Shown here piece by piece: positions 1 through 64,000 of a stretch of 64,000 nt of DNA. A model generated the notes under the pieces. That model was not told the DNA's origin. It did not search any database and saw nothing but the letters and a program-made list of their open reading frames with translations. Origin of the DNA: Pseudomonas sp. ZH-FAD (GTDB lineage Bacteria > Pseudomonadota > Gammaproteobacteria > Pseudomonadales > Pseudomonadaceae); the NCBI RefSeq assembly GCF_002803095.1, contig NZ_PGLR01000007.1, positions 1 through 64,000 of the forward strand, given 5' to 3'. The first letter of the stretch is position 1, and each line of letters opens with the position of its first letter. The translations under genes and the position numbers were made by a program.

Positions 1-62
1 CCATTGCACAGGCCGATCTGGATCGTGACGCGCTCTGTGGCGCTGAGTTCGTGATAGGACAT
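1..62 (-). CDS. IS30-family transposase, N-terminal fragment (runs off window)
   Basis: Reading the minus strand from an ATG at 62-60 gives MSYHELSATERVTIQIGL, which matches my memory of the start of IS30-family transposases in Pseudomonas and other proteobacteria (MSYHEL..TERVTIQ). These enzymes have an N-terminal helix-turn-helix and a DDE catalytic core; only the first 20 residues are inside the window, so catalytic residues cannot be checked. The gene points away from the neighbouring AT-rich gene, so the element's upstream end faces it. Confidence 0.6.
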   Translation of the reverse strand, partial: MSYHELSATERVTIQIGLCN

Positions 63-118
63 GGGGCAACACCTTACCGAAATGGTCGGGTGTTGCACTC
101 AGTTTTTGCGGCCGCCCA
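1..118 (-). mobile_element. End of an IS30-family insertion sequence (truncated by window edge)
   Basis: The first ~118 bases hold the 5' end of an IS30-type transposase gene reading off the window edge, plus a short non-coding stretch that should contain one terminal inverted repeat. The junction with unrelated AT-rich DNA lies near 112-120, judged from the abrupt change in base composition. The exact terminus and any target duplication cannot be fixed because the other end of the element is outside the window. Confidence 0.55.
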
Positions 119-1165
119 TTGAATTTGGGTATAGATGAAAAGCGCGCTCGAGAAATATGCCGTGAAATGAATGAGCAGTTGAAGAAAGAGTATTCTTTAG
201 AGGCTCTGGAGACTATGCGTCATAGGGTCTCTGAGTTTGAAGATAGGCTTGTTTTTAAAATGGAGAAGGTTGAAGGAGCTTTAGGCGCTTTTGCTGATCC
301 TGGATTTCAGTTGTTATTGCTTGAAGCGCAGAAAAAAGCAGCATCTACAGAAAGGTATTCAGACTATGACCTTTTGTCAGAGCTACTAATACATCGATTT
401 GAAAAGGGTGAGAACCGGCCAGTACGCGCAGGAATTAGTCGTGCTGTCGATGTTGTAGATGAAATATCGGATGAAGCTCTTCTTGGATTGGGGGTGATTC
501 ATGCTATTTCTTATTATATTCCATCGAGTGGAGATGTTTCTGAGGGGCTGGATACATTAGAGAGTTTGTTTGGTAAGATTAATTACGGCGCTCTGCCTCA
601 GGGAAATGACTGGCTTGACCATCTGGATGTACTTGATGCAATCCGTCTGAACTCTTTTCTCGGCTCTGGGGTTAAGAAGATCCAGCAGTATTATCCCGAG
701 GTGATGAGTGGTTATGTGGATGTTGGTATTGAAAAAGGCTCTAAAGCTCACGATGATGCGCTAGAGATTTTGAAATTAAATAATCTTCCTTCAGATATTT
801 TTGTTGATCATTTTTTTAATGATAATTTTTTAAGATTGCGAGTGGTGAATAGGGCGGAAATTAAAAATATAAGACTTTCTATGAGTGTAGCTGGTTTTGG
901 TGAGGCATTTTACGTTCCTGTCCCTATTTCTGCCTCACAGATTCAGGCGCTTGAGTCTATATACGATCTTTATAAGGTTGATCAAAATATACGACTGGAG
1001 AATGTCAATCTTTTTATGGTTGAGTGGAATAAGCGGCAGAACCTACGTACTGTTGGTGCGTGGTGGGATAATATTTCTGTTGGTTTTCATATTACATCGG
1101 TAGGAAAGGTTTTAGCTGACTGTAATATAAGAAGATTTGATGGGAGTATACCTCCGGTTATGTAA
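119..1165 (+). CDS. AT-rich hypothetical protein, probably 5'-truncated by the IS
   Basis: A 348-residue open frame from a TTG at 119, but the frame stays open upstream through the IS end, and there is no ribosome binding site before 119, so the native N-terminus was probably removed. The product is mostly helical by eye, with a charged start, a motif DPGFQLLLLEAQKKAA and a segment SDYDLLSELLIHR. These resemble what I remember of the LPO_1073/Vpar_1526 family of unknown function; that assignment is tentative. Base composition is far more AT-rich than everything right of 1800, with many TTT, AAT and ATA codons, which suggests horizontal acquisition. No signal peptide or membrane segment is apparent. 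Function unknown. Confidence 0.6.
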   Translation: MNLGIDEKRAREICREMNEQLKKEYSLEALETMRHRVSEFEDRLVFKMEKVEGALGAFADPGFQLLLLEAQKKAASTERYSDYDLLSELLIHRFEKGENRPVRAGISRAVDVVDEISDEALLGLGVIHAISYYIPSSGDVSEGLDTLESLFGKINYGALPQGNDWLDHLDVLDAIRLNSFLGSGVKKIQQYYPEVMSGYVDVGIEKGSKAHDDALEILKLNNLPSDIFVDHFFNDNFLRLRVVNRAEIKNIRLSMSVAGFGEAFYVPVPISASQIQALESIYDLYKVDQNIRLENVNLFMVEWNKRQNLRTVGAWWDNISVGFHITSVGKVLADCNIRRFDGSIPPVM

Positions 1166-1198
1166 GGGCGATATGCGTAGGAGCATTTAATGGCTATA

Positions 1199-1635
1199 TT
1201 AGATGTCTTTCGGTCTTTCTCCAATTAGAATGGCTTTACCTGTATCGCCGTTCTCGCATGTATTCGATGGTTCCCAAGTAACTACTGCTGTCTTATTAGT
1301 TGGGTCAATATTCATTCGCCGCTCAAGGCAGTCAGCCATCAACCTCGTTGCGACTGTCTTGATACTCGTCTTGCTCCAGTCTTCTATCTGATAGCCGAAC
1401 GTCTCTGCTTCCAAGTCTTGCCCTTCATCATTTATTAGCAGCCGGCCAATGCCTTCAACGCATGACATGCGAGATTGTTGAACAACGAATTTCGGTGGCC
1501 GCTGTTTCTTCGGCGGCCTTGGCCTGCGTGAATGTGAGTAGGCACAAGATAGTACATTTCAGTTTCTTCATTGACAAAAGGTGACAGATTTATTTTCCTC
1601 TCCCACACCTTTTCCATTTGATCGCAAAGCGCCAT
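1199..1635 (-). pseudogene. Frameshifted hypothetical gene next to tRNA-Gly
   Basis: Two minus-strand frames together read like one protein of about 145 residues. The first half starts at an ATG near 1635 (or an internal ATG giving MEKVWERKINLSPFVNEE) and looks protein-like up to THIHAGQ. The second half, in another frame, reads RRPRPPKKQRPPKFVVQQSR, continues into MSCVEGIGRLLINDEGQ, and ends at 1199. The switch point is near 1520-1535. One indel, or a sequencing error, would join them. Composition is intermediate to AT-rich, unlike the core genome. The family was not recognised. The second half could also be a small independent ORF starting at 1468 (89 residues). Confidence 0.4.
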
Positions 1636-1684
1636 CTTTCCCGGCTCAAACCCTTGCGGTCAAGCCTGTCAAACGCCAGAAACG

Positions 1685-1716
1685 AAAAAGCCCCGTCAGC
1701 GATGACGGGGCTTTTT
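1685..1716 (-). terminator. Rho-independent terminator downstream of tRNA-Gly
   Basis: A GC-rich hairpin (AAAAAGCCCCGTC / GACGGGGCTTTTT) with A and T tracts on the two sides. It lies 10 bp beyond the 3' end of the minus-strand tRNA gene, so it ends that transcript; the symmetry allows bidirectional function. Confidence 0.85.
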
Positions 1717-1726
1717 CTTGGCTGTC

Positions 1727-1800
1727 TGGAGCGGGTGATGGGAATCGAACCCACGGCTCTAGCTTGGGAAGCTAGGGTATTACCATTATACGACACCCGC
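1727..1800 (-). tRNA. tRNA-Gly (anticodon CCC)
   Basis: The minus strand folds as a cloverleaf. The acceptor stem pairs GCGGGTG with CACCCGC, and the anticodon stem CTAGC/GCTAG encloses the loop TTCCCAA, giving anticodon CCC. The T arm reads GTGGGTTCGATTCCCAT. The discriminator base is U and the CCA end is encoded (1727-1729), for 74 nt in all. A -10-like TATAAA lies just upstream at about 1810-1815. tRNA genes of this type are common integration sites, and the AT-rich DNA begins immediately beyond its 3' end. Confidence 0.93.
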
Positions 1801-1885
1801 AGCGGGTGCCTTTATACCGGAACTCGGCAGGGAAATGAAGGGCGAACCGGCGCTTGTCGTGCAGCCGGTTCGCCTCTGAGGCGGT

Positions 1886-2773
1886 TCATACCGCCATGGC
1901 CTGCAGTTCCTGCAGCTCGCCGCGTGTCGGCAGTTGCAGGCGTTTGCTGGGGGCGTTGAAGAAGTCCAGCAGCACACGTTGGGTCTGCAGCCAGGCGGCC
2001 TTGTGTTCCATGTCGAGGAAGTGGCCGGCGTCGTTGATCACGGCGAACTGGGCGTGGTCAATGTGCTGGGCGAACAGACAGGCGTCTTCCACCGAGGTGT
2101 ATTCGTCGCGGTCGCCGTTGACGAATATCAGCGGGATGTCGATGGCCTGCAGGCATTCTTTGCCGCAGTGCGCTTCCATGTTCAGCACCTGCTTGATGTG
2201 CGCGTACATCTGCCGGTACTCATGTTCGTCGAGGGTGCTGACGTGCTTGTGGTTGAAGCGCTTGAACAGCGACGGCAGGTGCTTGCCGATGGTGCTGTTG
2301 ACCAGCAGGGCGACGTTGTCGCGGTCTACCGAGCCAAGGAAGCGCAGGCCCTTGTGCAGGTAGTCGAGCATCGGCACGTTGAGGATCGGCGAGAAGGAGC
2401 AGATCGCGGCCTTCTCCAGCGTCGCCGGGCGTTGGGCCAGGGCGAGCAGGGAGGCGACACCACCCCAGGAGAAGGACATCAGGTAGTTGGCGCCGTAGTG
2501 GTCGATCAGCTTGAGCAGGATCGCCGCTTCGTCTTCCTTGGTGATGGGCGTGAAGTCGCTGTTGTGCGGTTTCGACTGCCCGGCATAGGGCAGGTCGAAG
2601 GCCACCACGTTGAACTGCGGCTGCAGGTACTTGACCGTTTGCGTGAACGAGGCGGTGGTCGCCAGAGAGCCATTGACCAGGATGATGGTCTTGCTTGCTG
2701 CCGGGTTGCCGTAGAACTCCGTGTGAACCTTATGCTTCCTGTTGATCTCGACGACTGCGGTTTCTGGCCTCAT
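1886..2773 (-). CDS. phaG: (R)-3-hydroxyacyl-ACP:CoA transacylase / thioesterase PhaG
   Basis: An alpha/beta-hydrolase of 295 residues, the same length as P. putida PhaG and matching what I remember of it along its whole length (MRPE start, INGSLATTASF-like strand, IGKHLPSLFKRFN block, NGDRDEYT, DAGHFLDME). The nucleophile elbow FSWGG puts the serine near residue 102; the catalytic histidine is in GHFLD near residue 250. PhaG links fatty-acid synthesis to medium-chain polyhydroxyalkanoate or rhamnolipid precursors by releasing 3-hydroxyacyl chains from ACP. The close relative RhlA is the main alternative, but an rhlB partner is absent. The start is set by a strong AGGAGG ribosome site. It appears monocistronic. 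Confidence 0.85.
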   Translation of the reverse strand: MRPETAVVEINRKHKVHTEFYGNPAASKTIILVNGSLATTASFTQTVKYLQPQFNVVAFDLPYAGQSKPHNSDFTPITKEDEAAILLKLIDHYGANYLMSFSWGGVASLLALAQRPATLEKAAICSFSPILNVPMLDYLHKGLRFLGSVDRDNVALLVNSTIGKHLPSLFKRFNHKHVSTLDEHEYRQMYAHIKQVLNMEAHCGKECLQAIDIPLIFVNGDRDEYTSVEDACLFAQHIDHAQFAVINDAGHFLDMEHKAAWLQTQRVLLDFFNAPSKRLQLPTRGELQELQAMAV

Positions 2774-3167
2774 GTCGTTTCCTCCTGGCGCAAGTGTGTC
2801 AAGGCGAGCGGGCGGCCGTTCGCATTTGATTGAGCAGTCAGAAAAGCGCCTGAGCGTGACAGCATGATGTCAGGCTGGAGATTTTTATAAGTATCGGAAT
2901 TTCAAGCAGTTAGGATCGAAACAGGCGAGCGCTCCAGGCTTTTTAAGGGCCTTGGAGAGGGCGGTGTTACCAGGCAGGAATCCAGTCGGCGCAGAGCGCC
3001 AGCAACTGAAAGAACGTATAGCTGTCTTGTATTGACCGGTCGGTCATCTCAAGACTTATGGTTCGATTCAAGCAGTTACCTTGCAGCCACGCAAGGGTGA
3101 GTCACATCTTTGTAGCCGATTGGCGCTGCCGTTGGTCGGGTAGTCAGATTTCGGCTCAGGATGGCGA
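2774..3167. other. Intergenic region upstream of phaG
   Basis: About 394 bases without a convincing gene. It carries the phaG ribosome site and presumably its promoter on the left side, and an inverted-repeat operator candidate at 3033-3046. The right part follows the rsuA stop codon. No clear terminator hairpin was seen. Confidence 0.5.
3033..3046. promoter_or_regulatory. Inverted repeat TGACCG-GT-CGGTCA, possible TetR-family operator
   Basis: A perfect 6-bp dyad with a 2-bp spacer. Sites of the form TGACCGnnCGGTCA are typical of TetR-family repressors. It lies about 260 bp upstream of the phaG start, so control of phaG is possible but not shown; no tetR gene is adjacent. Confidence 0.35.
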
Positions 3168-3860
3168 TCAAACGCTGGCGATTTCCGCATCCGTCAGTGC
3201 GCGGTATTGGCCGGGGGCGAGCTGTGGGTCGAGAACGATTTCGCCCATGCTTTCGCGGTGCAGGGCGACGACGCGATTGCGGAAGTGACCGAACATGCGC
3301 TTGACCTGATGGTAGCGACCTTCGAACAGGGTCAGCCGGGCTTGGTGGCTGCTCAGTACCTCGAGCTGGGCGGGCAGGGTGGTGAGGTCTTCAAAGGCGA
3401 AGTACAGGCCTTGGGCGAAGACCTCGGCGTACTCGGCGGTGATCGGCTGTTCGGTGCTGACGTGGTAGACCTTGGGCTTGCGCTGCTGCGGCTGGGTGAT
3501 GCGCCGCGACCAGCGCCCGTCGTTGGTGATCAGCAGCAGGCCGCTGGTGTTCAGGTCGAGGCGGCCGGCCAGGTGCAGGTCGTGCTTGTCTGGTTCGTCG
3601 AGCAGATCGAGGACGGTGCAGTGTTCGTCGTGCTCGGTGGCACTGACCACGCCGACCGGTTTGTGCAGCATCCAGTAGCGCGCGCTGCGTCCGGCTTGCA
3701 GCAGCTCGTCGTCCAGCTCGACGCGCTGGAAGTCGCGCACCTCATGGCGCGGGTCGTGAACCACCGCACCGTCCACACGCAGCCGCCCAGCACTGATCAG
3801 CAGGCGGCTGTCCTGGCGGCTGAAGCGGGGGAAGTTGCTGAGGAAGCGATCCAGGCGCAT
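3168..3860 (-). CDS. rsuA: RsuA-type rRNA pseudouridine synthase
   Basis: A 230-residue protein with an N-terminal S4 RNA-binding domain (about 1-60) followed by the RsuA/RluB/E/F-type catalytic domain. The catalytic aspartate sits in GRLDLNTSGLL, and the C-terminal YHQVKRMFG motif is also present. The family isomerises a uridine in ribosomal RNA; by length and S4 domain the best match is RsuA, acting on 16S U516 before 30S assembly is complete. It is the last gene of a three-gene minus-strand operon, starting 3 bp after the stop of the CWC gene. Confidence 0.8.
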   Translation of the reverse strand: MRLDRFLSNFPRFSRQDSRLLISAGRLRVDGAVVHDPRHEVRDFQRVELDDELLQAGRSARYWMLHKPVGVVSATEHDEHCTVLDLLDEPDKHDLHLAGRLDLNTSGLLLITNDGRWSRRITQPQQRKPKVYHVSTEQPITAEYAEVFAQGLYFAFEDLTTLPAQLEVLSSHQARLTLFEGRYHQVKRMFGHFRNRVVALHRESMGEIVLDPQLAPGQYRALTDAEIASV

Positions 3861-3863
3861 GGC

Positions 3864-4067
3864 TCAATCGCGCTCGCGGGGCTCAGTGGCTTTCAGCGCA
3901 CCCGCGCAGGCCGGGCACAGGCAGGCCTGGTTGCGTTGCTCGGGCGTCAGGCGCTGCAGCGCAGCCGGGTCGATCTGCGCGTCGAAGCACCAGCAGGGTT
4001 CGTCACGCCCGGCGGCGACGCTGCACTGGTTGCTCTTGCCGCATAGCGGGCAGTGTTGAGTATCCAT
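3864..4067 (-). CDS. Small cysteine-rich CWC-family protein
   Basis: A 67-residue protein starting MDTQHCPLCGKSNQC, with further CWCF and CLCPAC motifs. This cysteine pattern is that of the CWC family, which may bind zinc; its function is not known. The start at 4067 is chosen because its ATG overlaps the stop of the upstream cyclase gene (TGATG), implying translational coupling, and because the longer frame upstream is a shadow of that gene. Followed closely by rsuA. Confidence 0.75.
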   Translation of the reverse strand: MDTQHCPLCGKSNQCSVAAGRDEPCWCFDAQIDPAALQRLTPEQRNQACLCPACAGALKATEPRERD

Positions 4068-5533
4068 CAGAGATCGAGGCAGACGCGGTCGCGCCCAGCT
4101 TGCTTGGCACGGTACAGCGCGCGGTCGGTGCGACCGAGCAGGGTGTGCAGGCTCTCGCCGGCATGCCACTGGCTGAGGCCAAGGCTGACGGTGACCTGCA
4201 GGCTCTGGCCTTCGACTTCATGGCGCTGTTCGGCGCATTGCTGGCGCAGTTTTTCGGCCAGGTCATGGGCGGCCTGGCGGTCGGTGTTCTTCAGCAGCAA
4301 GATGAATTCCTCGCCACCCCAGCGGCAGAGAATGTCGGACTGGCGCAGCGTGCCGCGCAGTTGCTGGGCGAAGTCGTGCAACACCTGGTCGCCGGCAAGG
4401 TGGCCGTGCTGGTCGTTGATCAGCTTGAAGTTGTCGAGATCAAGCAGTACGGCGCACAGCGGGCTGCTGTCGCGCTGCGCTTCCTGCAGCGCCTGTTCGG
4501 CGAGGATGTCGAAGCCGCGGCGGTTGGGCAGGTCGGTGAGGCTGTCGGTGGTGGCCAGGGCGGCGATGCGGCGCTGGTAGCGACGAATCGCCAGGCTCAC
4601 CAGGGTCAGCACGATGACGGTGACCAGCAGGCACAACAGCAGGTTGATGTAGAGCCCCTGGCGGATGCCGGCCAGGGCTTTGTCCTGCTTGTCGACGAAC
4701 AGATACCACTCCAGCTCGGGGATGTAGCGCACGTTGAGGAAGTGCTCGCGGCCCTGCTCCTGGTACTCGAACTGGCCGCTTTGCGGCGTGGGCAGTTTTT
4801 CCATCAGGCCGTCGAGGCCGGGCACGTCGGTCAGCGAATCGCCGACCTGGGCGCCCATCGGTCCGCCTTGGGCACCGGTGAGGGTAATGCGCCCGGTGGT
4901 GTCGACGAAGTAGACGCTGCGCTCATAGCGCGCCTGATATTCGTCGATCAGCTTGACCACGGCATCGACCGCCAGGCCGACGCCGGTGGCGCCAATGAAG
5001 CTGCCGTCGTAGTCGAGTACCTTGTAGTTGATGAAGATGGTCAGGCGGTCGGCGTTGGCCATGTCGACGTCGACGTTGATCTCGTAGGGCTCCTTGAGGC
5101 CGCGTACGCGGTAGTACCAGACGTCGCGCGGCTCTTGCGGCTTGACCTGCTTGAGCACGCCCTTGGCCTGGTAGTAGGTGCTGGTCCTGTCGGAGACGAA
5201 GAAGCTGGTGACGGCGCCATAGTGCTCCTGCACTTCACGCAGGTAGCGGGTCATCTGCTCGGTGTCCTGTTCGCCGGCCAGCACCCAGTCACGCAGGAAG
5301 GTGTCACGGGCCATCATCGAGGAGATGAGGATGGGGCGCACCAGGTCCTTCTGGATTTCCGAATAGACGGTATCGGAGGTCAGCGGCAGTTCGGTGTTGA
5401 TGATGCTGTCGCGGATCGAGTCGCGCGAGGCGTAGTAGCTCAGCAGCGAGGTGGTGAGAAAGCCGCTACCGAGCAGGAACAGGAGCAGTAACACCAACGA
5501 GGTTTGCGTGTGCCGTTTGGGGCGCAGGGACAT
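4067..5533 (-). CDS. Membrane-anchored diguanylate cyclase with periplasmic sensor
   Basis: 488 residues. A transmembrane helix at about 12-34 and a second at about 295-320 bracket a periplasmic domain of about 260 residues that looks like a Cache-type sensor. A GGDEF domain fills the C-terminus. The active-site signature is GGEEF near residue 404, with an RxxD inhibitory site (RQSD) five residues before it, so an active, feedback-inhibited cyclase making cyclic di-GMP is expected. No EAL domain is present. It is first in an operon with the CWC protein and rsuA. The ligand is unknown. Confidence 0.88.
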   Translation of the reverse strand: MSLRPKRHTQTSLVLLLLFLLGSGFLTTSLLSYYASRDSIRDSIINTELPLTSDTVYSEIQKDLVRPILISSMMARDTFLRDWVLAGEQDTEQMTRYLREVQEHYGAVTSFFVSDRTSTYYQAKGVLKQVKPQEPRDVWYYRVRGLKEPYEINVDVDMANADRLTIFINYKVLDYDGSFIGATGVGLAVDAVVKLIDEYQARYERSVYFVDTTGRITLTGAQGGPMGAQVGDSLTDVPGLDGLMEKLPTPQSGQFEYQEQGREHFLNVRYIPELEWYLFVDKQDKALAGIRQGLYINLLLCLLVTVIVLTLVSLAIRRYQRRIAALATTDSLTDLPNRRGFDILAEQALQEAQRDSSPLCAVLLDLDNFKLINDQHGHLAGDQVLHDFAQQLRGTLRQSDILCRWGGEEFILLLKNTDRQAAHDLAEKLRQQCAEQRHEVEGQSLQVTVSLGLSQWHAGESLHTLLGRTDRALYRAKQAGRDRVCLDL

Positions 5534-5633
5534 GGGTGAATCCGGGAGCGGGCTAATGGCGTGATGCTAGCTTGCCGGAAGGGGATAGCGCCAGTTGTGA
5601 TCATGATCGGCGCTGTATATGGGGCGGATGAAA

Positions 5634-6062
5634 GTTGGGGTTACGCCAATCCGGCAAGGCGAGCAAGGCAGCCTTGCGTAGGAGGCCCACCCTGGGGCGA
5701 AGCTTTGCGAGCCGTCGTCAGCCAGGTTCGCGGCGGGGCGCCGCTCCTACAGGTTGGGTGTATCGACATTTGACCGGGTGGCTGGTTTTCCCGGATTGCA
5801 TCCGGGCTACGGGACTGTAGGAGCGGATTTATCCGCGATTGGGGTTGCCGGTATTGCGGTGGGTCATGAGGCGGTCGCGGCTGAAGCCCCTCCCACAGGG
5901 AATCGGTGGATTTGGGGAGTGTTGTGAAAATGCGGCCAACGCTTCTCCGGCAGGGAATCGGCGTTTGTGTGGATCGCGGCTGAAGCTGCTCCTTCGCGGT
6001 CGTGGCTGGGACGCCTCCTACAAGGGCTGGTAAGGCCCTGTGGGAGGCGCTTCAGCGGCGAG
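5634..6062. repeat. Cluster of REP-like palindromes between convergent operon ends
   Basis: The 533-bp gap between the cyclase start and the carboxylase stop holds several short palindromes and no gene. These are GGCGGGGCGCCGCTCCTAC near 5731, CCCGGATTGCATCCGGGCTAC at 5790-5810, TAGGAGCGGATTTATCCGC at about 5818-5836, and copies of CGGCTGAAGCCCCTCCC near 5877 and of GGGAGGCGCTTCAGC near 6041. Similar units recur at 15345-15430, 22497-22525 and 60155-60225. Confidence 0.7.
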
Positions 6063-6066
6063 CTTT

Positions 6067-9000
6067 TCAGGCTTCTTCCAGCACCACCACACGCTGCCCG
6101 GCGCGCACGGGCGAGCCCGGCTGTACGCGTACTTCGCGCACGGTGCCGGCCATCGGTGCGGTGAGCGGGATTTCCATCTTCATCGACTCGAGGATCACCA
6201 GTACGTCGCCAGCCTGCACCTGCGCGCCGGCTTCCACCTGCACCTGCCAGAGGTTGCCGGCGATATGGCTTTCGATGCCGTGTTGGCCGGCTGCCAGCGG
6301 GGCGTCATCGCCGAGTTCGGCGGCCACTTCCTCGACTTCGAAATGCGCCTGGCCGCTGTCGATCCAGCGCTGGCGTTCGGCGTCGAAGGCCGCTCGCTGC
6401 TGCTGGCGGAAGGCGGCGATGCCATCGGCTTCGTCGTCGAGAAACTGCTGGTAGTCGGCCAGAGCCAGTTCGCTGTGCTCGATGCGCAGCGGGTAGCGAC
6501 CGAGCGGGAAGTCGCGGCGGATGCGCAGCAGTTCGTCCGCCGATACCGGGTAGAAGCGAATCTGGTCGAAGAAGCGCAGCAGCCAGGGCTTGCCGTCGAA
6601 GGCTTCGACCGCGCGGTAGCGGTTCCACATCTGCAGGGTGCGTCCGACGAATTGGTAGCCGCCGGGGCCTTCCATGCCATACACGCACATGTAGGCGCCG
6701 CCGATGCCGACGGAGTTTTCCGCCGTCCAGGTGCGCGCCGGGTTGTACTTGGTGGTGACCAGACGATGACGCGGGTCGAGCGGGGTGGCCACCGGTGCGC
6801 CGAGGTAGACGTCACCCAGGCCCATGACCAGGTAGCTGGCGTCGAACACCGTGCGGTAGACCTCGTCGAGGTTCGGCAGGTCGTTGATGCGGCGGATGAA
6901 CTCCAGGTTGCTCGGGCACCAGGGGGCGTCCTTGCGTACGGTGGTCATGTACTTGTCGATGGCCAGCTGGCAGGCCGGGTCGTCCCAGGACAGCGGCAGG
7001 TGGACGATACGCGACGGCACCTTGAGGTCGCGCGTGGCGCAGACGGCGTCCCACTCGCCGGCGACGATATCGAGCAGTGCCTGCAGCGCCAGGGTTTCCG
7101 GCTGGTAGTGCACTTGCAGCGAGCGGATGCCGGGGGTGAGGTCGATCACGCCGTCCAGTTGTTTGGCCTCCAGCGCCTGCATCAGCGCGTGGCCTCGGAA
7201 GCGCAGCACCAGGTCGAGTTCCGGCTGGCCGATTTCCAGCAGCAGGTGGGTGTCACCGGAAAGGCGCGCGACCAGGCGGGTGTCGGCTTCGCCGAGGTCG
7301 AGGACGATGGGGGAAGCCAACACCGAACGGCTCCCTCTCCCATTTATGGGAGAGGGTTGGGGAGAGGGGCTTTGGGCGTTTTCAAGAACCCTCTCCCCCG
7401 GCCCCTCTCCCGCAAGCGGGAGAGGGGAGACAAGCGCGAGTTCGGCGTATTCACGTGCATTGCTTTGCGCCAACTCCCGCGCGGTGGCGATATCCACCGG
7501 CACGAAGCGCACCTTGTCACCCGCCTTGAGCTGGCCGAGCTGCCACAGGTCGGCCTCGATGATAGTCACCAGGCAGACGAAGCCGCCCAGGCTGGGGCCG
7601 TCCGGGCCGAGGATCACCGGCATGTCGCCGGTAAAATCTACCGCGCCGATGGCGTAGGGGTTGTCGTGGATGTTGGACGGGTGCAGGCCGGCTTCGCCAC
7701 CGCTGTCGCGCACCCATTCCGGTTTCGGGCCGATCAGGCGTACGCCGGTGCGGCTGGAGTTGAAATGAACTTCCCAGTCAGTGGCGAGGAAGCTGTCGAC
7801 ATAACCGGGTGTGAAATATTCCGGCGCGCCGTGGGGGCCGTAGATCACTCGCAGCTCGCGCACGGCTGGCAGGGCCGGGCAGAGTTCGACAGGCAACTGC
7901 GCGCCGCTGCTGGTATCGGCGAGCGGCAGCAGGTGCAGCACGTCGCCGGCGCGCAGGGCGCGGCCGCCGTGGCCGCCGAACTGGCCGAGGGTGAAGGTGC
8001 TCTTGCTGCCTAGGTAATCCGGCACCTGAATGCCGCCGCGAATGCTCAGGTAGCTACGTGCGCCGGACCCGGCAATGGTGCCGAGGGCCAGGGTGCTGCC
8101 GGCCTGGATCAGCAGGGCGGTGTTCATCGGCTGTTCCACGTCATCGACGCTCAGCGGGATCTCGGCGCCGGTGACGGCGACCACCGCGTCGGTATTGAAG
8201 CGCAGCAGCGGACCGCTCATGGTGATTTCCAGCGCAGCGGCGCCTTCGTCGTTGCCGAGCAGGCGGTTGCCCAGGCGCAGGGCGCGGCTGTCCATCGGCC
8301 CGGACGGTGGCACGCCGACGGCCCAGTAGCCGAGGCGGCCGGGGAAGTCCTGCACGCTGGTCTGGGTGCCGGCGCTCAGCACCTCGAAGGTGCTGGCCTG
8401 GTAGACCAGATTCTCCAGGCAGCGCGTCCAGGGATGGCCGCTGGCGAAAGGCGCATCGCTGAGGATCTGGCGCAGGTAGTCGCGGTTGCATTCCACGCCG
8501 TACAGCACGGAATCGCCAAGGGCTTTGTCCAGCGCGGCGCTGGCTTGTTCGCGGGTTGGCTGCCAGGTGATCAGCTTGGCGATCATCGGGTCGAAGTAGG
8601 GCGGAATCTCGCAGCCGGCTTCGACCCAGGTGTCGACACGCAGGGCCTTGCCGTCGGCTTCAGGAAATTGCACGGCGGTGAGCAGGCCGGGGCTGGGCTG
8701 AAAATCCCGGCCCGGGTCTTCGGCGTACAGTCGCGCCTGAATGGCATGGCCGGACGGCTTGAGCGTCTTGGCCAGTTCGCTGAGCGGCGGTAGATCGTCG
8801 GCCGCCAGCTCGATCATCCAACGCACCAGATCGACACCCCACACCTGTTCGGTGACACCGTGCTCGACCTGCAGGCGGGTGTTCACTTCGAGGAAGTAGA
8901 AGCGCTCGGCCTCGCTGTCGTAGACGAATTCGACAGTGCCGGCGCTGCGGTAGCTGACCGCTTTCGCCAGCTTGATCGCCGCCGCGCACAGCTCATCCGC

Positions 9001-9750
9001 CATGCCGGCCGGCAGGTTCGGTGCCGGGGTTTCTTCCAGCACTTTCTGGTTGCGCCGCTGCACCGAGCAGTCGCGCACGCCGAGGGCTAGCACTTCACCC
9101 TGGCCGTCGCCGAACACCTGTACTTCCAGGTGGCGAGCGCGCTGGATGTATTTCTCGATAAATACGCCGCTGTCGCTGAAATTGTTCTGCCCCAGACGTT
9201 TGACTGCTTCGAAGGCCTCACTCAGTTCGGCCGCCGAACGGCACACACGCATGCCGATGCCACCACCGCCGGCGGTGCTTTTCAGCATCACCGGGTAGCC
9301 GACCTGTTCGCCTGCGACCAGCGCGGCGTCGAGGTTTTCCAGCAGCTCGGTGCCTTCGAGCATCGGCACGCCGTGCTGCTTGGCCAGGGCGCGGGCGGTG
9401 TGCTTGAGGCCGAACACGCGCAGTTGCTCCGGCGTCGGGCCGACGAAGGCGATACCGGCGGCTTCGCAGGCTTCGGCGAAGGCGGCGTTTTCGGAGAGAA
9501 AGCCGTAGCCGGGGTGGATGGCTTTAGCGCCGCTGTTTTTGGCGGCAGCGAGAATCTTCTCGACCACCAGGTAGGTCTGCGCGGCCGGGCCGTCGCCGAG
9601 GGAGAAGGCCTCGTCGGCCTGCTGGATATGCAGGCTGGCGGCGTCGGCTTCGGAGTACACGGCCACGCCGCTGACCTTCAGTTCACGCAGGGTGCGCAGG
9701 ATGCGGCAGGCGATGGCGCCACGGTTGGCGATCAATAGTTTCTCGAACAT
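6067..9750 (-). CDS. Biotin-dependent guanidine carboxylase (annotated family: urea carboxylase)
   Basis: 1227 residues. The N-terminal biotin carboxylase (about 1-450) has the ATP-grasp loop GGGGIGMR and the motif FLEVNTRLQVEHGVTE. A KipA/KipI-like carboxyltransferase follows (about 460-1140), with a C-terminal biotinyl domain whose lysine lies in ESMKME. There is no fused allophanate hydrolase. Family knowledge: urea carboxylases encoded beside carboxyguanidine deiminase genes and guanidine riboswitches prefer guanidine, making carboxyguanidine from guanidine, bicarbonate and ATP. It is the last gene of the riboswitch-led operon SBP, UAAP1, UAAP2, carboxylase. Residues of about 774-806 are encoded by an inserted palindromic repeat (see 7331-7428), which makes the protein longer than I expect for the family. 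Guanidine rather than urea as substrate is inferred from context. Confidence 0.85.
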   Translation of the reverse strand: MFEKLLIANRGAIACRILRTLRELKVSGVAVYSEADAASLHIQQADEAFSLGDGPAAQTYLVVEKILAAAKNSGAKAIHPGYGFLSENAAFAEACEAAGIAFVGPTPEQLRVFGLKHTARALAKQHGVPMLEGTELLENLDAALVAGEQVGYPVMLKSTAGGGGIGMRVCRSAAELSEAFEAVKRLGQNNFSDSGVFIEKYIQRARHLEVQVFGDGQGEVLALGVRDCSVQRRNQKVLEETPAPNLPAGMADELCAAAIKLAKAVSYRSAGTVEFVYDSEAERFYFLEVNTRLQVEHGVTEQVWGVDLVRWMIELAADDLPPLSELAKTLKPSGHAIQARLYAEDPGRDFQPSPGLLTAVQFPEADGKALRVDTWVEAGCEIPPYFDPMIAKLITWQPTREQASAALDKALGDSVLYGVECNRDYLRQILSDAPFASGHPWTRCLENLVYQASTFEVLSAGTQTSVQDFPGRLGYWAVGVPPSGPMDSRALRLGNRLLGNDEGAAALEITMSGPLLRFNTDAVVAVTGAEIPLSVDDVEQPMNTALLIQAGSTLALGTIAGSGARSYLSIRGGIQVPDYLGSKSTFTLGQFGGHGGRALRAGDVLHLLPLADTSSGAQLPVELCPALPAVRELRVIYGPHGAPEYFTPGYVDSFLATDWEVHFNSSRTGVRLIGPKPEWVRDSGGEAGLHPSNIHDNPYAIGAVDFTGDMPVILGPDGPSLGGFVCLVTIIEADLWQLGQLKAGDKVRFVPVDIATARELAQSNAREYAELALVSPLPLAGEGPGERVLENAQSPSPQPSPINGRGSRSVLASPIVLDLGEADTRLVARLSGDTHLLLEIGQPELDLVLRFRGHALMQALEAKQLDGVIDLTPGIRSLQVHYQPETLALQALLDIVAGEWDAVCATRDLKVPSRIVHLPLSWDDPACQLAIDKYMTTVRKDAPWCPSNLEFIRRINDLPNLDEVYRTVFDASYLVMGLGDVYLGAPVATPLDPRHRLVTTKYNPARTWTAENSVGIGGAYMCVYGMEGPGGYQFVGRTLQMWNRYRAVEAFDGKPWLLRFFDQIRFYPVSADELLRIRRDFPLGRYPLRIEHSELALADYQQFLDDEADGIAAFRQQQRAAFDAERQRWIDSGQAHFEVEEVAAELGDDAPLAAGQHGIESHIAGNLWQVQVEAGAQVQAGDVLVILESMKMEIPLTAPMAGTVREVRVQPGSPVRAGQRVVVLEEA
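7331..7428. repeat. CCCTCTCCC hairpin-pair repeat inserted in frame in the carboxylase gene
   Basis: Two palindromes, 7333-7356 (CCCTCTCCC with an ATTTAT loop) and 7402-7427 (CCCCTCTCCCGC with AA loop), with a spacer. The same design occurs between genes at about 52968-53055 and 59935-60110. Here it lies inside an intact reading frame and encodes low-complexity peptide such as PLPLAGEGPGERV and SPSPQPSPINGRG. Confidence 0.85.
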
Positions 9751-10049
9751 ATCCGCTCCCGAGACAGTTCAAAGCTGCTGCGCTCCACCATGCTGCGTTG
9801 GCAGCCAGTTCGAAATGCTCATTTGCTCCAGCAAACTCCGCTTTCTCACTGGCGGCCGCCTTGCCTGATGTTCGCTCGCGACGCTTTGCTCCTGCCTCGT
9901 ATAAGGTGGCGGGCCGTCCCGCCGTCATTCGTCATGTGCCACGGTCGTCCGTGGTGAAAATCCGGGTGATACGTGTTGTGCGTGCTGGGGACAAATTTTG
10001 TAGGGCGGGTGAAACCCGCCGGGCCTTGGCGGGTTTCACCCGCCCTACG
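9751..10049. repeat. Gap between UAAP2 and carboxylase with degenerate repeat and hairpin
   Basis: No gene. The part near 9815-9895 (ATGCTCATTTGCTCCAGCAAAC and following) resembles the middle of the MITE-like repeats at 26014 and 47711, so it may be a decayed relative. At 10000-10048 there is a near-perfect inverted repeat (GTAGGGCGGGTGAAACCCGCC and its complement) just past the UAAP2 stop, without a T tract. It could stabilise mRNA or adjust read-through into the carboxylase gene. Confidence 0.55.
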
Positions 10050-10685
10050 TCAGTTCCAGACCAGCACCTCGGCTGGCGTCGGGTTCCAGCCGTTGCAGGG
10101 GTTGTTCAGTTGCGGGCAGTTGGAGATCAGCACGATCACATCGGTCTCGGCCTTGAGCTCCACGTACTTGCCGGGCGCGGAGATGCCGTCCTCGAAGGTC
10201 AGGCCGCCTTCGGGGGTTACCGGTACGTTCATGAAGAAGTTGATGTTGGCGCCGATGTCGCGCTTGCTCAGGCGACCGTCGTGCAGGCTGGCGCGCAGGA
10301 AGTTGTCGCGGCAGCTGTGCATATAGCGCTTGTCCAGCGCATAGCGCACGGTGTTGCTCTCCTGCGCGCAGGCGCCGCCGAGGGTGTCGTGGCGGCCGCA
10401 GGTGTCGGCGACGATGGTCAGCAGCGGCTTGCCGAGGTTGGAATAGAGCACCGTGCCGGTGGTCAGGTAGACCTTGTTCTGCTTGCGCAGGGTGCGCTGC
10501 GGGTCGAAGCGCTCGCGTGGGTTTTTCGCGGCGAAGAACAGGGTGTCGATCGCCTGGTTGCCTTCCAGATCATGCAGGCGCAGGGTCTGCCCGGCCTTGA
10601 CCTCGAACAGGTAGGGTTCGCCCGCCGGGATGGTGTGGCGGAACACGGCGGTTTCGGGATGCAGGTTGCTGGCAGTAAGGCTCAT
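10050..10685 (-). CDS. Urea carboxylase-associated protein 2 / carboxyguanidine deiminase subunit
   Basis: 211 residues, of the same fold family as the next gene upstream. Shared features are a hydrophobic start, [29 protein letters not shown] and [11 protein letters not shown]. This family was long called urea amidolyase-associated protein; pairs of these proteins were later shown to be a carboxyguanidine deiminase (CgdAB) that converts carboxyguanidine to allophanate plus ammonia. Which subunit letter applies here was not decided. The reaction follows the carboxylase encoded downstream. Cytosolic; no signal peptide. Confidence 0.82.
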
Positions 10686-10827
10686 TGCAGTGTCCTCAAT
10701 AGCGTTTTACTGGGCTCCCGCCTTCGCGGGAGTGACGAGGTCGGCGTCATCCCCGCGCAGGCGGGACGTTGCTTGCGCCGAACGCCCTTCAGGGCGGCCC
10801 GGAGGGCGAGCGCAGCGAGTCACCCAT

Positions 10828-11556
10828 TCAAATGTACTGGCGTTCGGTGTTGTGGAAGCCGCGGCCGTTCTCTGGGCGCGAGGTGCGGCAGAGCACGGTG
10901 ATACCGTCGCTGTCGACCTTGCTCCAGGTCAGTTGCACCGGCTTGGGTGCGTACTGCGGGTTGGGGTCCATCGGGTGTTGCAGGGCGGTGAGCACCACCA
11001 GGGTGTCCATCGGCGTGTACAACTCGATGTAGTCACCGGCCTGGCTGTTGTCGGGCTGGAAGTGGAAGGCGCCATCGGCGTCGACGTCCACGCGGCTGAA
11101 CAGGTTGAGGTTCATCAGCAGGTCGAGCAGGTTCAGGTCCCACTTGCCCATTTCCACCAGCAGGTTGTCCATGCCGTTGCGGAAGAAGCCATTGCGCAGT
11201 TCCTGGTAGCGGCCCTGGCCGTACTTTTCCAGCACCTCGTCGGCATTCAGCACGCCGCCGAAGCTGTCGTGCCAGCCGCAGGTATCGGCAGTGATAGCCG
11301 CCAGCACCTTGCCCATGTCCGAGTACAGGCAGTGGCCGGCGGTGAGCTTGGCGGTGTGTTGGCATTTCAAGGTATCGGGAAGGTTCAGGCGCTCGCTTTT
11401 CTCGGCGGCGTTGAACAGCAGCAGGCTGACGTTGGCGCCGCCTTCTATATCGGTGATGCGCAGCAACTGGCCGCGCTTGAGGATGAAGGAGGTGTGGCCG
11501 CCGCCGGGGACGGTTTCCTCATAGAGAGTGGGGCGGAGAGTGAGGGCAGTGTTCAT
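10828..11556 (-). CDS. Urea carboxylase-associated protein 1 / carboxyguanidine deiminase subunit
   Basis: 242 residues, the longer partner. It carries YEETVPGGGHTSFILKRG, RITDIEGGANVSLLLFN, LKCQHTAKLTAGHCLYSDMG and DTCGWHDSFGG. The conserved Cys/His pattern parallels the downstream paralogue, consistent with an ancient duplication and a heteromeric enzyme. Second gene of the guanidine operon behind the binding protein. The 142-bp gap to the next gene contains the small palindrome CTCCCGCCTTCGCGGGAG near 10715. Confidence 0.82.
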   Translation of the reverse strand: MNTALTLRPTLYEETVPGGGHTSFILKRGQLLRITDIEGGANVSLLLFNAAEKSERLNLPDTLKCQHTAKLTAGHCLYSDMGKVLAAITADTCGWHDSFGGVLNADEVLEKYGQGRYQELRNGFFRNGMDNLLVEMGKWDLNLLDLLMNLNLFSRVDVDADGAFHFQPDNSQAGDYIELYTPMDTLVVLTALQHPMDPNPQYAPKPVQLTWSKVDSDGITVLCRTSRPENGRGFHNTERQYI

Positions 11557-11632
11557 GAGTACCTCGGGGTCAAAGCCTGGTCGTCAGGCGCCGGCAGGGG
11601 CGCCTGATCATCGTTGCGATACGTTTGGTTTA

Positions 11633-11802
11633 GGGCGGCTCTAAAAACGTTGGCGAGGCAGTCAGCACAAGGCAAAAACAGGCGAAAAACGATCAGAGTC
11701 GCGCTCGACTTTACGAGTAGTAAATGAGCATTTTGATCGGACTCGCGCACGAGCCTGTTTTTAACGCAGTGATGGCAACGCAGGTAGTTTTTAGAGTTGC
11801 CC
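11633..11802. repeat. 170-bp inverted-repeat element (MITE-like), divergent member
   Basis: The ends form imperfect terminal inverted repeats (GGGCGGCTCTAAAAAC at 11633-11648 and GTTTTTAGAGTTGCCC at 11787-11802). The interior has the same plan as the elements at 26014 and 47711: AAAACAGGCGAAAAA, TAAATGAGCATTTTG, and TTTTTAACGCAGTGATGGCAAC. It ends 1 bp before the stop codon of the binding-protein gene. No coding capacity. Confidence 0.65.
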
Positions 11803-11803
11803 G

Positions 11804-12871
11804 TCAGAGCTTGCCGTCGACAGCCATCTGTACGTAGCTCGGGTCGAAACGCAGCTTGATGTTGGCGCTGTCGCCGGTAGTCACGTCGCCCGCGAAGGTC
11901 ATGCCGATGGCGTCAGCGCTGCGCGCGCCTTCACCAAGGATGCCGTGCTCGAAGCTGAAGTTGGCGACCTTGGTCATGGTCTCCGGCAGGGCCGGGCTGG
12001 TGACGAAGTCCAGGGTTTCCTGCGGCGTGTAGAACAGCTTGGTGGTCGCAAGTTGCGCCTGGTAGCCGGCCAGGTCGGTGCCGGAGGCCTTGGCCATTTC
12101 GGTCAGGGCTTCGGTGGCTTCGGGCGTGCCGGATTGCATCAGTTCGAGAATCTCGAACCAGGCGCCGACCAGGGCTTTGCCGAAGTCCGGGTTGTCCTTC
12201 AGGGTCTGGGTGTTGACCACCATCATGTCGAGGATTTCACCGGGGATCTTCGAGGAGTCGAACACCTGGGTGCTGCCGGGCTGGGCGATGATCTCGGCGA
12301 GCATCGGGTTCCAGGTGGCGGCGGCCTGCACGCTGGGGGTGGTATAGGCGGCGATGATGTCGGCGTCGGAGGTGTTCACCACCGTTACGTCGCGCTCGCT
12401 CATGCCTGCCGACTCCAGCGCGCGGGCGAGGAAGTAGTGGGAGACCGACAGCTCCACCAGGTTGACCTGCATGCCTTTGATGTCGGCCAGGGTCTTGCCC
12501 TCGCCCTTGATCAGCAGGCCGTCATTGCCGTTGGAGTAATCACCGACGATCAGCGCCGTGCTGTCCACACCACCGGCGGCGGGGATGGTCAGGGCATCCA
12601 TGTTGGTCATGGTGCAGCCGTCGAACTGACCGACGCTGTACTGGTTGATGGATTCGACGTAGTCGTTGAGCTGCACGACATCGATGCTGATGCCGTATTT
12701 CTTCGCCCATTTGTCGATGATGCCGGAGGTGCTGGCATAGCCCCAGGGCATCCAGCCGGCGTAGAGCGTCCAGCAGACGCTGAAGCTGTCTTTCTTCTCG
12801 GCATGAGCGCTGAAGCTGAGCACCGCGGCCAGACCGGCAGCGGCGAAGGAGAGCAGACGATACTTGCGCAT
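11804..12871 (-). CDS. Guanidine-locus ABC transporter substrate-binding protein 1
   Basis: 355 residues with a Sec signal peptide (cleavage likely after AHA, residue 24). It belongs to the NMT1/SsuA-type binding proteins, in the subfamily labelled putative urea ABC transporter binding protein because of its link with urea carboxylase. Hallmarks are WTLYAGWMPWGYA, QFDGCTMTNMDALTIPAAGG and WNPMLAEI. It leads the operon with the deiminase and carboxylase genes and follows a guanidine-I riboswitch directly. No permease or ATPase gene is in this operon; a set lies at 15627-17299. Ligand guanidine or a guanidino compound is inferred from context. Confidence 0.85.
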   Translation of the reverse strand: MRKYRLLSFAAAGLAAVLSFSAHAEKKDSFSVCWTLYAGWMPWGYASTSGIIDKWAKKYGISIDVVQLNDYVESINQYSVGQFDGCTMTNMDALTIPAAGGVDSTALIVGDYSNGNDGLLIKGEGKTLADIKGMQVNLVELSVSHYFLARALESAGMSERDVTVVNTSDADIIAAYTTPSVQAAATWNPMLAEIIAQPGSTQVFDSSKIPGEILDMMVVNTQTLKDNPDFGKALVGAWFEILELMQSGTPEATEALTEMAKASGTDLAGYQAQLATTKLFYTPQETLDFVTSPALPETMTKVANFSFEHGILGEGARSADAIGMTFAGDVTTGDSANIKLRFDPSYVQMAVDGKL

Positions 12872-12935
12872 TTGGAACCTCCAGTGTTGGTGAGTACGGG
12901 CAGGAGTCGCGGCACGTTTCGAATCGTTCGAAAGG

Positions 12936-13034
12936 CGCGTTCTCCCGGGCTTTTATCCCGCCGTGTAACCTCACTGGAGGTCGATGACTCTCGGACCAGC
13001 ACTTGCCAGGCAAGTCGGAACCCTAGTCATCCAT
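12936..13034 (-). promoter_or_regulatory. Guanidine-I (ykkC) riboswitch, copy 1
   Basis: The minus strand shows the class signatures in order: CTAGGGTTCCG, a P1b-like hairpin with TTGCC/GGCAA, CTGGTCCGAGAG, then ACGGCGGGATAAAAGCCCGGGAGA-like sequence ending about 65 bases before the ATG at 12871. It controls the operon binding protein, UAAP1, UAAP2, carboxylase. Guanidine binding is expected to switch expression on. Confidence 0.93.
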
Positions 13035-13096
13035 TTCGCAAATTGTGGTGCCGCGATTCCGGGAAACCCCGGTTAGAACCTGCACACCCAAGCTTT

Positions 13097-13112
13097 AGCG
13101 AATAGCGTGCCA
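13097..13112 (-). promoter_or_regulatory. Sigma-54 promoter for guanidine operon 1
   Basis: TGGCACGCTATTCGCT on the minus strand: GG and GC elements separated by 10 bp as sigma-54 requires (consensus TGGCAC-N5-TTGC). The predicted start near 13085 is about 50 bp before the riboswitch. The same pattern stands before the other three guanidine units. Confidence 0.7.
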
Positions 13113-13252
13113 GCTCGCCGAGGCCCGTGGCTGGGCACTCTGGCAAGGCTGCTTGCGGTTTGCGTGCTGCCTGATGGGGCTTGAGTGGCGTTCATTGCAC
13201 CGTTCGGGGGCAATTCGGCTCGTGGCATCGCGCCCTGGCGGCGTCAGGGCGG

Positions 13253-13268
13253 TGGCATGGAAATCGCT
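13253..13268 (+). promoter_or_regulatory. Sigma-54 promoter for the dioxygenase unit
   Basis: TGGCATGGAAATCGCT on the plus strand, with GG-N10-GC spacing and the same TCGCT downstream half as the three minus-strand promoters of this locus. The predicted start near 13280 lies about 25 bp before the guanidine-II hairpins. Confidence 0.6.
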
Positions 13269-13304
13269 ATCGACCCTGTTGCAGGGGCGGCCTTGCTGCC
13301 GCCC

Positions 13305-13343
13305 TCGGGACGACCCGACCCGCTGCTCGTCTGGACGACCAGG
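13305..13343 (+). promoter_or_regulatory. Guanidine-II (mini-ykkC) riboswitch
   Basis: Two short hairpins with ACGA loops (the ACGR class signature). P1 is TCGGG-ACGA-CCCGA at 13305-13318 and P2 is CTGG-ACGA-CCAG at 13331-13342. The linker is about 12 nt. The ribosome site GGGAGA follows at about 13360 and the ATG at 13371, the usual layout for translational control by guanidine. Confidence 0.88.
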
Positions 13344-13370
13344 TAACTCACTTGTTCAAGGGAGATTGCC

Positions 13371-14396
13371 ATGGCGCATACCCATTTCACCTCGATTCCC
13401 CTGATCGACGTCTCGGGCTTGTATAGCGAGCATTTTGCCGAGCGCCAGCGCGTAGCCGATGAGCTGGGCCGTGCCGCGCGCGAGGTCGGCTTCCTGCAGA
13501 TTACCGGGCACGGCATTTCGCGTGAGCTGCGCGACGGTTTGGTCGACCAAGCGCGCCGCTTCTTCGCCCGCCCGCTGGAGGAGAAGATGCGTTTTTACAT
13601 CGGTCAGTCGAGCAATCACAGCGGTTACGTGCCGGAGGGCGAGGAGCAGTTCGCCGGTGGCAGCAAGGATCTCAAGGAAGCCTACGACGTCAATTACGAC
13701 TACACCGAGGCGGCGCAGGTCTATCCGCTGCTGGGCCCGACCCAGTGGCCGGACTCGGCAGACTTCAAGCGCGAGGTCAGCGCCTACTACCTCGCGGCGC
13801 TGGAGCTGGGCGACACGCTGTTTCGTGGCTTCGCCCTGGCTCTGGGGCTGGCCGAGGACACCTTCGCCGGCATCACCCGGCAGCCCACCAGCCAGTTGCG
13901 CATGATCCATTACCCGCTCGATCCCGACCCAGTGGCCGACCGTCCCGGTATCGGCGCGCATACCGACTACGAGTGCTTCACCATTCTTCTGCCCACGGCC
14001 GAAGGTTTGCAGGTGCTCAACGGCGACGGGCAGTGGATCGACGTGCCGCTGGTGGAGGACGCCTTCGTGATCAATATCGGCGACATGCTCGAGGTACTCA
14101 GCAACGGTAACTTCGTCGCCACCTCGCACCGCGTGCGCAAGGTTAGCGAGGAGCGTTTCGCCTTTCCGCTGTTCTGCGCCTGCGACTACCCGACGCGTAT
14201 CGCGCCGATTGCCGGCCTGCCGGCGCGCGGTGAGCGCGTGTACACGCCGGTGAACTGTGGCGACCACCTGTTCGCGCAGACGGCGCAGACTTTCCGCTAT
14301 CTGCGCGAGCGGCTGGAGGATGGTTCGCTGCAACTGCCGGATGGTGCAGCGGGTTTGTCCAGCTTTGGTCAAGGCCGCCGGGAGGTGACGGCATGA
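13371..14396 (+). CDS. 2-oxoglutarate/Fe(II)-dependent dioxygenase (isopenicillin-N-synthase-like), guanidine-responsive
   Basis: 341 residues of the isopenicillin N synthase/ethylene-forming-enzyme superfamily. The N-terminal DIOX_N domain runs from IPLIDVSGL to GFLQITGHGI. The 2OG-Fe(II) domain holds the HxD...H triad: GAHTDYECFTILL near 200 and ATSHRVRK near 250. The 2OG-binding arginine is in EERFAFPLF, where the usual RxS serine is alanine. Family members oxidise or hydroxylate small molecules and some act on guanidino substrates (ethylene-forming enzyme on arginine, plant homoarginine hydroxylases). Control by a guanidine-II riboswitch and its place between guanidine transport units point to guanidine or a guanidino compound as substrate; the reaction is unknown. 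It overlaps the next gene by 4 bp (ATGA). Confidence 0.85.
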   Translation: MAHTHFTSIPLIDVSGLYSEHFAERQRVADELGRAAREVGFLQITGHGISRELRDGLVDQARRFFARPLEEKMRFYIGQSSNHSGYVPEGEEQFAGGSKDLKEAYDVNYDYTEAAQVYPLLGPTQWPDSADFKREVSAYYLAALELGDTLFRGFALALGLAEDTFAGITRQPTSQLRMIHYPLDPDPVADRPGIGAHTDYECFTILLPTAEGLQVLNGDGQWIDVPLVEDAFVINIGDMLEVLSNGNFVATSHRVRKVSEERFAFPLFCACDYPTRIAPIAGLPARGERVYTPVNCGDHLFAQTAQTFRYLRERLEDGSLQLPDGAAGLSSFGQGRREVTA

Positions 14397-15325
14397 ACCT
14401 GCTGGAACTGGCTGCACGTTACCCGCAGCGTGCCGAGGGCGGTGTGCCGGACTGGATGCTCGGGCACTTTCGTCGCCGCACCATCAGCTTCGCCGATGGC
14501 CGCAGCGATGAGCGCACCCAGGTGCACTGGCTGCAAAGCCGCAGCTTCACCATCGACCTGCGCCTGCCGGACGCACCCGCGCTGCCGGTAAGGGCCTGGC
14601 AAGACTACGACGCCGCCGAGCTGCGTCAGCTTGCTAATTATGAAGGTTGGGTGGCTGACAGTATCTGGGAGAACGGCTACTTGAGCTGGCACGGTGGCGT
14701 GTCGCTGCAACTGCACAACCGCTGGCCGGAACCGGCGCAGTTGCAGCGCATCGGCAACTGCATGATCGAGTTCGGCACCAGTGGCGCCTATGTCGAGGAC
14801 TGGCGTTTGCAGGCCAGCAGCGGGCCGTTGATCGGCCTGCGTTTGCTCGAGGAATGCGACGCTGAAAGCGGCGAAGTGCTGCAGCGCGGTGGTGGCCTGA
14901 TTCTCTGCGGCGACCGGCTTGGCTGGGTGCAGGGGCGGACGGTCGAGCCGGGTGAGTCAGCGCTGCAACTGCGCGAGCGCGCGGAGCTGGCGCATGGGAA
15001 TGGCGAGGCCCTGGCCGCGCTGTTCGACTGCGAGACCTCGCTGGCCTACGCCGATCAGCTGGGGCGTTATCAGGTGGCGTTGTCCACATCGCCGGCGCGG
15101 GTGGGGCAGAGCGTCTCGCTGGAGGGCTTTGAGTTGCCTGGAGCGGGGCGCGTCTGTCAGCACCTGCAACGCCCGGATGGGCGTGCGGTGGTACGCACTT
15201 TCATTATCGATACGCTGGAGCCGGACTGGCGGGCGGAACTCGCCACGCCGACTACCGGCGAGGCGCAGCGCTGGTTTGCCGCGGAGAGCGAAACGCTGTC
15301 GCGCTATCTCGAGGTGTTGAGCTAG
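14393..15325 (+). CDS. Unrecognised protein coupled to the dioxygenase
   Basis: 310 residues, translationally coupled to the dioxygenase by an ATGA overlap, so both are made under guanidine-II control. It has no signal peptide or transmembrane segment and many tryptophans. Motifs include RRTISFADG, VHWLQSRSFTIDLRLP, and YEGWVADSIW. The alternation of aromatic and polar residues suggests beta-rich, possibly barrel-like structure. I do not recognise the family. An accessory subunit or a second catalytic step for the dioxygenase is a reasonable guess from coupling alone. Confidence 0.75.
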   Translation: MNLLELAARYPQRAEGGVPDWMLGHFRRRTISFADGRSDERTQVHWLQSRSFTIDLRLPDAPALPVRAWQDYDAAELRQLANYEGWVADSIWENGYLSWHGGVSLQLHNRWPEPAQLQRIGNCMIEFGTSGAYVEDWRLQASSGPLIGLRLLEECDAESGEVLQRGGGLILCGDRLGWVQGRTVEPGESALQLRERAELAHGNGEALAALFDCETSLAYADQLGRYQVALSTSPARVGQSVSLEGFELPGAGRVCQHLQRPDGRAVVRTFIIDTLEPDWRAELATPTTGEAQRWFAAESETLSRYLEVLS

Positions 15326-15344
15326 CTATCGGTGCTTGCGTGAT

Positions 15345-15620
15345 GCTCCGCTGAAAAGCTCGCCGCTGAAGCGCCTCCCACAGGGATTCGGAACCACTCG
15401 ATTTGTGGGAGGGGCTTCAGCCGCGACGCTTTGGTTGGATCGAAACGACGGCTCCGTAGCTCGGCTGCAATCCGGGAAAACGGCCCCGATGATCCCCGGA
15501 TTTCAGCCAAGCTACAGCTGCGCCTCTGTGACCGGAGGCGCAGTCGGTGCGCATGGCGCACCCTACGGGTTACCACGCCACTTGCGCTGCGTAGGGGGCG
15601 CCGTGCGCACCGAAATTGCC
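15345..15620. repeat. REP-like and GGTGCGC-type palindromes between convergent genes
   Basis: The 301-bp gap between the unknown protein and the ABC ATPase (tail to tail) is filled with repeats: an inverted pair of the CTGAAGCGCCTCCCACAGGG type (15366-15425), a GTAGCTCGGCTGCAATCCGG pair (15456-15515), and the GGTGCGCATGGCGCACCCTACG family (15545-15610), also found at 22865-22965. No gene and no clear T-tract terminator. Confidence 0.7.
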
Positions 15621-15626
15621 GCTTAA

Positions 15627-16487
15627 TCAGCGGGTGGCAATACGCTCGGCCAGTTCGCTGGGCAATTGTGTCTGCGCCCGGCGCGCGGCGTTCAGTGGGA
15701 TGTCGTAGGTGATGCGCGCGCCGTAAGCGTTGGGCGCCTGCGGATCGTGGCGCACCTTGTCGAACACCAGCAGGCGGGTGCCGAGGCTGAAGCCTTCGGA
15801 CAGGTCGTGGGTGACCATGAACACGGTCAGACGGGTCTCCTGCCACAGCTCCAGCAGCAGCGCGTGCATGTCCTTGCGGATACCGGGGTCGAGTGCGCCG
15901 AACGGCTCGTCGAGCAGCAGCATGCGCGGTTGCATCACCAGTGCCTGGGCGATGGCCAGGCGTTGCTGCATACCGCCGGAAAGCGCGCTGGGGTATTTGT
16001 TCAGGGCATGGCCGAGGCCGACCTTGGTGAGGATTTCCGCAGCGCGCTCGCGGGCCTCGCGCTTGGCTGCGCCGAACAGTCGACCCAGCAGCTTCGATTT
16101 CGGCAGCTCCAGGCCCAGCGCGACGTTGTCCAGCACGCTCAGATGCGGGAATACCGAATAGCGCTGGAACACCACGCCACGGCTCGGGTCGGGCTCGTTG
16201 AGCAGCGCCTGGCCGCCCAGCAGCAGTTCGCCACGGCTCGGACGTTCCTGGCCGAGCAGCATGCGCAGAAAGGTGGATTTGCCGCAGCCGGAGGCGCCGA
16301 CCAGGGTGCAGAACTCACCCTCTTCGACCTTGAGGTTGAGGCGTTCGAGCACCACCAGGTCGCCGTATTCCTGCCACAGGTTGCGCGCTTCGATAAAGGC
16401 GGTTTTCCCTGTGCTTGCAGGGGCCGTACGGGAGTCGCTCATGGCCGGTTCACTTAGCGGGACGATGTGTTGGCTGAACAGGGTCAT
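15627..16487 (-). CDS. ABC transporter ATP-binding protein of the guanidine locus
   Basis: 286 residues of the nitrate/sulfonate/taurine class. Walker A is GASGCGKST, Q-loop VVFQRYSVF, signature LSGGMQQR, Walker B MLLLDEP and H-loop VTHD, so it should be a functional ATPase. An extra C-terminal tail of about 50 residues is present. The start overlaps the permease stop by 4 bp. A second ATG gives MSDSRTAPAST, 15 residues shorter, and is a possible alternative start. It energises import with the permease and one or both binding proteins. Confidence 0.85.
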   Translation of the reverse strand: MTLFSQHIVPLSEPAMSDSRTAPASTGKTAFIEARNLWQEYGDLVVLERLNLKVEEGEFCTLVGASGCGKSTFLRMLLGQERPSRGELLLGGQALLNEPDPSRGVVFQRYSVFPHLSVLDNVALGLELPKSKLLGRLFGAAKREARERAAEILTKVGLGHALNKYPSALSGGMQQRLAIAQALVMQPRMLLLDEPFGALDPGIRKDMHALLLELWQETRLTVFMVTHDLSEGFSLGTRLLVFDKVRHDPQAPNAYGARITYDIPLNAARRAQTQLPSELAERIATR

Positions 16488-17299
16488 GCCTTGCCTCCTT
16501 CATGCCAGGGGAAGCACAGGCGCAGCACCTGGCGCAGGCCCAGATCCATCAGCCAGGCCAGCAGGGTGATCCATACGACGTAGGGCAGGATCACGTCCAT
16601 GGCCATGTAGCGACGCACCAGGAAGATGCGGTAACCGAGGCCGTCGGTCGAGGCGATGGCCTCGGCGGCGATCAGAAACAGCCAGGCCGAACCGAGCATC
16701 AGGCGCAGCGAGATCAGCAGGCGCGGCATCAGTTGCGGCAGTACCAGGCGCAGGATCAGCGTCCAGGAGTTGGCGCCGAGGGTCTGCGCCTTGATCAGCA
16801 GCTCGCCGGGAATCTCACGGGCACGCTGTTCGATGTCACGAGCGATGCAGGGGGTGATGCCGATGACGATCAGCATCACCTTGGACAGCTCGCCCAGGCC
16901 GAAGACGATGAACAGAATCGGCAGGATAGCTAGCGGCGGAATCATCGACAGCACCGTGAGCAGCGGCGACAGCGGCGCGCCGAACAAAGGCACGCTGCCG
17001 GCAGCGATGCCCAGCACCAGGCCCAGCAGCGCGGCGATGCCAAGGCCCAGGCCCAGGCGCTGCAGACTGGAGGCGGTGTCCTGCCAGAACAGGTACTGGC
17101 CGCTACGTTTGTCTTCGGTGAAGGCCAGGCGGTCGATGGCATCGACCATCTGGCTGGCGCTGGGCAGCAGCTTATCGTTGGGGTTCTCGGCCAGGCGGCT
17201 GGTCGAGGCGCTGAAATAGACGAACAGCAGCAGGGCGAAGGGCAGCAGGATCAGCAGCAGGCGGCTGCTGCGATCCGGGTGGCGGTTGATCAGGCGCAT
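16484..17299 (-). CDS. ABC transporter permease of the guanidine locus
   Basis: 271 residues with about six hydrophobic segments (first at 13-30) and the inner-membrane component (EAA-like) loop around LLIKAQTLGANSW. It belongs to the SsuC/TauC/NrtB permease family. It is first in its transcription unit, preceded by guanidine-I riboswitch copy 2 about 180 bp upstream, and overlaps the ATPase gene. It is the only permease gene in the locus although there are two binding proteins. Confidence 0.85.
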   Translation of the reverse strand: MRLINRHPDRSSRLLLILLPFALLLFVYFSASTSRLAENPNDKLLPSASQMVDAIDRLAFTEDKRSGQYLFWQDTASSLQRLGLGLGIAALLGLVLGIAAGSVPLFGAPLSPLLTVLSMIPPLAILPILFIVFGLGELSKVMLIVIGITPCIARDIEQRAREIPGELLIKAQTLGANSWTLILRLVLPQLMPRLLISLRLMLGSAWLFLIAAEAIASTDGLGYRIFLVRRYMAMDVILPYVVWITLLAWLMDLGLRQVLRLCFPWHEGGKA

Positions 17300-17480
17300 G
17301 GATAGTCCTCGTCGGGCCTGGAACGAAATGCGTGCGCAGCTAGCAAGCGCAAGAGCGCGCTGGTTTCGGGCCTTTGGGGGGAACGGCTGGTTGCCGCTGA
17401 TGCGAGTGGGGCGTACCCATGATGAACCTCCAGTTTGACAGGGGCGGGCAGGAGTTCGCGGCGGTTCCCCACGGATGGGG

Positions 17481-17583
17481 CGCGTTCTCCCGGGCTTTTG
17501 TCCCGCCGTGTAACCTCGCTGGAGGTCGCTAGCTCTCGGACCAGTCGCTCGCCTGTGGCGAGCCGGAACCCTAGCCGGCTATT
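17481..17583 (-). promoter_or_regulatory. Guanidine-I (ykkC) riboswitch, copy 2
   Basis: The minus strand carries GGCTAGGGTTCCGGCTCGCC, ACTGGTCCGAGAG, the GACCTCCAGCGAGGTT hairpin, and ACGGCGGGACAAAAGCCCGGG. It lies upstream of the permease-ATPase pair, leaving about 180 nt between aptamer and start codon, room for an expression platform. Confidence 0.93.
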
Positions 17584-17641
17584 GGCAAATTGTGGTGCCG
17601 CGATCCCGGCGAGCCGGGTTGTTTCTGCACGCAGGGTCCGT

Positions 17642-17657
17642 AGCGAACATCGTGCCA
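17642..17657 (-). promoter_or_regulatory. Sigma-54 promoter for the permease/ATPase unit
   Basis: TGGCACGATGTTCGCT on the minus strand, GG-N10-GC spacing, nearly identical to 13097-13112, with the predicted start about 50 bp before riboswitch copy 2. Confidence 0.7.
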
Positions 17658-17756
17658 GCTAGCCGAGGCGCCTAGCTGGCGGGTTTCGTCGTCGCTCATC
17701 GTTGTGAGTGCGCGTTATTGGTGCGGATCGTGGTGCGCCTGCTGTGCGATGGGGCG

Positions 17757-18818
17757 TTACAGCGCCCCATCGGCGGCCAGTTCCATATAGCGATGGTTGA
17801 AGCGCAGCAGAATGCGCTGCGGGTTGCCCAGCGTTTTCTCGCCACTGAATTCGATACCCAGATTGGTCAGACCCATGCCGCTCTTGCCCAGCAGGCCGTG
17901 AGCATCGGCAAAGTGCGCGACCCGTTGCATGAGGTCCGGCAGCTTGCCGGTGCGTGCGAAGTTCAGCGCGCTGCGCGGCGAATAGAACGAACGCAGGGTG
18001 CCCAACTGGGCGTCGAAGTCTTCCGCGGTGGTGTCGGCGGCGGCTGCCATTCTGGCCCGGGCTTCACGACCGGCCGGGGTGGGCAGGCCGAGCAGGCGCT
18101 GGGTCTCGAACCAGGCGCCGGTCAGCGCGCGACCGAATTCCGGGTGCTGGGTAAGGGTCTGGCTGCTGACCACGGTGAGGTCGAGGATTTCACCGGGAAT
18201 CAGATTGGAACTGAACACCTGGCTGACCTCGGTCTTGCGCCGAATCTCGGAGAGGATCGGGTTCCAGGTGATCACCGCGTCGCCCTTGCCGGCGAGGAAG
18301 GCATCAGCGATTTCGGTATCGGAGACGTTGATGATGGTCACGTCGCTTTCATCGAGCAGGGCCCACTCCAGTGCGCGGCTGAGCAGGTAGTGCGAGACCG
18401 AGTTCTCCACCAGCAGCACGCTCTTGCCTTTCAGGTCCTGGATTCTCTTGCCGCTGCCACGCAGCAGCAGGGCGTCGGCGCCATTGGAGAAGTCGCCGAT
18501 GATCAGGGCGGTGCTGTCCTTGCCGGCAGCAGCGGGAATGGTCAGGGCGTCCATGTTGGTCATGCTGCAGGCGTCGAACTGGCCGGCGCTGTAGCGCTCG
18601 ATGGAGGCGACATAATCCGGCACTTCCTGCACCTGAATGTCAATGCCGTACTTGTCCGCCCACTTCTTCACGATGCCCTGTTCGGCGGCGTAGCCCCAGG
18701 GCATCCAGCCGGCGAATATCGACCAGCACAGCTTGAAGGTTTTAGGCGCGGCCTGGGCTGTCGGAGCGCCAAGCAGGTAGGCGCAGAGCAGGACGGTGAG
18801 CAGGGAGCGAATGGACAT
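17757..18818 (-). CDS. Guanidine-locus ABC transporter substrate-binding protein 2
   Basis: 353 residues with a signal peptide ending near AQA (residue 23). It is a clear paralogue of the protein encoded at 11804-12871: SIFAGWMPWGYAAEQG, QFDACSMTNMDALTIPAAAG, WNPILSEI and IPGEILDL are shared blocks. It has its own guanidine-I riboswitch and sigma-54 promoter. The two paralogues differ in many other positions, so they may bind different ligands or affinities while sharing the single permease. Ligand inferred from context only. Confidence 0.85.
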   Translation of the reverse strand: MSIRSLLTVLLCAYLLGAPTAQAAPKTFKLCWSIFAGWMPWGYAAEQGIVKKWADKYGIDIQVQEVPDYVASIERYSAGQFDACSMTNMDALTIPAAAGKDSTALIIGDFSNGADALLLRGSGKRIQDLKGKSVLLVENSVSHYLLSRALEWALLDESDVTIINVSDTEIADAFLAGKGDAVITWNPILSEIRRKTEVSQVFSSNLIPGEILDLTVVSSQTLTQHPEFGRALTGAWFETQRLLGLPTPAGREARARMAAAADTTAEDFDAQLGTLRSFYSPRSALNFARTGKLPDLMQRVAHFADAHGLLGKSGMGLTNLGIEFSGEKTLGNPQRILLRFNHRYMELAADGAL

Positions 18819-18867
18819 GGAAACCTCGGGTCATGGACGAAAGCGGGAAAGCCGGCAGCCTGGCTGC

Positions 18868-18985
18868 GCGTTCTCCCGGGCTTTTGTCCCGCCGTGTAAC
18901 CCCGCGGCATCCCGCCGCTGCATGAGGTCGCCCACTCTCGGACCAGCCACTCGCCGTTTGACGAGCCGGAACCCTAGTCGGCCAT
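18868..18985 (-). promoter_or_regulatory. Guanidine-I (ykkC) riboswitch, copy 3
   Basis: The minus strand shows GACTAGGGTTCCGGCTCGTC, CTGGTCCGAGAGTGGGCGACC, an enlarged variable hairpin (GCAGCGGCGGGATGCCGC), and ACACGGCGGGACAAAAGCCCGGG. It lies 50 bp upstream of binding protein 2. Confidence 0.93.
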
Positions 18986-19043
18986 TACGATTCGCTACCA
19001 CTGACGATCCTGTGCATGGATCGGCTTTCCGCGACGCTGGGCA

Positions 19044-19059
19044 AGCGAATGCCATGCCA
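19044..19059 (-). promoter_or_regulatory. Sigma-54 promoter for binding protein 2
   Basis: TGGCATGGCATTCGCT on the minus strand with correct GG-N10-GC spacing; the predicted start is about 50 bp before riboswitch copy 3. Confidence 0.6.
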
Positions 19060-19221
19060 GCGACAGGGCAATTGTCCTGTGTTCTTGTGGTTTTGCGCCG
19101 TCGGTCACAGCCGACGAAGTGAATCGCACCTGTTGCGGGCGGCGCTGTCTGATGCCTCAGGGATCACCATCCCGGAGGCCGACATCGGTCGGCGTCGTCC
19201 CAGCGGTCACAGGAGGCCGCC

Positions 19222-19644
19222 ATGCCCTACAAGATGCTGTTTTCCGCCTTGCTCTTGATGCTTTCCGGTTGCGCCGTTTATGGCGATGGCTACGACCGTG
19301 GTTATCACCACGGCCATGGCTACCGTTACTACGACGGTCACCGGCGCGATTACTACCCGCCGCCACGCTACTACTACGAGGAGCGTCGGCATAACTACTA
19401 TCCGGCTCCTCCGCGCTACGTACCGGCGCCGCCGCCGCGTCATCATTATGGCCACGATCACCGGTATCGAGACGGCTACAAGCACCAGCAGCCGCGACAT
19501 GACTATCATCGCGACCAGCGTCGTCAGGAGCATCGCAGCGGGCAGATTCAGCGCGGCTGGGAGGCAGGCCGCAACACGCAGCATCGTTTCTCCAACGGGC
19601 GCAGCAATAACGAACATCGCCGTAGCGGCGAGCGCCGCTGGTAA
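19222..19644 (+). CDS. His/Tyr/Arg-rich small lipoprotein
   Basis: 140 residues. A lipoprotein signal peptide ends in LMLSGC (Cys near residue 17). The mature part is low complexity: runs rich in Tyr, His, Arg and Pro (YRYYDGHRRDYYPPPRYYYEE), with no recognisable domain. A strong AGGAGG site precedes the ATG. The histidine clusters could bind metal ions, and the charge could favour contact with envelope polymers; neither is shown. Convergent with the LysR gene 7 bp away. Confidence 0.7.
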   Translation: MPYKMLFSALLLMLSGCAVYGDGYDRGYHHGHGYRYYDGHRRDYYPPPRYYYEERRHNYYPAPPRYVPAPPPRHHYGHDHRYRDGYKHQQPRHDYHRDQRRQEHRSGQIQRGWEAGRNTQHRFSNGRSNNEHRRSGERRW

Positions 19645-19651
19645 GCCTCTC

Positions 19652-20572
19652 TCAATCCGCCGCGTGCTTGGCGCGCGGCGTCTGTTCATCCACCTGGCGA
19701 ATCGCTGTAACCATGGCCTGCGCCGCTGGCGACAGGCTATGGCCGGCACGGCTGACCAGGCCATAGGCCGAATGCTGATGCAGACCCTGAGGCAACAGCG
19801 GCAGCAGGGCTAGCTGACCGCTATCGACTTCGTCGGCGATCACGTCCCAGGGCGCCATGCTCAGCACATCGCTGTCGGCCACCAGGCGCTTGAGTACCAG
19901 GAAGTTGTCGCATTGCACGCTCAACGGCTGCGCTCGCCCGCTGGCCTGCCCCAGGCTGCGTTCGACCACCTGTGGCAGCTGTGTGCCGGCGAGAGGGAAG
20001 TCGAGCAGGTCGCGCAATTGCAGGTTGCGCCGCTGCAGCAGCGGATGAGCCGGGCGGCAGAACAGTACGCCCTGATGCACGCGCAGCGGTTCGATGTGCA
20101 ATTGAGCGTCGTTCTGCAATTCACGGATATCGGCGACGAACAGCTCGATGGTCGAGTCCAGCAGGCTGTCGCGCAGCTCCAGCCAGTTGGCGATGTCCAG
20201 TTTCACCTGCACCCGCGGGTAGCGTTGCAGCAACTGCCCCAGCGCCTGCGGTATCAGCCGCGCGGCCGGGTAGGGGCCGGCGCCGAGGCGCAGTTCGCCG
20301 GCCTCCAGGTTGCCTAGCTGATTGACCGCGTTGCTCAGCGCCAGGCTGCCGGCCAGCAGGCGGCGCGCATGTTCCAGTACCAGGTGGCCATGGGCGGTGA
20401 GGCTGACGCCGCGGCTGTGGCGATCCACCAGGGTGCAGTCCAGCTGGCTCTCCAGCGCCTGGATGCTGCGGCTCAGCGCCGGCTGGCTGAGGTGCACGGC
20501 CGCTGCGGCGCGGGCGAAATGTTGGTGTTCGGCGAGGGCGACGAAGTGACGAAGCTGGCGTAGATCGTTCAT
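19652..20572 (-). CDS. LysR-family transcriptional regulator (SdsB1-like)
   Basis: 306 residues with the N-terminal winged helix-turn-helix (LRHFVALAEHQHFARAAAAVHLSQPALSRSIQALE) and the two-lobe effector-binding domain. Divergent from the alkylsulfatase gene with about 97 bp between starts. The same arrangement exists in P. aeruginosa, where SdsB1 is a LysR regulator next to sdsA1 (PA0739/PA0740), so this gene probably activates the sulfatase in response to an alkyl sulfate or breakdown product. The intergenic stretch has dyads such as ATTCGAATGCATTGGAAT that could be its operator. Confidence 0.85.
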   Translation of the reverse strand: MNDLRQLRHFVALAEHQHFARAAAAVHLSQPALSRSIQALESQLDCTLVDRHSRGVSLTAHGHLVLEHARRLLAGSLALSNAVNQLGNLEAGELRLGAGPYPAARLIPQALGQLLQRYPRVQVKLDIANWLELRDSLLDSTIELFVADIRELQNDAQLHIEPLRVHQGVLFCRPAHPLLQRRNLQLRDLLDFPLAGTQLPQVVERSLGQASGRAQPLSVQCDNFLVLKRLVADSDVLSMAPWDVIADEVDSGQLALLPLLPQGLHQHSAYGLVSRAGHSLSPAAQAMVTAIRQVDEQTPRAKHAAD

Positions 20573-20669
20573 GCGCTTCCTGCATTAACTGGTCTATTCG
20601 AATGCATTGGAATTATCGGACGGCCTTTGCCAACCTGCCAGCATTCCAACAACAAGACCTTCCAATGCC

Positions 20670-22457
20670 ATGAGCCCATTCTCTCGCTTCAGCGGCCTGC
20701 TGCTGGCTGCCGCCCTGCCATTGAGCGCCTATGCCGAGCTGCCGGCCGAGCGTATCGAACCCACCATCAACGCCGAACTGGCTGCCCACACCAAGGTATT
20801 CGCCCAGCAGGTCTATCGTGTCGCCGACAACGTCTATTCGGCAGTCGGCTGGCAACTGGGCAACGTGGTGATGATCGAGGCGCCGCAGGGGCTGATCATC
20901 GTCGACACCGGCGAGTCGGTCAGCGAGTCGCGCAAGATCATGGCCGAGTTTCGCAAGCTCACAGATAAGCCGGTCAGAGCAGTGGTCTACACCCACTTCC
21001 ACCCGGATCACATCAACGGCGTGCAGGCGTTCGTCAGCCGCGAGCAGGTGGAGCGCGGCGAGGTACAGATCTACGCCCACGAGACCCTGCTGCAGAACGT
21101 GGTGGCGCAGGGCGCGCTGGTCGGGCCGATTCTCGGCGTACGTTCGGCATACAGCTTCGGTTCCTTCCTGCCGGCCAGCGATCAGGAGGGCATGAACGGT
21201 GGTATCGGTCCGTTGGCCAAGCCGGAGCCGTCGTCCTTCATCGCGCCGACCGTGACCTTCGGCGAGCGCCTGGATACCACTATCGCCGGCCTCGACGTGC
21301 AGTTTTTACATGTGCCGAGCGAGGCGCCGGACGAGATCACCCTGTACCTGCCGGCCAACCGCGTGCTGATCAGCGCCGAGGTCGATCAGGGCCCGACGCT
21401 GCCGAACATCCACACGCTGCGCGGCACCAAGTTCCGCGACCCGGTGCAGTGGGTCGAGAGCCTGGACAAGCTGCGTGCCTACCAGGCCGAGTACATGGTG
21501 CCGCTGCATGGTCGGCCGGTAAGCGGCCAGGACAAGGTCGAGGAAGTGCTGCGCATGACCCGCGATGGCATCGCCTATATCCACGACCAGACCGTGCGCT
21601 GGATGAACAAGGGCCTGACGCCCGACGAACTGGTAGAGAAGGTCAAACTGCCGCCGCACCTGGCCGGCTACACGCCTTATCTGCGCGAGTACTACGGCAC
21701 GGTGAAACACAGCGTGCGGCAGATCTACAACGGCTATCTGGGCTGGTTCCAGGGCGACCCGGTGGCTCTCGACCCGACCCCGCCCAAGCAGCAGGCCGAG
21801 CGCCTGATCGCCCTGGCCGGTGGTCGTGAAAAACTGCTGCTGGAAGCCGGCAATGCCTACCTCAAGGGCGACTACCAGTGGGCCGCCGAGCTGGCCGGCT
21901 ATGCCATTCGCGTCGACCACGAAGACACGCTGGCGCGTGAGATCAAGGCGCGCAGCTTTCGTAAGCTGGGCTACGCCAGCATGAACATCAACTGGCGCAA
22001 CTGGTACCTGATGAGTGCCATGGAGTTGGAGGGCAAGCTCGATGGCGACGCCATTCGCCAGCGCACGGTGGAGATGCGCAAGGTGTTCCTCTCGCCGGAC
22101 ATGGTGCGCAGCTTCACCCCGCAGAGTTTCCTGCAGAACTGGGTGACCCGTATCGACCCGGAGAAGGCCGGCGATGTCGAGCTGACCCTGGGCTTCAGCT
22201 TCCCCGACGTGGACGAACAGTGGGCGCTGGAGGTCCGGCGCGGTGTCGCGCAACTGCACAAGGGCATTCCCGAGGGCACTGCTTTGCGCCTGAGCATGGA
22301 CAAGCGCTTCATGGAAACCCTGCTGACCGGTGAGGGTGGCCTGGTCAAGGGCGCGCTGCTCGGCGATGTGAAGGTCGACGGCAACCTGCTGGAGATTCGT
22401 CGTTTTCTCGCCTGCTTCGACTTCAGCGACGAGGCGTTCGGACTGACCCTGCGTTAG
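20670..22457 (+). CDS. Alkylsulfatase, metallo-beta-lactamase fold (SdsA1/Pisa1 type)
   Basis: 595 residues from the ATG at 20670, which starts a good signal peptide (MSPFSRFSGLLLAAALPLSAYA); the longer frame from 20607 would bury it. The metallo-beta-lactamase motif THFHPDH (near 110-116) binds the zinc pair, followed by the dimerisation and SCP2-like C-terminal domains typical of the family. These periplasmic or secreted enzymes hydrolyse primary (SdsA1) or secondary (Pisa1) alkyl sulfates such as SDS. Divergent from the LysR gene. Slightly shorter than P. aeruginosa SdsA1 as I remember it (about 650), so the exact subclass is open. Confidence 0.88.
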   Translation: MSPFSRFSGLLLAAALPLSAYAELPAERIEPTINAELAAHTKVFAQQVYRVADNVYSAVGWQLGNVVMIEAPQGLIIVDTGESVSESRKIMAEFRKLTDKPVRAVVYTHFHPDHINGVQAFVSREQVERGEVQIYAHETLLQNVVAQGALVGPILGVRSAYSFGSFLPASDQEGMNGGIGPLAKPEPSSFIAPTVTFGERLDTTIAGLDVQFLHVPSEAPDEITLYLPANRVLISAEVDQGPTLPNIHTLRGTKFRDPVQWVESLDKLRAYQAEYMVPLHGRPVSGQDKVEEVLRMTRDGIAYIHDQTVRWMNKGLTPDELVEKVKLPPHLAGYTPYLREYYGTVKHSVRQIYNGYLGWFQGDPVALDPTPPKQQAERLIALAGGREKLLLEAGNAYLKGDYQWAAELAGYAIRVDHEDTLAREIKARSFRKLGYASMNINWRNWYLMSAMELEGKLDGDAIRQRTVEMRKVFLSPDMVRSFTPQSFLQNWVTRIDPEKAGDVELTLGFSFPDVDEQWALEVRRGVAQLHKGIPEGTALRLSMDKRFMETLLTGEGGLVKGALLGDVKVDGNLLEIRRFLACFDFSDEAFGLTLR

Positions 22458-22601
22458 CCCTCGGTTCGAAGCGGCAAGATCGGCGTTGTGTTTGCCATTC
22501 GCCGCGGGGCGCGGCTCCTACAGGGCGTTCCCATCGAAAGAAGGGCGGTCTCCTGCCAACCGCCCGGTCACACTTTAGGTTCATCCATTCGGAGGCTCAC
22601 G

Positions 22602-22847
22602 ATGAACCTGCTGTCTTTCGCCAAAGGCGCCCTGGCCATGTTCTGGCTGGTGGCGCTGCTCAATCTGTTCTACCCCTTCGCCACCCCGCTTGGCGGTTGG
22701 GTCAACTGGGCTGCGCTGGTGGTGCTGCTGGCGCATGTGGGCGAGCTGGTGCTGTTCGGCTCGCGCCTGCGGGGCCTGCCGCTGTTGTGGTGGCAGCGCC
22801 TGCAGGTGCTGCTGTTTGGTGTTTTGCATTTGCAGACGCTGCGCTGA
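22602..22847 (+). CDS. DUF1145 family membrane protein
   Basis: 81 residues, with two or three hydrophobic helices (about 8-28, 33-52, 60-78). The start at 22602 is backed by a GGAGG site 7 bp upstream. The sequence fits the DUF1145 family; in PAO1 a protein of this type follows sdsA1, supporting the call by gene order. Function unknown; inner membrane. Confidence 0.75.
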   Translation: MNLLSFAKGALAMFWLVALLNLFYPFATPLGGWVNWAALVVLLAHVGELVLFGSRLRGLPLLWWQRLQVLLFGVLHLQTLR

Positions 22848-22854
22848 GCTCCGA

Positions 22855-22965
22855 TGGCCCTGGTGCGCACGGCGCACCCTACGATGGGGGCGGCTCCGTA
22901 GGGTGCGCCATGCGCACCAGCCCTATCGGGAAACGCCACGGTGCGCGCAGCGCACCCTACGGGCG
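22855..22965. repeat. GGTGCGC palindromic repeats
   Basis: Three copies of a GGTGCGC(A/G)CGGCGCACCCTACG-type unit in alternating orientation, located between the convergent DUF1145 and dehydrogenase genes. The same family occurs at 15545-15610. Confidence 0.7.
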
Positions 22966-23850
22966 TTATTGCACGAACAGCTGCTGCACCACCGAGAAAT
23001 CCTGCTTGCCCTTGCCCTGTTTGAGCAGCAGGCGGTAGAGCTGTAGTGCCAGGGCACCCATGGGGGTGCTGTTGCCGCTGTGGCTGGCGGTTTCCTGGGC
23101 CAGGCCGAGGTCCTTGGCCATCAGCTCGGCCATGAAACCACCGCTGTAGCCCTTCGAGGCAGGGGCGTTTTCCATTACTCCGGGCCAGGGGTTGTATTTC
23201 TCCAGCGTCCAGTTACCGCCGGAGCTCTGCCGCATGATCTCCGCCAGTACGGCCGGCTCCAGGCCGTTGGCCACGCCCATGGCCATGGCTTCGGCGGTGG
23301 CGATCATCTGCACCGCGAGCACTTGGTTGTTGCATACCTTGGCCACCTGGCCGGCGCCCTCCGGGCCGGCGTGGAAGATGTTCTTGCCCATGGCGGCGAG
23401 CATCGGTCTGGCCTTCTCCAGCGTTTGGGCTTCACCGCCCACCATGAAGGTCAGAGTGCCGGCTGCCGCGCCGCCGGTACCGCCGGATACCGGTGCATCG
23501 AGCAGAGCGATACCGCGCTCGCGGGCGGCGGCGTGCACCTTGCGCGCGGACTCCGGGGCGATGGTCGAGCACTCGATCACCAGTGTGCCGGCGGGCAGCC
23601 GCGCAAGCAGGCCGTCGTCGCCCAGGTACAAGCCTTCCACATGACGGCTGGCCGGCAGCATGCTGATCACCACCTTTGCCTGATCGATGGCGTCGGCGGC
23701 GCTATCGGCTGCCACGGCACCTTCGCCGGCCAGCGTGTCGACGGCGCTGCGCACCAGGTCGAAGACTTTCAGCGGATAGCCCGCCCGGAGCAGGTTACGG
23801 GCCATGGGCAGGCCCATGTGGCCGAGGCCGATAAAGGCGGTTTGGGTCAT
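22966..23850 (-). CDS. 3-hydroxyisobutyrate dehydrogenase family oxidoreductase (MmsB/PA0743-like)
   Basis: 294 residues. Rossmann start with FIGLGHMGLPMARNLL, substrate-binding DAPVSGGTGGAAAGTLTFMVGG and catalytic lysine region AGQVAKVCNN, with the C-terminal helical domain of beta-hydroxyacid dehydrogenases. The start at 23850 is at MTQTAFIG, as for the family; the upstream extension is a shadow. The family oxidises 3-hydroxyisobutyrate in valine catabolism, but the PAO1 syntenic protein PA0743 has been reported to act as an L-serine dehydrogenase, so the substrate should be left open. Last gene in a long minus-strand run of acyl-CoA genes. Confidence 0.83.
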   Translation of the reverse strand: MTQTAFIGLGHMGLPMARNLLRAGYPLKVFDLVRSAVDTLAGEGAVAADSAADAIDQAKVVISMLPASRHVEGLYLGDDGLLARLPAGTLVIECSTIAPESARKVHAAARERGIALLDAPVSGGTGGAAAGTLTFMVGGEAQTLEKARPMLAAMGKNIFHAGPEGAGQVAKVCNNQVLAVQMIATAEAMAMGVANGLEPAVLAEIMRQSSGGNWTLEKYNPWPGVMENAPASKGYSGGFMAELMAKDLGLAQETASHSGNSTPMGALALQLYRLLLKQGKGKQDFSVVQQLFVQ

Positions 23851-23879
23851 GGCGGTTCTCCTTTCTTGTTTTTTGCGAG

Positions 23880-24716
23880 CTATTGCCCGGCTTTGAACAG
23901 GTCGTTGAGTTCGGCGAAGGAGGCGGCATCCCTGGCGAAGTCGCAACTGCCGTGCCGCAGCTCGCGCGCAGCGCGCAGGAAACCGCCCAAGGCTGTGCGT
24001 GCCAGACTGGAGCCGACGCTGACCCGGCGTACGCCCAGCTCACTCAGGTCATCCAGGCTCAGCGCAATGCTGGACAGGCCCATCAGCACGTTGACCGGCC
24101 GTGGCGCAACGGCACGCACCACGGCGTCGATCTGCTCGCGCGTGGTCAGCCCTGGCGCATAGAGCACGTCAGCGCCGGCATCGGCATAAGCCTCTAGACG
24201 GCGCAAGGTGTCGGGCAGGTCTTCGCGGCCATGCAGGAAGTTCTCCGCGCGGGCGCAGAGGGTGAAAGGAAAGGGCAGGCTACGCGCCGCAGCCACCGAG
24301 GCTCGGATGCGTTCCACCGCCAGCTCCAGGGGATAGATGGGCGCATCCACGCGCCCGCTGGCGTCTTCGATGGAGCCGCCCACCAGTCCGCAGGCAGCGG
24401 CCTGGAGCAGGGTGTCCGCACAGCCTTGCGGCTCATCGGCGAAGCCGTTCTCCAGATCGGCCGCTACCGGCAAGGGCGTGGCTGCGACTATGGCGCGGGC
24501 ATTGGTCAGGGTGTCCTCGCGGCTGATCAGACCTTCGCCATCGGGGCGGCCAAGTGCAAAGGCCAGACCGGCGCTGGTGGTGGCCAGGGCTTCGAAACCC
24601 AGGGCCGCAAGGATTTTCGCCGAACCGGCATCCCAGGGGTTGGGCAGTACCAGCAGTTCGTCGCGTTGATGCAATGCCTGGAAGGTCTGGGCTTTTTGCA
24701 GTTGCGTATCGGCCAT
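23880..24716 (-). CDS. Isocitrate lyase/PEP mutase family protein
   Basis: 278 residues from ATG 24716 with AAGGAG upstream. The TIM-barrel signatures are NPWDAGSAKIL, TTSAGLAFALG, PVAADLENGF (metal-binding Asp/Glu) and CARAENFLHG. Superfamily members cleave or mutate C-C or C-P bonds in 2-oxo acids (isocitrate, methylisocitrate, oxaloacetate, phosphonopyruvate). The gating-loop KKCGH motif of true isocitrate lyases is not present, so the reaction cannot be named. It is inserted in the valine-type catabolic cluster, 29 bp from the dehydrogenase gene. Confidence 0.8.
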   Translation of the reverse strand: MADTQLQKAQTFQALHQRDELLVLPNPWDAGSAKILAALGFEALATTSAGLAFALGRPDGEGLISREDTLTNARAIVAATPLPVAADLENGFADEPQGCADTLLQAAACGLVGGSIEDASGRVDAPIYPLELAVERIRASVAAARSLPFPFTLCARAENFLHGREDLPDTLRRLEAYADAGADVLYAPGLTTREQIDAVVRAVAPRPVNVLMGLSSIALSLDDLSELGVRRVSVGSSLARTALGGFLRAARELRHGSCDFARDAASFAELNDLFKAGQ

Positions 24717-24824
24717 GCCGTTACTCCTTGGGTAAGTGTCGTGCCTGTCCTTGTGTGAAGACATTCGTGCCTGCAGATTCTCAGGTCGCGGCTGAAGCCC
24801 CTCCCACAGAAGCCCCTGGATACA

Positions 24825-25928
24825 TCACAAATCCGCCAACGGATGTTCGCCTTCCCAGGCCGGTGCGAAGTGAGCTTCGACCACGGCGGCGGGGATTGCG
24901 GCCACGTCCGGCCAGTGCCAATGCGGCGTTTGATCCTTGTCGATCAGGCGGGCGCGCACGCCTTCGGGGAATTCCGGGTGGCGGCAGCAGTTCAGGCTCA
25001 TGGCGTATTCCATGCGGAATACCTCGGCCAGCGACAGATGGCGGGCGCGGCGGATCTGCTCCCAGACCAGGTGCGCTGTCAGCGGGCAGCCATGGGCCAG
25101 GGTCTTGGCGGCGCGGGCGAGCAGGGCGTCGTCATCTGCCTGCAGGGCGCTGATGGCATGAACGGCGGCGGGCAGGTCGGCGACGTCGAGCAACTCGTCG
25201 ATACGCTCGCGGCGCGGCAACCATTGGGCCGCCGGCAGCTCGCTGCGCGCTTCGTTCTCCAGCGCGCGCAGCAGGCTGTGCAGCTGCGCCGCGGGTTGTT
25301 CGCGCCAGTTCAGTTGCACCAGGCCTTCGAGCAGGGCGTCCTGCTGGTCGTCGCGCAGGCAGCGGTCGGCCAGGTTCAGATCCAGCGCATCGCGGGCATT
25401 GATGCTGGCGGCGGTGAGGCCAAGGAACAGACCCAGGCGCCCCGGCAGGCGAGCGAGGAACCAGCTGCCGCCGACATCCGGGTACAGGCCGATATTGATT
25501 TCCGGCATGCCCAGGCGGCTGCTCGGGGTGACGATACGGATACCGGCGCCCTGCATCAGGCCCATGCCGCCGCCCAGCACATGGCCGTGCGCCCAGCAGA
25601 TGAAGGGCTTGGGGTAGGTGTGGATGCGATGATCGAGGCGATATTCGTCGGCGAAGAATCGTCGTGCCAGGGCCGGTATTTCGCCTGGCTGTTCGCGACA
25701 CTGATTGACCAGTTGCACGACATCGCCGCCGGCGCAGAAGGCCTTGGGGCCGTTGCCGCGCAGCATCACGCAGGCGATGGTCGGGTCTTCTGCCCAGGCC
25801 TTCAGGCGTTCGTCGAGTGCTTCGATCATCGGCAGGGAGAGGGCGTTGAGGCTCTTCTCCGCGTCCAGGCTGGCGATGCCGATGCGGTAGCCATGCAGGC
25901 TGGGGCGTTCTTCGAATTGCAGGTTCAT
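24825..25928 (-). CDS. 3-hydroxyisobutyryl-CoA hydrolase / enoyl-CoA hydratase-isomerase
   Basis: 367 residues with the crotonase fold plus the C-terminal extension characteristic of 3-hydroxyisobutyryl-CoA hydrolases. Motifs are RGNGPKAFCAGGDV, AHGHVLGGGMGLM and MPEINIGLYPDVGGSW, the last carrying the catalytic acidic pair. It would release 3-hydroxyisobutyrate in valine degradation, feeding the dehydrogenase downstream. A 108-bp gap separates it from the PEP-mutase-like gene. Confidence 0.85.
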   Translation of the reverse strand: MNLQFEERPSLHGYRIGIASLDAEKSLNALSLPMIEALDERLKAWAEDPTIACVMLRGNGPKAFCAGGDVVQLVNQCREQPGEIPALARRFFADEYRLDHRIHTYPKPFICWAHGHVLGGGMGLMQGAGIRIVTPSSRLGMPEINIGLYPDVGGSWFLARLPGRLGLFLGLTAASINARDALDLNLADRCLRDDQQDALLEGLVQLNWREQPAAQLHSLLRALENEARSELPAAQWLPRRERIDELLDVADLPAAVHAISALQADDDALLARAAKTLAHGCPLTAHLVWEQIRRARHLSLAEVFRMEYAMSLNCCRHPEFPEGVRARLIDKDQTPHWHWPDVAAIPAAVVEAHFAPAWEGEHPLADL

Positions 25929-26231
25929 AGGGGCTTCCTGCGTAGGGTGGATGACGGTTTATCCATCCACCTTACGGGTTTGTGGTGGACGTAAAATGCG
26001 ACGTCCACCCTATCAGGCTGTTGAAAAACTACCTGCGTTGCCATTGCTGCGTTAAAAACAGCCTCAAAATGCTCATTTACAACACGTAAACTGCGCTTTT
26101 TCGGCTGTTTTTGCCTTGCACTGGCTGCCTCGCCTACGTTTTTCATCGGCCTGCTACGGGACGGTAGGAGCGAGCTCTGCTCGCGAAAAGATGGCATCGC
26201 CTGATTCGCGAGCGGAGCTAGCTCCCAGGAT
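25929..26231. other. Repeat-filled intergenic gap inside the acyl-CoA cluster
   Basis: About 303 bp without a gene. It contains a GGTGGATGACGGTTTATCCATCCACC palindrome-type unit (about 25942-26010), the MITE-like element 26014-26154, and a REP-like pair near 26163-26225 (GTAGGAGCGAGCTCTGCTCGCG and CGCGAGCGGAGCTAGCTCCCA). This likely splits the operon or moderates read-through. Confidence 0.6.
26014..26154. repeat. MITE-like 141-bp element, copy 2
   Basis: Begins CAGGCTGTTGAAAAACTAC and ends with the imperfect complement CTACGTTTTTCATCGGCCTG. The interior is nearly identical to 47711-47852 (GCGTTAAAAACAGCC, AAATGCTCATTTACAAC, CGTAAACTGCGCTTTTTCGGC). Non-coding. Confidence 0.75.
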
Positions 26232-27050
26232 TTATTTGTTGCGCCACTGCGGGTCGCGTTTTTCCAGAAAGGCGTTGACGCCCTCGCGGGTGTCGTCGGC
26301 ATCGAACAGGTCGACGAAGCGCTCGCGTTCCTCCGGCAGCCAGGTATTGGCACCACGCTCACGGGCACCCTGGATCAGTGGTTTGATGGTACGTACCGCT
26401 ACCGGGCTTTGCCGCGCCACCTTGGATGCCAGCAGCAGTGCGGTGCCACGGGCTTCGCCGGTGTCCACCACCTGCTCGATCAGACCGATGCGCAGGGCGG
26501 TTTCGGCGTCGATGCGTTCACCGCAGAGGATCATGCGCTTGGCCCAGCCTTCGCCGACCAGCCAGGGCAGGGCCTGGGTGCCACCGGCGCAGGGCAACAG
26601 ACCCACGGAGGCTTCCGGCAGGGCCATCTGTGCCTGGCGTTCGGCGATACGGATATCGCAGGCCAGCGCGCACTCCAGGCCGCCGCCCATGGCGTAGCCG
26701 TTGATCGCGGCGATGGACACGCCGCGGAAATCGCGCAGGGTCTCGAAGGCCTCGCCGAAGCGTCGGGCCATCTCGCGGGCACGGGCCTTGTCGCCATCGG
26801 CGAACATGTTCAGGTCGGCACCGGCGGAAAAGAACTTCGGCCCCTGGCCGGTCACCACCAGGGCGTACACCTCGTCGTCACGGTTGAGGTGCTCGACCAC
26901 CTGCTTGAGACCGATCAGCGAGTCGCGGTCCCAGGTGTTGGCAGGCGGATGATTGATGGTGATCAGCGCGGTATGGCCGTGCTTCTCCACGGTGAGCTTG
27001 TGGGTCAGGTCGAAGATGCCGGATTTATAGGTTTCGATTGCAGTGCTCAT
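26232..27050 (-). CDS. dspI: Enoyl-CoA hydratase/isomerase, DspI-like
   Basis: 272 residues from ATG 27050 (GAGGAA site upstream), the same length as I remember for P. aeruginosa DspI (PA0745). Crotonase motifs: oxyanion hole GPKFFSAGADLNMF and NGYAMGGGLECALACD, with the catalytic glutamates in GGGLEC and LPEASVGLLP. In PAO1, DspI is required for the dispersion signal cis-2-decenoic acid, and sits in the same gene order as here. It could also simply be a catabolic hydratase in the isobutyryl-CoA/fatty-acid set. Confidence 0.75.
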   Translation of the reverse strand: MSTAIETYKSGIFDLTHKLTVEKHGHTALITINHPPANTWDRDSLIGLKQVVEHLNRDDEVYALVVTGQGPKFFSAGADLNMFADGDKARAREMARRFGEAFETLRDFRGVSIAAINGYAMGGGLECALACDIRIAERQAQMALPEASVGLLPCAGGTQALPWLVGEGWAKRMILCGERIDAETALRIGLIEQVVDTGEARGTALLLASKVARQSPVAVRTIKPLIQGARERGANTWLPEERERFVDLFDADDTREGVNAFLEKRDPQWRNK

Positions 27051-27101
27051 AGCATTCCTCGTCAATGTTCGCCTCTCCCCATTGATAGGAGGGGCAAACG
27101 G

Positions 27102-28265
27102 TTACAACAGGCGATCGAGCATACCGCCCTGCAGGAGCAGGCGGCGGGCGACGATCACCCGCATGATCTCGTTGGTGCCTTCCAGTATCTGGTGCACGCG
27201 GGCGTCGCGTACCCAGCGTTCCAGCGGATAGTCATTCAGATAGCCGTAGCCACCATGCAGTTGCAGCGCCTCGTTGCACACGTCGAAGCACTGGTCGGTG
27301 GCGAAGCGCTTGGCCATGGCGCAGTACAGGCTGGCCTCGCCGCGGCCATGGTCGAGCTTGTGTGCAGCCAGGCGTACCATCTGCCGGCTGGCGGTGAGGG
27401 CGGTGAGCATGTCGGCCAGCTTGAATTGCAGGGCCTGGAACTCGCTGAGCGCCTTGCCGAACTGTTTGCGTTCTTCTACGTAGCGCAAGCTCTGCTGCAG
27501 CGCTGCCTGGGCCGCGCCTAGCGAGCAGCTGGCGATATTCAGGCGGCCACCATCGAGGCCCTTCATGGCGTAGACGAAGCCTTCGCCTTCCGGGCCAATG
27601 CGGTGGCTGGCAGGGATGCGCACACCTTCGAAAGTGATGGTGCGGGTCGGCTGCGCCTTCCAGCCCATCTTGTCCTCGTTGCGTCCGTAACGTACGCCGG
27701 GCGCATCGGCAGGTACCAGGAAGCAGGAAATACCCTTGGCACCATCCTCGCCGGTGCGCGCCATGACGATCAGTACCTGCGTGCTTCCCGCACCGGAGAT
27801 AAAGCACTTGCTGCCGTCGATCACGTAGTCGTTGCCGTCGCGCCGGGCACGGGTGCGCAAGTGGGCGGCATCGGAGCCGGCGTCCGGTTCGGTGAGGCAG
27901 TAGGAGGCCAGCGACTGGCCGTTGATCAGCCCCGGCAACCAGGCATCCTTCAGCGCCTGGTCGGCGAAGCTGGCGAGCATCCAGGTGGCCATGTTGTGGA
28001 TGGTCAGGTAGGCGGTGGTAGCCACGCAGCCAGCCGCCAGTTGTTCGAAAATCAGTGAGCTGGACAGCCTGGACAAGCCCAGGCCGCCATCCTCTTCGCG
28101 CAGATACAGGGCCAGGTAGCCCTGTTCGGCAGCACGGCGAATCACCTCGACGGGGAAGTGCTGCTCGCGATCCCACTCGGCGGCGTGGGGTGTCAGCTCC
28201 CGCGCGGCGAAGGCGCGGGCGCTGTCGGTCAGAAGACGTTGTTCATCACTGAGTTCGAAGTCCAT
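27102..28265 (-). CDS. Acyl-CoA dehydrogenase (isobutyryl-CoA dehydrogenase type)
   Basis: 387 residues with the three-domain acyl-CoA dehydrogenase layout: helical N-terminus from DFELSDEQRLLTDSARAFA, FAD-binding middle part CLTEPDAGSDAAHL and the C-terminal QLHGGYGYLNDYPLERW. The catalytic glutamate fits EGTNEIMR near 370. It is closest in feel to short/branched-chain enzymes such as isobutyryl-CoA dehydrogenase. Neighbouring hydratase, hydrolase and semialdehyde dehydrogenase genes support valine/isobutyrate oxidation. Six bp separate it from the binding-protein gene upstream. Confidence 0.87.
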   Translation of the reverse strand: MDFELSDEQRLLTDSARAFAARELTPHAAEWDREQHFPVEVIRRAAEQGYLALYLREEDGGLGLSRLSSSLIFEQLAAGCVATTAYLTIHNMATWMLASFADQALKDAWLPGLINGQSLASYCLTEPDAGSDAAHLRTRARRDGNDYVIDGSKCFISGAGSTQVLIVMARTGEDGAKGISCFLVPADAPGVRYGRNEDKMGWKAQPTRTITFEGVRIPASHRIGPEGEGFVYAMKGLDGGRLNIASCSLGAAQAALQQSLRYVEERKQFGKALSEFQALQFKLADMLTALTASRQMVRLAAHKLDHGRGEASLYCAMAKRFATDQCFDVCNEALQLHGGYGYLNDYPLERWVRDARVHQILEGTNEIMRVIVARRLLLQGGMLDRLL

Positions 28266-28271
28266 GGCATC

Positions 28272-29519
28272 TCATTGCAAGGTCAGGGGTTGGCCGCCAG
28301 CGCGGCGCTCGGCCTGCCACTCGGCGAGGCTGGGCAGCGCGCTGCTGGCATCGAGGCGGTCGACGATTTCGAAGTAGTCCTGCTTGAGCGGGTCCTTGAG
28401 TACCTCGTCGCGCGGCTTGACCTTTACCGCGTAGACCGTCTGCAGGTTCTGGTGATCGAAGGCACGCCATTGCTGTTCGTCTTTGAGCAAGGTGTAGCGG
28501 TGGCCTTCCAGCGCCTTGATCAGCGCTTCGCTGTCGAGGCTCTTGGCTCGCGTAGCGGCATCGGCCCACTGTTGAACGATGCTGTAGGCCGAGGCGGCGG
28601 AGCTGGATGGGTACATCTCGTAGCGGGTCTTGAAGGCTTCGACGAAGGCTTGGCCACGCGCGGATTTTTCCAGCGCAGGCACGCGCCAGGTCCAGGGCTC
28701 GGTGCCGATCACGCCTGCCATCAGGTTGGGACCGGCCTGTTCGACCATGCTCTGGGTCAGGTTCGGCGCGACGATCTGCATGCGTTCTGTCAGGCCAAGA
28801 TCCTTGGCGACGCGCATGGCACGCACCAGATCCTCGCCGAACAGCACCAGAGCGAGGATCTCGGCGTTGCTGGCAGCGGCCTGGGTCAGCGCGTCCTGAT
28901 AGTCGGCCAGGCGCGCACCCGGGAAGGGGATGCGTACGCTGGCGTGCTGGGCGGCATTGTCGGTGGCGGTGGCCTGGCGCAGCGACGCCTCGCTGGTGTG
29001 GCCCCAGGTGTAGTCGGCGGTGACATAGAAGTAGCGCTTGTTCGGCAGGGTCTTGCTCAGGTATTGGCCGAGTACCTTGGCGCTCATCCAGGCGTTGTTG
29101 CACTCGCGAAACATGTAGCGATGGCCATCCTTGCCGGTGGTGTCGTTGGAGTAGGTGAGAGTGCCGAAGTACAGCAGACCATGCTGCCTGGCACGCTTGC
29201 CGGCGGCGATGGCGACCGCGCTGGAGGAGCCGCCGAAGAGCATCACCGCGCCCTCGGCGGCCAACTTGTCGACGTTCTTCTCGGCCTTGGCCGGACGCGA
29301 GGCAGTGTCCTTGCTGGACAGGCGCAAGGGCCGTCCCAGCACACCGCCAGCGGCGTTGATTTCATCGATGGCCAGCAGGGCTCCACGCATCTGCGCCAAT
29401 CCCTCCTCCTTGTATGGTCCGGTGCGCGGATAGTTGAGGCCGAGGGTGATCGGCTCGGCAGCCTGCGCACAGGCGGTAAGTGCGGCCCACAGGGCCAGCG
29501 TGGCGGACAGTTGGCGCAT
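28272..29519 (-). CDS. Branched-chain-type ABC substrate-binding protein (Leu/Ile/Val-binding family)
   Basis: 415 residues with a signal peptide ending near AQAAEP (residue 20-21) and a type I periplasmic binding fold (ITLGLNYPRTGPYKEEG start, LFGGSSSAVAIAAG, YFYVTADYTWGH). No permease or ATPase genes are adjacent. It lies within the acyl-CoA cluster, 6 bp before the acyl-CoA dehydrogenase gene, so it may deliver a branched-chain or short-chain substrate of this pathway, or act as an orphan binding protein with the bra transporter. Good AAGGAG ribosome site. Confidence 0.85.
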   Translation of the reverse strand: MRQLSATLALWAALTACAQAAEPITLGLNYPRTGPYKEEGLAQMRGALLAIDEINAAGGVLGRPLRLSSKDTASRPAKAEKNVDKLAAEGAVMLFGGSSSAVAIAAGKRARQHGLLYFGTLTYSNDTTGKDGHRYMFRECNNAWMSAKVLGQYLSKTLPNKRYFYVTADYTWGHTSEASLRQATATDNAAQHASVRIPFPGARLADYQDALTQAAASNAEILALVLFGEDLVRAMRVAKDLGLTERMQIVAPNLTQSMVEQAGPNLMAGVIGTEPWTWRVPALEKSARGQAFVEAFKTRYEMYPSSSAASAYSIVQQWADAATRAKSLDSEALIKALEGHRYTLLKDEQQWRAFDHQNLQTVYAVKVKPRDEVLKDPLKQDYFEIVDRLDASSALPSLAEWQAERRAGGQPLTLQ

Positions 29520-29616
29520 TGCAGTTCTCCTTGTTTTTGTTCTGCAGAGGACTGTTTTACGCCGCTCGTCCAGTTCGAGTGATCGTCTATTAGTCTAAGA
29601 AACGCTCACCCAGTTC

Positions 29617-31113
29617 TCATTTCAGCTGAATAGTCATGTTCGGGCCATCGCCGAGCGGCGTGTCGTCGAACCAGCGGCTGGTCACCGTCTTGGTCTCGGT
29701 ATAGAAACGCACCGCCTGCTTGCCATAGGCGTGCAGGTCGCCGTAGAACGAGCCCTTCCAGCCGGTGAAGGAAAAGAATGGCAGCGGCACCGGAATCGGT
29801 ACGTTGATGCCCACCTGGCCGACTTCAATCGCATGCTGGAAATGCCGCGCAGCGCCGCCGGAGCGGGTGAACAGGCTGGTGCCGTTGCCGTAAGGGCTGG
29901 CGTTGACCAGTGCGATGGCCTCTTCCAGGGTGTCGACCTGCATGCACACCAGCACCGGGCCGAAGATCTCCTCGCGGTACAGGCCCATCTTCGTCGTCAC
30001 GCCACGGAACAGCGTCGGTCCGACCCAGTTGCCATTCGGATACCCCTCCACCGTGCACTGCGAACCGTCGAGCAGGCATTCGGCGCCTTCTGCCTTGCCC
30101 TGTTCGATCAGGCGCAGCACGCGCTGGCGTGCCTGCGGGCTGATCAGCGGGCCGTAGGCGGCGCCGCTGTCCTGCCAGTGGCCAGGACGCAGTGCGGCCA
30201 TCTGCGTTGCTAGCTCATCGATCCACTGTTTCGATTCGCCGACGAACACTGCCACGCTGATCGCCATGCAGCGCTGCCCGGCCGCGCCACAGCTGGCGCC
30301 GAGCAGGTTGCTGAGCACCTGATCCTTCGGTGCGTCAGGCATGATCACCATATGGTTCTTGGCCCCTGCGAAGGCCTGCACGCGTTTCAAATGCTGGGTA
30401 CCGGTGCGATAGACGTGCTGGCCCACCGTCACCGAACCGACGAAGGACACCGCGCGCACCGCCGGGTGCACCAGCAGCGCATCGACCTGCTCGCGGCCGC
30501 CATGCAGCACCTGCAGTACGCCGGCTGGTGCGCCGGCCTCGAGGAACAGTTCAGCCAGACGATTGGGCGTCATCGGGTCCTGTTCCGAGGGTTTGAGAAT
30601 GAAGGTATTGCCACAGGCGATGGCCAGCGGAAACATCCACAACGGAATCATCGCCGGGAAGTTGAACGGGGTGATGCCGACGCACACGCCCAGTGGCTGG
30701 ATCCAACTGGCGGTGTCGATCTCGCGGGCGACGTTTTCCACCGTCTCGCCCATCATCAGGCTGGCGATATTGGCGGCGTGTTCGGCCACTTCGATACCGC
30801 GCCAGACGTCGCCCTTGGCATCGGCGAAGGTCTTGCCGGTTTCCGCCGCGAGAATCTCCGCCAACTCGTCGTGGTGTTCCTTGAGCAGGTGCTGGTAGCG
30901 CAGCATCAGGCGGGCGCGCTCCGATACCGGCACCTCGCGCCAGGCGAGGAAGGCTTTCTGCGCACTGACCACTGCGGCCTCGATTTCCTCGGCAGTGGCT
31001 TTGGGGGCTAGGGCGATCACTTCCTGGGTGGCCGGGTCGGTGACTTCGATCAGCTCACGAGCCTGGCTGGTTTGCCATTGGCCGTCGATCAGTTGCGGTA
31101 GCGTGCGGGGCAT
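29617..31113 (-). CDS. mmsA: CoA-acylating methylmalonate-semialdehyde dehydrogenase
   Basis: 498 residues from ATG 31113 with an AGGAGG site; the longer frame upstream is not credible. Aldehyde dehydrogenase superfamily with [20 protein letters not shown]-site [12 protein letters not shown] and catalytic cysteine in [12 protein letters not shown], the hallmarks of the MmsA class. It converts methylmalonate semialdehyde to propionyl-CoA, the last step of valine catabolism. Divergent from an AraC regulator 120 bp away, which is the probable activator. Confidence 0.88.
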
Positions 31114-31236
31114 GGTCGCCTCCTGTTGTTCTTGTATGGGCTCTTTATAGCCATTCGATGTCCGCTTGTGGATTGACGATCTTGGTCTTGGGATGGACGA
31201 TCTTGTCATTCGATCAGAATGCAAAGGAGTGATGCA

Positions 31237-32118
31237 GTGGGGATGCGGGTGGAAACCTCCAATTGGCCGTTGCCCGTCGGTGGGCAGCGCTTCATCACCC
31301 CGCCGCGCCTGCGCCGTTTGCTGGCACGCCATCCTTTGAGCACTGGGTGCTATCCCCTGGCCATTGGCTTCTACCCGGAAGCGGCCGGGCACCAGATGCG
31401 ACGCCTGCAACCTGACGATCATCTGCTGATCTATTGCCGCTCAGGAAGTGGTTGGCTGGAAGTAGCGAATGGACGATTCGAGGTTGCTGCTGGCGATCTG
31501 CTGCTGCTGCCCAAGGACGCGCCGCATGCCTATGGCGCCGATGGACAAAAGCCCTGGACGATTTACTGGGTGCACTTCGACGGTAGTCTCAGCGAGGACT
31601 TTCTGCGTCTGCTGGGTGCGCAGACGCTGCGGCGTATCGGCGTGCAGCCCAGGTTGATCGGCGATTTCGAGGCGTTGCTGGGTTTGCAGCGCCAGGGCCT
31701 CAACGTCTTGCCCTTCATCCATGCCGCGCACCGTTTGCAGGCGATGCTCAGCTCCCTGGCGGTGCTGCCGGCGCGGGTCAACCTCAAGTCCGGCCGCGTG
31801 CTGGATATCGAGGCGGTGCAGGCGGTGATGCGCGCGCACCTGCACGGCAGCCTCAACCTCGATGAGCTGGCGGCACAGTTCAGGCTGTCACGCTTTCACT
31901 TCGCCAAGACCTACCGCGCGCTGACCGGCCATGCGCCGATCCAGGATTTCATCCAGTTGAAGATGGCCCTGGCCTGCCGCCTGTTCGACCGCGGTGATGC
32001 CGAAGTGCGTCAGGTCGCCGAGCAGCTTGGCTACGACGATCCCTATTACTTCTCACGTCTGTTTCGCAAGGTGGTGGGCATGGCGCCCAGTCATTACCGG
32101 GCGCTGCATCAGGGCTAG
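31237..32118 (+). CDS. AraC-family transcriptional regulator (MmsR-like)
   Basis: About 293 residues: an N-terminal AraC-type sensor cupin ([29 protein letters not shown]) and a C-terminal double helix-turn-helix ([21 protein letters not shown] and [19 protein letters not shown]). An ATG at 31219 precedes an AAGGAG at 31224-31229, so I place the start at GTG 31237 (7-bp spacing); ATG 31243 is also possible. Divergent from mmsA, so it likely regulates that gene and the cluster downstream of it. Confidence 0.83.
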
Positions 32119-32211
32119 ATAGGTGAGGGCACGTAGCATGTCCGGCGCGGAGGTAGCCCGCATGCAATCCGGGGCGGTCGGCGGATTGTTCGCTTCGCTC
32201 CTGAATCCGCC

Positions 32212-32625
32212 CTACACCCGAGCGATGGTGGCCAGGCCGGTGGCGACGAGCTTTTCTTGGCTGTCCTTTACTGCGAACACATCGGCTCGGCAGACGGCCT
32301 GGCGCTGCCCGGCCTTGAGCACTTCGGCGCGGCACAGCAGGCGTTCGCCAAGCGCCGGTGCGAGCAGGTTGAGCTTGTATTCGCTGGTGACCACGTCACC
32401 GACCAGCGACGCCGCCGCCCAGGCGCAGCCGCTGTCGACCATGAAGCCGACCACCGCGCCATGCATGTAGCCATGGTGCTGGCACAGGTCGGGACGACTG
32501 CGCACCTGCAGGCTGACCCGGCCCGGCGCGAAGTCGAGCAACTCGGCGCCGAGCAACTGGGCGAAGGTGGAGTGGGCGAGCGCCTGTTCCAGGCGTTCAC
32601 GGCTGATACCGTTCGAGTCGCTCAT
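32212..32625 (-). CDS. PaaI-family hotdog thioesterase
   Basis: 137 residues with the hotdog-fold motif HHGYMHGAVVGFMVDSGCAWAAA and a second-half TSEYKLNLLAPALGERL, typical of PaaI/YigI-like acyl-CoA thioesterases. The enzyme would hydrolyse short or aryl acyl-CoA. It stands alone between the AraC and HDOD genes; substrate unknown. The 92-bp gap to AraC carries a CGGAGGTAGCCCGCATGCAATCCGG repeat-like unit. Confidence 0.8.
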   Translation of the reverse strand: MSDSNGISRERLEQALAHSTFAQLLGAELLDFAPGRVSLQVRSRPDLCQHHGYMHGAVVGFMVDSGCAWAAASLVGDVVTSEYKLNLLAPALGERLLCRAEVLKAGQRQAVCRADVFAVKDSQEKLVATGLATIARV

Positions 32626-32723
32626 ATGACCTCCTGCATGGTGCGGTGCAGAAGAGTCTCAACCTGCTCCAGAGGACGGACAAGCTGCATCCATGTGCCT
32701 GATGAGGCTGCATAGCAGGTGCT

Positions 32724-33536
32724 TCAGGCGAGTAGGCGTTTCCACAATTGCAGTTCGCCCGCCAGCTCCTGCCTCAGTTCGTCAAGCGGCTGCTCCAGGC
32801 CCAGTTTTGCCTGCGCCGGTAGCGGTCCCTGCAGCGTCTGGCTCGTCTGCAGGGCACTGGCGAGCAGAACCAGATCCGCCAGGTCGGCAGCGCCGTCATG
32901 CTCGCGTTGCCATTGACCAAAAAGGCGCGTGGATTCGATCACTGCCGAGGGCAGCTGCCAGCGCGTCAGGATCAGGGCGCCGAGATCACCGGACAGCTGA
33001 TCGCATAGCTCGTGCAGCGTATCGCTCTCGCGCGGTACGTTCGGCCACTGCTCCAGCTCAGAAAGTAGCGGCAGGCTGCCAATGTCCTGCAGCAAGCCGC
33101 CGAGCATGGCGTCGTCCAGTGACATGCCCGTGCGCTGGGCCAGTACCGCGCAGTGGGCGGCGCGCTCCCTGGCACTGCGCCAACGAGTGCGAAATGCCTG
33201 CTGCAGCGCAGGTTCGGAGCTGGTGAACAGGTTTTGCAGGCTGAAGCCCAACACCAGGTCCGCCAGTTGGCGGGTACCAAGGCGGCTCAGCAATTCACGC
33301 AGCGAACTACAGGAGCGCTCCCCGCGCAGCAGAGGGGTATTGGAGAACTGCATCAGGTACGCGGCCAGCGGCGGGTCGCCAGTGATCACGCGGGTCAGTT
33401 GTTCCAGCGAGGTGCGCGGGTCGTCCAACAGCTTTCTGATGCGCACGGCGGCTTCAGGCATCTGCGGAATCCTTGCTTCGCCCTTGAGGAAGCGGTTGAG
33501 CAACGCCATGCGCAGGGTATCGGTAGAAGTGGGCAT
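32724..33536 (-). CDS. HDOD domain protein
   Basis: About 270 residues from ATG 33536. The HDOD domain starts at RIPQMPEAAVRIRKLLDDPRTSLEQLTRVITGDPPLAAYLMQ and includes LGGLLQDIGSLPLL. HDOD proteins are HD-like output domains without the full metal-binding motif, found in signalling proteins. The frame runs far upstream over the ung gene but that part is a shadow. The start is weakly supported (no clear ribosome site); an internal ATG (MALLNRFLKGEAR) is possible. Confidence 0.75.
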   Translation of the reverse strand: MPTSTDTLRMALLNRFLKGEARIPQMPEAAVRIRKLLDDPRTSLEQLTRVITGDPPLAAYLMQFSNTPLLRGERSCSSLRELLSRLGTRQLADLVLGFSLQNLFTSSEPALQQAFRTRWRSARERAAHCAVLAQRTGMSLDDAMLGGLLQDIGSLPLLSELEQWPNVPRESDTLHELCDQLSGDLGALILTRWQLPSAVIESTRLFGQWQREHDGAADLADLVLLASALQTSQTLQGPLPAQAKLGLEQPLDELRQELAGELQLWKRLLA

Positions 33537-33674
33537 CGGCTTGGGTTCATCGGTTGAGACGATGCCAGAAAGGCTAGCAAAGCATCCTGCATGGCGCCGG
33601 TAAGCTCTTCCTTGACTTGCCTTGCGGCCTTCTCTAGCGTGCCTCCACTCGTTTTGTACCCGCAGGAAAACCGC

Positions 33675-34364
33675 ATGACCGATGATCGCATCAAGCTCGA
33701 AGCCAGCTGGAAACACGCGCTGCGTGAGGAATTCGACAAGCCTTACATGAGCGAGCTGCGTGCGTTCCTGCAGGCGGAGAAGGCGGCCGGCAAGGAAATC
33801 TATCCGCCGGGCCCACTGATCTTCAATGCGCTCAACTCCACGCCGCTGGATCAGGTCAAGGTGGTGATCATCGGCCAGGACCCGTACCACGGTCCCGGTC
33901 AGGCACACGGCCTGTGCTTCTCGGTGCAGCCGGGCGTGCAGACGCCGCCGTCGCTGGTGAATATCTACAAGGAGCTCAAGCGCGACCTCAATATCGACAT
34001 CCCCGCGCACGGCTACCTGCAGAGCTGGGCCGATCAGGGCGTGCTGCTGCTCAACACCTCGCTGACGGTAGAGCGCGCCAACGCCGGCTCGCACGCGGGC
34101 AAGGGCTGGCAGTTCTTTACCGATCGGGTGATCGAAGTGGTCAGCGAGCATCAGCCCAAACTGGTGTTCCTGCTCTGGGGCAGCCACGCGCAGAGCAAAC
34201 AGCGCCTGATCGACCCGACCAAGCACCTGGTGCTGCGTTCACCGCATCCGTCGCCGTTGTCGGCGCATCGCGGTTTCATCGGCAATGGCCATTTCAGTCG
34301 CTGCAACCAGTTCCTCAGCCAGAACGGCATGACGCCCATCGATTGGCGCTTACCGGCGCTCTGA
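33675..34364 (+). CDS. ung: Uracil-DNA glycosylase
   Basis: 229 residues, family A. The catalytic water-activating motif [14 protein letters not shown] is near 60-75, and the leucine-intercalation loop [11 protein letters not shown] near 187-197. It removes uracil from DNA in base-excision repair. The start at 33675 follows a CAGGAAAA site. In PAO1 ung is PA0750, at the end of the same block, as here. Confidence 0.95.
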
Positions 34365-34383
34365 GCCTGCCTCCGAGGCCTGC

Positions 34384-35244
34384 TTAGCGCCGCGCAACTG
34401 CCTGATCAGCCGTGCACTGCTGCGCGGCCAGGTCGGCATGCAGGCTTTGCAAGCGCTTGTCGGCTCGCTCCATCTGTTTTGAGTCGGCCTGGGCGACCAG
34501 GTCGACGATCATCTCGGCCATGGCCTGACGATTCTTCTGGTAGCTGGTCCGGTAGGCGCTGGTGTAGAAACGCTCGCGTTGTTGCAGCAGGGCAGTCATG
34601 CGCGCAGCGAAATCGTCGCCACGGCGTACTTCCAAGGCCTCACGCAGAGCCTGCTGCCAGGCCATGCGGTTTTCCAGCCAGACCTGGTTCTGTTCACCCA
34701 GGCCCTGTGCCCAGCTCTGCACCCGCTCGCGCTGCTCGGGGTTCAGGGTGCCGAACCAGGGTTGCAGGCGCTCCTCCATGCGCTCGGCGCGCCGGTTGAC
34801 CTGCTCCTGCACCGGCGGCTCGAGAAACTCTTCACGCAGCTTGGCGTTCTGCTCGTCCATTGCCGCCAATAGCTGATCGACCTGACGCGGACTGAGGCCA
34901 CGCAGCAGCTCGATGGTGCTGGGGGTTATTTCCACGGCGATGCGCTGCATAGCCTGTTCGAAGTCGGCCAATTGGCTGGCCATCAGCTCGCTGTCACGGC
35001 TGCTCAGCGCCTGCTGACTGCGTTGCAGCCAGTCGAGATAACGCGGCAGCTCGACGCTGCAATGCCAGGCCAGGTGCTCCTGCAGCTGAGGTTTGAGCCA
35101 GGCGCTCTGCTCGCTGGTCAGCGCCACGTAGTCGCCCAGTTTCCACGGGATCAGCCAATCGAGGTTGCGATAGGCCAGGCCGACACGACTGCAGGCGCTC
35201 AGCAGCAGGGTGATGGCCAGTAGCAGGAGCAAAGGCTTGCGCAT
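34384..35244 (-). CDS. DUF6279 family lipoprotein
   Basis: 286 residues from ATG 35244. A lipoprotein signal (LLLLLAITLLLSAC) puts the lipid-anchored Cys near residue 18. The mature part is all helical and Gln/Glu/Arg-rich (QRERVQSWAQGLGEQNQVW), as in the DUF6279 family. Function unknown; probably outer-membrane anchored. It converges on ung with 19 bp between stops. Confidence 0.75.
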   Translation of the reverse strand: MRKPLLLLLAITLLLSACSRVGLAYRNLDWLIPWKLGDYVALTSEQSAWLKPQLQEHLAWHCSVELPRYLDWLQRSQQALSSRDSELMASQLADFEQAMQRIAVEITPSTIELLRGLSPRQVDQLLAAMDEQNAKLREEFLEPPVQEQVNRRAERMEERLQPWFGTLNPEQRERVQSWAQGLGEQNQVWLENRMAWQQALREALEVRRGDDFAARMTALLQQRERFYTSAYRTSYQKNRQAMAEMIVDLVAQADSKQMERADKRLQSLHADLAAQQCTADQAVARR

Positions 35245-35480
35245 GATCGGGGCTCGTGAGGGCAGAGTTGTTGAGACTAATACTCGTCGAGGCTGACGCA
35301 AGAGGGCGGAAATATTCGCTTATGACTTCGCTGGTGTGAGGTTCGGATCGTGGGCAGAAGGGATTCTTTGCATGGATTGGGAAAGTGCGGATTGATACCG
35401 GACTGGTAAGTGCGTGTGTTCTTTTGCGCTATTTACGTCCGGGCAAAGGTCATTGGCGTGTCGATCTTTCGTCTTGGTTT

Positions 35481-36153
35481 CGCCCCTTACGGGCGAGTCA
35501 CTTGATTCGCTGCGCTCACCCTTCGGGCCAGCCTGCGGCTGTTACTTCGCTGCGCTTCGTAGCTCTTGCTTGCCCAAGAGAAAGTAACCAAAGAGAAGGG
35601 CACCCCGACATCCGAGCTAGGCGCCCCCGGCCTGCTGCGCCGGGGTTCCCTCGCTCCATCACCACTCCAGGGGCTCGACCGGATGCGGCCCACCGACGAA
35701 GGGTCATCCCTGGCCCATCGTGGCTCTCGCGACATCCATGTCGCTCAACCCCTTACGCGGCGATTCCACTCGGCCTCCTGAAGGGGATTTGGGCGTCGTC
35801 TGTGAGATCGCGGTGAAAGATCAAAAGCCAGACGCCGCTGAGTTTAATTATGTGGAGATTACGCAAGCTCGCGACCTGGTCCCCTTCAGGAGGCCGAGTG
35901 GAGGTGTTGCGTAGGGGAGCGAGCCGCATGGATGCGGCGAGAGGCTTAAAGGGCCAGGGATGGCCCTTGTAAGCCGGCCCCGGAGCAACGCCGGAGCGAG
36001 GAAACGCAGCGAAGCGGAGTAACAGCCGCAGGCTGGCCCGAAGGGTGAGCAAAGTGAATCAAGTTTCGCGTAGCGAAACCCGGATGTCGGGGTGCCCTTC
36101 TTTGGCACACCTTTCTTGGGCAAGCAAGAAAGGTGTGGCGCCCGTAAGGGGCG
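35481..36153. repeat. Large palindromic element, copy 1 (673 bp)
   Basis: The outer ends are CGCCCCTTACGGGCG and its complement CGCCCGTAAGGGGCG. Moving inward, both arms repeat the same blocks in inverse order: the CTGCGGCTGTTACT/AGTAACAGCCGCAG block, GGGCACCCCGACATCCG, CTCGGCCTCCTGAAGGGG and so on. A central core of about 100 bp is not self-complementary. A second copy in the same core orientation lies at 42808-43392. Confidence 0.8.
35738..35914 (+). CDS. Small ORF in the core of palindromic element 1
   Basis: 58 residues, starting MSLNPLRGDSTRPPEG and running through GVVCEIAVKDQKPDAAEF and NYVEITQAR. It matches the frame at 42974. Across the core the two copies differ mainly at third positions (GAT/GAC, GGC/GGT, GCT/GCC, AAT/AAC, TAT/TAC), and the amino-acid changes are conservative (V/L, K/Q, D/E). 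That pattern suggests selection on this frame. There is no clear ribosome site, so translation is unproven. No known domain. Confidence 0.35.
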   Translation: MSLNPLRGDSTRPPEGDLGVVCEIAVKDQKPDAAEFNYVEITQARDLVPFRRPSGGVA

Positions 36154-36262
36154 CAACCTAAACGCTCAGTGGACTCGGTAATGGATAGTGCCAAGTCAGT
36201 AAGCAATACGCACACAAACTCACTAGTCCAGTGTCAAACGCATCCAAATAGGAATAACCAAT

Positions 36263-36286
36263 AAAAAACCGCCCCGAAGGGCGGTT
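36263..36286 (-). terminator. Terminator of the bra operon
   Basis: Hairpin AACCGCCC-TTCG-GGGCGGTT followed on the minus strand by a T tract; it lies 20 bp beyond the braG stop. Confidence 0.88.
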
Positions 36287-36305
36287 CCGATGTCGCAGGT
36301 ATCGC

Positions 36306-37007
36306 TTAGCCGCCGAGGTAGGCGTCGCGTACCTTGGGATCGTTGAGCAGCTCTTCACCGCTGCCGCGCATGACGATGTGGCCGTTCTCCAGCACGTAAC
36401 CGCGATCAGCCAGCTTCAGCGCCTGGTTGGCGTTCTGCTCGACCAGGAACACGGTCACGCCGTCTTTGCGCAGTTGCTCGATGATGTCGAAGATCTGCTG
36501 GATGATGATCGGCGCCAGACCCAGCGACGGCTCGTCGAGCAGCAGCAGGTTGGGCTTGCTCATCAAGGCACGACCGATGGCGAGCATCTGCTGCTCGCCG
36601 CCGCTCATGGTGCCGGCGCGCTGGGCGAAGCGTTCCTTCAGACGCGGGAACAGGTGCAGGACCTTGTCCAGTTGCTCCTGATTGTCCGCCTTGTCGCCGA
36701 AGAAGCCGCCCATGGCCAGGTTTTCTTCGACGGTCAGGCGGGCGAACACGCGACGGCCTTCCGGCACGATGGCGATGCTCTTGCGCATGATCTCCGGGGT
36801 ATCCATGCCCACCAGCTCTTCACCCATATAGCGGATGCTGCCGCTGGTGGCGCGCGGGTTGCCGCACAGGGTCATGAGCAGGGTCGACTTGCCGGCACCG
36901 TTGGCGCCGATCAGGGTGACGATCTCGCCTTTCTGCACTTCGATGCTGACGTCGTGCAGGGCCTGGATCTTGCCGTAGAAGGTTGAGACGTTGTTGAAGC
37001 TGAGCAT
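36306..37007 (-). CDS. braG: Branched-chain amino acid ABC transporter ATP-binding protein BraG/LivF
   Basis: 233 residues. Walker A GANGAGKST, signature MSGGEQQM, Walker B LLLLDEPSLGLAP, H-loop VEQN: the LivF class, which has VEQNA instead of the usual histidine. It pairs with BraF to power uptake of Leu, Ile and Val. Last gene of braCDEFG, 3 bp after braF. Confidence 0.94.
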   Translation of the reverse strand: MLSFNNVSTFYGKIQALHDVSIEVQKGEIVTLIGANGAGKSTLLMTLCGNPRATSGSIRYMGEELVGMDTPEIMRKSIAIVPEGRRVFARLTVEENLAMGGFFGDKADNQEQLDKVLHLFPRLKERFAQRAGTMSGGEQQMLAIGRALMSKPNLLLLDEPSLGLAPIIIQQIFDIIEQLRKDGVTVFLVEQNANQALKLADRGYVLENGHIVMRGSGEELLNDPKVRDAYLGG

Positions 37008-37010
37008 GGA

Positions 37011-37778
37011 TTACGCCTCCCCCAGATAGGCTTTGATCACGTCCGGGTTGTTGCGGATGTCGTCCGGCGTGCCGTCGGCCAGGGGAGTGCCCTGGTTGAT
37101 CACGTAGATGTGGTCGGAAATGCTCATCACCAGCTTCATGTCGTGCTCGATCAGCAGCACGGTGACATTGTGCTCGTCACGCAGCACGCTGATCAGGGCT
37201 TTCAGGTCTTCGGTTTCACGCGGGTTGAGACCGGCGGCCGGCTCGTCGAGCATGAGGATGCTCGGGCGCGTCATCATGCAGCGGGCGATTTCCAGGCGAC
37301 GCTGCTGACCATAGGCCAGGGTACCGGCGCTACGGTTGGCGAAGTCCACCAGGTTGACCTGCTCCAGCCAGTAGGCGGCGAAGTCCATGGCCTCGCGTTC
37401 GCTACGGCGAAACCCCGGGGTCTTGAACAGGCCGGCCAGGTAGCCGGTATTGAGGTGGCGATGCTGGGCCACCAGCAGGTTTTCCACCGCCGTCATGTCC
37501 TTGAACAGACGTACGTTCTGGAAGGTCCGTACCACGCCCTTGCGGGCGATCTTGTGGCCAGGCAGGCCTTCGATCGCTTCGCCATTGAGGCGGATGCTGC
37601 CGGAGCTCGGCTGGTAGAAGCCGGTCAGGCAGTTGAATACGGTGGTCTTGCCGGCGCCGTTCGGGCCGATCATCGAGACCACCTGCTTTTCCTTGACGTT
37701 CAGGCCCACCCCGTTGACGGCCAGCAGGCCGCCGAAACGCATGGACAGGCCGCTTACTTCGAGAATCGTGCGGCTCAT
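37011..37778 (-). CDS. braF: Branched-chain amino acid ABC transporter ATP-binding protein BraF/LivG
   Basis: 255 residues. Walker [10 protein letters not shown], signature in [15 protein letters not shown], Walker [14 protein letters not shown] and H-loop LIEHD. Partner of BraG. The start overlaps the braE stop by 4 bp. Confidence 0.94.
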
Positions 37779-39030
37779 CGCTTCAGCTCCAGGTGGGGAC
37801 GTTGCATCGGCAGCAACCCTTGCGGGCGCCAGATCATCATGAAGATCATGACCAGACCGAAGAACAGCATGCGGTACTCGCTCAGCTCACGCATCTCCTG
37901 CAGCATCACCATGATGATGGCGGCGAGGATCACGCCCAGCTGCGAGCCCATGCCACCCAGCACGACGATGGCGAGGATCATCGCCGACTCGATGAAGGTG
38001 AACGACTCCGGCGTCACCAGACCCTGACGGGCAGCGAAGAAGCTGCCGGCGAAACCGGCCAGGCTGGCACCGATGGTGAAGGCCGAGAGCTTGATCACGG
38101 TGGGGTTCAGGCCCAGCGCGCGGCAGGCGATCTCGTCCTCGCGCAGGGCTTCCCAGGCACGGCCGATCGGCATGCGTAGCAGGCGGTTGACCAGGAACAG
38201 GGTCAGCAGCACCAGCAGCAGGGCGATCAGGTAGAGGAAGATCACCTTGTACTGCGAGTTGTAGGCGATTTCGAAGTAGCCATGGAAGGTCGGCATGTCG
38301 GCCGGCACACGGCGCTCGAAGGACAGACCGAACAGGGTCGGCTTGTTCTCGTTGGCGATGCTCAGGCCGTTGGGGCCGCCGGTGTACTCGGTCAGGTTGC
38401 GCAGCAGGATACGGATGATCTCGCCGAAACCGAGGGTCACGATGGCCAGGTAGTCACCGCGCAGGCGCAGCACCGGGAAGCCCAGCAAGAAGCCGAACAG
38501 CGCCGCCATCATGCCGGCCAGCGGCAGGCAGATCCAGAAGCCCAGGCCGAAGTAATGGGCCAGGATCGCATAGCTGTAGGCACCGACGGCGTAGAAACCG
38601 ACGTAACCCAGGTCGAGCAGACCGGCCAGACCCACCACGATGTTCAGGCCAAGGCCGAGCATCACGTAGATTAGGATCAGCGTGGCGATATCCACCGAAC
38701 CGCGGCTGGCGAAGAACGGCCACACCAGCGCCACCATGACCATCGCCAGAATGATCCAGCGCTGGGTGGAGGGCAGGGTGAGGAAGTTGCCAATCTGACC
38801 GGAGCCACTGGGCAGCTTGGGCAGTTTGGCCCAGGTCGGAGTCAGCCGGTCACGCAGCAATTGCCAGAGGAAGATCAGCGTAGCGGCGCCGCCGATGCAC
38901 CAGAGTTCGAAGGCGGTGGCACCTTCCACGCGCAGGCTGATGCCGACGGTGGAGAGTTTCAGGCCCAGTACCGGGTAGGAGATGATCAGCACCAGCAGGG
39001 CGCTGAAAATCGCGGATTTGATGTTCCGGC

Positions 39031-39034
<4 letters not shown>
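37775..39034 (-). CDS. braE: Branched-chain amino acid ABC transporter permease BraE/LivM
   Basis: 419 residues with about ten hydrophobic segments and the permease loop RIGRAW-like [16 protein letters not shown] that contacts the ATPases. An N-terminal extension of about 90 residues before the conserved core is normal for LivM. Overlaps braD by 4 bp and braF by 4 bp, indicating tight coupling. Confidence 0.93.
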
Positions 39035-39954
<920 letters not shown>

Positions 39955-40025
39955 TGCCTAACTCCTGGGCGCTTGCGTAAAGCGGCGCTTGTGGCGCAGC
40001 GCGAGGCCGGAATTCTTCTAATAAA

Positions 40026-40055
40026 CAAAGCCCACTGCTCGCGCAGTGGGCTTTG
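40026..40055 (-). terminator. Hairpin between braC and braD (partial terminator)
   Basis: CAAAGCCCACTG/CAGTGGGCTTTG stem with a short T-rich tail on the minus strand. It lies 15 bp past the braC stop inside the operon, so it probably lowers transcription into the membrane genes relative to the binding protein. Confidence 0.75.
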
Positions 40056-40070
40056 GCTCAGACAGGAAGC

Positions 40071-41192
40071 TTACTTGGCTTCGGACTTGGTGCCGTCCTG
40101 GTGCCACTCGTACACCACGAAGCTGAAGTCCTTCAGGTCACCCTTCTCGTCGAAGCCCAGGGTGCCGGTGGGGGTGTCGAAGCTGTTGGAACGCAGGGCA
40201 GCCGCTACCTTGGTGGTATCGGTGTCGCCGGCTTTCTCGATGCCTTCGGCAATGACCTGAACGGCAGCATAGGCCGGGAACACGAACGGACCGCTCGGGT
40301 CTTCGTTCTTGGCCTTGAAGGCCTCGACCAGCGCCTGGTTCTTCGGATCCTGGTCGAAGGACTTCGGCAGGGTGACCAGCAGGCCTTCGGAAGCCGGGCC
40401 GGCGATGGCCGAGATTTCCTTGTTACCCACACCTTCCGGGCCCATGAACTTGACGTTCAGGCCGCGCTCTTTGGTCTGGCGCAGCAGCAGGCCCAGCTCC
40501 GGGTGGTAGCCGCCGTAGTAGACGAAGTCGACGCCAGCCTGGTTGAGCTTGGCGATCAGCGCCGAGAAGTCCTTGTCGCCGGCGTTGATGCCTTCGAACA
40601 GGGAAACCTTCACGCCTTTGCCTTCCAGGGTCTGCTTGACCGCGGTGGCGATACCTTCACCGTACTGCTGCTTGTCGTGAATGACAGCGACGTTCTTCGG
40701 CTTGACATGGTCGGCGATGAAGTTACCGGCGGTCGGGCCTTGCAGGCTGTCCAGACCGATGGTGCGGAAGACCAGCTCGTAGCCACGGGCGGTGATGTCC
40801 GGGCTGGTGGAGGCCGCGGTGATCATCAGGATGCCTTCGTCTTCGTAGATGTCGGAAGCCGGCTGAGTGGAGCTGGAGCACAGGTGGCCAACCACGAACT
40901 TGACGCCGTCGTTGACGATCTTGTTGGCAACGGCAACGGCTTGTTTCGGATCGCACGCGTCGTCGTAGACCACGCCTTCGAGCTGGGCGCCGTTGACGCC
41001 GCCGGCTTTGTTGATCTGTTCGATGGCCATTTTGGCGCCGATGAATTGCATCTCGCCGTACTGAGCAACGGCACCGGTCACCGGACCGGCCAGACCGATC
41101 TTGATGTTGTCGGCCGCCATCGAATAGCTGGCCGCCCCCGCCAGTGCCATTGCCGCGAACAGCTTGGAAATCTGCTTAGTAGCCTTGTTCAT
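40071..41192 (-). CDS. braC: Branched-chain amino acid binding protein BraC/LivJ
   Basis: 373 residues with a signal peptide (MNKATKQISKLFAAMALAGA, cleavage near SMA-AD, about residue 26). Type I periplasmic binding fold with IKIGLAGPVTGAVAQYG, the Cys pair region GVVYDDACDPKQAV and VVGHLCSSSTQPAS, and YYGGYHPELGLLLRQ. It captures Leu/Ile/Val (and possibly Ala/Thr) for BraDEFG. The start at 41192 begins the signal peptide; the longer upstream frame is not credible. Confidence 0.94.
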   Translation of the reverse strand: MNKATKQISKLFAAMALAGAASYSMAADNIKIGLAGPVTGAVAQYGEMQFIGAKMAIEQINKAGGVNGAQLEGVVYDDACDPKQAVAVANKIVNDGVKFVVGHLCSSSTQPASDIYEDEGILMITAASTSPDITARGYELVFRTIGLDSLQGPTAGNFIADHVKPKNVAVIHDKQQYGEGIATAVKQTLEGKGVKVSLFEGINAGDKDFSALIAKLNQAGVDFVYYGGYHPELGLLLRQTKERGLNVKFMGPEGVGNKEISAIAGPASEGLLVTLPKSFDQDPKNQALVEAFKAKNEDPSGPFVFPAYAAVQVIAEGIEKAGDTDTTKVAAALRSNSFDTPTGTLGFDEKGDLKDFSFVVYEWHQDGTKSEAK

Positions 41193-41488
41193 GAGTGCTC
41201 CACTCTTTGTGTTTTTCGTTGTTGTAGTTCTTGCGGCCGAAGCTGCAGAACCGGGTCCGTTACCCCGGTAATGCCTCCGGCAACTGTACCGGAACAGTGT
41301 AGAGCGCGGATTTGCGCCTTGAAAAGCCGGCAGCTGGAGGCGAAACGTGGGGTTGTCGCTAAATTGCAAGGAATGTATAGAAAAACGGCGTGGCCTGGGT
41401 CGGCTGGCGAGCGTCGCGCGGTTGCCAGGGCAGTTGCCGACGCTATCATTGCGCGCCTGCATTCAAAGCCATCGACACGGGACACACC
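41193..41488. other. Divergent intergenic region braC / DUF2288 gene
   Basis: About 296 bp without a gene. It should contain the braC promoter and leader on the left and the DUF2288 promoter on the right. No clear operator or riboswitch was recognised. Confidence 0.4.
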
Positions 41489-41806
41489 ATGACGGATCAA
41501 TCTAGCACCCTCTATGCCAAGCTGCTCGGTGAGACAGCGCCGATTCGTTGGCAGGAACTGCAGCCGTTCTTCGCTCGCGGTGCGCTACTCTGGGTCGAGG
41601 GTAGTCAGGATCTGGTGGCGGTCGCGCAGGCTGTGGCCGAGAACGATCAGGCTCGAGTCGCGCAATGGATGAACCAAGGCCTGCTGTGCAAGCTCGAAGA
41701 TTCACGTGCCGAAGATCTGCTCTCGCGTGACCCGCAGTTGTGGGCAGTCGTGGTTGCCCCCTGGGTGCTGGTACAGGAAAGGGCAGGAGATTCGAACCTG
41801 CACTGA
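41489..41806 (+). CDS. DUF2288 family protein
   Basis: 105 residues starting MTDQSSTLYAKLLGETAPI, with WQELQPFFARGALLWVEG and a C-terminal LWAVVVAPWVLVQER. This pattern fits the DUF2288 family, of unknown function. Cytosolic, acidic. Divergent from braC; followed by a hypothetical gene. Confidence 0.75.
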   Translation: MTDQSSTLYAKLLGETAPIRWQELQPFFARGALLWVEGSQDLVAVAQAVAENDQARVAQWMNQGLLCKLEDSRAEDLLSRDPQLWAVVVAPWVLVQERAGDSNLH

Positions 41807-41900
41807 AATGGCGCGCTGCAGGCTGTGAGCAGCGAGCTAGACTCTTCGCACGCTCCCGTGAGGGAGTTTTTCGCAGCGTCACGGCAAAGGAGTGAGCCCC

Positions 41901-42272
41901 ATGTTCGAACCTGGTCACCTGCATCGCAGCAATCCGCCTGGCCTGGGCGGGCAACCCGGTTACAGCATCGATTTCTACTACGAGGTGCGCAAGGATTCGC
42001 AAGAAGGGCCCATGCTGCATGGGCGCCTGGTTGGCGAGATAGAGGGCCGGGCATTCGAGGAAGTGTTTGAAATGCACCGCGATACCGCGTTCAACTTCGC
42101 CAGCGTGATTTCCCGGCTGGTGGCCAAGCATGGCCTGCCGCCCAACCATAGCCCGATCATGCGGGCGCATGCCGAATACGATGCGATCTTCGAGGACATT
42201 CGCGCCAAGCTGCACGCCAAGCCGGGTGAAGCGGTGGACCTCGATCACCTGGAGCGCGACGGTCTGACGTGA
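41901..42272 (+). CDS. Conserved hypothetical protein (PA1076-like)
   Basis: 123 residues from ATG 41901, 8 bp after an AAAGGAG; an in-frame GTG at 41892 overlaps that site and is unlikely. Contains YYEVRKDSQEGPMLHGRLVGEIEG and FEEVFEMHRDTAFNFA. I know it only as a conserved Pseudomonas protein near the bra genes. No signal peptide. Confidence 0.7.
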   Translation: MFEPGHLHRSNPPGLGGQPGYSIDFYYEVRKDSQEGPMLHGRLVGEIEGRAFEEVFEMHRDTAFNFASVISRLVAKHGLPPNHSPIMRAHAEYDAIFEDIRAKLHAKPGEAVDLDHLERDGLT

Positions 42273-42293
42273 TCCTCTGGCTGTTCGAGGACG

Positions 42294-42325
42294 AAAAAAA
42301 ACCGGATTCCAGGATCCGGTTTTTT
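42294..42325. terminator. Bidirectional terminator between hypothetical gene and bfd
   Basis: AAAAACCGGAT/ATCCGGTTTTT stem with A and T tracts, between the two convergent genes. Confidence 0.88.
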
Positions 42326-42341
42326 CATTCTCGGTCGTGCG

Positions 42342-42560
42342 TCAGGCCGCGACGAAACCTGCAGGGTAGGCCAGCGAGGCTTGGCTGCTCTGGACTTCGG
42401 CGATGGTTTCGCGCACGACCTGCTTGGCCAGGCAAGCGCACTTGCCGCACTGGCTGGCGATGCCGAGCGTGCCGCGCACTTCACGGTAGCTGCAGCAGCC
42501 CTCGTAGACCGCATCGCGGATTTGAGTATCGGTGACACCTTCACAGAGGCAGACGTACAT
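42342..42560 (-). CDS. bfd: Bacterioferritin-associated ferredoxin
   Basis: 72 residues from ATG 42560. The [2Fe-2S] ligands are in YVCLCEGVTD (Cys 4 and 6) and SQCGKCAC, with the conserved YREVRGTLGIASQCG segment. Bfd donates electrons to bacterioferritin to release stored iron. Upstream lies a Fur-box-like sequence, in line with induction in low iron. The frame begins two codons earlier with TTG, but ATG is preferred. Confidence 0.92.
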   Translation of the reverse strand: MYVCLCEGVTDTQIRDAVYEGCCSYREVRGTLGIASQCGKCACLAKQVVRETIAEVQSSQASLAYPAGFVAA

Positions 42561-42604
42561 AAGCAAGGCTCGTCTTGGTGGTTCTGTTCGATGGACCGGA
42601 TACT

Positions 42605-42626
42605 AATGTTAATGAGAATGCTTGTC
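42605..42626 (-). promoter_or_regulatory. Fur-box-like site upstream of bfd
   Basis: AATGTTAATGAGAATGCTTGTC (plus strand) resembles the Fur consensus of GATAAT repeats and overlaps the likely promoter, about 45 bp upstream of the bfd start. Confidence 0.65.
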
Positions 42627-42807
42627 AAAGATCGATTGCGAATGCTCGCATCTCCTGACGAACGGTGCAGCTGCCGTTAGGGTTCGGGGAGAGAAAGGTC
42701 TTTGCGTTTTCGCGGGGAGGATGCGTTCGATACCGGACTGGCAATTACGTGTTAGCTGTCGATGACTTGGCACTCTCCATTAACACGCCGCCTGGCCTGA
42801 TGGGTTT

Positions 42808-43392
42808 CGCCCCTTACGGGCGACTCACTTTCTTTGCTTGTGCAAAGAAAGTAAGCAAAGAAACACACCCCTGCATACGGCCCCGGCTGCGCCGGGGTTC
42901 CCTCGCTCCATCACCGCTCCAGGGGCACGCTGCGAAGGGCCATCCATGGCCCATCGCAGCTCTCGCGACATCCATGTCGCTCAACCCCTTCCGCGGCGAT
43001 TCCACTCGGCCTCCTGAAGGGGACTTGGGTGTCGTCTGTGAGATCGCGCTTCAAGAGCAAAAGCCAGACGCCGCCGAGTTTAACTACGTGGAGATTACGC
43101 AAGCTCGCGCCCCGGTCCCGTCAGGAGGCCGAGTGGAGGTGTCGCGTAGGGGGATGAGCCGCATGGATGCGGCAAAAGGCTTAATGGGCCAGGGATGGCC
43201 CATGTAAGTCGGCCCCCGGAGCGGCGCCGGAGCGAGGGGAGTTGAGCGAAGCGAAACCCGGATGTCGGGGTGCCCTTCTCTTTGGTTACTTTCTCTTGGG
43301 CAAGCAAGAGCTACGAAGCGCAGCGAAGTAACAGCCGCAGGCTGGCCCGCAGGGTGAGCGTAGCGAATCAAGTGACTCGCCCGTGAGGGGCG
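42808..43392. repeat. Large palindromic element, copy 2 (585 bp)
   Basis: Ends CGCCCCTTACGGGCG and CGCCCGTGAGGGGCG. The arms mirror each other (GAAAGTAAGCAAAG and TTTGGTTACTTTC, GGCCCATC/GATGGCCC, CTCGGCCTCCTGAAGGGG). The core is the same as in 35481-36153 and in the same orientation, but the arms differ more. Confidence 0.8.
42974..43207 (+). CDS. Small ORF in the core of palindromic element 2
   Basis: 77 residues beginning MSLNPFRGDSTRPPEGDL, then GVVCEIALQEQKPDAAEF and NYVEITQAR, after which it diverges from copy 1 because of an indel in the right arm. See 35738-35914 for the substitution pattern. No ribosome site is evident. Confidence 0.33.
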   Translation: MSLNPFRGDSTRPPEGDLGVVCEIALQEQKPDAAEFNYVEITQARAPVPSGGRVEVSRRGMSRMDAAKGLMGQGWPM

Positions 43393-43501
43393 AAACCAAA
43401 ACGAAGGATCGACACGCCAATGATCTTTGCCCGGATATAAATAGCGCAAAAGAACACACAAACTTGCCAGTCCGGTGCCAACTAAAACTATGCGAAGAAC
43501 C

Positions 43502-43529
43502 AAAAAAAACCGGCAGACGCCGGTTTTTT
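43502..43529 (-). terminator. Terminator of the pyrC-rnt operon
   Basis: AAAACCGGC-AGAC-GCCGGTTTT with a T tract on the minus strand, about 28 bp past the rnt stop. Confidence 0.88.
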
Positions 43530-43556
43530 CATGGGGTTCGATCACCGCGCAGAGTC

Positions 43557-44231
43557 TTACTGATCGAATTCGTCCCAGCCGCCCATTTCCTTCCAGCGAT
43601 TGACGATGCCGCAGAACAGCTCGGCGGTCTTCTCGGTGTCGTAGCGTGCCGAGTGTGCTTCCTTGCCGTCGAACTCGATACCGGCAGTCTGGCAGGCCTT
43701 GGCCAGTACGGTCTGGCCGTAGGCGAGGCCGGCGAGGGTCGCGGTGTCGAAGCTGGAGAAGGGGTGGAAGGGGTTGCGCTTGATGCCGCAACGGGCCACC
43801 GCCGCATTGAGGAAGCCCAGGTCGAAGCTGCTGTTATGACCGACCAGAATCGCGCGCTTGCAGCCAGCCGATTTGATCGACTTGCGCAGGCCCTTGAAGA
43901 TTTCGCCCAGCGCGTGCTCTTCGCTCACTGCCATGCGCAGCGGGTGGTCGAGCTTGATGCCGGTGAATTCCAGCGCGGCTTGTTCGATGTTGGCGCCTGC
44001 GAAGGGTTCGATGCGGAAGAAGTGGGTGTTATCTGGATAAAGAAAGCCGCTTTCGTCCATGGCGATGGTGGTCGCGGCGATTTCCAGCAAGGCATCGGTG
44101 GCGCAGTTGAAGCCGCCGGTCTCTACATCCACCACAACCGGCAGATAACCGCGAAAGCGCGCCGCCATGGGCGTGCGCGGGCCGGACGGCAGGCTGGGTT
44201 CGAGTTCGTCGTCGTAGTTGTCTTCGCTCAC
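43557..44231 (-). CDS. rnt: Ribonuclease T
   Basis: 224 residues from a GTG at 44231 that overlaps the pyrC stop (GTGA), giving the usual RNase T length. DEDD exonuclease motifs: [10 protein letters not shown] (Asp, Glu), [14 protein letters not shown] and [14 protein letters not shown]. It trims 3' ends of tRNA and other stable RNAs as a homodimer. Operon with pyrC, as in P. aeruginosa. Confidence 0.93.
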
Positions 44232-45274
44232 GCCTGAGCCTCCAGCAATTTCCAGCGCAGGGTTTCCCCGGCGCGCAGCGGCACCACACTGTTGTCGCCC
44301 AGCGGCAGGCTGGCCGGCACGGTCCACTCCTCGCGCACCAGGGTGATGCTGTCGCTGTTACGTGGCATGCCGTAGAAGTCCGGGCCGTGGAAGCTGGCGA
44401 AGGCTTCCAGCTTGTCCAGGGCGCCGCGCTGCTCGAAAGCTTCGGCGTACAGCTCGATGGCCGCATAGGCGGTGTAGCAGCCGGCGCAGCCGCAGGCGGC
44501 TTCCTTGGCGTGCTTGACGTGCGGCGCCGAGTCGGTGCCGAGGAAGAACTTGACGTTGCCGCTGGTGGCGGCGTCGAGCAGGGCTTCCTGGTGCACGTTG
44601 CGCTTGAGGATCGGCAGGCAATAGAAGTGCGGGCGAATGCCGCCAACCAGCATGTGGTTGCGGTTGTAGAGCAGGTGGTGCGCGGTGATGGTGGCACCGA
44701 CGTTGGCCGAGGTGGCCTCGACGAACTGCACGGCGTCACGGGTGGTGATGTGCTCGAACACCACTTTCAGTGTGGGGAAGCGCTCGACCACGCGGGTCAG
44801 GTGCTCGTCGATGAAGGCCTTCTCACGGTCGAACACGTCGATCTCGGCGCGGGTCACTTCGCCATGTACTAGCAGCAGCATGCCGACTTCGGCCATGGCT
44901 TCCAGCGCCGGGAAGATCTTGTCGATGCTGGTCACGCCCGAGTCGGAGTTGGTGGTAGCGCCGGCCGGGTACAGCTTGGCGGCATGCACGAAGCCACTGG
45001 CCTTGGCTGCACGCACGTCCTCGGGGCTGGTGTTGTCGGTGAGATAGAGCACCATCAGCGGCTCGAAGCGGCTGCCGGCCGGGCGCGCAGCGAGAATGCG
45101 CTGGCGATAGGCGTCGGCCTCGGCGGCGTTGCGTACCGGCGGAACCAGGTTGGGCATGATGATGGCGCGGCCGAAAGTGCGCGCGGCATCGCCGACGGTG
45201 TGTGGCAGCACCGCGCCATCGCGCAGGTGAATGTGCCAGTCATCGGGACGCAGGAGAGTCAGGCGGTCGGACAT
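44228..45274 (-). CDS. pyrC: Dihydroorotase, class II
   Basis: 348 residues from ATG 45274. Metal ligands in the start motif [15 protein letters not shown], the carboxylated lysine in [14 protein letters not shown], and histidines in LLVHGEV and [14 protein letters not shown]. The catalytic aspartate fits GTDSAPH. It closes carbamoyl-aspartate to dihydroorotate in pyrimidine synthesis. The frame extends far upstream but only from here is the family start matched. Coupled to rnt. Confidence 0.95.
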
Positions 45275-45416
45275 GGAGGCTTCCAGGCGGGTAAAACGTG
45301 GCCGCATGTTAACTGAAAAGCGCCTGTTCGCGCTCGCGCCGACGCGACAATCGCACGCCCGGGGGTCAAGTTTCCGCGCGCCTGACCGATACCCCTTGGG
45401 AATGCCGTGAACCGCC

Positions 45417-46376
45417 GTGGAGTCGACCGTGCGTGCGCCCAATTTCCTTCTGATCAGCCTGTTGGCTGGCATGCCCTTGTGCCTGCCGGCGCATGCCATC
45501 AGCTTCCAGACGCGACTGGAGAAGGTGGAGTGGACGGTCGAGGGTGACCAGTTCGAATGTCGCCTGAGCCAGCCGATCAGCAATTTCGGTAGTGGCGAGT
45601 TCGTACGCCGCGCAGGTGAACAAGTCACCTTCCGTCTTAAGGCTCGAGAGCGCTGGATGGGCGCGGGTTCGGCGACCTTGCTGGCGGCGGCGGCGCCCTG
45701 GCAGCCGGGGCGCGGCGATATCAATCTCGGTGTGGTCAGCGTCGGTAATGGCGAGGTGCCGTTCAACAGCTCGCAGGAGCAGGGTTCGCGGCTGCTCACC
45801 GGTTTGCTCGAAGGGCGCAGCCCGCTGGTGCGTCATCGCACCCTCAATGGTGGCGACAATCTGGAAGTACGTTTGCTGCCGGTGAAGTTTCACAAGGCTT
45901 ATGACGATTACCAGGCCTGTATCGCCAAGTTGCTACCGGTCAATTTCGATCAGATTCGCCAGGCGCAGATCGGTTTTCCCGGTGGCGGCATCGATCTCGA
46001 TCCGATGGCCAAGGCCAAGCTCGACATCATCCTCGACTTCGTCAAGGCCGACCCGAGCATCAACAGCTTCCAGATCGATGGTCACGCCGACAACAGCGGC
46101 AATCGTCTGACCAATCGCGACCTCTCACGCCGTCGTGCGCTGGCCGTGCAGGAGTATCTGGTGGCCGGTGGCGTACCGGTCGAGCAGATCACCATGCGCT
46201 TTCATGGCGAGCGTTACCCGCTGGTGCCAAACAACAACGAAGCCAATCGCGCCAAGAACCGTCGTGCGACCCTGCGCCTGGATCGCGTACCCGCGCCGGA
46301 AGTCCCGGTACAGAGCGAACCGCAGACCGCTCCACCGAGCACCCCGGTCGATCCGGCCGCAAGCACACCCTCCTGA
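45417..46376 (+). CDS. motY: Flagellar stator-associated protein MotY
   Basis: 319 residues with a signal peptide (to about PAHA) and an OmpA-like peptidoglycan-binding C-terminal domain ([24 protein letters not shown], residues about 180-300). The N-terminal half is the MotY-specific stator contact domain. It forms the T ring of the polar flagellar motor. Divergent from pyrC and upstream of argG, as in P. aeruginosa PA3526. A GTG at 45429 is an equally possible start. Pro-rich tail. Confidence 0.87.
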
Positions 46377-46492
46377 GCAAAAACGCTGATTCTCGCCGTC
46401 GCTTCGTCGTCACAAGCTGTCGCGCCCCTGTAAATTGGCCCGCAGGGCCAGTAGAATCATTGGTTTTACCGTACAACCCGTGGAGTGATGGC

Positions 46493-47710
<1,218 letters not shown>

Positions 47711-47852
47711 CAGGCTGTTGAAAAACTACTTGCGTTGGCAATACTGCGTTAAAAACGGCCTCAAAATGCTCATTTACAACTCGTAAACTGCGCTTTTTCG
47801 GCCGTTTTTGCCTTGTCTTGCCTGCCTCGCCTACGTTTTTCAATGGCCTGCT
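47711..47852. repeat. MITE-like 142-bp element, copy 3, abutting argG
   Basis: CAGGCTGTTGAAAAACTAC start and CTACGTTTTTCAATGGCCTG end, an imperfect inverted repeat. The first base follows the argG TAA. Nearly identical to 26014-26154. Confidence 0.78.
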
Positions 47853-47874
47853 AAGCTGAAATTCTTGCCTCACA

Positions 47875-47902
47875 AGAACCCCGGCCAAGTGCCGGGGTTC
47901 TG
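47875..47902 (+). terminator. Hairpin between argG and gloA
   Basis: AGAACCCCGGC/GCCGGGGTTCT stem with a short T-poor tail; possible terminator or mRNA-stabilising structure behind argG and the MITE. Confidence 0.55.
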
Positions 47903-47924
47903 CTTTCCAGAAGAGGAAAACCTG

Positions 47925-48317
47925 ATGAGAGTGCTGCATACCATGCTGCGTGTCGGCGACCTGGACCAATCCATCGCCTTCTACACCGAAGTGCTGGGCA
48001 TGACCTTGCTGCGGCGCAAGGACTACCCGGACGGACAGTTCACCCTGGCCTTCGTTGGCTATGGCGACGAGGCACACAACAGCGTGATCGAGCTGACCCA
48101 CAACTGGGGTGTGGACAGCTACGAACTGGGCACCGGCTACGGCCATATCGCCCTGGAAGTCGAGGACGTCTACAAGGCCTGCGAGGACATTCGCAGTCGC
48201 GGCGGCAAGATCACCCGCGAGCCGGGGCCGATGAAGCATGGCAGCAGCATCCTGGCCTTTGTCGAGGATCCGGATGGTTACAAGGTCGAGCTGCTGTCGC
48301 CCAAGCGAAGCGATTGA
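47925..48317 (+). CDS. gloA: Lactoylglutathione lyase (glyoxalase I)
   Basis: 130 residues from ATG 47925 (GAGGAAAA site). Two beta-alpha-beta-beta-beta modules with metal ligands in [11 protein letters not shown] (His), NSVIELTHN (Glu), [11 protein letters not shown] (His) and DGYKVELLS (Glu), a nickel-type short glyoxalase I. It detoxifies methylglyoxal with glutathione. Confidence 0.94.
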
Positions 48318-48385
48318 CAGCTGGAAATCTTTGTAAGTAAATGCTTACAAAGATAGTGGCTATTCGCTGATTGGCGAGGTGCCCC

Positions 48386-49456
48386 ATGATGGCTGATCCC
48401 AAGGCCTTGCGCCTTATTCGCGTGGTTCAGGAGCTGTCGATGGCGAAGGACGTGGACCGTGTGGCGGAGATTGTCCGCAGCGCGGCCCGCGAGCTGACCG
48501 GGGCCGACGGCGCCACCTTCGTCCTGCGCGATGGACAGCAATGCTTCTATCGCGACGAGGACGCCATCTCGCCCCTGTGGAAGGGCCAACGTTTCCCCCT
48601 CAGTGCATGTATCAGCGGTTGGGCCATGCTCAACCGCCGCGCCGCCGTGATCCCCGATATCTATGTCGACTCGCGCATTCCCCATGAGGTGTATCGGCCT
48701 ACCTTCGTCAAAAGTCTGGTCATGGTGCCTATCCGCACCCTGGAGCCGATCGGCGCCATCGGCACCTATTGGGCAGAGTCTTATCAGGCCTGCGACGAGC
48801 AGATTCAGCTGCTGCAGGCCTTGGCCGACTCCACCTCGGTGGCCCTGGAGAATGTCCATGTCTATGCCGAGTTGGAGCAGCGCATAGAAGAGCGCACGGC
48901 GCAACTGGCCGAGACCAATCGGCGCTTGCAGGACGAGGTGCGTGAACGCCAGCTGGCCGAGCAGGCGGTACGCCAGCTATCGCTGACCGACGAGCTGACC
49001 GGGTTGTACAACCGTCGCGGTTTTCGCCTGTTGGCCGAACGCGAACTACGTGCGGCGCAGCGGCGCAAGGGCCGTTGCCTGTTGCTGTACGCCGATCTCG
49101 ATGATCTCAAACCGGTCAATGATCGCTTCGGCCATGGTGCCGGGGATCGTTTGCTCAGGGCGGCGGCCGAAGTGCTCAAGACCCAGTTCCGTACCACCGA
49201 CGTGATCGCTCGCCTGGGCGGTGATGAGTTCGTCGTGTTGGCCAGCGACTACAGCGACAGCGAAGAGGTGCTGCAGCGTCTGGAGCAGGCATTGCATGGC
49301 GCAGAGAGCGGAGCCGGTCAGAGACTATCGATGAGCATGGGGATCAGCGAATCGTCGCTGAATCCCGATGAGGGACTCGACAGTCTGTTGGTGCAAGCCG
49401 ACGCGGCGATGTATGCCAACAAGTGTGCACGCCGCGCATTGCGCGCTGTCGGCTGA
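48386..49456 (+). CDS. GAF-GGDEF diguanylate cyclase
   Basis: About 356 residues. GAF domain at about 20-160, a coiled-coil linker (ERTAQLAETNRRLQDEVRER) and a GGDEF domain with intact GGDEF near residue 277 and an RTTD inhibitory site. Soluble, no membrane segment, so the GAF domain senses a cytosolic ligand. The start is ATG 48386; a second ATG follows at once. Monocistronic with a terminator. Confidence 0.85.
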   Translation: MMADPKALRLIRVVQELSMAKDVDRVAEIVRSAARELTGADGATFVLRDGQQCFYRDEDAISPLWKGQRFPLSACISGWAMLNRRAAVIPDIYVDSRIPHEVYRPTFVKSLVMVPIRTLEPIGAIGTYWAESYQACDEQIQLLQALADSTSVALENVHVYAELEQRIEERTAQLAETNRRLQDEVRERQLAEQAVRQLSLTDELTGLYNRRGFRLLAERELRAAQRRKGRCLLLYADLDDLKPVNDRFGHGAGDRLLRAAAEVLKTQFRTTDVIARLGGDEFVVLASDYSDSEEVLQRLEQALHGAESGAGQRLSMSMGISESSLNPDEGLDSLLVQADAAMYANKCARRALRAVG

Positions 49457-49457
49457 T

Positions 49458-49488
49458 ACAAAAAAGCCCCGCATGCAGGCGGGGCTTC
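49458..49488 (+). terminator. Terminator of the GAF-GGDEF gene
   Basis: AAAAAAGCCCCGC-ATGCAG-GCGGGGCTT hairpin just past the stop codon; the tail TTCTTG is T-rich. It also lies at the end of the convergent small gene. Confidence 0.82.
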
Positions 49489-49502
49489 TTGTTGCGGCGC
49501 GA

Positions 49503-49682
49503 TCAGATATCGAAATCGTATTCGGCCAGCTGTTTGTGCAGGCGACGCTCTTCGAGGAAGTTGTCGATGATGCGGCGCTTGGTCAGGTTGGTCTTGGCGA
49601 CTTCTACCGCAGGCTCGGCATCGTCCGATTCTTCCGCGACAAAGTCTTCGTCCAGCTCGAGATCTTCTTTGTCAGTGCTCAT
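49503..49682 (-). CDS. Small acidic protein of the PA3496 family
   Basis: A 59-residue gene, found by reading the minus strand (starts MSTDKEDLELDEDFVAEE, ends HKQLAEYDFDI). An acidic N-terminal half is followed by a basic LTKRRIIDNFLEERRL stretch. It matches my memory of the PA3496 family (putative envelope integrity protein) that lies beside nth in P. aeruginosa, and nth is the next gene here. Function is uncertain. No signal peptide is visible. Confidence 0.75.
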   Translation of the reverse strand: MSTDKEDLELDEDFVAEESDDAEPAVEVAKTNLTKRRIIDNFLEERRLHKQLAEYDFDI

Positions 49683-49793
49683 CTATTCCACTCCAGGCCA
49701 GTTACTGGGGCCGTTTGCGCACCTTATAGCGGCAAAAATAGAGCGGGTAAAAAAGATTTTTTCAATCAGGAGATCGCCAGATTCTATGGTCGA

Positions 49794-50432
49794 TCAATCG
49801 TCGGAAGTCTTGGCCTTGTACTCGCACAGATCTTCGATGCGGCAGGCGCCACAACGTGGTTTACGCGCGGTGCAGACATAGCGACCGTGCAGGATCAGCC
49901 AGTGGTGGGCGTCGAGCAGATAATCCTTGGGCACGAACTTGAGTAGCTTCTTCTCCACCTCGACCACGTTCTTGCCCGGTGCGATGCCGGTGCGGTTGCT
50001 GACGCGGAAGATGTGCGTGTCCACGGCCATGGCCAGCTGGCGAAACGCGGTGTTGAGCACCACGTTGGCAGTCTTGCGGCCGACGCCGGGCAGGGCTTCG
50101 AGGTCCTCGCGGTTGTCCGGCACCTGACTGCCGTGTTTCTCGATGAGAATGCGGCAGGCCTCGATGACGTTCTTCGCCTTGCTGTTATACAGGCCGATGG
50201 TCTTGATGTACTCGGAAAGTCCCTCGACGCCCAGGGCGTAGATGGCCTCCGGCGTATTGGCCACCGGGAACAGCTTGGCCGTGGCCTTGTTGACGCTGAC
50301 GTCGGTGGCCTGGGCCGATAGCGTCACCGCCACCAGCAGCTCGAAGGGCGTGCTGTAGGCCAGCTCGGTCTTCGGCTCGGGGTTGTCCTCGTGCAGGCGG
50401 CGGAAGATTTCCAGACGTTTGGCGGCATTCAT
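49794..50432 (-). CDS. nth: Endonuclease III
   Basis: 212 residues from ATG 50432. Helix-hairpin-helix [14 protein letters not shown] with catalytic Lys, catalytic Asp in AVDTHIFRV, and the C-terminal [4Fe-4S] ligands [17 protein letters not shown] (C-X6-C-X2-C-X5-C). It excises oxidised pyrimidines. The start overlaps the rsxE stop by 4 bp; association with the rsx operon is usual in gamma-proteobacteria. Confidence 0.95.
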
Positions 50433-51136
50433 TCGATGACTCCGGTAACGCGTACGCGGCGGCTTTGTGCAGGCTGCTCGGGCGCGGCGGCCTTGGCCCG
50501 TTCCGCGGCGATCTGGTCGATGCGGTTCTTGCCGGCGATCAGCAGGCCCAGGACGATAAAGGCGCCCGGTGGCAGGATGGCCAGCAGAAAGCCCTTGTAA
50601 TCCTGTACCAGGGTGAGCTTCCACTCGGCGGCAATCGGGCCGAACAGCAGGTGCATGTTGGCCAGCAGCGCGCCGGTGCCGAGCAGCTCGCGCACGGCGC
50701 CGATCATTACCAGCACCAGGCCGAAGCCCAGGCCCATCATCAGGCCGTCATAGGCGGCGCGGGCCGGGTCGTGCTTGGCGGCGAAGCCGTCGGCGCGGCC
50801 GAGAATCACGCAGTTGGTGGTGATCAATGGGATGAAGATGCCGAGGATCTGGTACAGCTCGTAGGTGTAGGCCTGCATCAGCAGCTCGATGCAGGTGGTC
50901 AGCGCGGCGATGATCATGACGAAGGCCGGCAGGCGCACGGCGGTGTTGACCACGCCGCGTACCAGCGACACGGCGGTGTTGGAGCACACCAGCACCACCG
51001 CGCTGGCCAGGGCCAGGCCAAGGGCGTTGACCGTGGAGTTGCTCACTCCCAGCAGCGGGCACAGGCCGAGCAGCTGTACCAGCGCCGGGTTGTTCTTCCA
51101 CAGGCCGTTGAAGCTGATTTCGCGGTAGCTGGTCAT
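50429..51136 (-). CDS. rsxE: Rsx/Rnf electron transport complex subunit E
   Basis: 235 residues, six transmembrane helices, starting [29 protein letters not shown]. RsxE and RsxA form the inverted pair of membrane subunits. The complex is proposed to reduce SoxR and drives ferredoxin-linked electron transport. Coupled to rsxG upstream and nth downstream. Confidence 0.93.
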
Positions 51137-51774
51137 TGTTCGTCCTCCGCCAGGCCCAGCAACTGGGCGCGGTGCTTGTCGAAGTAGCGCAGGGCGCCGT
51201 GCACCGCCTTGACCACGGCGCGCGGGGTGATGGTGGCACCGGCGAACTGGTCGAACTCGCCGCGATCCTTCTTCACTGCCCAGCCGTCTTCGCCGGGATC
51301 GCTCAGGGATTTACCCTCGAAGCTGCGCACCCAGTCGCTCTTGGTCAGTTCGATCTTGTCACCCAGCCCCGGGGTTTCCCGGTGGCCAAGCACACGCACA
51401 CCGGCCAGGCGGCCATCGGCGAAGATGCCCACCAGCAGGTGGATGGCGCCGCTGTAACCGTCCGGTGCGGTCACCGGCAGGATCAGCGCGCTGGGCTGGT
51501 CGCCCTTCAATGCCAGGTAGGCCGACTGCAGGCTGCGGTGGCCCAGCTCGGGGGCATTGAGTTCGATGCGGTTGTCCAGCAGGTGGTTGTCATAGCTGCC
51601 GCTCGGCAGGATCTCGGCCAGGGCGCGCACCTGCGCTTCGCGCTCGGCGGCGGCGATGCGCGTGGCGGTGCCTTGTTGCAGTAGGGCCACGCTGCCGACG
51701 GTGCCAATGGCGAACAGGCCGAGCACCAGGGCATTCTTCAGCATCGAGCGGCTGATTTCCGGCAGCATGCTCAT
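51133..51774 (-). CDS. rsxG: Rsx/Rnf complex subunit G (FMN-binding)
   Basis: 213 residues with one N-terminal membrane helix and a periplasmic FMN-binding domain. The covalent FMN threonine is expected in [10 protein letters not shown] near residue 180. Overlaps rsxD and rsxE by 4 bp each. Confidence 0.92.
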
Positions 51775-52802
51775 TCTCCCAGCTTGAAGCCGCTGTTGGG
51801 CTTGCGATGGCCGTAGCTGCGCGGCCGGGTGTAGTAATCGATGGTCGGCGCCGCCAGGTTCATCAGCAGCACGGCGAAGGCTACCGCGTCCGGGTAGCCG
51901 CCCCAGGCGCGGATCACGTAGACCAGTACGCCGACGCCGATGCCGAACACCAGGCGCCCGCGATTGCTGGTAGCGCCGGAAACCGGGTCGGTGACGATGA
52001 AGAAGGCGCCGAGCATGGTCGCCCCGGTAAGCAGATGAAACAGCGGCGAGCCGTTGGAATCCGAGCCGCTGCCGTTCCAGAACAGCAGGCTCATGACGAA
52101 CAGCGCAGCGAGCATGCCCACTGGCGCATGCCAGGTGATCAGGCGTTTATGCAGCAGGTACAGGCCGCCGGCGAGGAACGCCAGGTTGACCGCCTCGCTG
52201 CCGGCACCGCCGAAGTGGCCGAAGGCCGGATTGGCGGCGCGCAGCTCGTCGATGGTCAGGCTCTTGTTGACCTTGAGTGCATCCAGGGCGGTGGCCTGGG
52301 CCCAGCCATCGGGCAGGCTGGCGATGCCGAGTATGTGCTTGAGACCATCCAGCGCGGCGACGCTGTGCGGGGCTGGCCAGCTGGTCATTTCCACCGGGAA
52401 GGAGATCAGCACCACCACGTAGCCAACCATGGCCGGATTGAACGGGTTCTGCCCAAGGCCGCCATAGAGCTGCTTACCGAAGCCGATGGCGAAGCCGCAG
52501 GCGATCAGGGTCAGCCACCAGGGCGAGTAGGGCGGCAGGGCCAGGGCCAGCAGCACGGCGGTGACCAGGGCGCTGTAGTCCTTGAGGAAGAAGGCCAGCG
52601 GACGCTTGCGCGCGGCCAGCAGCGCGGCCTCGAAGCCCAGCGCACAGAGGCTGGCCCAAAGCAGGTTGAACAGGGTGCCGGCGCCGAACAGCCAGGTCAG
52701 GGCGAGGATGCCCGGCACGGTGGCCAGCAGCACCTGCAGCATGACCTGCTGGGTACGGTTGCTGCCCTTGGCGTGGGGCGATGTGATGCGGGGCAGGGCC
52801 AT
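51771..52802 (-). CDS. rsxD: Rsx/Rnf complex subunit D
   Basis: 343 residues from ATG 52802 (GGAGCG site); a longer frame from 52847 is possible. About nine transmembrane helices, with the covalent FMN threonine in [12 protein letters not shown]. Between it and rsxC is a 298-bp repeat-filled gap, the only large gap in this operon. Confidence 0.9.
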
Positions 52803-53100
52803 CGGCGCTCCTGTTACTGCGTTCGTATTGAGCGCAGTGGTGTTCATTCCCCGGATTGCATCCGGGCTACTGTTGTCTGTGCCGCCCGGATGCTCCGACG
52901 CGGCGGATGTCTTTTGTAGCCCGGATGCAATCCGGGGCGCTGTACCGGCGTGCCGGCGTCTTCGTTCCCCCTCTCCCGTTTACGGGAGAGGGCCGGGGAG
53001 AGGGGGCGGCGTACTGGCCCTCTCCCCAACCCCTCTCCCACAGGTGGGAGAGGGGCTTTAATCGTAGTGCTGCCTGCCCTGGAGGTAATCCGGGCGATCG
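52803..53100. repeat. Repeat insertion inside the rsx operon (between rsxC and rsxD)
   Basis: Contains CCCGGATTGCATCCGGGCTAC-type units (about 52850-52945, facing each other) and the CCCTCTCCC hairpin pair (about 52968-53055), the same family as inside the carboxylase gene. No gene. It may create internal termination or folding in the rsx mRNA. Confidence 0.75.
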
Positions 53101-55350
53101 CTACGGCTGGTATTCGGCCAGCTTGCGTTCGGCTTCGGCCAGGCGTGTGCGTGCCTGTTGCAGCGCCTCGCCTGCGGCGCTCTCGTCACGCTCCAGCTTG
53201 CGCAGGTCGGCGCGGGCGAAGGCCGCCTCGGTCTTCAGCGCCTTGAATTTTTCGTCCACGCCGGGGCGTTCGGTGCGTACCAGCTCCGGCGCCGGCTTGC
53301 CCGAGGCCGCCTCGGCGGCATGCAGGGTCTGCTCGGCGGTGGCCAGGGCATCGCGCCGTGGCTGCAGCGCGGCTTCGTCGGCGCCGGCTTTCTCGGCCTT
53401 CTTCAGTTCGGCGCGTTTCATCGCCAGCTCGACCTTGGCCTTTTTCAAGGCGTCGTCACCGGCGGGTTTGGCGGCAGGGGCGGGTGCCTGGCTTTCCAGA
53501 TCGGCCAGAACCTTCTCGGCTGCTTCCAGTTGCTGACGCAGGCGAGCGATCTCGGCCTGCTGCTCGTCGTCCGGGGTTTCGATCTTTTCCAGCTTGCGCA
53601 ACTGGGCCTTGAGCATGGCCGCGTCGATCTTGGCCTTCTTCAGCGCTTCGTCACCGGCCGGCTTGGGCGTCGGGGCAGGTGCAGCCGCCTGCGCGTCGGC
53701 CAGGGCCTTCTGTGCGGCGTCGGCAGCGGCACGCAGCTCGGCTACCTGCGCCTGCAGTTCGGGCGTGTCGTGGGCGGCCAGCTGTTTTTCCGCCTTCTTC
53801 AGCGCGACCTGGGCCATGCTGGCTTCGATCTTGAGTTTCTTCAGCGCCTCATCGGCCGGCGCCGCTGCCGCAGCAGGGGGCGCTTCGGCCTGCGCCGCCT
53901 TGGCGCGGGCGGCCTTCTCGGCGCGCGCCTTGCGCTCGGCCTCCTTCTGCTCCTCGGCGCGGCGCAGGCGTTCCTGGCGCTGTTCGAAGCGCTGCTTGGA
54001 GTGTTCGGCCTTGAGCTGCTTCTGTTCCAGCTCGCGGATTTCCGCCTTGGCCGCGCGGTAGTACTGCACCAGCGGAATACTCGATGGGCAGACGTAGGCG
54101 CAGGCGCCGCATTCGATGCAGTCGAACAGGTTGTGCGCCTTGAGCTGTTCGTGCTCCTGGCCCAGGGCGAAGAAGTGCAGTTGTTGCGGCAGCAGGCTGG
54201 CCGGGCAGGCCTCGGCGCATTCGCCGCAGCGGATGCAGGGCATGGCCGGCGGTGGTGGCGGCAGTTCGACGGCGGTGCTGGCCAGCAGGCAGTTGCTGGT
54301 CTTGATCAGCGGCACCTCGAGGCTGGGCAGGGTAAAGCCCATCATCGGTCCGCCCATGATCAGGCGATTGAGTTTGCTGGTGTCCAGCCCGGCGAACTGC
54401 AGCAGCTCGCCCACTGGCGTGCCGAGCAGCGCCTCGACGTTCCCCGGACGCGCCAGCGCTTCGCCGGTCAGGGTGGTGATGCGCGAAATCAGCGGTTTGC
54501 CCAGCACCACCGCGTCGTGAATGGCCGTGCAGGTGCCGACGTTCTGGCAGAGGATGCCGATATCGGCCGGCAGCCCGCCCGAGGGCACTTCGACACCGGT
54601 GAGAATCTGGATCAGCTGCTTCTCGCCACCGGAGGGGTACTTGGTGGGAAATACCCGCACCTGGTAGCTGCGTTCGCTGCAGGCGCCGCGCACTTCGGCG
54701 ATGGCCTCGGGCTTGTTGTCCTCGATGCCGATCAGCACCTGCTCGGGCTGGATCAGCTGCACCAGGATATCGATGCCGGAAACCAGCTCGCCGGCGCGCT
54801 CGCGCATCAGCAGGTCGTCGGCGGTGATATAGGGTTCGCACTCGGTGCCGTTGATGATCAGCGTGTGGATCTTCTGCGTCGGTCGGGCGGTGAGCTTGAC
54901 CGCGGTGGGGAAACCGGCGCCGCCCAGGCCGCTGATGCCGGATTCGCGGATCAGTGCCAGCAACTCGGCCGATTCCATATGCCGGTAGTCGCCATGCGGC
55001 CTTAGTTCGACCCACTCGTCCAGGCCGTCGCTGTCGATGACGACAGCCGGCGCCAGCATGCCGGAAGCGTGCGGGTAGGGCTGCGGGCCGATAAAGCTGA
55101 CGGTGCCGGAGGTCGGGGCATGCAGCGGCGCGCTGACGAAGCCGTTGGCTTCGGCGATCTTCTCGCCCTTGCGCACCCGTTGGCCGACGACCACGCAGGG
55201 TTCGGCGACTGCACCGATATGCTGGCCGAGCGGCAACACCAGGCGCTTGGGCAGCGGCGCCTGCTGGATCGGCGTGCGGTTGGACAGCTCCTTGCGCTCG
55301 GCAGGGTGGATGCCGCCGGGGATATCCCAGATCTTTTCCTGCGCGCTCAT
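53101..55350 (-). CDS. rsxC: Rsx/Rnf complex subunit C with repeated C-terminal tail
   Basis: 749 residues from ATG 55350. The N-terminal Complex-I 51-kDa-like NADH/FMN domain (about 1-350) is followed by two [4Fe-4S] motifs, [12 protein letters not shown] near 371 and [12 protein letters not shown] near 410. A charged Ala/Lys/Glu coiled-coil tail follows (about 450-749), with four related repeats of the form ALKKxKIxxAMxxAxLKKxEK. The tail length is variable in the family. It transfers electrons from NADH into the complex. Confidence 0.92.
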
Positions 55351-55922
55351 GCCGCCTGCTCCCGGTCGCTGGCGATCAACTGGCCGGGCGCCAGCGGCTT
55401 GTCCCATTTCCAGCTTTGCACGGTGCTACCGACTTCGATCATGTCGATGCAGTCCACCGGGCAGGGCTCGACGCACAGGTCGCAGCCGGTGCATTCGCTG
55501 ACGATCACCGTGTGCATCTGCCGCGCCGCACCGACGATGGCGTCCACCGGGCAGGCCTGGATGCACTTGGTACAGCCGATGCATTCGGCTTCGCGGATAA
55601 ACGCGACCATCTGCGGCTTCTCGCCTTCCACCGCATCCAGCGGCTCGGGCTCGACGTCCAGCAGGTCGGCCAGCGCCTGGATGGTCGCCTCGCCACCGGG
55701 CGGACACTTGTTGATCTTGTCGCCGCCGGCGATCGCCTCGGCGTAGGGCTTGCAGCCGGGGTAGCCGCACTGGCCGCACTGGGTCTGCGGCAGCAGGGCG
55801 TTGATCTGCTCGGCGATGGGGTCGCCTTCGACCTTGAAGCGTACCGCGGCGAAACCGAGGATGGCGCCAGCGATCAGGCACAGGCCGAGCAGGGCGAGTA
55901 CGGCGACGAGAACCAGGCTCAT
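55347..55922 (-). CDS. rsxB: Rsx/Rnf complex subunit B (ferredoxin-like)
   Basis: 191 residues from ATG 55922. An N-terminal membrane anchor, a four-Cys Fe-S domain ([16 protein letters not shown]) and two [4Fe-4S] ferredoxin clusters ([16 protein letters not shown] and [16 protein letters not shown]). The long upstream frame is a shadow of rsxA. Overlaps rsxA and rsxC by 4 bp. Confidence 0.93.
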
Positions 55923-56503
55923 AGCTTGATCAACCCGGCAAAGCCCATGAAGGCCAGCGACATCAGGCCGGCGGTGATCATGCCGATGGCCGCGCCCTGG
56001 AAGGACTTGGGCACGTCGGCGATGGCGATGCGTTCGCGCATGGCGGCGAACAGTACCAGCACCAGGGAGAAGCCCAGGCCGGCGGCGAAGCCGTTGGCAG
56101 TGGCGGTGATGAAGGTGAACTCGGCCTTGTTGGCGTTGAGCAGGGCGACGCCCAGGACGATGCAGTTGGTGGTGATCAGCGGCAGGAAGATGCCCAGCAC
56201 GCGATACAGCAGCGGGCTGGTCTTGTTCACCACCATCTCGGTGAACTGCACGGTCACTGCGATCACCAGGATGAAGCTGATGGTGCGCAGGAATTCCAGG
56301 TCCAGCGGCTTGAGCACGTACTGCTGCACCAGGTAGCTGCACATGGCGGCCAGGGTCAGCACGAAGGTGGTGGCCAGGGACAGGCCGATGGCGGTTTCGA
56401 TCTTCTTCGACACGCCCATGAACGGGCACAGGCCGAGGAACTGCACCAACACGAAGTTGTTGACCAGGATGGCGCTGACCATGATCAGGACGAGTTCGGT
56501 CAT
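55919..56503 (-). CDS. rsxA: Rsx/Rnf complex subunit A
   Basis: 194 residues, six transmembrane helices, start [32 protein letters not shown], homologous to RsxE in inverted topology. First gene of the rsxABCDGE-nth operon. Confidence 0.94.
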
Positions 56504-56571
56504 CGGGTTGCCGTCGAGTGCGCAAAGGCCATAGGAAAAGGGCGCCTATTATCGGGAAGCGTGTAGATGCA

Positions 56572-56597
56572 AACAAGCCGGCATTGGCCGGCTTGTT
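56572..56597. terminator. Terminator of metG / hairpin upstream of rsxA
   Basis: AACAAGCCGGC/GCCGGCTTGTT stem just beyond the metG stop on the minus strand. It lies about 70 bp before the rsxA start, so rsxA has its own promoter region after it. Confidence 0.75.
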
Positions 56598-56622
56598 CGA
56601 CGCCTATAAGCCTAGCTGGCGC

Positions 56623-58659
56623 TTACTTGACGCGCTGACCCGGCTTGGCGCCGCTGTCCGGGCTGAGCAGGTAGATTTCCTCGCCACCGGGGCCGGCGGC
56701 CAGGACCATGCCTTCGCTGATGCCGAACTTCATCTTGCGCGGCGCCAGGTTGGCGACGTACAGGGTCAGGCGGCCTTCCAGCTTGCTCGGGTCCGGGTAG
56801 GCGGACTTGATGCCGGAGAACACGTTGCGCTTCTCGTCACCGATATCCAGGGACAGGCGCAGCAGCTTGTCGGCGCCTTCGACGAACTCGCACTTCTCGA
56901 TCAGGGCGATACGCAGGTCGACGGCGGCGAAGGCGTCGAAGTTGATCTCGGCGGCCAGCGGATCCTTGGCCAGTTCGCCATTGCCCTGGGGTTTGGACGC
57001 TTCGGCGGCCAGGTCTTCCTTGGAGGCTTCGACCATGGCTTCGATCTTCGCCGGCTCGATGCGGGTGAGCAGCGGGTTGAACGGGTTGAGCTGGTGGTTG
57101 GCCAGCGGCAGCGAGAGGTCGGCCCAGGTTTGCGGCTTCACATTGAGGAAGGCTTCGGCATCGGCAGCCAGCTTCGGCAGCACGGGTTTCAACATGATCA
57201 CCAGCTGGCGGAACAGGTTGATGCCCAGCGCGCAGATTTCCTGCACCTCGGCCTGCTTGCCTTCGACCTTGTTCAGGGCCCAGGGCGCCTTGTCGGCGAT
57301 CCAGGCGTTGGCGCGGTCGGCCAGCGCCATGATCTCGCGCATGGCGCGGGAGAAGTCGCGCGCTTCATAGGCCTCGGCGATGCTCGGCGCGGCGGCCCGG
57401 AAGGCGTCCCACAGCTCCGGCTCCGGGTTGGCGGCGACCAGCAGGCCATCGTTGCCCTTGTGGATGAAGCCGGCGCAGCGGCTGGCGATATTGACCACCT
57501 TGCCGACCAGGTCCGAGTTGACCTTCTGCACGAAGTCCTCGAGGTTCAGATCCAGATCGTCGACGCCGCGGCCCAGCTTGGAGGCGTAGTAGTAGCGCAG
57601 GTATTCCGGGTTCAGGTGATCCAGATAGGTACGCGCCTTGATGAAGGTGCCGCGCGATTTGGACATCTTCTGCCCGTTCACCGTCAGGTAGCCGTGCACA
57701 TTGACCGCGGTGGGCTTGCGGTAGCCCGCGCCTTCGAGCATGGCCGGCCAGAACAGGGCGTGGAAGTTGACGATGTCCTTGCCGATGAAGTGATACAGCT
57801 CGGCGGTGGAGTCCTTGCCCCAGAACGCATCGAAGTCCAGCTCCGGACGGCGCGCGCAGAGGTTCTTGAAGCTGGCCATGTAACCGATCGGTGCGTCCAG
57901 CCAGACGTAGAAGTACTTGCCCGGCTCGTCAGGAATCTCGAAGCCGAAGTAGGGCGCATCGCGGCTGATGTCCCACTCCTGCAGGCCGCCATCGAGCCAT
58001 TCGGCGATCTTGTTGGCCACCGCTTCCTGTAGCGCGCCGGAGCGCGTCCACTGCTTGAGCATGGCCTCGAAGTCCGGCAGCTTGAAGAAGAAGTGCTGCG
58101 ACTCCTTGAGCACCGGCACCGCACCGGAGATGGCCGAGCGCGGGTTCTTCAGCTCGGTCGGCGAGTAGGTCGCGCCACATTTCTCGCAGTTGTCGCCGTA
58201 CTGATCCTCGGTGCCACATTTCGGGCAGGTGCCCTTGATGAAGCGGTCGGCGAGGAACATGCCCTTCTCGGGGTCGAAGTACTGGGTCACCGCGCGGGTG
58301 GCGATATGCCCCTTGTCGCGCAGCGCCAGGTAGATGGCCGCCGACAGCTCGCGGTTTTCCTGCGAGTGGGTGGAGTGGTAGTTGTCGAAGTCCACGCCGA
58401 AGTCGGCGAAGTCGGCGGTGTGCTCGGCCTGCACGTTGGCAATGAGCTGCTCGGGGGTGATGCCTTCCTTCTCGGCGCGCAGCATGATGGCCGAGCCGTG
58501 AGCGTCGTCGGCGCAGACGTAGATCGCCTGATTGCCGCGCAGCTTCTGGTAGCGCACCCACATGTCGGTCTGCACGTACTCGAGCATATGGCCGAGGTGG
58601 ATGGAGCCGTTGGCGTAGGGGAGGGCGCTGGTAACGAGAATCTTGCGGGCTTCGGTCAT
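56623..58659 (-). CDS. metG: Methionyl-tRNA synthetase
   Basis: 678 residues from ATG 58659. Class I motifs: HIGH-type HLGH near 24, KMSKS in [10 protein letters not shown] near 335, the zinc knuckle [17 protein letters not shown] near 145, and a C-terminal tRNA-binding domain (about 575-678). Divergent from apbC, as in most Pseudomonas. Confidence 0.96.
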
Positions 58660-58821
58660 GGTGATCGGCTGCACTGGTAAAACGAGGGAAGTCGGCAACT
58701 ATAAAGCAGCGGCAGGCTGCAAGCCACCTGCACCGGGCAAGCGTGGTCGATGTACCGCGCATGCCCCGATGCTGCTGCTATGATGCTGGCCTGTTTTTCC
58801 GCTGCCTTCTGGAGTCCATGC

Positions 58822-59910
58822 ATGAGTGCCGTCACCCGCGAAGCGGTCGAAGCCTGTCTGCGTCAGTTCACCGACCCCCATCTCGATCAGGACCCGGTCA
58901 GTGCCGGTTGCCTGCGCGAGGTCGACATCCAGGGCGCGCGCGTCACCGTACGTCTGGAACTGGGCTACGCCGCCGGCCTGTTCAAGAACGGTTGGGCGCA
59001 GATGCTGCAAATGGCGTTGGAGAACCTCGATGGCGTCGACAGTGCGCAGGTAAAGGTCGACTGCGTGATCGACTCGCATCAGGGCCAGGCCCAGGTGCCG
59101 GCACTGGCCGGGGTGAAGAACGTGATCGCCGTGGCTTCGGGCAAGGGCGGTGTGGGCAAGTCCACTACCGCAGCCAACCTGGCGCTGGCGCTGGCCCGCG
59201 AGGGCGCGCGCGTGGGGATTCTCGACGCCGATATCTACGGGCCCAGCCAGGGCATCATGTTCGGCATCGCCGAGGGTACGCGGCCGCAGGTGAAAGATCA
59301 GAAATGGTTCGTGCCGCTCGAGGCCCATGGCGTGCAGGTGATGTCCATGGCCTTTCTCACCGACGACAACACGCCGATGGTGTGGCGTGGGCCGATGGTC
59401 AGCGGTGCGCTGCTGCAGCTGATCACCCAGACCGCCTGGAACGATCTCGATTACCTGGTGGTGGACATGCCGCCGGGTACTGGTGACATCCAGCTGACCT
59501 TGGCGCAGAAGGTGCCAGTGGCCGGTAGTGTGATCGTCACCACGCCGCAGGACCTGGCCTTGCTCGATGCCAAGAAAGGTGTGGAGATGTTCCGCAAGGT
59601 ACATATTCCGGTGCTGGGCGTGGTGGAGAACATGGCCGTGCACATCTGCTCCAACTGCGGCCATGCCGAGCACCTGTTCGGCGAGGGTGGCGGTGAGAAG
59701 CTGGCTGCGCAGTATGGCGTCGAGCTGCTGGCCTCGTTGCCGCTGTCGATGGCCATCCGCATGCAGGCCGATGATGGCAAGCCAACCACCATTGCCGATC
59801 CGGAAAGCCAGATCGCCATGATCTATCAGGACCTGGCGCGCAAGGTCGGTGCGCGCATCGCCCTGGCTGGCAAGCCGGCCATGCCCAGCATCGAGATCAG
59901 TGAGGATTAA
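58822..59910 (+). CDS. apbC: Iron-sulfur carrier protein ApbC (Mrp)
   Basis: 362 residues from ATG 58822. An N-terminal DUF59/MIP18-like domain (1-90) is followed by a P-loop ATPase with deviant Walker A ASGKGGVGKSTT near 112. Other features are the DxD-type VVDMPPGTGD and the C-terminal CSNCGH that carries the Fe-S cluster. It delivers Fe-S clusters to apo-proteins. Confidence 0.93.
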   Translation: MSAVTREAVEACLRQFTDPHLDQDPVSAGCLREVDIQGARVTVRLELGYAAGLFKNGWAQMLQMALENLDGVDSAQVKVDCVIDSHQGQAQVPALAGVKNVIAVASGKGGVGKSTTAANLALALAREGARVGILDADIYGPSQGIMFGIAEGTRPQVKDQKWFVPLEAHGVQVMSMAFLTDDNTPMVWRGPMVSGALLQLITQTAWNDLDYLVVDMPPGTGDIQLTLAQKVPVAGSVIVTTPQDLALLDAKKGVEMFRKVHIPVLGVVENMAVHICSNCGHAEHLFGEGGGEKLAAQYGVELLASLPLSMAIRMQADDGKPTTIADPESQIAMIYQDLARKVGARIALAGKPAMPSIEISED

Positions 59911-60236
59911 AAGCAGCCGCGCAGCGGCATCTGATGACCCTCTCCCGCTTGCGGGAGAGGGTGCCCGAAGGGCGGGAGAGGGCCATGGGCGACTGCGGTA
60001 GTTTGGCTAATTGTCTACCGCTTGCGGGAGACGACTGCATGGATGCAGGAGGTAGAGCGACGCAGGATGCCCAAGCCGAGGGTGCCCGAAGGGCGGGAGA
60101 GGGCAACGCAGGCGGCTCGGTCCTGGCGTGGCGAAGCCCACTCCGATCCCGCTTCTGTAGGAGCGGCTGGGCGGCATTCCGCTTCAGCCGCGATTTCGCG
60201 GATAAATCCGCTCCTACAAGGCGTGCAAACACCCAC
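59911..60236. repeat. Repeat-rich gap between apbC and the cold-shock gene
   Basis: Several units of the CCCTCTCCCGCTTGCGGGAGAGGG family with GGTGCCCGAAGGGCGGGAGAGGG tails at about 59938-59990 and 60058-60110. A REP-like inverted pair (GTAGGAGCGGCTGGGCGG, AAATCCGCTCCTAC) spans 60155-60225. No gene. Confidence 0.75.
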
Positions 60237-60267
60237 AAAAAAGCCCCGCACTAGGCGGGGCTCTTTT
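60237..60267 (-). terminator. Terminator of the cold-shock gene
   Basis: AAAAAAGCCCCGC-ACTAG-GCGGGGCTCTTTT hairpin 19 bp past the stop on the minus strand. Confidence 0.88.
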
Positions 60268-60285
60268 CAAGCAGGGTAGTGCAGG

Positions 60286-60495
60286 TTAGATAACCTGAAC
60301 TTCCTCAGCCTGCATGCCTTTCTGACCACGGGTGGCCACGAAGGAAACCTGCTGGCCTTCTTTCAGGCTCTTGAAACCATCGCTCTGGATGGCTTTGAAG
60401 TGTACGAAGAGGTCGTCACCGGATTGCGGGGTGATGAAGCCGTAGCCTTTCTCATCGTTGAACCACTTAACGGTGCCAGTCTGACGATTGGACAT
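60286..60495 (-). CDS. Cold-shock protein (CspA family)
   Basis: 69 residues from ATG 60495 with a GGAGA site. RNA-binding motifs RNP1 KGYGFITP and RNP2 DLFVHF in a single CSD domain. The long upstream frame is not coding. A 300-bp 5' region without genes fits a long regulated leader as in cspA-type genes. RNA chaperone; whether cold-induced is not shown. Confidence 0.92.
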
Positions 60496-60795
60496 GTGAT
60501 GTCTCCTAACAAAAGTAATAACAGCCCTGGAAAAGCCCAGGCCGGGACTGAGTGCAACGAGTACTAGGAGTCGGACGATGTTTGGATCGAGATCTAGGCA
60601 TCTAGTAGCGATTCGCGGTGACACATGCAGCACAGTGGGCACACCATACGTGTTTTTATCGCCGAGTGCGAATGCTCGATGCAGCTTTTTTGCAAATAAT
60701 GACTGATGGGCGCGCCGGCACTCTTTGAAGCGTGGCGCCTGCATCGGTAAGATGCGCTCACTTTTTTCGTAACCGCCCACTCAGGACACCTCGCC
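60496..60795. other. Divergent intergenic region csp / dcd
   Basis: About 300 bp. The part next to the csp gene, up to about 60650, is probably its long 5' leader; the AT-rich stretch near 60650-60705 is the likely promoter zone. The dcd promoter lies on the right. No gene seen. Confidence 0.45.
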
Positions 60796-61362
60796 ATGAG
60801 CATCAAATCGGACAAGTGGATTCGCCGCATGGCCCAGGAACACGGCATGATCGAGCCTTACGTCGAGCGCCAGGTGCGCGGTGCCGACGACAGTCGCGTC
60901 ATCTCCTACGGTGTTTCCAGCTACGGCTACGACGTACGTTGCGCCGATGAATTCAAGGTGTTCACCAATATCCACTCGGCCATCGTCGACCCGAAGAATT
61001 TCGACGAGAAGAGCTTCGTCGACATCAAGAGTGACGTTTGCATCATTCCGCCTAACTCCTTCGCCCTGGCCCGCACGGTCGAATACTTCCGCATCCCGCG
61101 CGACGTACTGACCATCTGCCTGGGCAAGAGCACCTACGCGCGTTGCGGCATCATCGTCAACGTCACGCCGCTGGAGCCGGAGTGGGAAGGTCACGTGACC
61201 CTGGAATTCTCCAACACCACCAACCTGCCGGCGAAGATCTACGCCAACGAAGGTGTGGCGCAGATGCTGTTCCTGCAGTCCGATGAGGCCTGTGAGGTTT
61301 CCTACCGTGATCGTGGTGGCAAGTACCAGGGCCAGACCGGGGTAACCCTGCCCAAGGCCTGA
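60796..61362 (+). CDS. dcd: dCTP deaminase
   Basis: 188 residues, full length. Trimeric dUTPase-like fold with [10 protein letters not shown] (substrate/catalytic region), [20 protein letters not shown] (catalytic Glu) and the C-terminal [13 protein letters not shown]. It deaminates dCTP to dUTP for thymidylate synthesis. Confidence 0.95.
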
Positions 61363-61380
61363 TCGCCGAAGCGTTGCCAG

Positions 61381-61406
61381 AAAGCCGGGCTTAGCCCGGC
61401 TTTTTT
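61381..61406 (+). terminator. Terminator of dcd
   Basis: AAAGCCGGGC-TTA-GCCCGGCTTTTTT hairpin with a T tract, 19 bp past the stop. Confidence 0.9.
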
Positions 61407-61493
61407 GTGCGCGCTAGCGTTTGGTCGGATAGTCTGAATTTCATGCTCATGTGGGGCTCCACCTGTAACAGTCCACGTTCAGGAGAACGACTC

Positions 61494-61706
61494 ATGTCTT
61501 TGCTCGATCTCAATGCGGGAGGCATTCCCGGCCAGCCCGAACCCGATATCCCTGATCAGCCAGGAAGGCCCGTGCCGCCGCAGGAACCGGGTGAGCCGAC
61601 AGTACCCGATCAACCGCCGCCGGCGCCGGTGGCCCAGTGTCGGCCTCGCGAGGTTTTCGAGCGCCTCGCCCCACCAGCAGAGCGTATTGCCGGGGAGTGG
61701 CATTGA
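61494..61706 (+). CDS. Small proline-rich hypothetical protein
   Basis: 70 residues from ATG 61494 with AGGAG 9 bp upstream, and a terminator 16 bp after the stop, so it is a self-contained transcription unit. The sequence is a Pro/Gln/Asp/Glu-rich low-complexity run (PGQPEPDIPDQPGRPVPPQE) with one Cys and a C-terminal REVFERLAPPAER. No domain or signal peptide recognised. Function unknown; probably intrinsically disordered. Confidence 0.6.
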   Translation: MSLLDLNAGGIPGQPEPDIPDQPGRPVPPQEPGEPTVPDQPPPAPVAQCRPREVFERLAPPAERIAGEWH

Positions 61707-61721
61707 TTTGCAGTGCAGATG

Positions 61722-61748
61722 AAAAAGCCGGGCGATGCCCGGCTTTTT
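61722..61748 (+). terminator. Bidirectional terminator between the proline-rich gene and nadE
   Basis: AAAAAGCCGGGC-GAT-GCCCGGCTTTTT, symmetric A and T tracts, serving both convergent genes. Confidence 0.9.
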
Positions 61749-61766
61749 CTTTCCGCCCTACGGCGC

Positions 61767-62594
61767 TCAGGGCACCAGCGGCAGTTCGCGTTTGTGGCGT
61801 GTGTTGTCGTAGGTGCGAACGATGGTGGCGTAGGCCTCGTCGCTGACTTTCTCGCCATGCAGGAAGGCGTCGATTTCTGCGTAGGTGACGCCGTGTGCCT
61901 CCTCGTCTGGTTTGCCTGGACGCAGCTCTTCCAGGTCAGCGGTCGGCGTTTTCATCACCAGGTGCTGCGGAGCGCCCAGGTGCTTGGCAATGGCACGTAC
62001 CTGATTCTTCACCAGGCCGGACAGCGGAGCGAGGTCGCAGGCGCCGTCGCCGAACTTGGTGAAAAAGCCCATCACCGCCTCGGCGGCGTGATCGGTGCCG
62101 ATCACCAGACCATTGTTGGCGTTGGCGATGGCGAACTGGGCAACCATGCGGATGCGTGCCTTGATGTTGCCGACGACGAAATCGCGGCGGGCGTCGCTGA
62201 GTTTCTGCAAATGGGTGACCTGCTCGCCGAGGCCGGAGACGCTGTCGGCGATGTTCACCGTGTCTTGTTCATCGGCGCAGATGAATTTCAGCGAGTCCTG
62301 GGCGTCATGTTCGTCGTGCTGAGCGTTGTGCGGCAGGCGCACGGCGATGAAGCGGTACGCAGTATCGCCTGTTTCGGCACGCAGCTCCTCGACCGAAAGC
62401 TGGGCCAGGCGCCCGGCGGTCAGCGAGTCGACGCCGCCGCTGATGCCCAGGACCAGCACCTTGAGGCCGGAATTCTTCAGGGTGTTCTTGATGAAGGTCT
62501 TGCGCCGCTCGATCTCTGCACTCAGCGCAGCGTCGTCGGCGAATGGCGGCACCACGTCGAGGGCGGCGGCGATTTCGGCTTGGCGGTTGCTCAT
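61767..62594 (-). CDS. nadE: Ammonia-dependent NAD synthetase
   Basis: 275 residues. The ATP-pyrophosphatase loop [16 protein letters not shown] near 48-60 and the deamido-NAD region [22 protein letters not shown] are intact. No glutaminase domain, so ammonia is the nitrogen donor. It follows pncB by 10 bp and completes nicotinamide salvage to NAD. Confidence 0.94.
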
Positions 62595-62604
62595 GTCTGG
62601 CTCC

Positions 62605-63804
62605 TCACTGGGTCACGCGAAAGACGTGTTTCAGGTAATGGACGAAGTTCTCGTCGCGGCATTGGGTCTTGCCGGGCGTATCGGAAATCTTCGCTACCGG
62701 TTGACCGTTGCAGGCGATCATCTTGATCACGATGTTCATCGGCTCGACGCTGGGGATGTCGCAGGTCAGGTTGGTTCCGACCCCGAAGCTTACGTGGATT
62801 CGCCCGGAAAGTGCACGGTAGAGCCGCAGCGACTTGGGCAGGTCGAGCCCGTCGGAGAACACCAGGGTCTTGCTCATCGGATCGATGCCGAGTTTCTCGT
62901 AGTGGTCGATGGCCTTTTCCGCCCACACCAGTGGGTCGCCGGAGTCATGGCGCAGGCCGTCGAAGAGCTTGGCGAAGTACAGGTCGAAGTCGGCGAGGAA
63001 GGCATCCATGGTGATGCAGTCGGTCAGGGCGATGCCTAGCAAACCGCGGTATTCGCGCACCCAGCAGTCGAGCGCGGCGATCTGGCTGTCGATCAGCCGT
63101 GGGCCGAGCTGCTGATGCGCCATCAACCATTCGTGGGCCATGGTGCCAATGGGCTTGAGGTCGAACTCGCGGGCCAGGTGCACGTTGCTGGTGCCGACGA
63201 AGCGACCGGGGAAATCGCGCTTGAGGATATGCACCGCCTGCTCCTGCACGCGGTAGGAGAAGCGCCTGCGGGTGCCGAAATCAGCCAGCTGGAAACCGGC
63301 CAGTTCGCTCGGCGAGGCTTCGGCCTTGAGCCAGTCGAGCTTCTCGTACAGGCGCTCGGCGGCCTGTTCGAGCAGTACGTCGCGGTAGCGATAGCGGTTG
63401 CGCACTTCGCTGACGATGGCCAGCAGCGGCACCTCGAAGAGAATCACGTGCAACCAGGGGCCGCGCAGACGGATGCTCAACTGGCCGTCTTCGATGCTGG
63501 TGTGCACGTAGCGCAGGTTGAAGCGAAAAAGGCTTAGAAAGCGAATGAAGTCCGGCTTGATGAACGGGATGCGTTCGAGGAAGGCCAGCTGATCGACGCT
63601 CAGGCTGAGTTCGCTCAAGCGCTCGATCTGGTAGCGGATCTCGGCCAGGTAGGGCGTCAGGTCCTCGCTGCTGCGGCAACGGAATTCCCACTCCACTTCG
63701 GCATTGGGGTAGTTGTGCAGCACCGCCTGCATCATGGTCAGCTTGTAGAAATCGGTGTCCAGCAGATTCTGCACGGTGCGGTCGGCGAAGATGCTCTCGC
63801 TCAT
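62605..63804 (-). CDS. pncB: Nicotinate phosphoribosyltransferase
   Basis: 399 residues. Conserved blocks [42 protein letters not shown] and FSDGLDLP, including the autophosphorylated histidine region. It makes nicotinate mononucleotide with ATP hydrolysis. The start overlaps the stop of the upstream nicotinamidase gene (ATGA). Confidence 0.95.
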
Positions 63805-64000
63805 CGCGGATTCTCCTTGGCGAGTATGTCATCCAGCTGTTCCAGGCTGGTGGCAAGTGTGATGCCCTGTTCGCGCATGGCGAGGCAGGCGCTTTCGGCC
63901 GTTTCGTTGGCGATGGCGCGGCAGGCCGGTAGGAAGACGATCACCTCGAAGCCGGCACCGCGCAGCTGCAGGGCGGTGGTCTTGACGCAGTAGTCCAGGG
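63801..64000 (-). CDS. pncA: Nicotinamidase (PncA-type), C-terminal part
   Basis: The minus strand from the window end reads [19 protein letters not shown] and ends [24 protein letters not shown] carries the catalytic cysteine of the isochorismatase-fold nicotinamidases. It would convert nicotinamide to nicotinate for PncB. The N-terminal two thirds are outside the window. Overlaps pncB by 4 bp. Confidence 0.85.

Follow-up and report, generated by a model that had tools for sequence, protein, structure and literature searches.

In the genome of Pseudomonas sp. ZH-FAD, two overlapping genes, mgdH and mgdL, very probably form a methylguanidine demethylase unit that is controlled by its own guanidine-II riboswitch. 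They are located in the window, the 64,000-nucleotide stretch of DNA analysed here (Table 1), as a unit divergent from the operon of the carboxylase gene gca. The enzyme pair is already known, as MgdH and MgdL were published in October 2025 as the methylguanidine hydroxylase and N-(hydroxymethyl)guanidine lyase of Vreelandella boliviensis (PMC12508155, cited throughout for parts of its content). New is the wiring of the pair to a guanidine-II element of its own. We infer the substrate, the ligand and the switching in Pseudomonas sp. ZH-FAD; most likely, the pair acts on a guanidino compound and guanidine is released for the adjacent carboxylase route. A previous sequence-only reading of this DNA had proposed a candidate new guanidino-compound oxidation system. 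Its guanidino substrate remains the most likely one, whereas the novelty does not hold in view of the published pair. If our interpretation is true, methylguanidine is turned into usable nitrogen under a guanidine-sensing RNA switch, and its demethylation reaches beyond the halophiles of PMC12508155 into many Pseudomonas and other genera.

Table 1. Features of the mgdHL region, with coordinates in the window.
Feature	Position	Strand	Basis
gca, guanidine carboxylase (NCBIfam name: urea carboxylase)	6067..9750	-	TIGR02712, 1863 bits
Guanidine-II riboswitch 5' of gca	9909..9956	-	Rfam RF01068, 44.8 bits
UAAP2, carboxyguanidine hydrolase/deiminase subunit gene (cgdA/B pair)	10050..10685	-	TIGR03424
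UAAP1, carboxyguanidine hydrolase/deiminase subunit gene (cgdA/B pair)	10828..11556	-	TIGR03425
ABC transporter substrate-binding protein (ABC_peri_uca)	11804..12871	-	TIGR03427, 564 bits; 57 % identity to V. boliviensis operon counterpart
Guanidine-I riboswitch of operon divergent from mgdHL	12940..13037	-	Rfam RF00442, 89.7 bits
Guanidine-II hairpin P1, UCGGG-ACGA-CCCGA	13305..13318	+	Sequence; covariance model R1
Guanidine-II hairpin P2, CUGG-ACGA-CCAG	13331..13342	+	Sequence; covariance model R1
Predicted Shine-Dalgarno-sequestering hairpin	13342..13370	+	5' arm starts with last base(s) of P2; SD 13358-13364
mgdH, predicted 2OG/Fe(II) methylguanidine hydroxylase	13371..14396	+	55-56 % identity to V. 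boliviensis MgdH; Pfam PF14226, PF03171
mgdL, predicted N-(hydroxymethyl)guanidine lyase, distant subfamily	14393..15325	+	hhalign profiles; AF2 calycin-like barrel
Second-cluster ABC transporter ATP-binding protein	15627..16487	-	67 % identity to V. boliviensis operon counterpart
ABC transporter permease	16484..17299	-	60 % identity to V. boliviensis operon counterpart
Guanidine-I riboswitch 5' of permease gene	17485..17585	-	Rfam RF00442, 93.4 bits
Second ABC substrate-binding protein (ABC_peri_uca)	17757..18818	-	TIGR03427, 435 bits
Guanidine-I riboswitch 5' of second substrate-binding protein	18871..18988	-	Rfam RF00442, 85 bits

The enzyme pair and its genomic setting

The ATGA coupling of the dioxygenase gene to the 310-residue ORF, described in the sequence-only reading, was found as stated. 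mgdH adjoins mgdL in all 30 loci that make up the best 30 of 34 strong matches in 298 genomes of the family, the window included. The same holds for 78 out of 80 named loci; the two exceptions are a locus with a truncated mgdH (L040) and one that starts inside mgdL (L080). The pair was found in many Pseudomonas species, Marinobacter, Marinimicrobium, Haliea, Variovorax, Thalassolituus, Acinetobacter and others. In the DNA examined per locus, gca, cgdA or the gene of a substrate-binding protein (SBP) was present near the pair in 59 of the 80 loci.

In the V. boliviensis reference locus (L152), the gene-specific portions of the four published mgdH/mgdL primers are all present, while loci of order-wide matches and two chance primer matches were discarded as not being this locus. 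Its gene order is SBP, ABC, cgd, gca, mgdH, mgdL, atzF. Both systems have mgdH followed directly by mgdL, the D-x-R catalytic pair in MgdL, gca, cgd and SBP/ABC neighbours, and guanidine-I and guanidine-II riboswitches. However, the V. boliviensis mgdHL genes are part of a single operon, flanked by gca and atzF, and Rfam detects guanidine-I and guanidine-II elements at this locus where PMC12508155 places them and none at mgdH. In the window, mgdHL is divergent from the gca operon and has its own guanidine-II element, and atzF is located elsewhere. An allophanate hydrolase is encoded elsewhere in the same genome (G000:C79, 822.8 bits).

The mgdH product has 341 AA and the Pfam domains DIOX_N and 2OG-FeII_Oxy. 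Its HxD...H triad is intact, as had been noted (H197, D199, H253), and these residues and R262, which we take from the family to be the 2OG-binding arginine, are each kept in 97 % or more of the 137 rows of the alignment, in which some genomes recur. The earlier suggestion that RFA in place of RxS indicates altered 2OG binding was rejected because the motif varies within the family: RYS occurs in 60, RFA in 31, RYA in 28 and RFS in 5 of the 137 rows, with 13 unmatched by the motif search, and the characterised V. boliviensis enzyme carries RYS. The identity to the latter is 55-56 %, over 334 residues in one alignment. This similarity alone is not decisive because dioxygenases resembling MgdH whose genes are linked to one for a TIM-barrel 'xylose isomerase-like' protein, including one encoded in the same Pseudomonas sp. 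ZH-FAD genome (G000:C40), are equally similar (52-59 %). Neither MgdL nor ACGR hairpins were found within the 4-kb stretches examined at these loci. As the V. boliviensis, window and TIM-barrel-linked clades leave one fork of the MgdH tree without a resolved branching order, the orthology of MgdH rests on the common MgdL partner.

This partner, regarded as unplaceable in the sequence-only reading, matches MgdL in a profile-profile comparison. Here, hhalign of the window MgdL alignment A1 against alignment A2 gave 98.3 % and an E-value of 1.3e-14 over 204 columns with about 21 % identity. D55-L-R57 of the window protein aligns with D49-I-R51, which includes the catalytic Asp and Arg of V. boliviensis MgdL. 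D55 and R57 are invariant in the 20 rows of A1, and all 59 proteins of loci L066-L124, including the window copy (L111), have the D-x-R motif, 58 as D[LIVM]R[LI] and L106 as DFR. A direct tblastn search with the window MgdL did not find the V. boliviensis protein at an E-value of 0.01, and the identity is under the 30 % cut-off used by the authors of PMC12508155 to gather homologues. NCBIfam and Pfam contained no family for MgdL besides a chance-level Pfam match, and a PDB sequence search yielded no useful match. The AF2 model is a calycin-like beta-barrel (pLDDT 79.1, pTM 0.82), and the MgdL model in PMC12508155 is also a beta-barrel. Foldseek returned nothing at an E-value of 0.001; the best structural match from VIA is 3rby (Z 12.2, rmsd 3.5, 185 aligned). 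By sequence comparison, the window MgdL, which has 310 residues compared to 250 in V. boliviensis, is a very remote homolog of the characterised lyase and is predicted to have the same function. If true, this remote subfamily, in which the Asp-Arg pair is kept and the remainder changed, would help to define the lyase active site, and proteins now labelled 'hypothetical' would become nameable.

The hairpins in the mgdH leader

The two ACGA-loop hairpins reported in the sequence-only reading can be read directly in the leader. Hairpin P2 is extendable to 13329-13344 through wobble pairs, the linker between P1 and P2 has 12 nt, and the Shine-Dalgarno sequence (SD) AAGGGAG at 13358-13364 is followed by the mgdH start codon ATG at 13371. 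Two ACGR-loop hairpins before a start codon and guanidine-associated genes are features of guanidine-II riboswitches (mini-ykkC, RF01068), and the linker is within their published range of 7-40 nt (excerpted from PMC7544219). In contrast to these, the mgdH leader has a P1 of only 5 bp and scores under the Rfam threshold.

ACGR hairpins with at least four Watson-Crick pairs were counted up to 220 nt upstream of mgdH. In a set of 123 loci, which includes copies from the window itself and some genomes more than once and is biased towards relatives of the window because it was collected by similarity to the window MgdL, 99 have two hairpins, 5 have one and 19 have none, compared to 0 of 6150 dinucleotide shuffles with two. 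Among distinct upstream pieces, 68 of 92 have two. The 24 loci without two hairpins belong chiefly to sphingomonads and myxobacteria. Six further MgdL-linked loci comprise two with both hairpins (L169, L178) and four without (L170, L171, L175, L179). P1 shows compensatory changes in relatives (GCGGG/CCCGC in L015 and L016, CCAAG/CUUGG in L068). The fifth pair of P2 covaries and is paired in 42 of 43 distinct leaders (UG 17, UA 14, AU 4, CG 3, GC 3, GU 1).

The Rfam guanidine-II model matched the window leader only piecewise, with 16.7 and 13.2 bits compared to a gathering score of 32, and neither this score nor an E-value of 5 gave an acceptable match. Upstream of mgdH, the gathering score for RF01068 was reached in none of 20 loci, including the window copy; in further mgdH loci scanned, Rfam reported such an element only in an acidobacterial one (L106, 32.3 vs. 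32). The free-energy fold of the window leader was no better than shuffles (z -0.40). A covariance model (R1) was built from 24 leaders of clades other than that of the window, drawn from 36 distinct pieces, with near-copies and two short Acinetobacter pieces omitted. It matched 13303-13344 with 31.4 bits as the first rank in the window (E 2.5e-6) and in the whole genome of 6.18 Mb (E 2.3e-4; next match 19.6 bits). A match at 6949-6990 inside gca, with an E-value of 0.0033 for the window and 0.32 for the whole genome, was judged to be due to chance. The covariance-model search proposed earlier was thus negative with the Rfam model and positive with the model built from relatives, and the latter and the conserved hairpins support the claim that a guanidine-II-type element precedes the pair. 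Because of the best covariance-model match in window and genome, and the occurrence in 99 of 123 loci but in none of the shuffles, the hairpin pair is more than chance. If it is a riboswitch, the standard Rfam model fails to report a group of guanidine-II elements.

Proposed switching at the Shine-Dalgarno sequence

The predicted SD hairpin was assessed by the outer six pairs of its stem. In all 43 distinct leaders, 82.4 % of the cells are paired and 18 % unpaired, with 26 double-change cells compared to 9.4 in shuffles and no equal among 500 shuffles. In a subset of 28, without 15 leaders that were near-copies or had unusual lengths or uncertain starts, 86.8 % are paired, with 18 double-change cells compared to 6.8. 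The shuffles keep the sequence relatedness, for which slid registers are the control; all six were far below the true register. The hairpin was absent from single folds of L100, L105, L088 and L119, and the RNAalifold consensus contains P2 without the SD stem. Another possible hairpin of the window leader, pairing the P2 loop with the linker, was set aside as it is lost in L013.

In the proposed mechanism, the neighbouring ABC transporter, whose genes lie behind guanidine-I riboswitches, would import guanidine or methylguanidine. Guanidine, and probably methylguanidine too, would bind both ACGA loops, leading to a kissing complex of P1 with P2 that would stabilise P2, the outermost 3' bases of which are the first bases of the SD-covering hairpin. 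Since both have bases in common, a ligand-stabilised P2 should open the SD site, so that the weakened hairpin would permit the translation of mgdH-mgdL. MgdH would then hydroxylate methylguanidine at its methyl group, using O2 and 2-oxoglutarate, and the guanidine could be converted by Gca/CgdAB from the same cluster and the allophanate hydrolase to ammonia. For V. boliviensis, the hydroxylation and the subsequent MgdL step have been demonstrated (PMC12508155). When P1 and P2 were forced to form in the folding model, the cost of SD opening decreased only from 7.0 to 5.2-5.6 kcal/mol with the SD still mostly paired; full thermodynamic switching of the window leader was not reproduced. In this leader, the anti-SD is predicted 3' of P2, whose last bases it uses, whereas the P1-P2 linker pairs with the SD in the E. 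coli model (as given in part of PMC9300104). Regarding the ligand, the guanidine-II element upstream of gca in V. boliviensis binds guanidine and methylguanidine about equally (PMC12508155), and methylguanidine binding by guanidine-II is also described in a section of PMC5486947. If true, the element directly before mgdH is a clean test case for a methylguanidine response.

Alternative readings

The mgdH leaders might represent a separate guanidine-II subtype missed by Rfam, in which P2 competes with the SD hairpin, many lineages have an extra linker hairpin, and chiefly methylguanidine is sensed in the cell while the opposite-strand guanidine-I elements sense guanidine. P1-P2 linkers in relatives reach 68 nt, often with an additional hairpin, and a stem of at least four Watson-Crick pairs near P1 occurs in 28 of 44 distinct non-window linkers and in none of the 7 from the window clade. 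As it is better than its own shuffles at 0.05 in only 9 of the 44, the linker hairpin is suggestive only. We consider the reading as a separate subtype tentative and rather unlikely. Should it be true, the element would be the first natural RNA sensor dedicated to methylguanidine to our knowledge.

That the pair acts under the same riboswitch on a different guanidino compound, demethylating or cleaving N,N-dimethylguanidine or some other small alkylguanidine, is quite unlikely. In its favour, N,N-dimethylguanidine is also a substrate for hydroxylation by V. boliviensis MgdH (PMC12508155). The substrates may have diverged, since the window MgdL is remote, with 21 % identity when the profiles are aligned, and the V. 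boliviensis family of genomes contains another remote MgdH/MgdL-like pair (L124, L138-L142). However, the catalytic D and R are kept in MgdL, the transporter, gca and cgd partners are common to V. boliviensis, and the characterised MgdL has a narrow specificity for N-(hydroxymethyl)guanidine (PMC12508155).

We regard it as very improbable that the dioxygenase instead hydroxylates arginine or homoarginine to yield guanidine and a semialdehyde, as do ethylene-forming enzyme and the plant 2-ODD-C23 homoarginine-6-hydroxylases, likewise 2OG/Fe(II) oxygenases whose hydroxylation frees guanidine (introduction of PMC12508155; see also PMC11018352). The Pfam families are identical, and the best solved-structure match is 9ovh, named 2-oxoglutarate-dependent ethylene/succinate-forming enzyme (E 1.5e-49), but other chains named ethylene/succinate-forming enzyme match far more weakly (E 2.5e-22 to 6e-16). 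Comparing the PDB matches with the V. boliviensis alignment, the dioxygenase is not nearer to ethylene-forming enzyme chains than to MgdH, which is the better-matching characterised enzyme. Furthermore, the product from arginine or homoarginine decays unaided, whereas the unusually stable hydroxymethylguanidine accounts for an MgdL partner; we know of none for ethylene-forming enzyme or 2-ODD-C23 enzymes.

That the hairpins are a chance or unrelated repeat and no riboswitch, which the Rfam score under the threshold and a fold energy no lower than that of shuffles might suggest, is scarcely credible given their frequency compared to shuffles, the first rank of the leader in the genome with an independent covariance model, the compensatory base changes found in both hairpins and in the SD stem, and the Rfam-grade element at the equivalent place in L106.

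Probable identity of the mgdHL pair

Based on sequence comparison, the products of mgdH and mgdL most likely demethylate methylguanidine and thereby supply guanidine to the carboxylase route. This reading is derived from the identity of MgdH, the profile match of MgdL with its aligned D and R residues, the predicted barrel, the pairing of the genes and their neighbourhood. The V. boliviensis reference locus (L152) was found through the gene-specific parts of four published primers. MgdH of the window is 55-56% identical to V. boliviensis MgdH. Owing to strong divergence, V. boliviensis MgdL was not found by a direct tblastn search with the window MgdL, while profile-profile comparison of the two gave 98.3% (E 1.3e-14) and placed D55-L-R57 of the window protein on D49-I-R51. 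A beta-barrel is predicted for the window MgdL (pLDDT 79.1; best second-look structure match 3rby, Z 12.2), as is likewise reported for the modelled V. boliviensis MgdL in PMC12508155. mgdL and mgdH adjoin in 30 of 30 loci and, in another set, in 78 of 80, and gca (guanidine carboxylase), cgdA or a substrate-binding protein of the same type lies close by in 59 of 80 loci.

The sequence-only reading had proposed a candidate new system that oxidises guanidine or a guanidino compound and possibly feeds guanidine to the carboxylase path. The proposed oxidation is retained, with methylguanidine as the most likely substrate, but the enzyme pair is not novel, as both enzymes were already known from V. 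boliviensis (October 2025; PMC12508155). That paper names Salinisphaera and other Vreelandella as further mgdHL carriers and mentions a supplementary alignment of 216 homologues. Neither the enzymes nor the class of riboswitch is new, but their arrangement is. The mgdHL genes of V. boliviensis form part of the gca operon, flanked by gca and atzF (allophanate hydrolase), and Rfam reports no element at mgdH there, whereas the window pair forms a divergent unit preceded by a guanidine-II-type element. No description of such an element before mgdH was found in titles and the beginnings of abstracts, a scope outside which subscription papers fall, including the 2017 guanidine-II validation. For Ectopseudomonas guguanensis, a genome paper from 2026 (PMC13296017) reports the carboxylase cluster together with guanidine-I riboswitches; one of its figure legends contains the label 'unknown'.

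A contig labelled as a Halothiobacillus MAG (L040), perhaps misbinned, carries a Pseudomonas-like mgdHL whose mgdH lacks the middle (residues about 104-302). An SMR transporter gene (L128:6891-7220), from a family known for guanidine export, comes after mgdHL on an Acinetobacter plasmid.

Layout of the locus

Direct reading of the sequence reproduced the earlier positions of the ACGA-loop hairpins P1 and P2 upstream of the dioxygenase gene (13305-13318 and 13331-13342), and the ATGA overlap coupling this gene to that of the 310-residue protein was confirmed. The operon divergent from mgdH encodes, after its guanidine-I riboswitch, a substrate-binding protein and two UAAP proteins (CgdA/B), followed by a guanidine-II riboswitch and the gene for the guanidine carboxylase, which is an enzyme of the urea carboxylase type. 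The allophanate hydrolase gene is located elsewhere in the genome, away from the cluster. The closest named locus found is that of Pseudomonas chengduensis DSM 26382 (MgdL 96%, MgdH 98.5%).

Features of the mgdH locus and MgdH-like genes linked to a TIM-barrel gene
Feature	Position or locus	Strand	Source
Shine-Dalgarno AAGGGAG	13358-13364	+	sequence
Start codon ATG of mgdH	13371	+	sequence
Guanidine-I riboswitch heading the operon divergent from mgdH	13037-12940	-	Rfam
Guanidine-II riboswitch before the urea-carboxylase-type gene (gca)	9956-9909	-	
Guanidine-I riboswitch before ABC permease/ATPase genes	17585-17485	-	
Guanidine-I riboswitch before the second substrate-binding protein gene	18988-18871	-	
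MgdH-like dioxygenase, TIM-barrel-linked, in the window's own genome	G000:C40:12506-13516 (L180)		
Further TIM-barrel-linked MgdH-like dioxygenases	L125, L126, L127, L173, L174, L176, L177, L181, L183		

The three guanidine-I riboswitches lie within about 6 kb, and both substrate-binding proteins encoded there belong to one family; there may be separate uptake proteins for guanidine and methylguanidine. Within the coding sequence of gca, at roughly 7250-7400 (-), an in-frame stretch (SPLPLAGEGPGERV...SPQPSPINGRG) resembles an inserted palindromic repeat that is translated.

The mgdH leader and its predicted switching

The outcome of the covariance-model search depended on the model. With the Rfam guanidine-II model, the window leader matched in two separate pieces of 16.7 and 13.2 bits, below the threshold of 32, and no element was reported upstream of mgdH in any of 20 scanned loci, the window's copy among them; the element before mgdH in an acidobacterial locus (L106) passes Rfam's own threshold with 32.3 bits. 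With a model built from 24 leaders, all from outside the window's clade, the window element was the top hit both of the window (31.4 bits, E 2.5e-6) and of the whole genome (E 2.3e-4; runner-up 19.6 bits).

Two hairpins with the loop motif ACGR precede mgdH in each of 30 loci taken from the window's bacterial family, its own locus included. In a wider set gathered via similarity to the window's MgdL and searched with stricter pairing, 99 of 123 loci have two hairpins compared to 0 of 6150 dinucleotide shuffles; this set includes the window's locus and counts some genomes more than once, and per distinct upstream piece the count is 68 of 92. The remaining loci, chiefly from sphingomonads and myxobacteria, have one hairpin (5) or none (19). 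Six more MgdL-linked loci showed two hairpins in two cases and none in four, one of these being of the V. boliviensis type. The stem of P1 varies by compensatory changes (UCGGG/CCCGA, GCGGG/CCCGC, CCAAG/CUUGG), and the fifth pair of P2 is paired in 42 of 43 distinct leaders, as UG, UA, AU, CG, GC or GU.

In single folds, the leaders can form a hairpin 3' of P2 that starts with the last base or bases of P2 and covers the Shine-Dalgarno site. Its outer six pairs are paired in 82.4% of cells across all 43 distinct leaders, with 26 double-change cells; shuffles gave 9.4, none of 500 reached the observed count, and every slid register fell far below it. Since P2 and this hairpin would compete for the same bases, a ligand locking P1 to P2 would leave the ribosome site more exposed, and an ON switch is expected. 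For the window alone, opening the site is modelled to cost 7.0 kcal/mol, and 5.2-5.6 kcal/mol once P1 and P2 are imposed; most of the site remains paired even then, so the energy model agrees in direction only. The expression platform is probably different from the published one: in the E. coli guanidine-II model, as given in PMC9300104, the P1-P2 linker pairs with the Shine-Dalgarno sequence, whereas the predicted anti-Shine-Dalgarno hairpin of the window sits 3' of P2.

An extra hairpin in the P1-P2 linker occurs in the mgdH leaders of L018, L021, L026, L030, L066, L068, L083, L085, L115, L117 and other loci and is absent from the window's clade. These hairpins are similar in form and very different in sequence, and their statistics are weak for single loci. 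In most cases, about 6-8 unpaired bases come after the hairpin.

Sister dioxygenases and remote homologues

Sister dioxygenases linked to a gene for a xylose-isomerase-like TIM-barrel are 52-59% identical to V. boliviensis MgdH (seven loci), which is as close as the window enzyme, and the tree did not separate the branching order of the window, V. boliviensis and TIM-barrel-linked groups. For this reason, the substrate argument leans on the shared MgdL partner and the neighbourhood and not on percent identity. In the stretches examined, the sister loci contained no MgdL and, in seven loci, no ACGR hairpins. In Paraburkholderia sprentiae, the TIM-barrel-linked gene is plasmid-borne and has UAAP, uca and atzF genes as neighbours; therefore, the TIM-barrel partner may stand in for MgdL or be used for a different guanidino compound. 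At several TIM-barrel-linked loci, a gene for an apparent polar-amino-acid-type binding protein follows, as judged by eye.

Even the most distant dioxygenases in the tree have a remote MgdL next to them. L124 and L138-L142, from genomes in the family to which V. boliviensis belongs, carry a remote pair resembling MgdH and MgdL, together with an ABC ATPase. The two proteins share about 35-38% and 27-32% identity, respectively, with those of the window, and this pair coexists with the V. boliviensis type in three genomes (G368, G683, G770). In 27 of 298 genomes, namely in one genus (g15) and in G123, the best MgdL homologue is a weak one (27-33% identity across about 225 residues).
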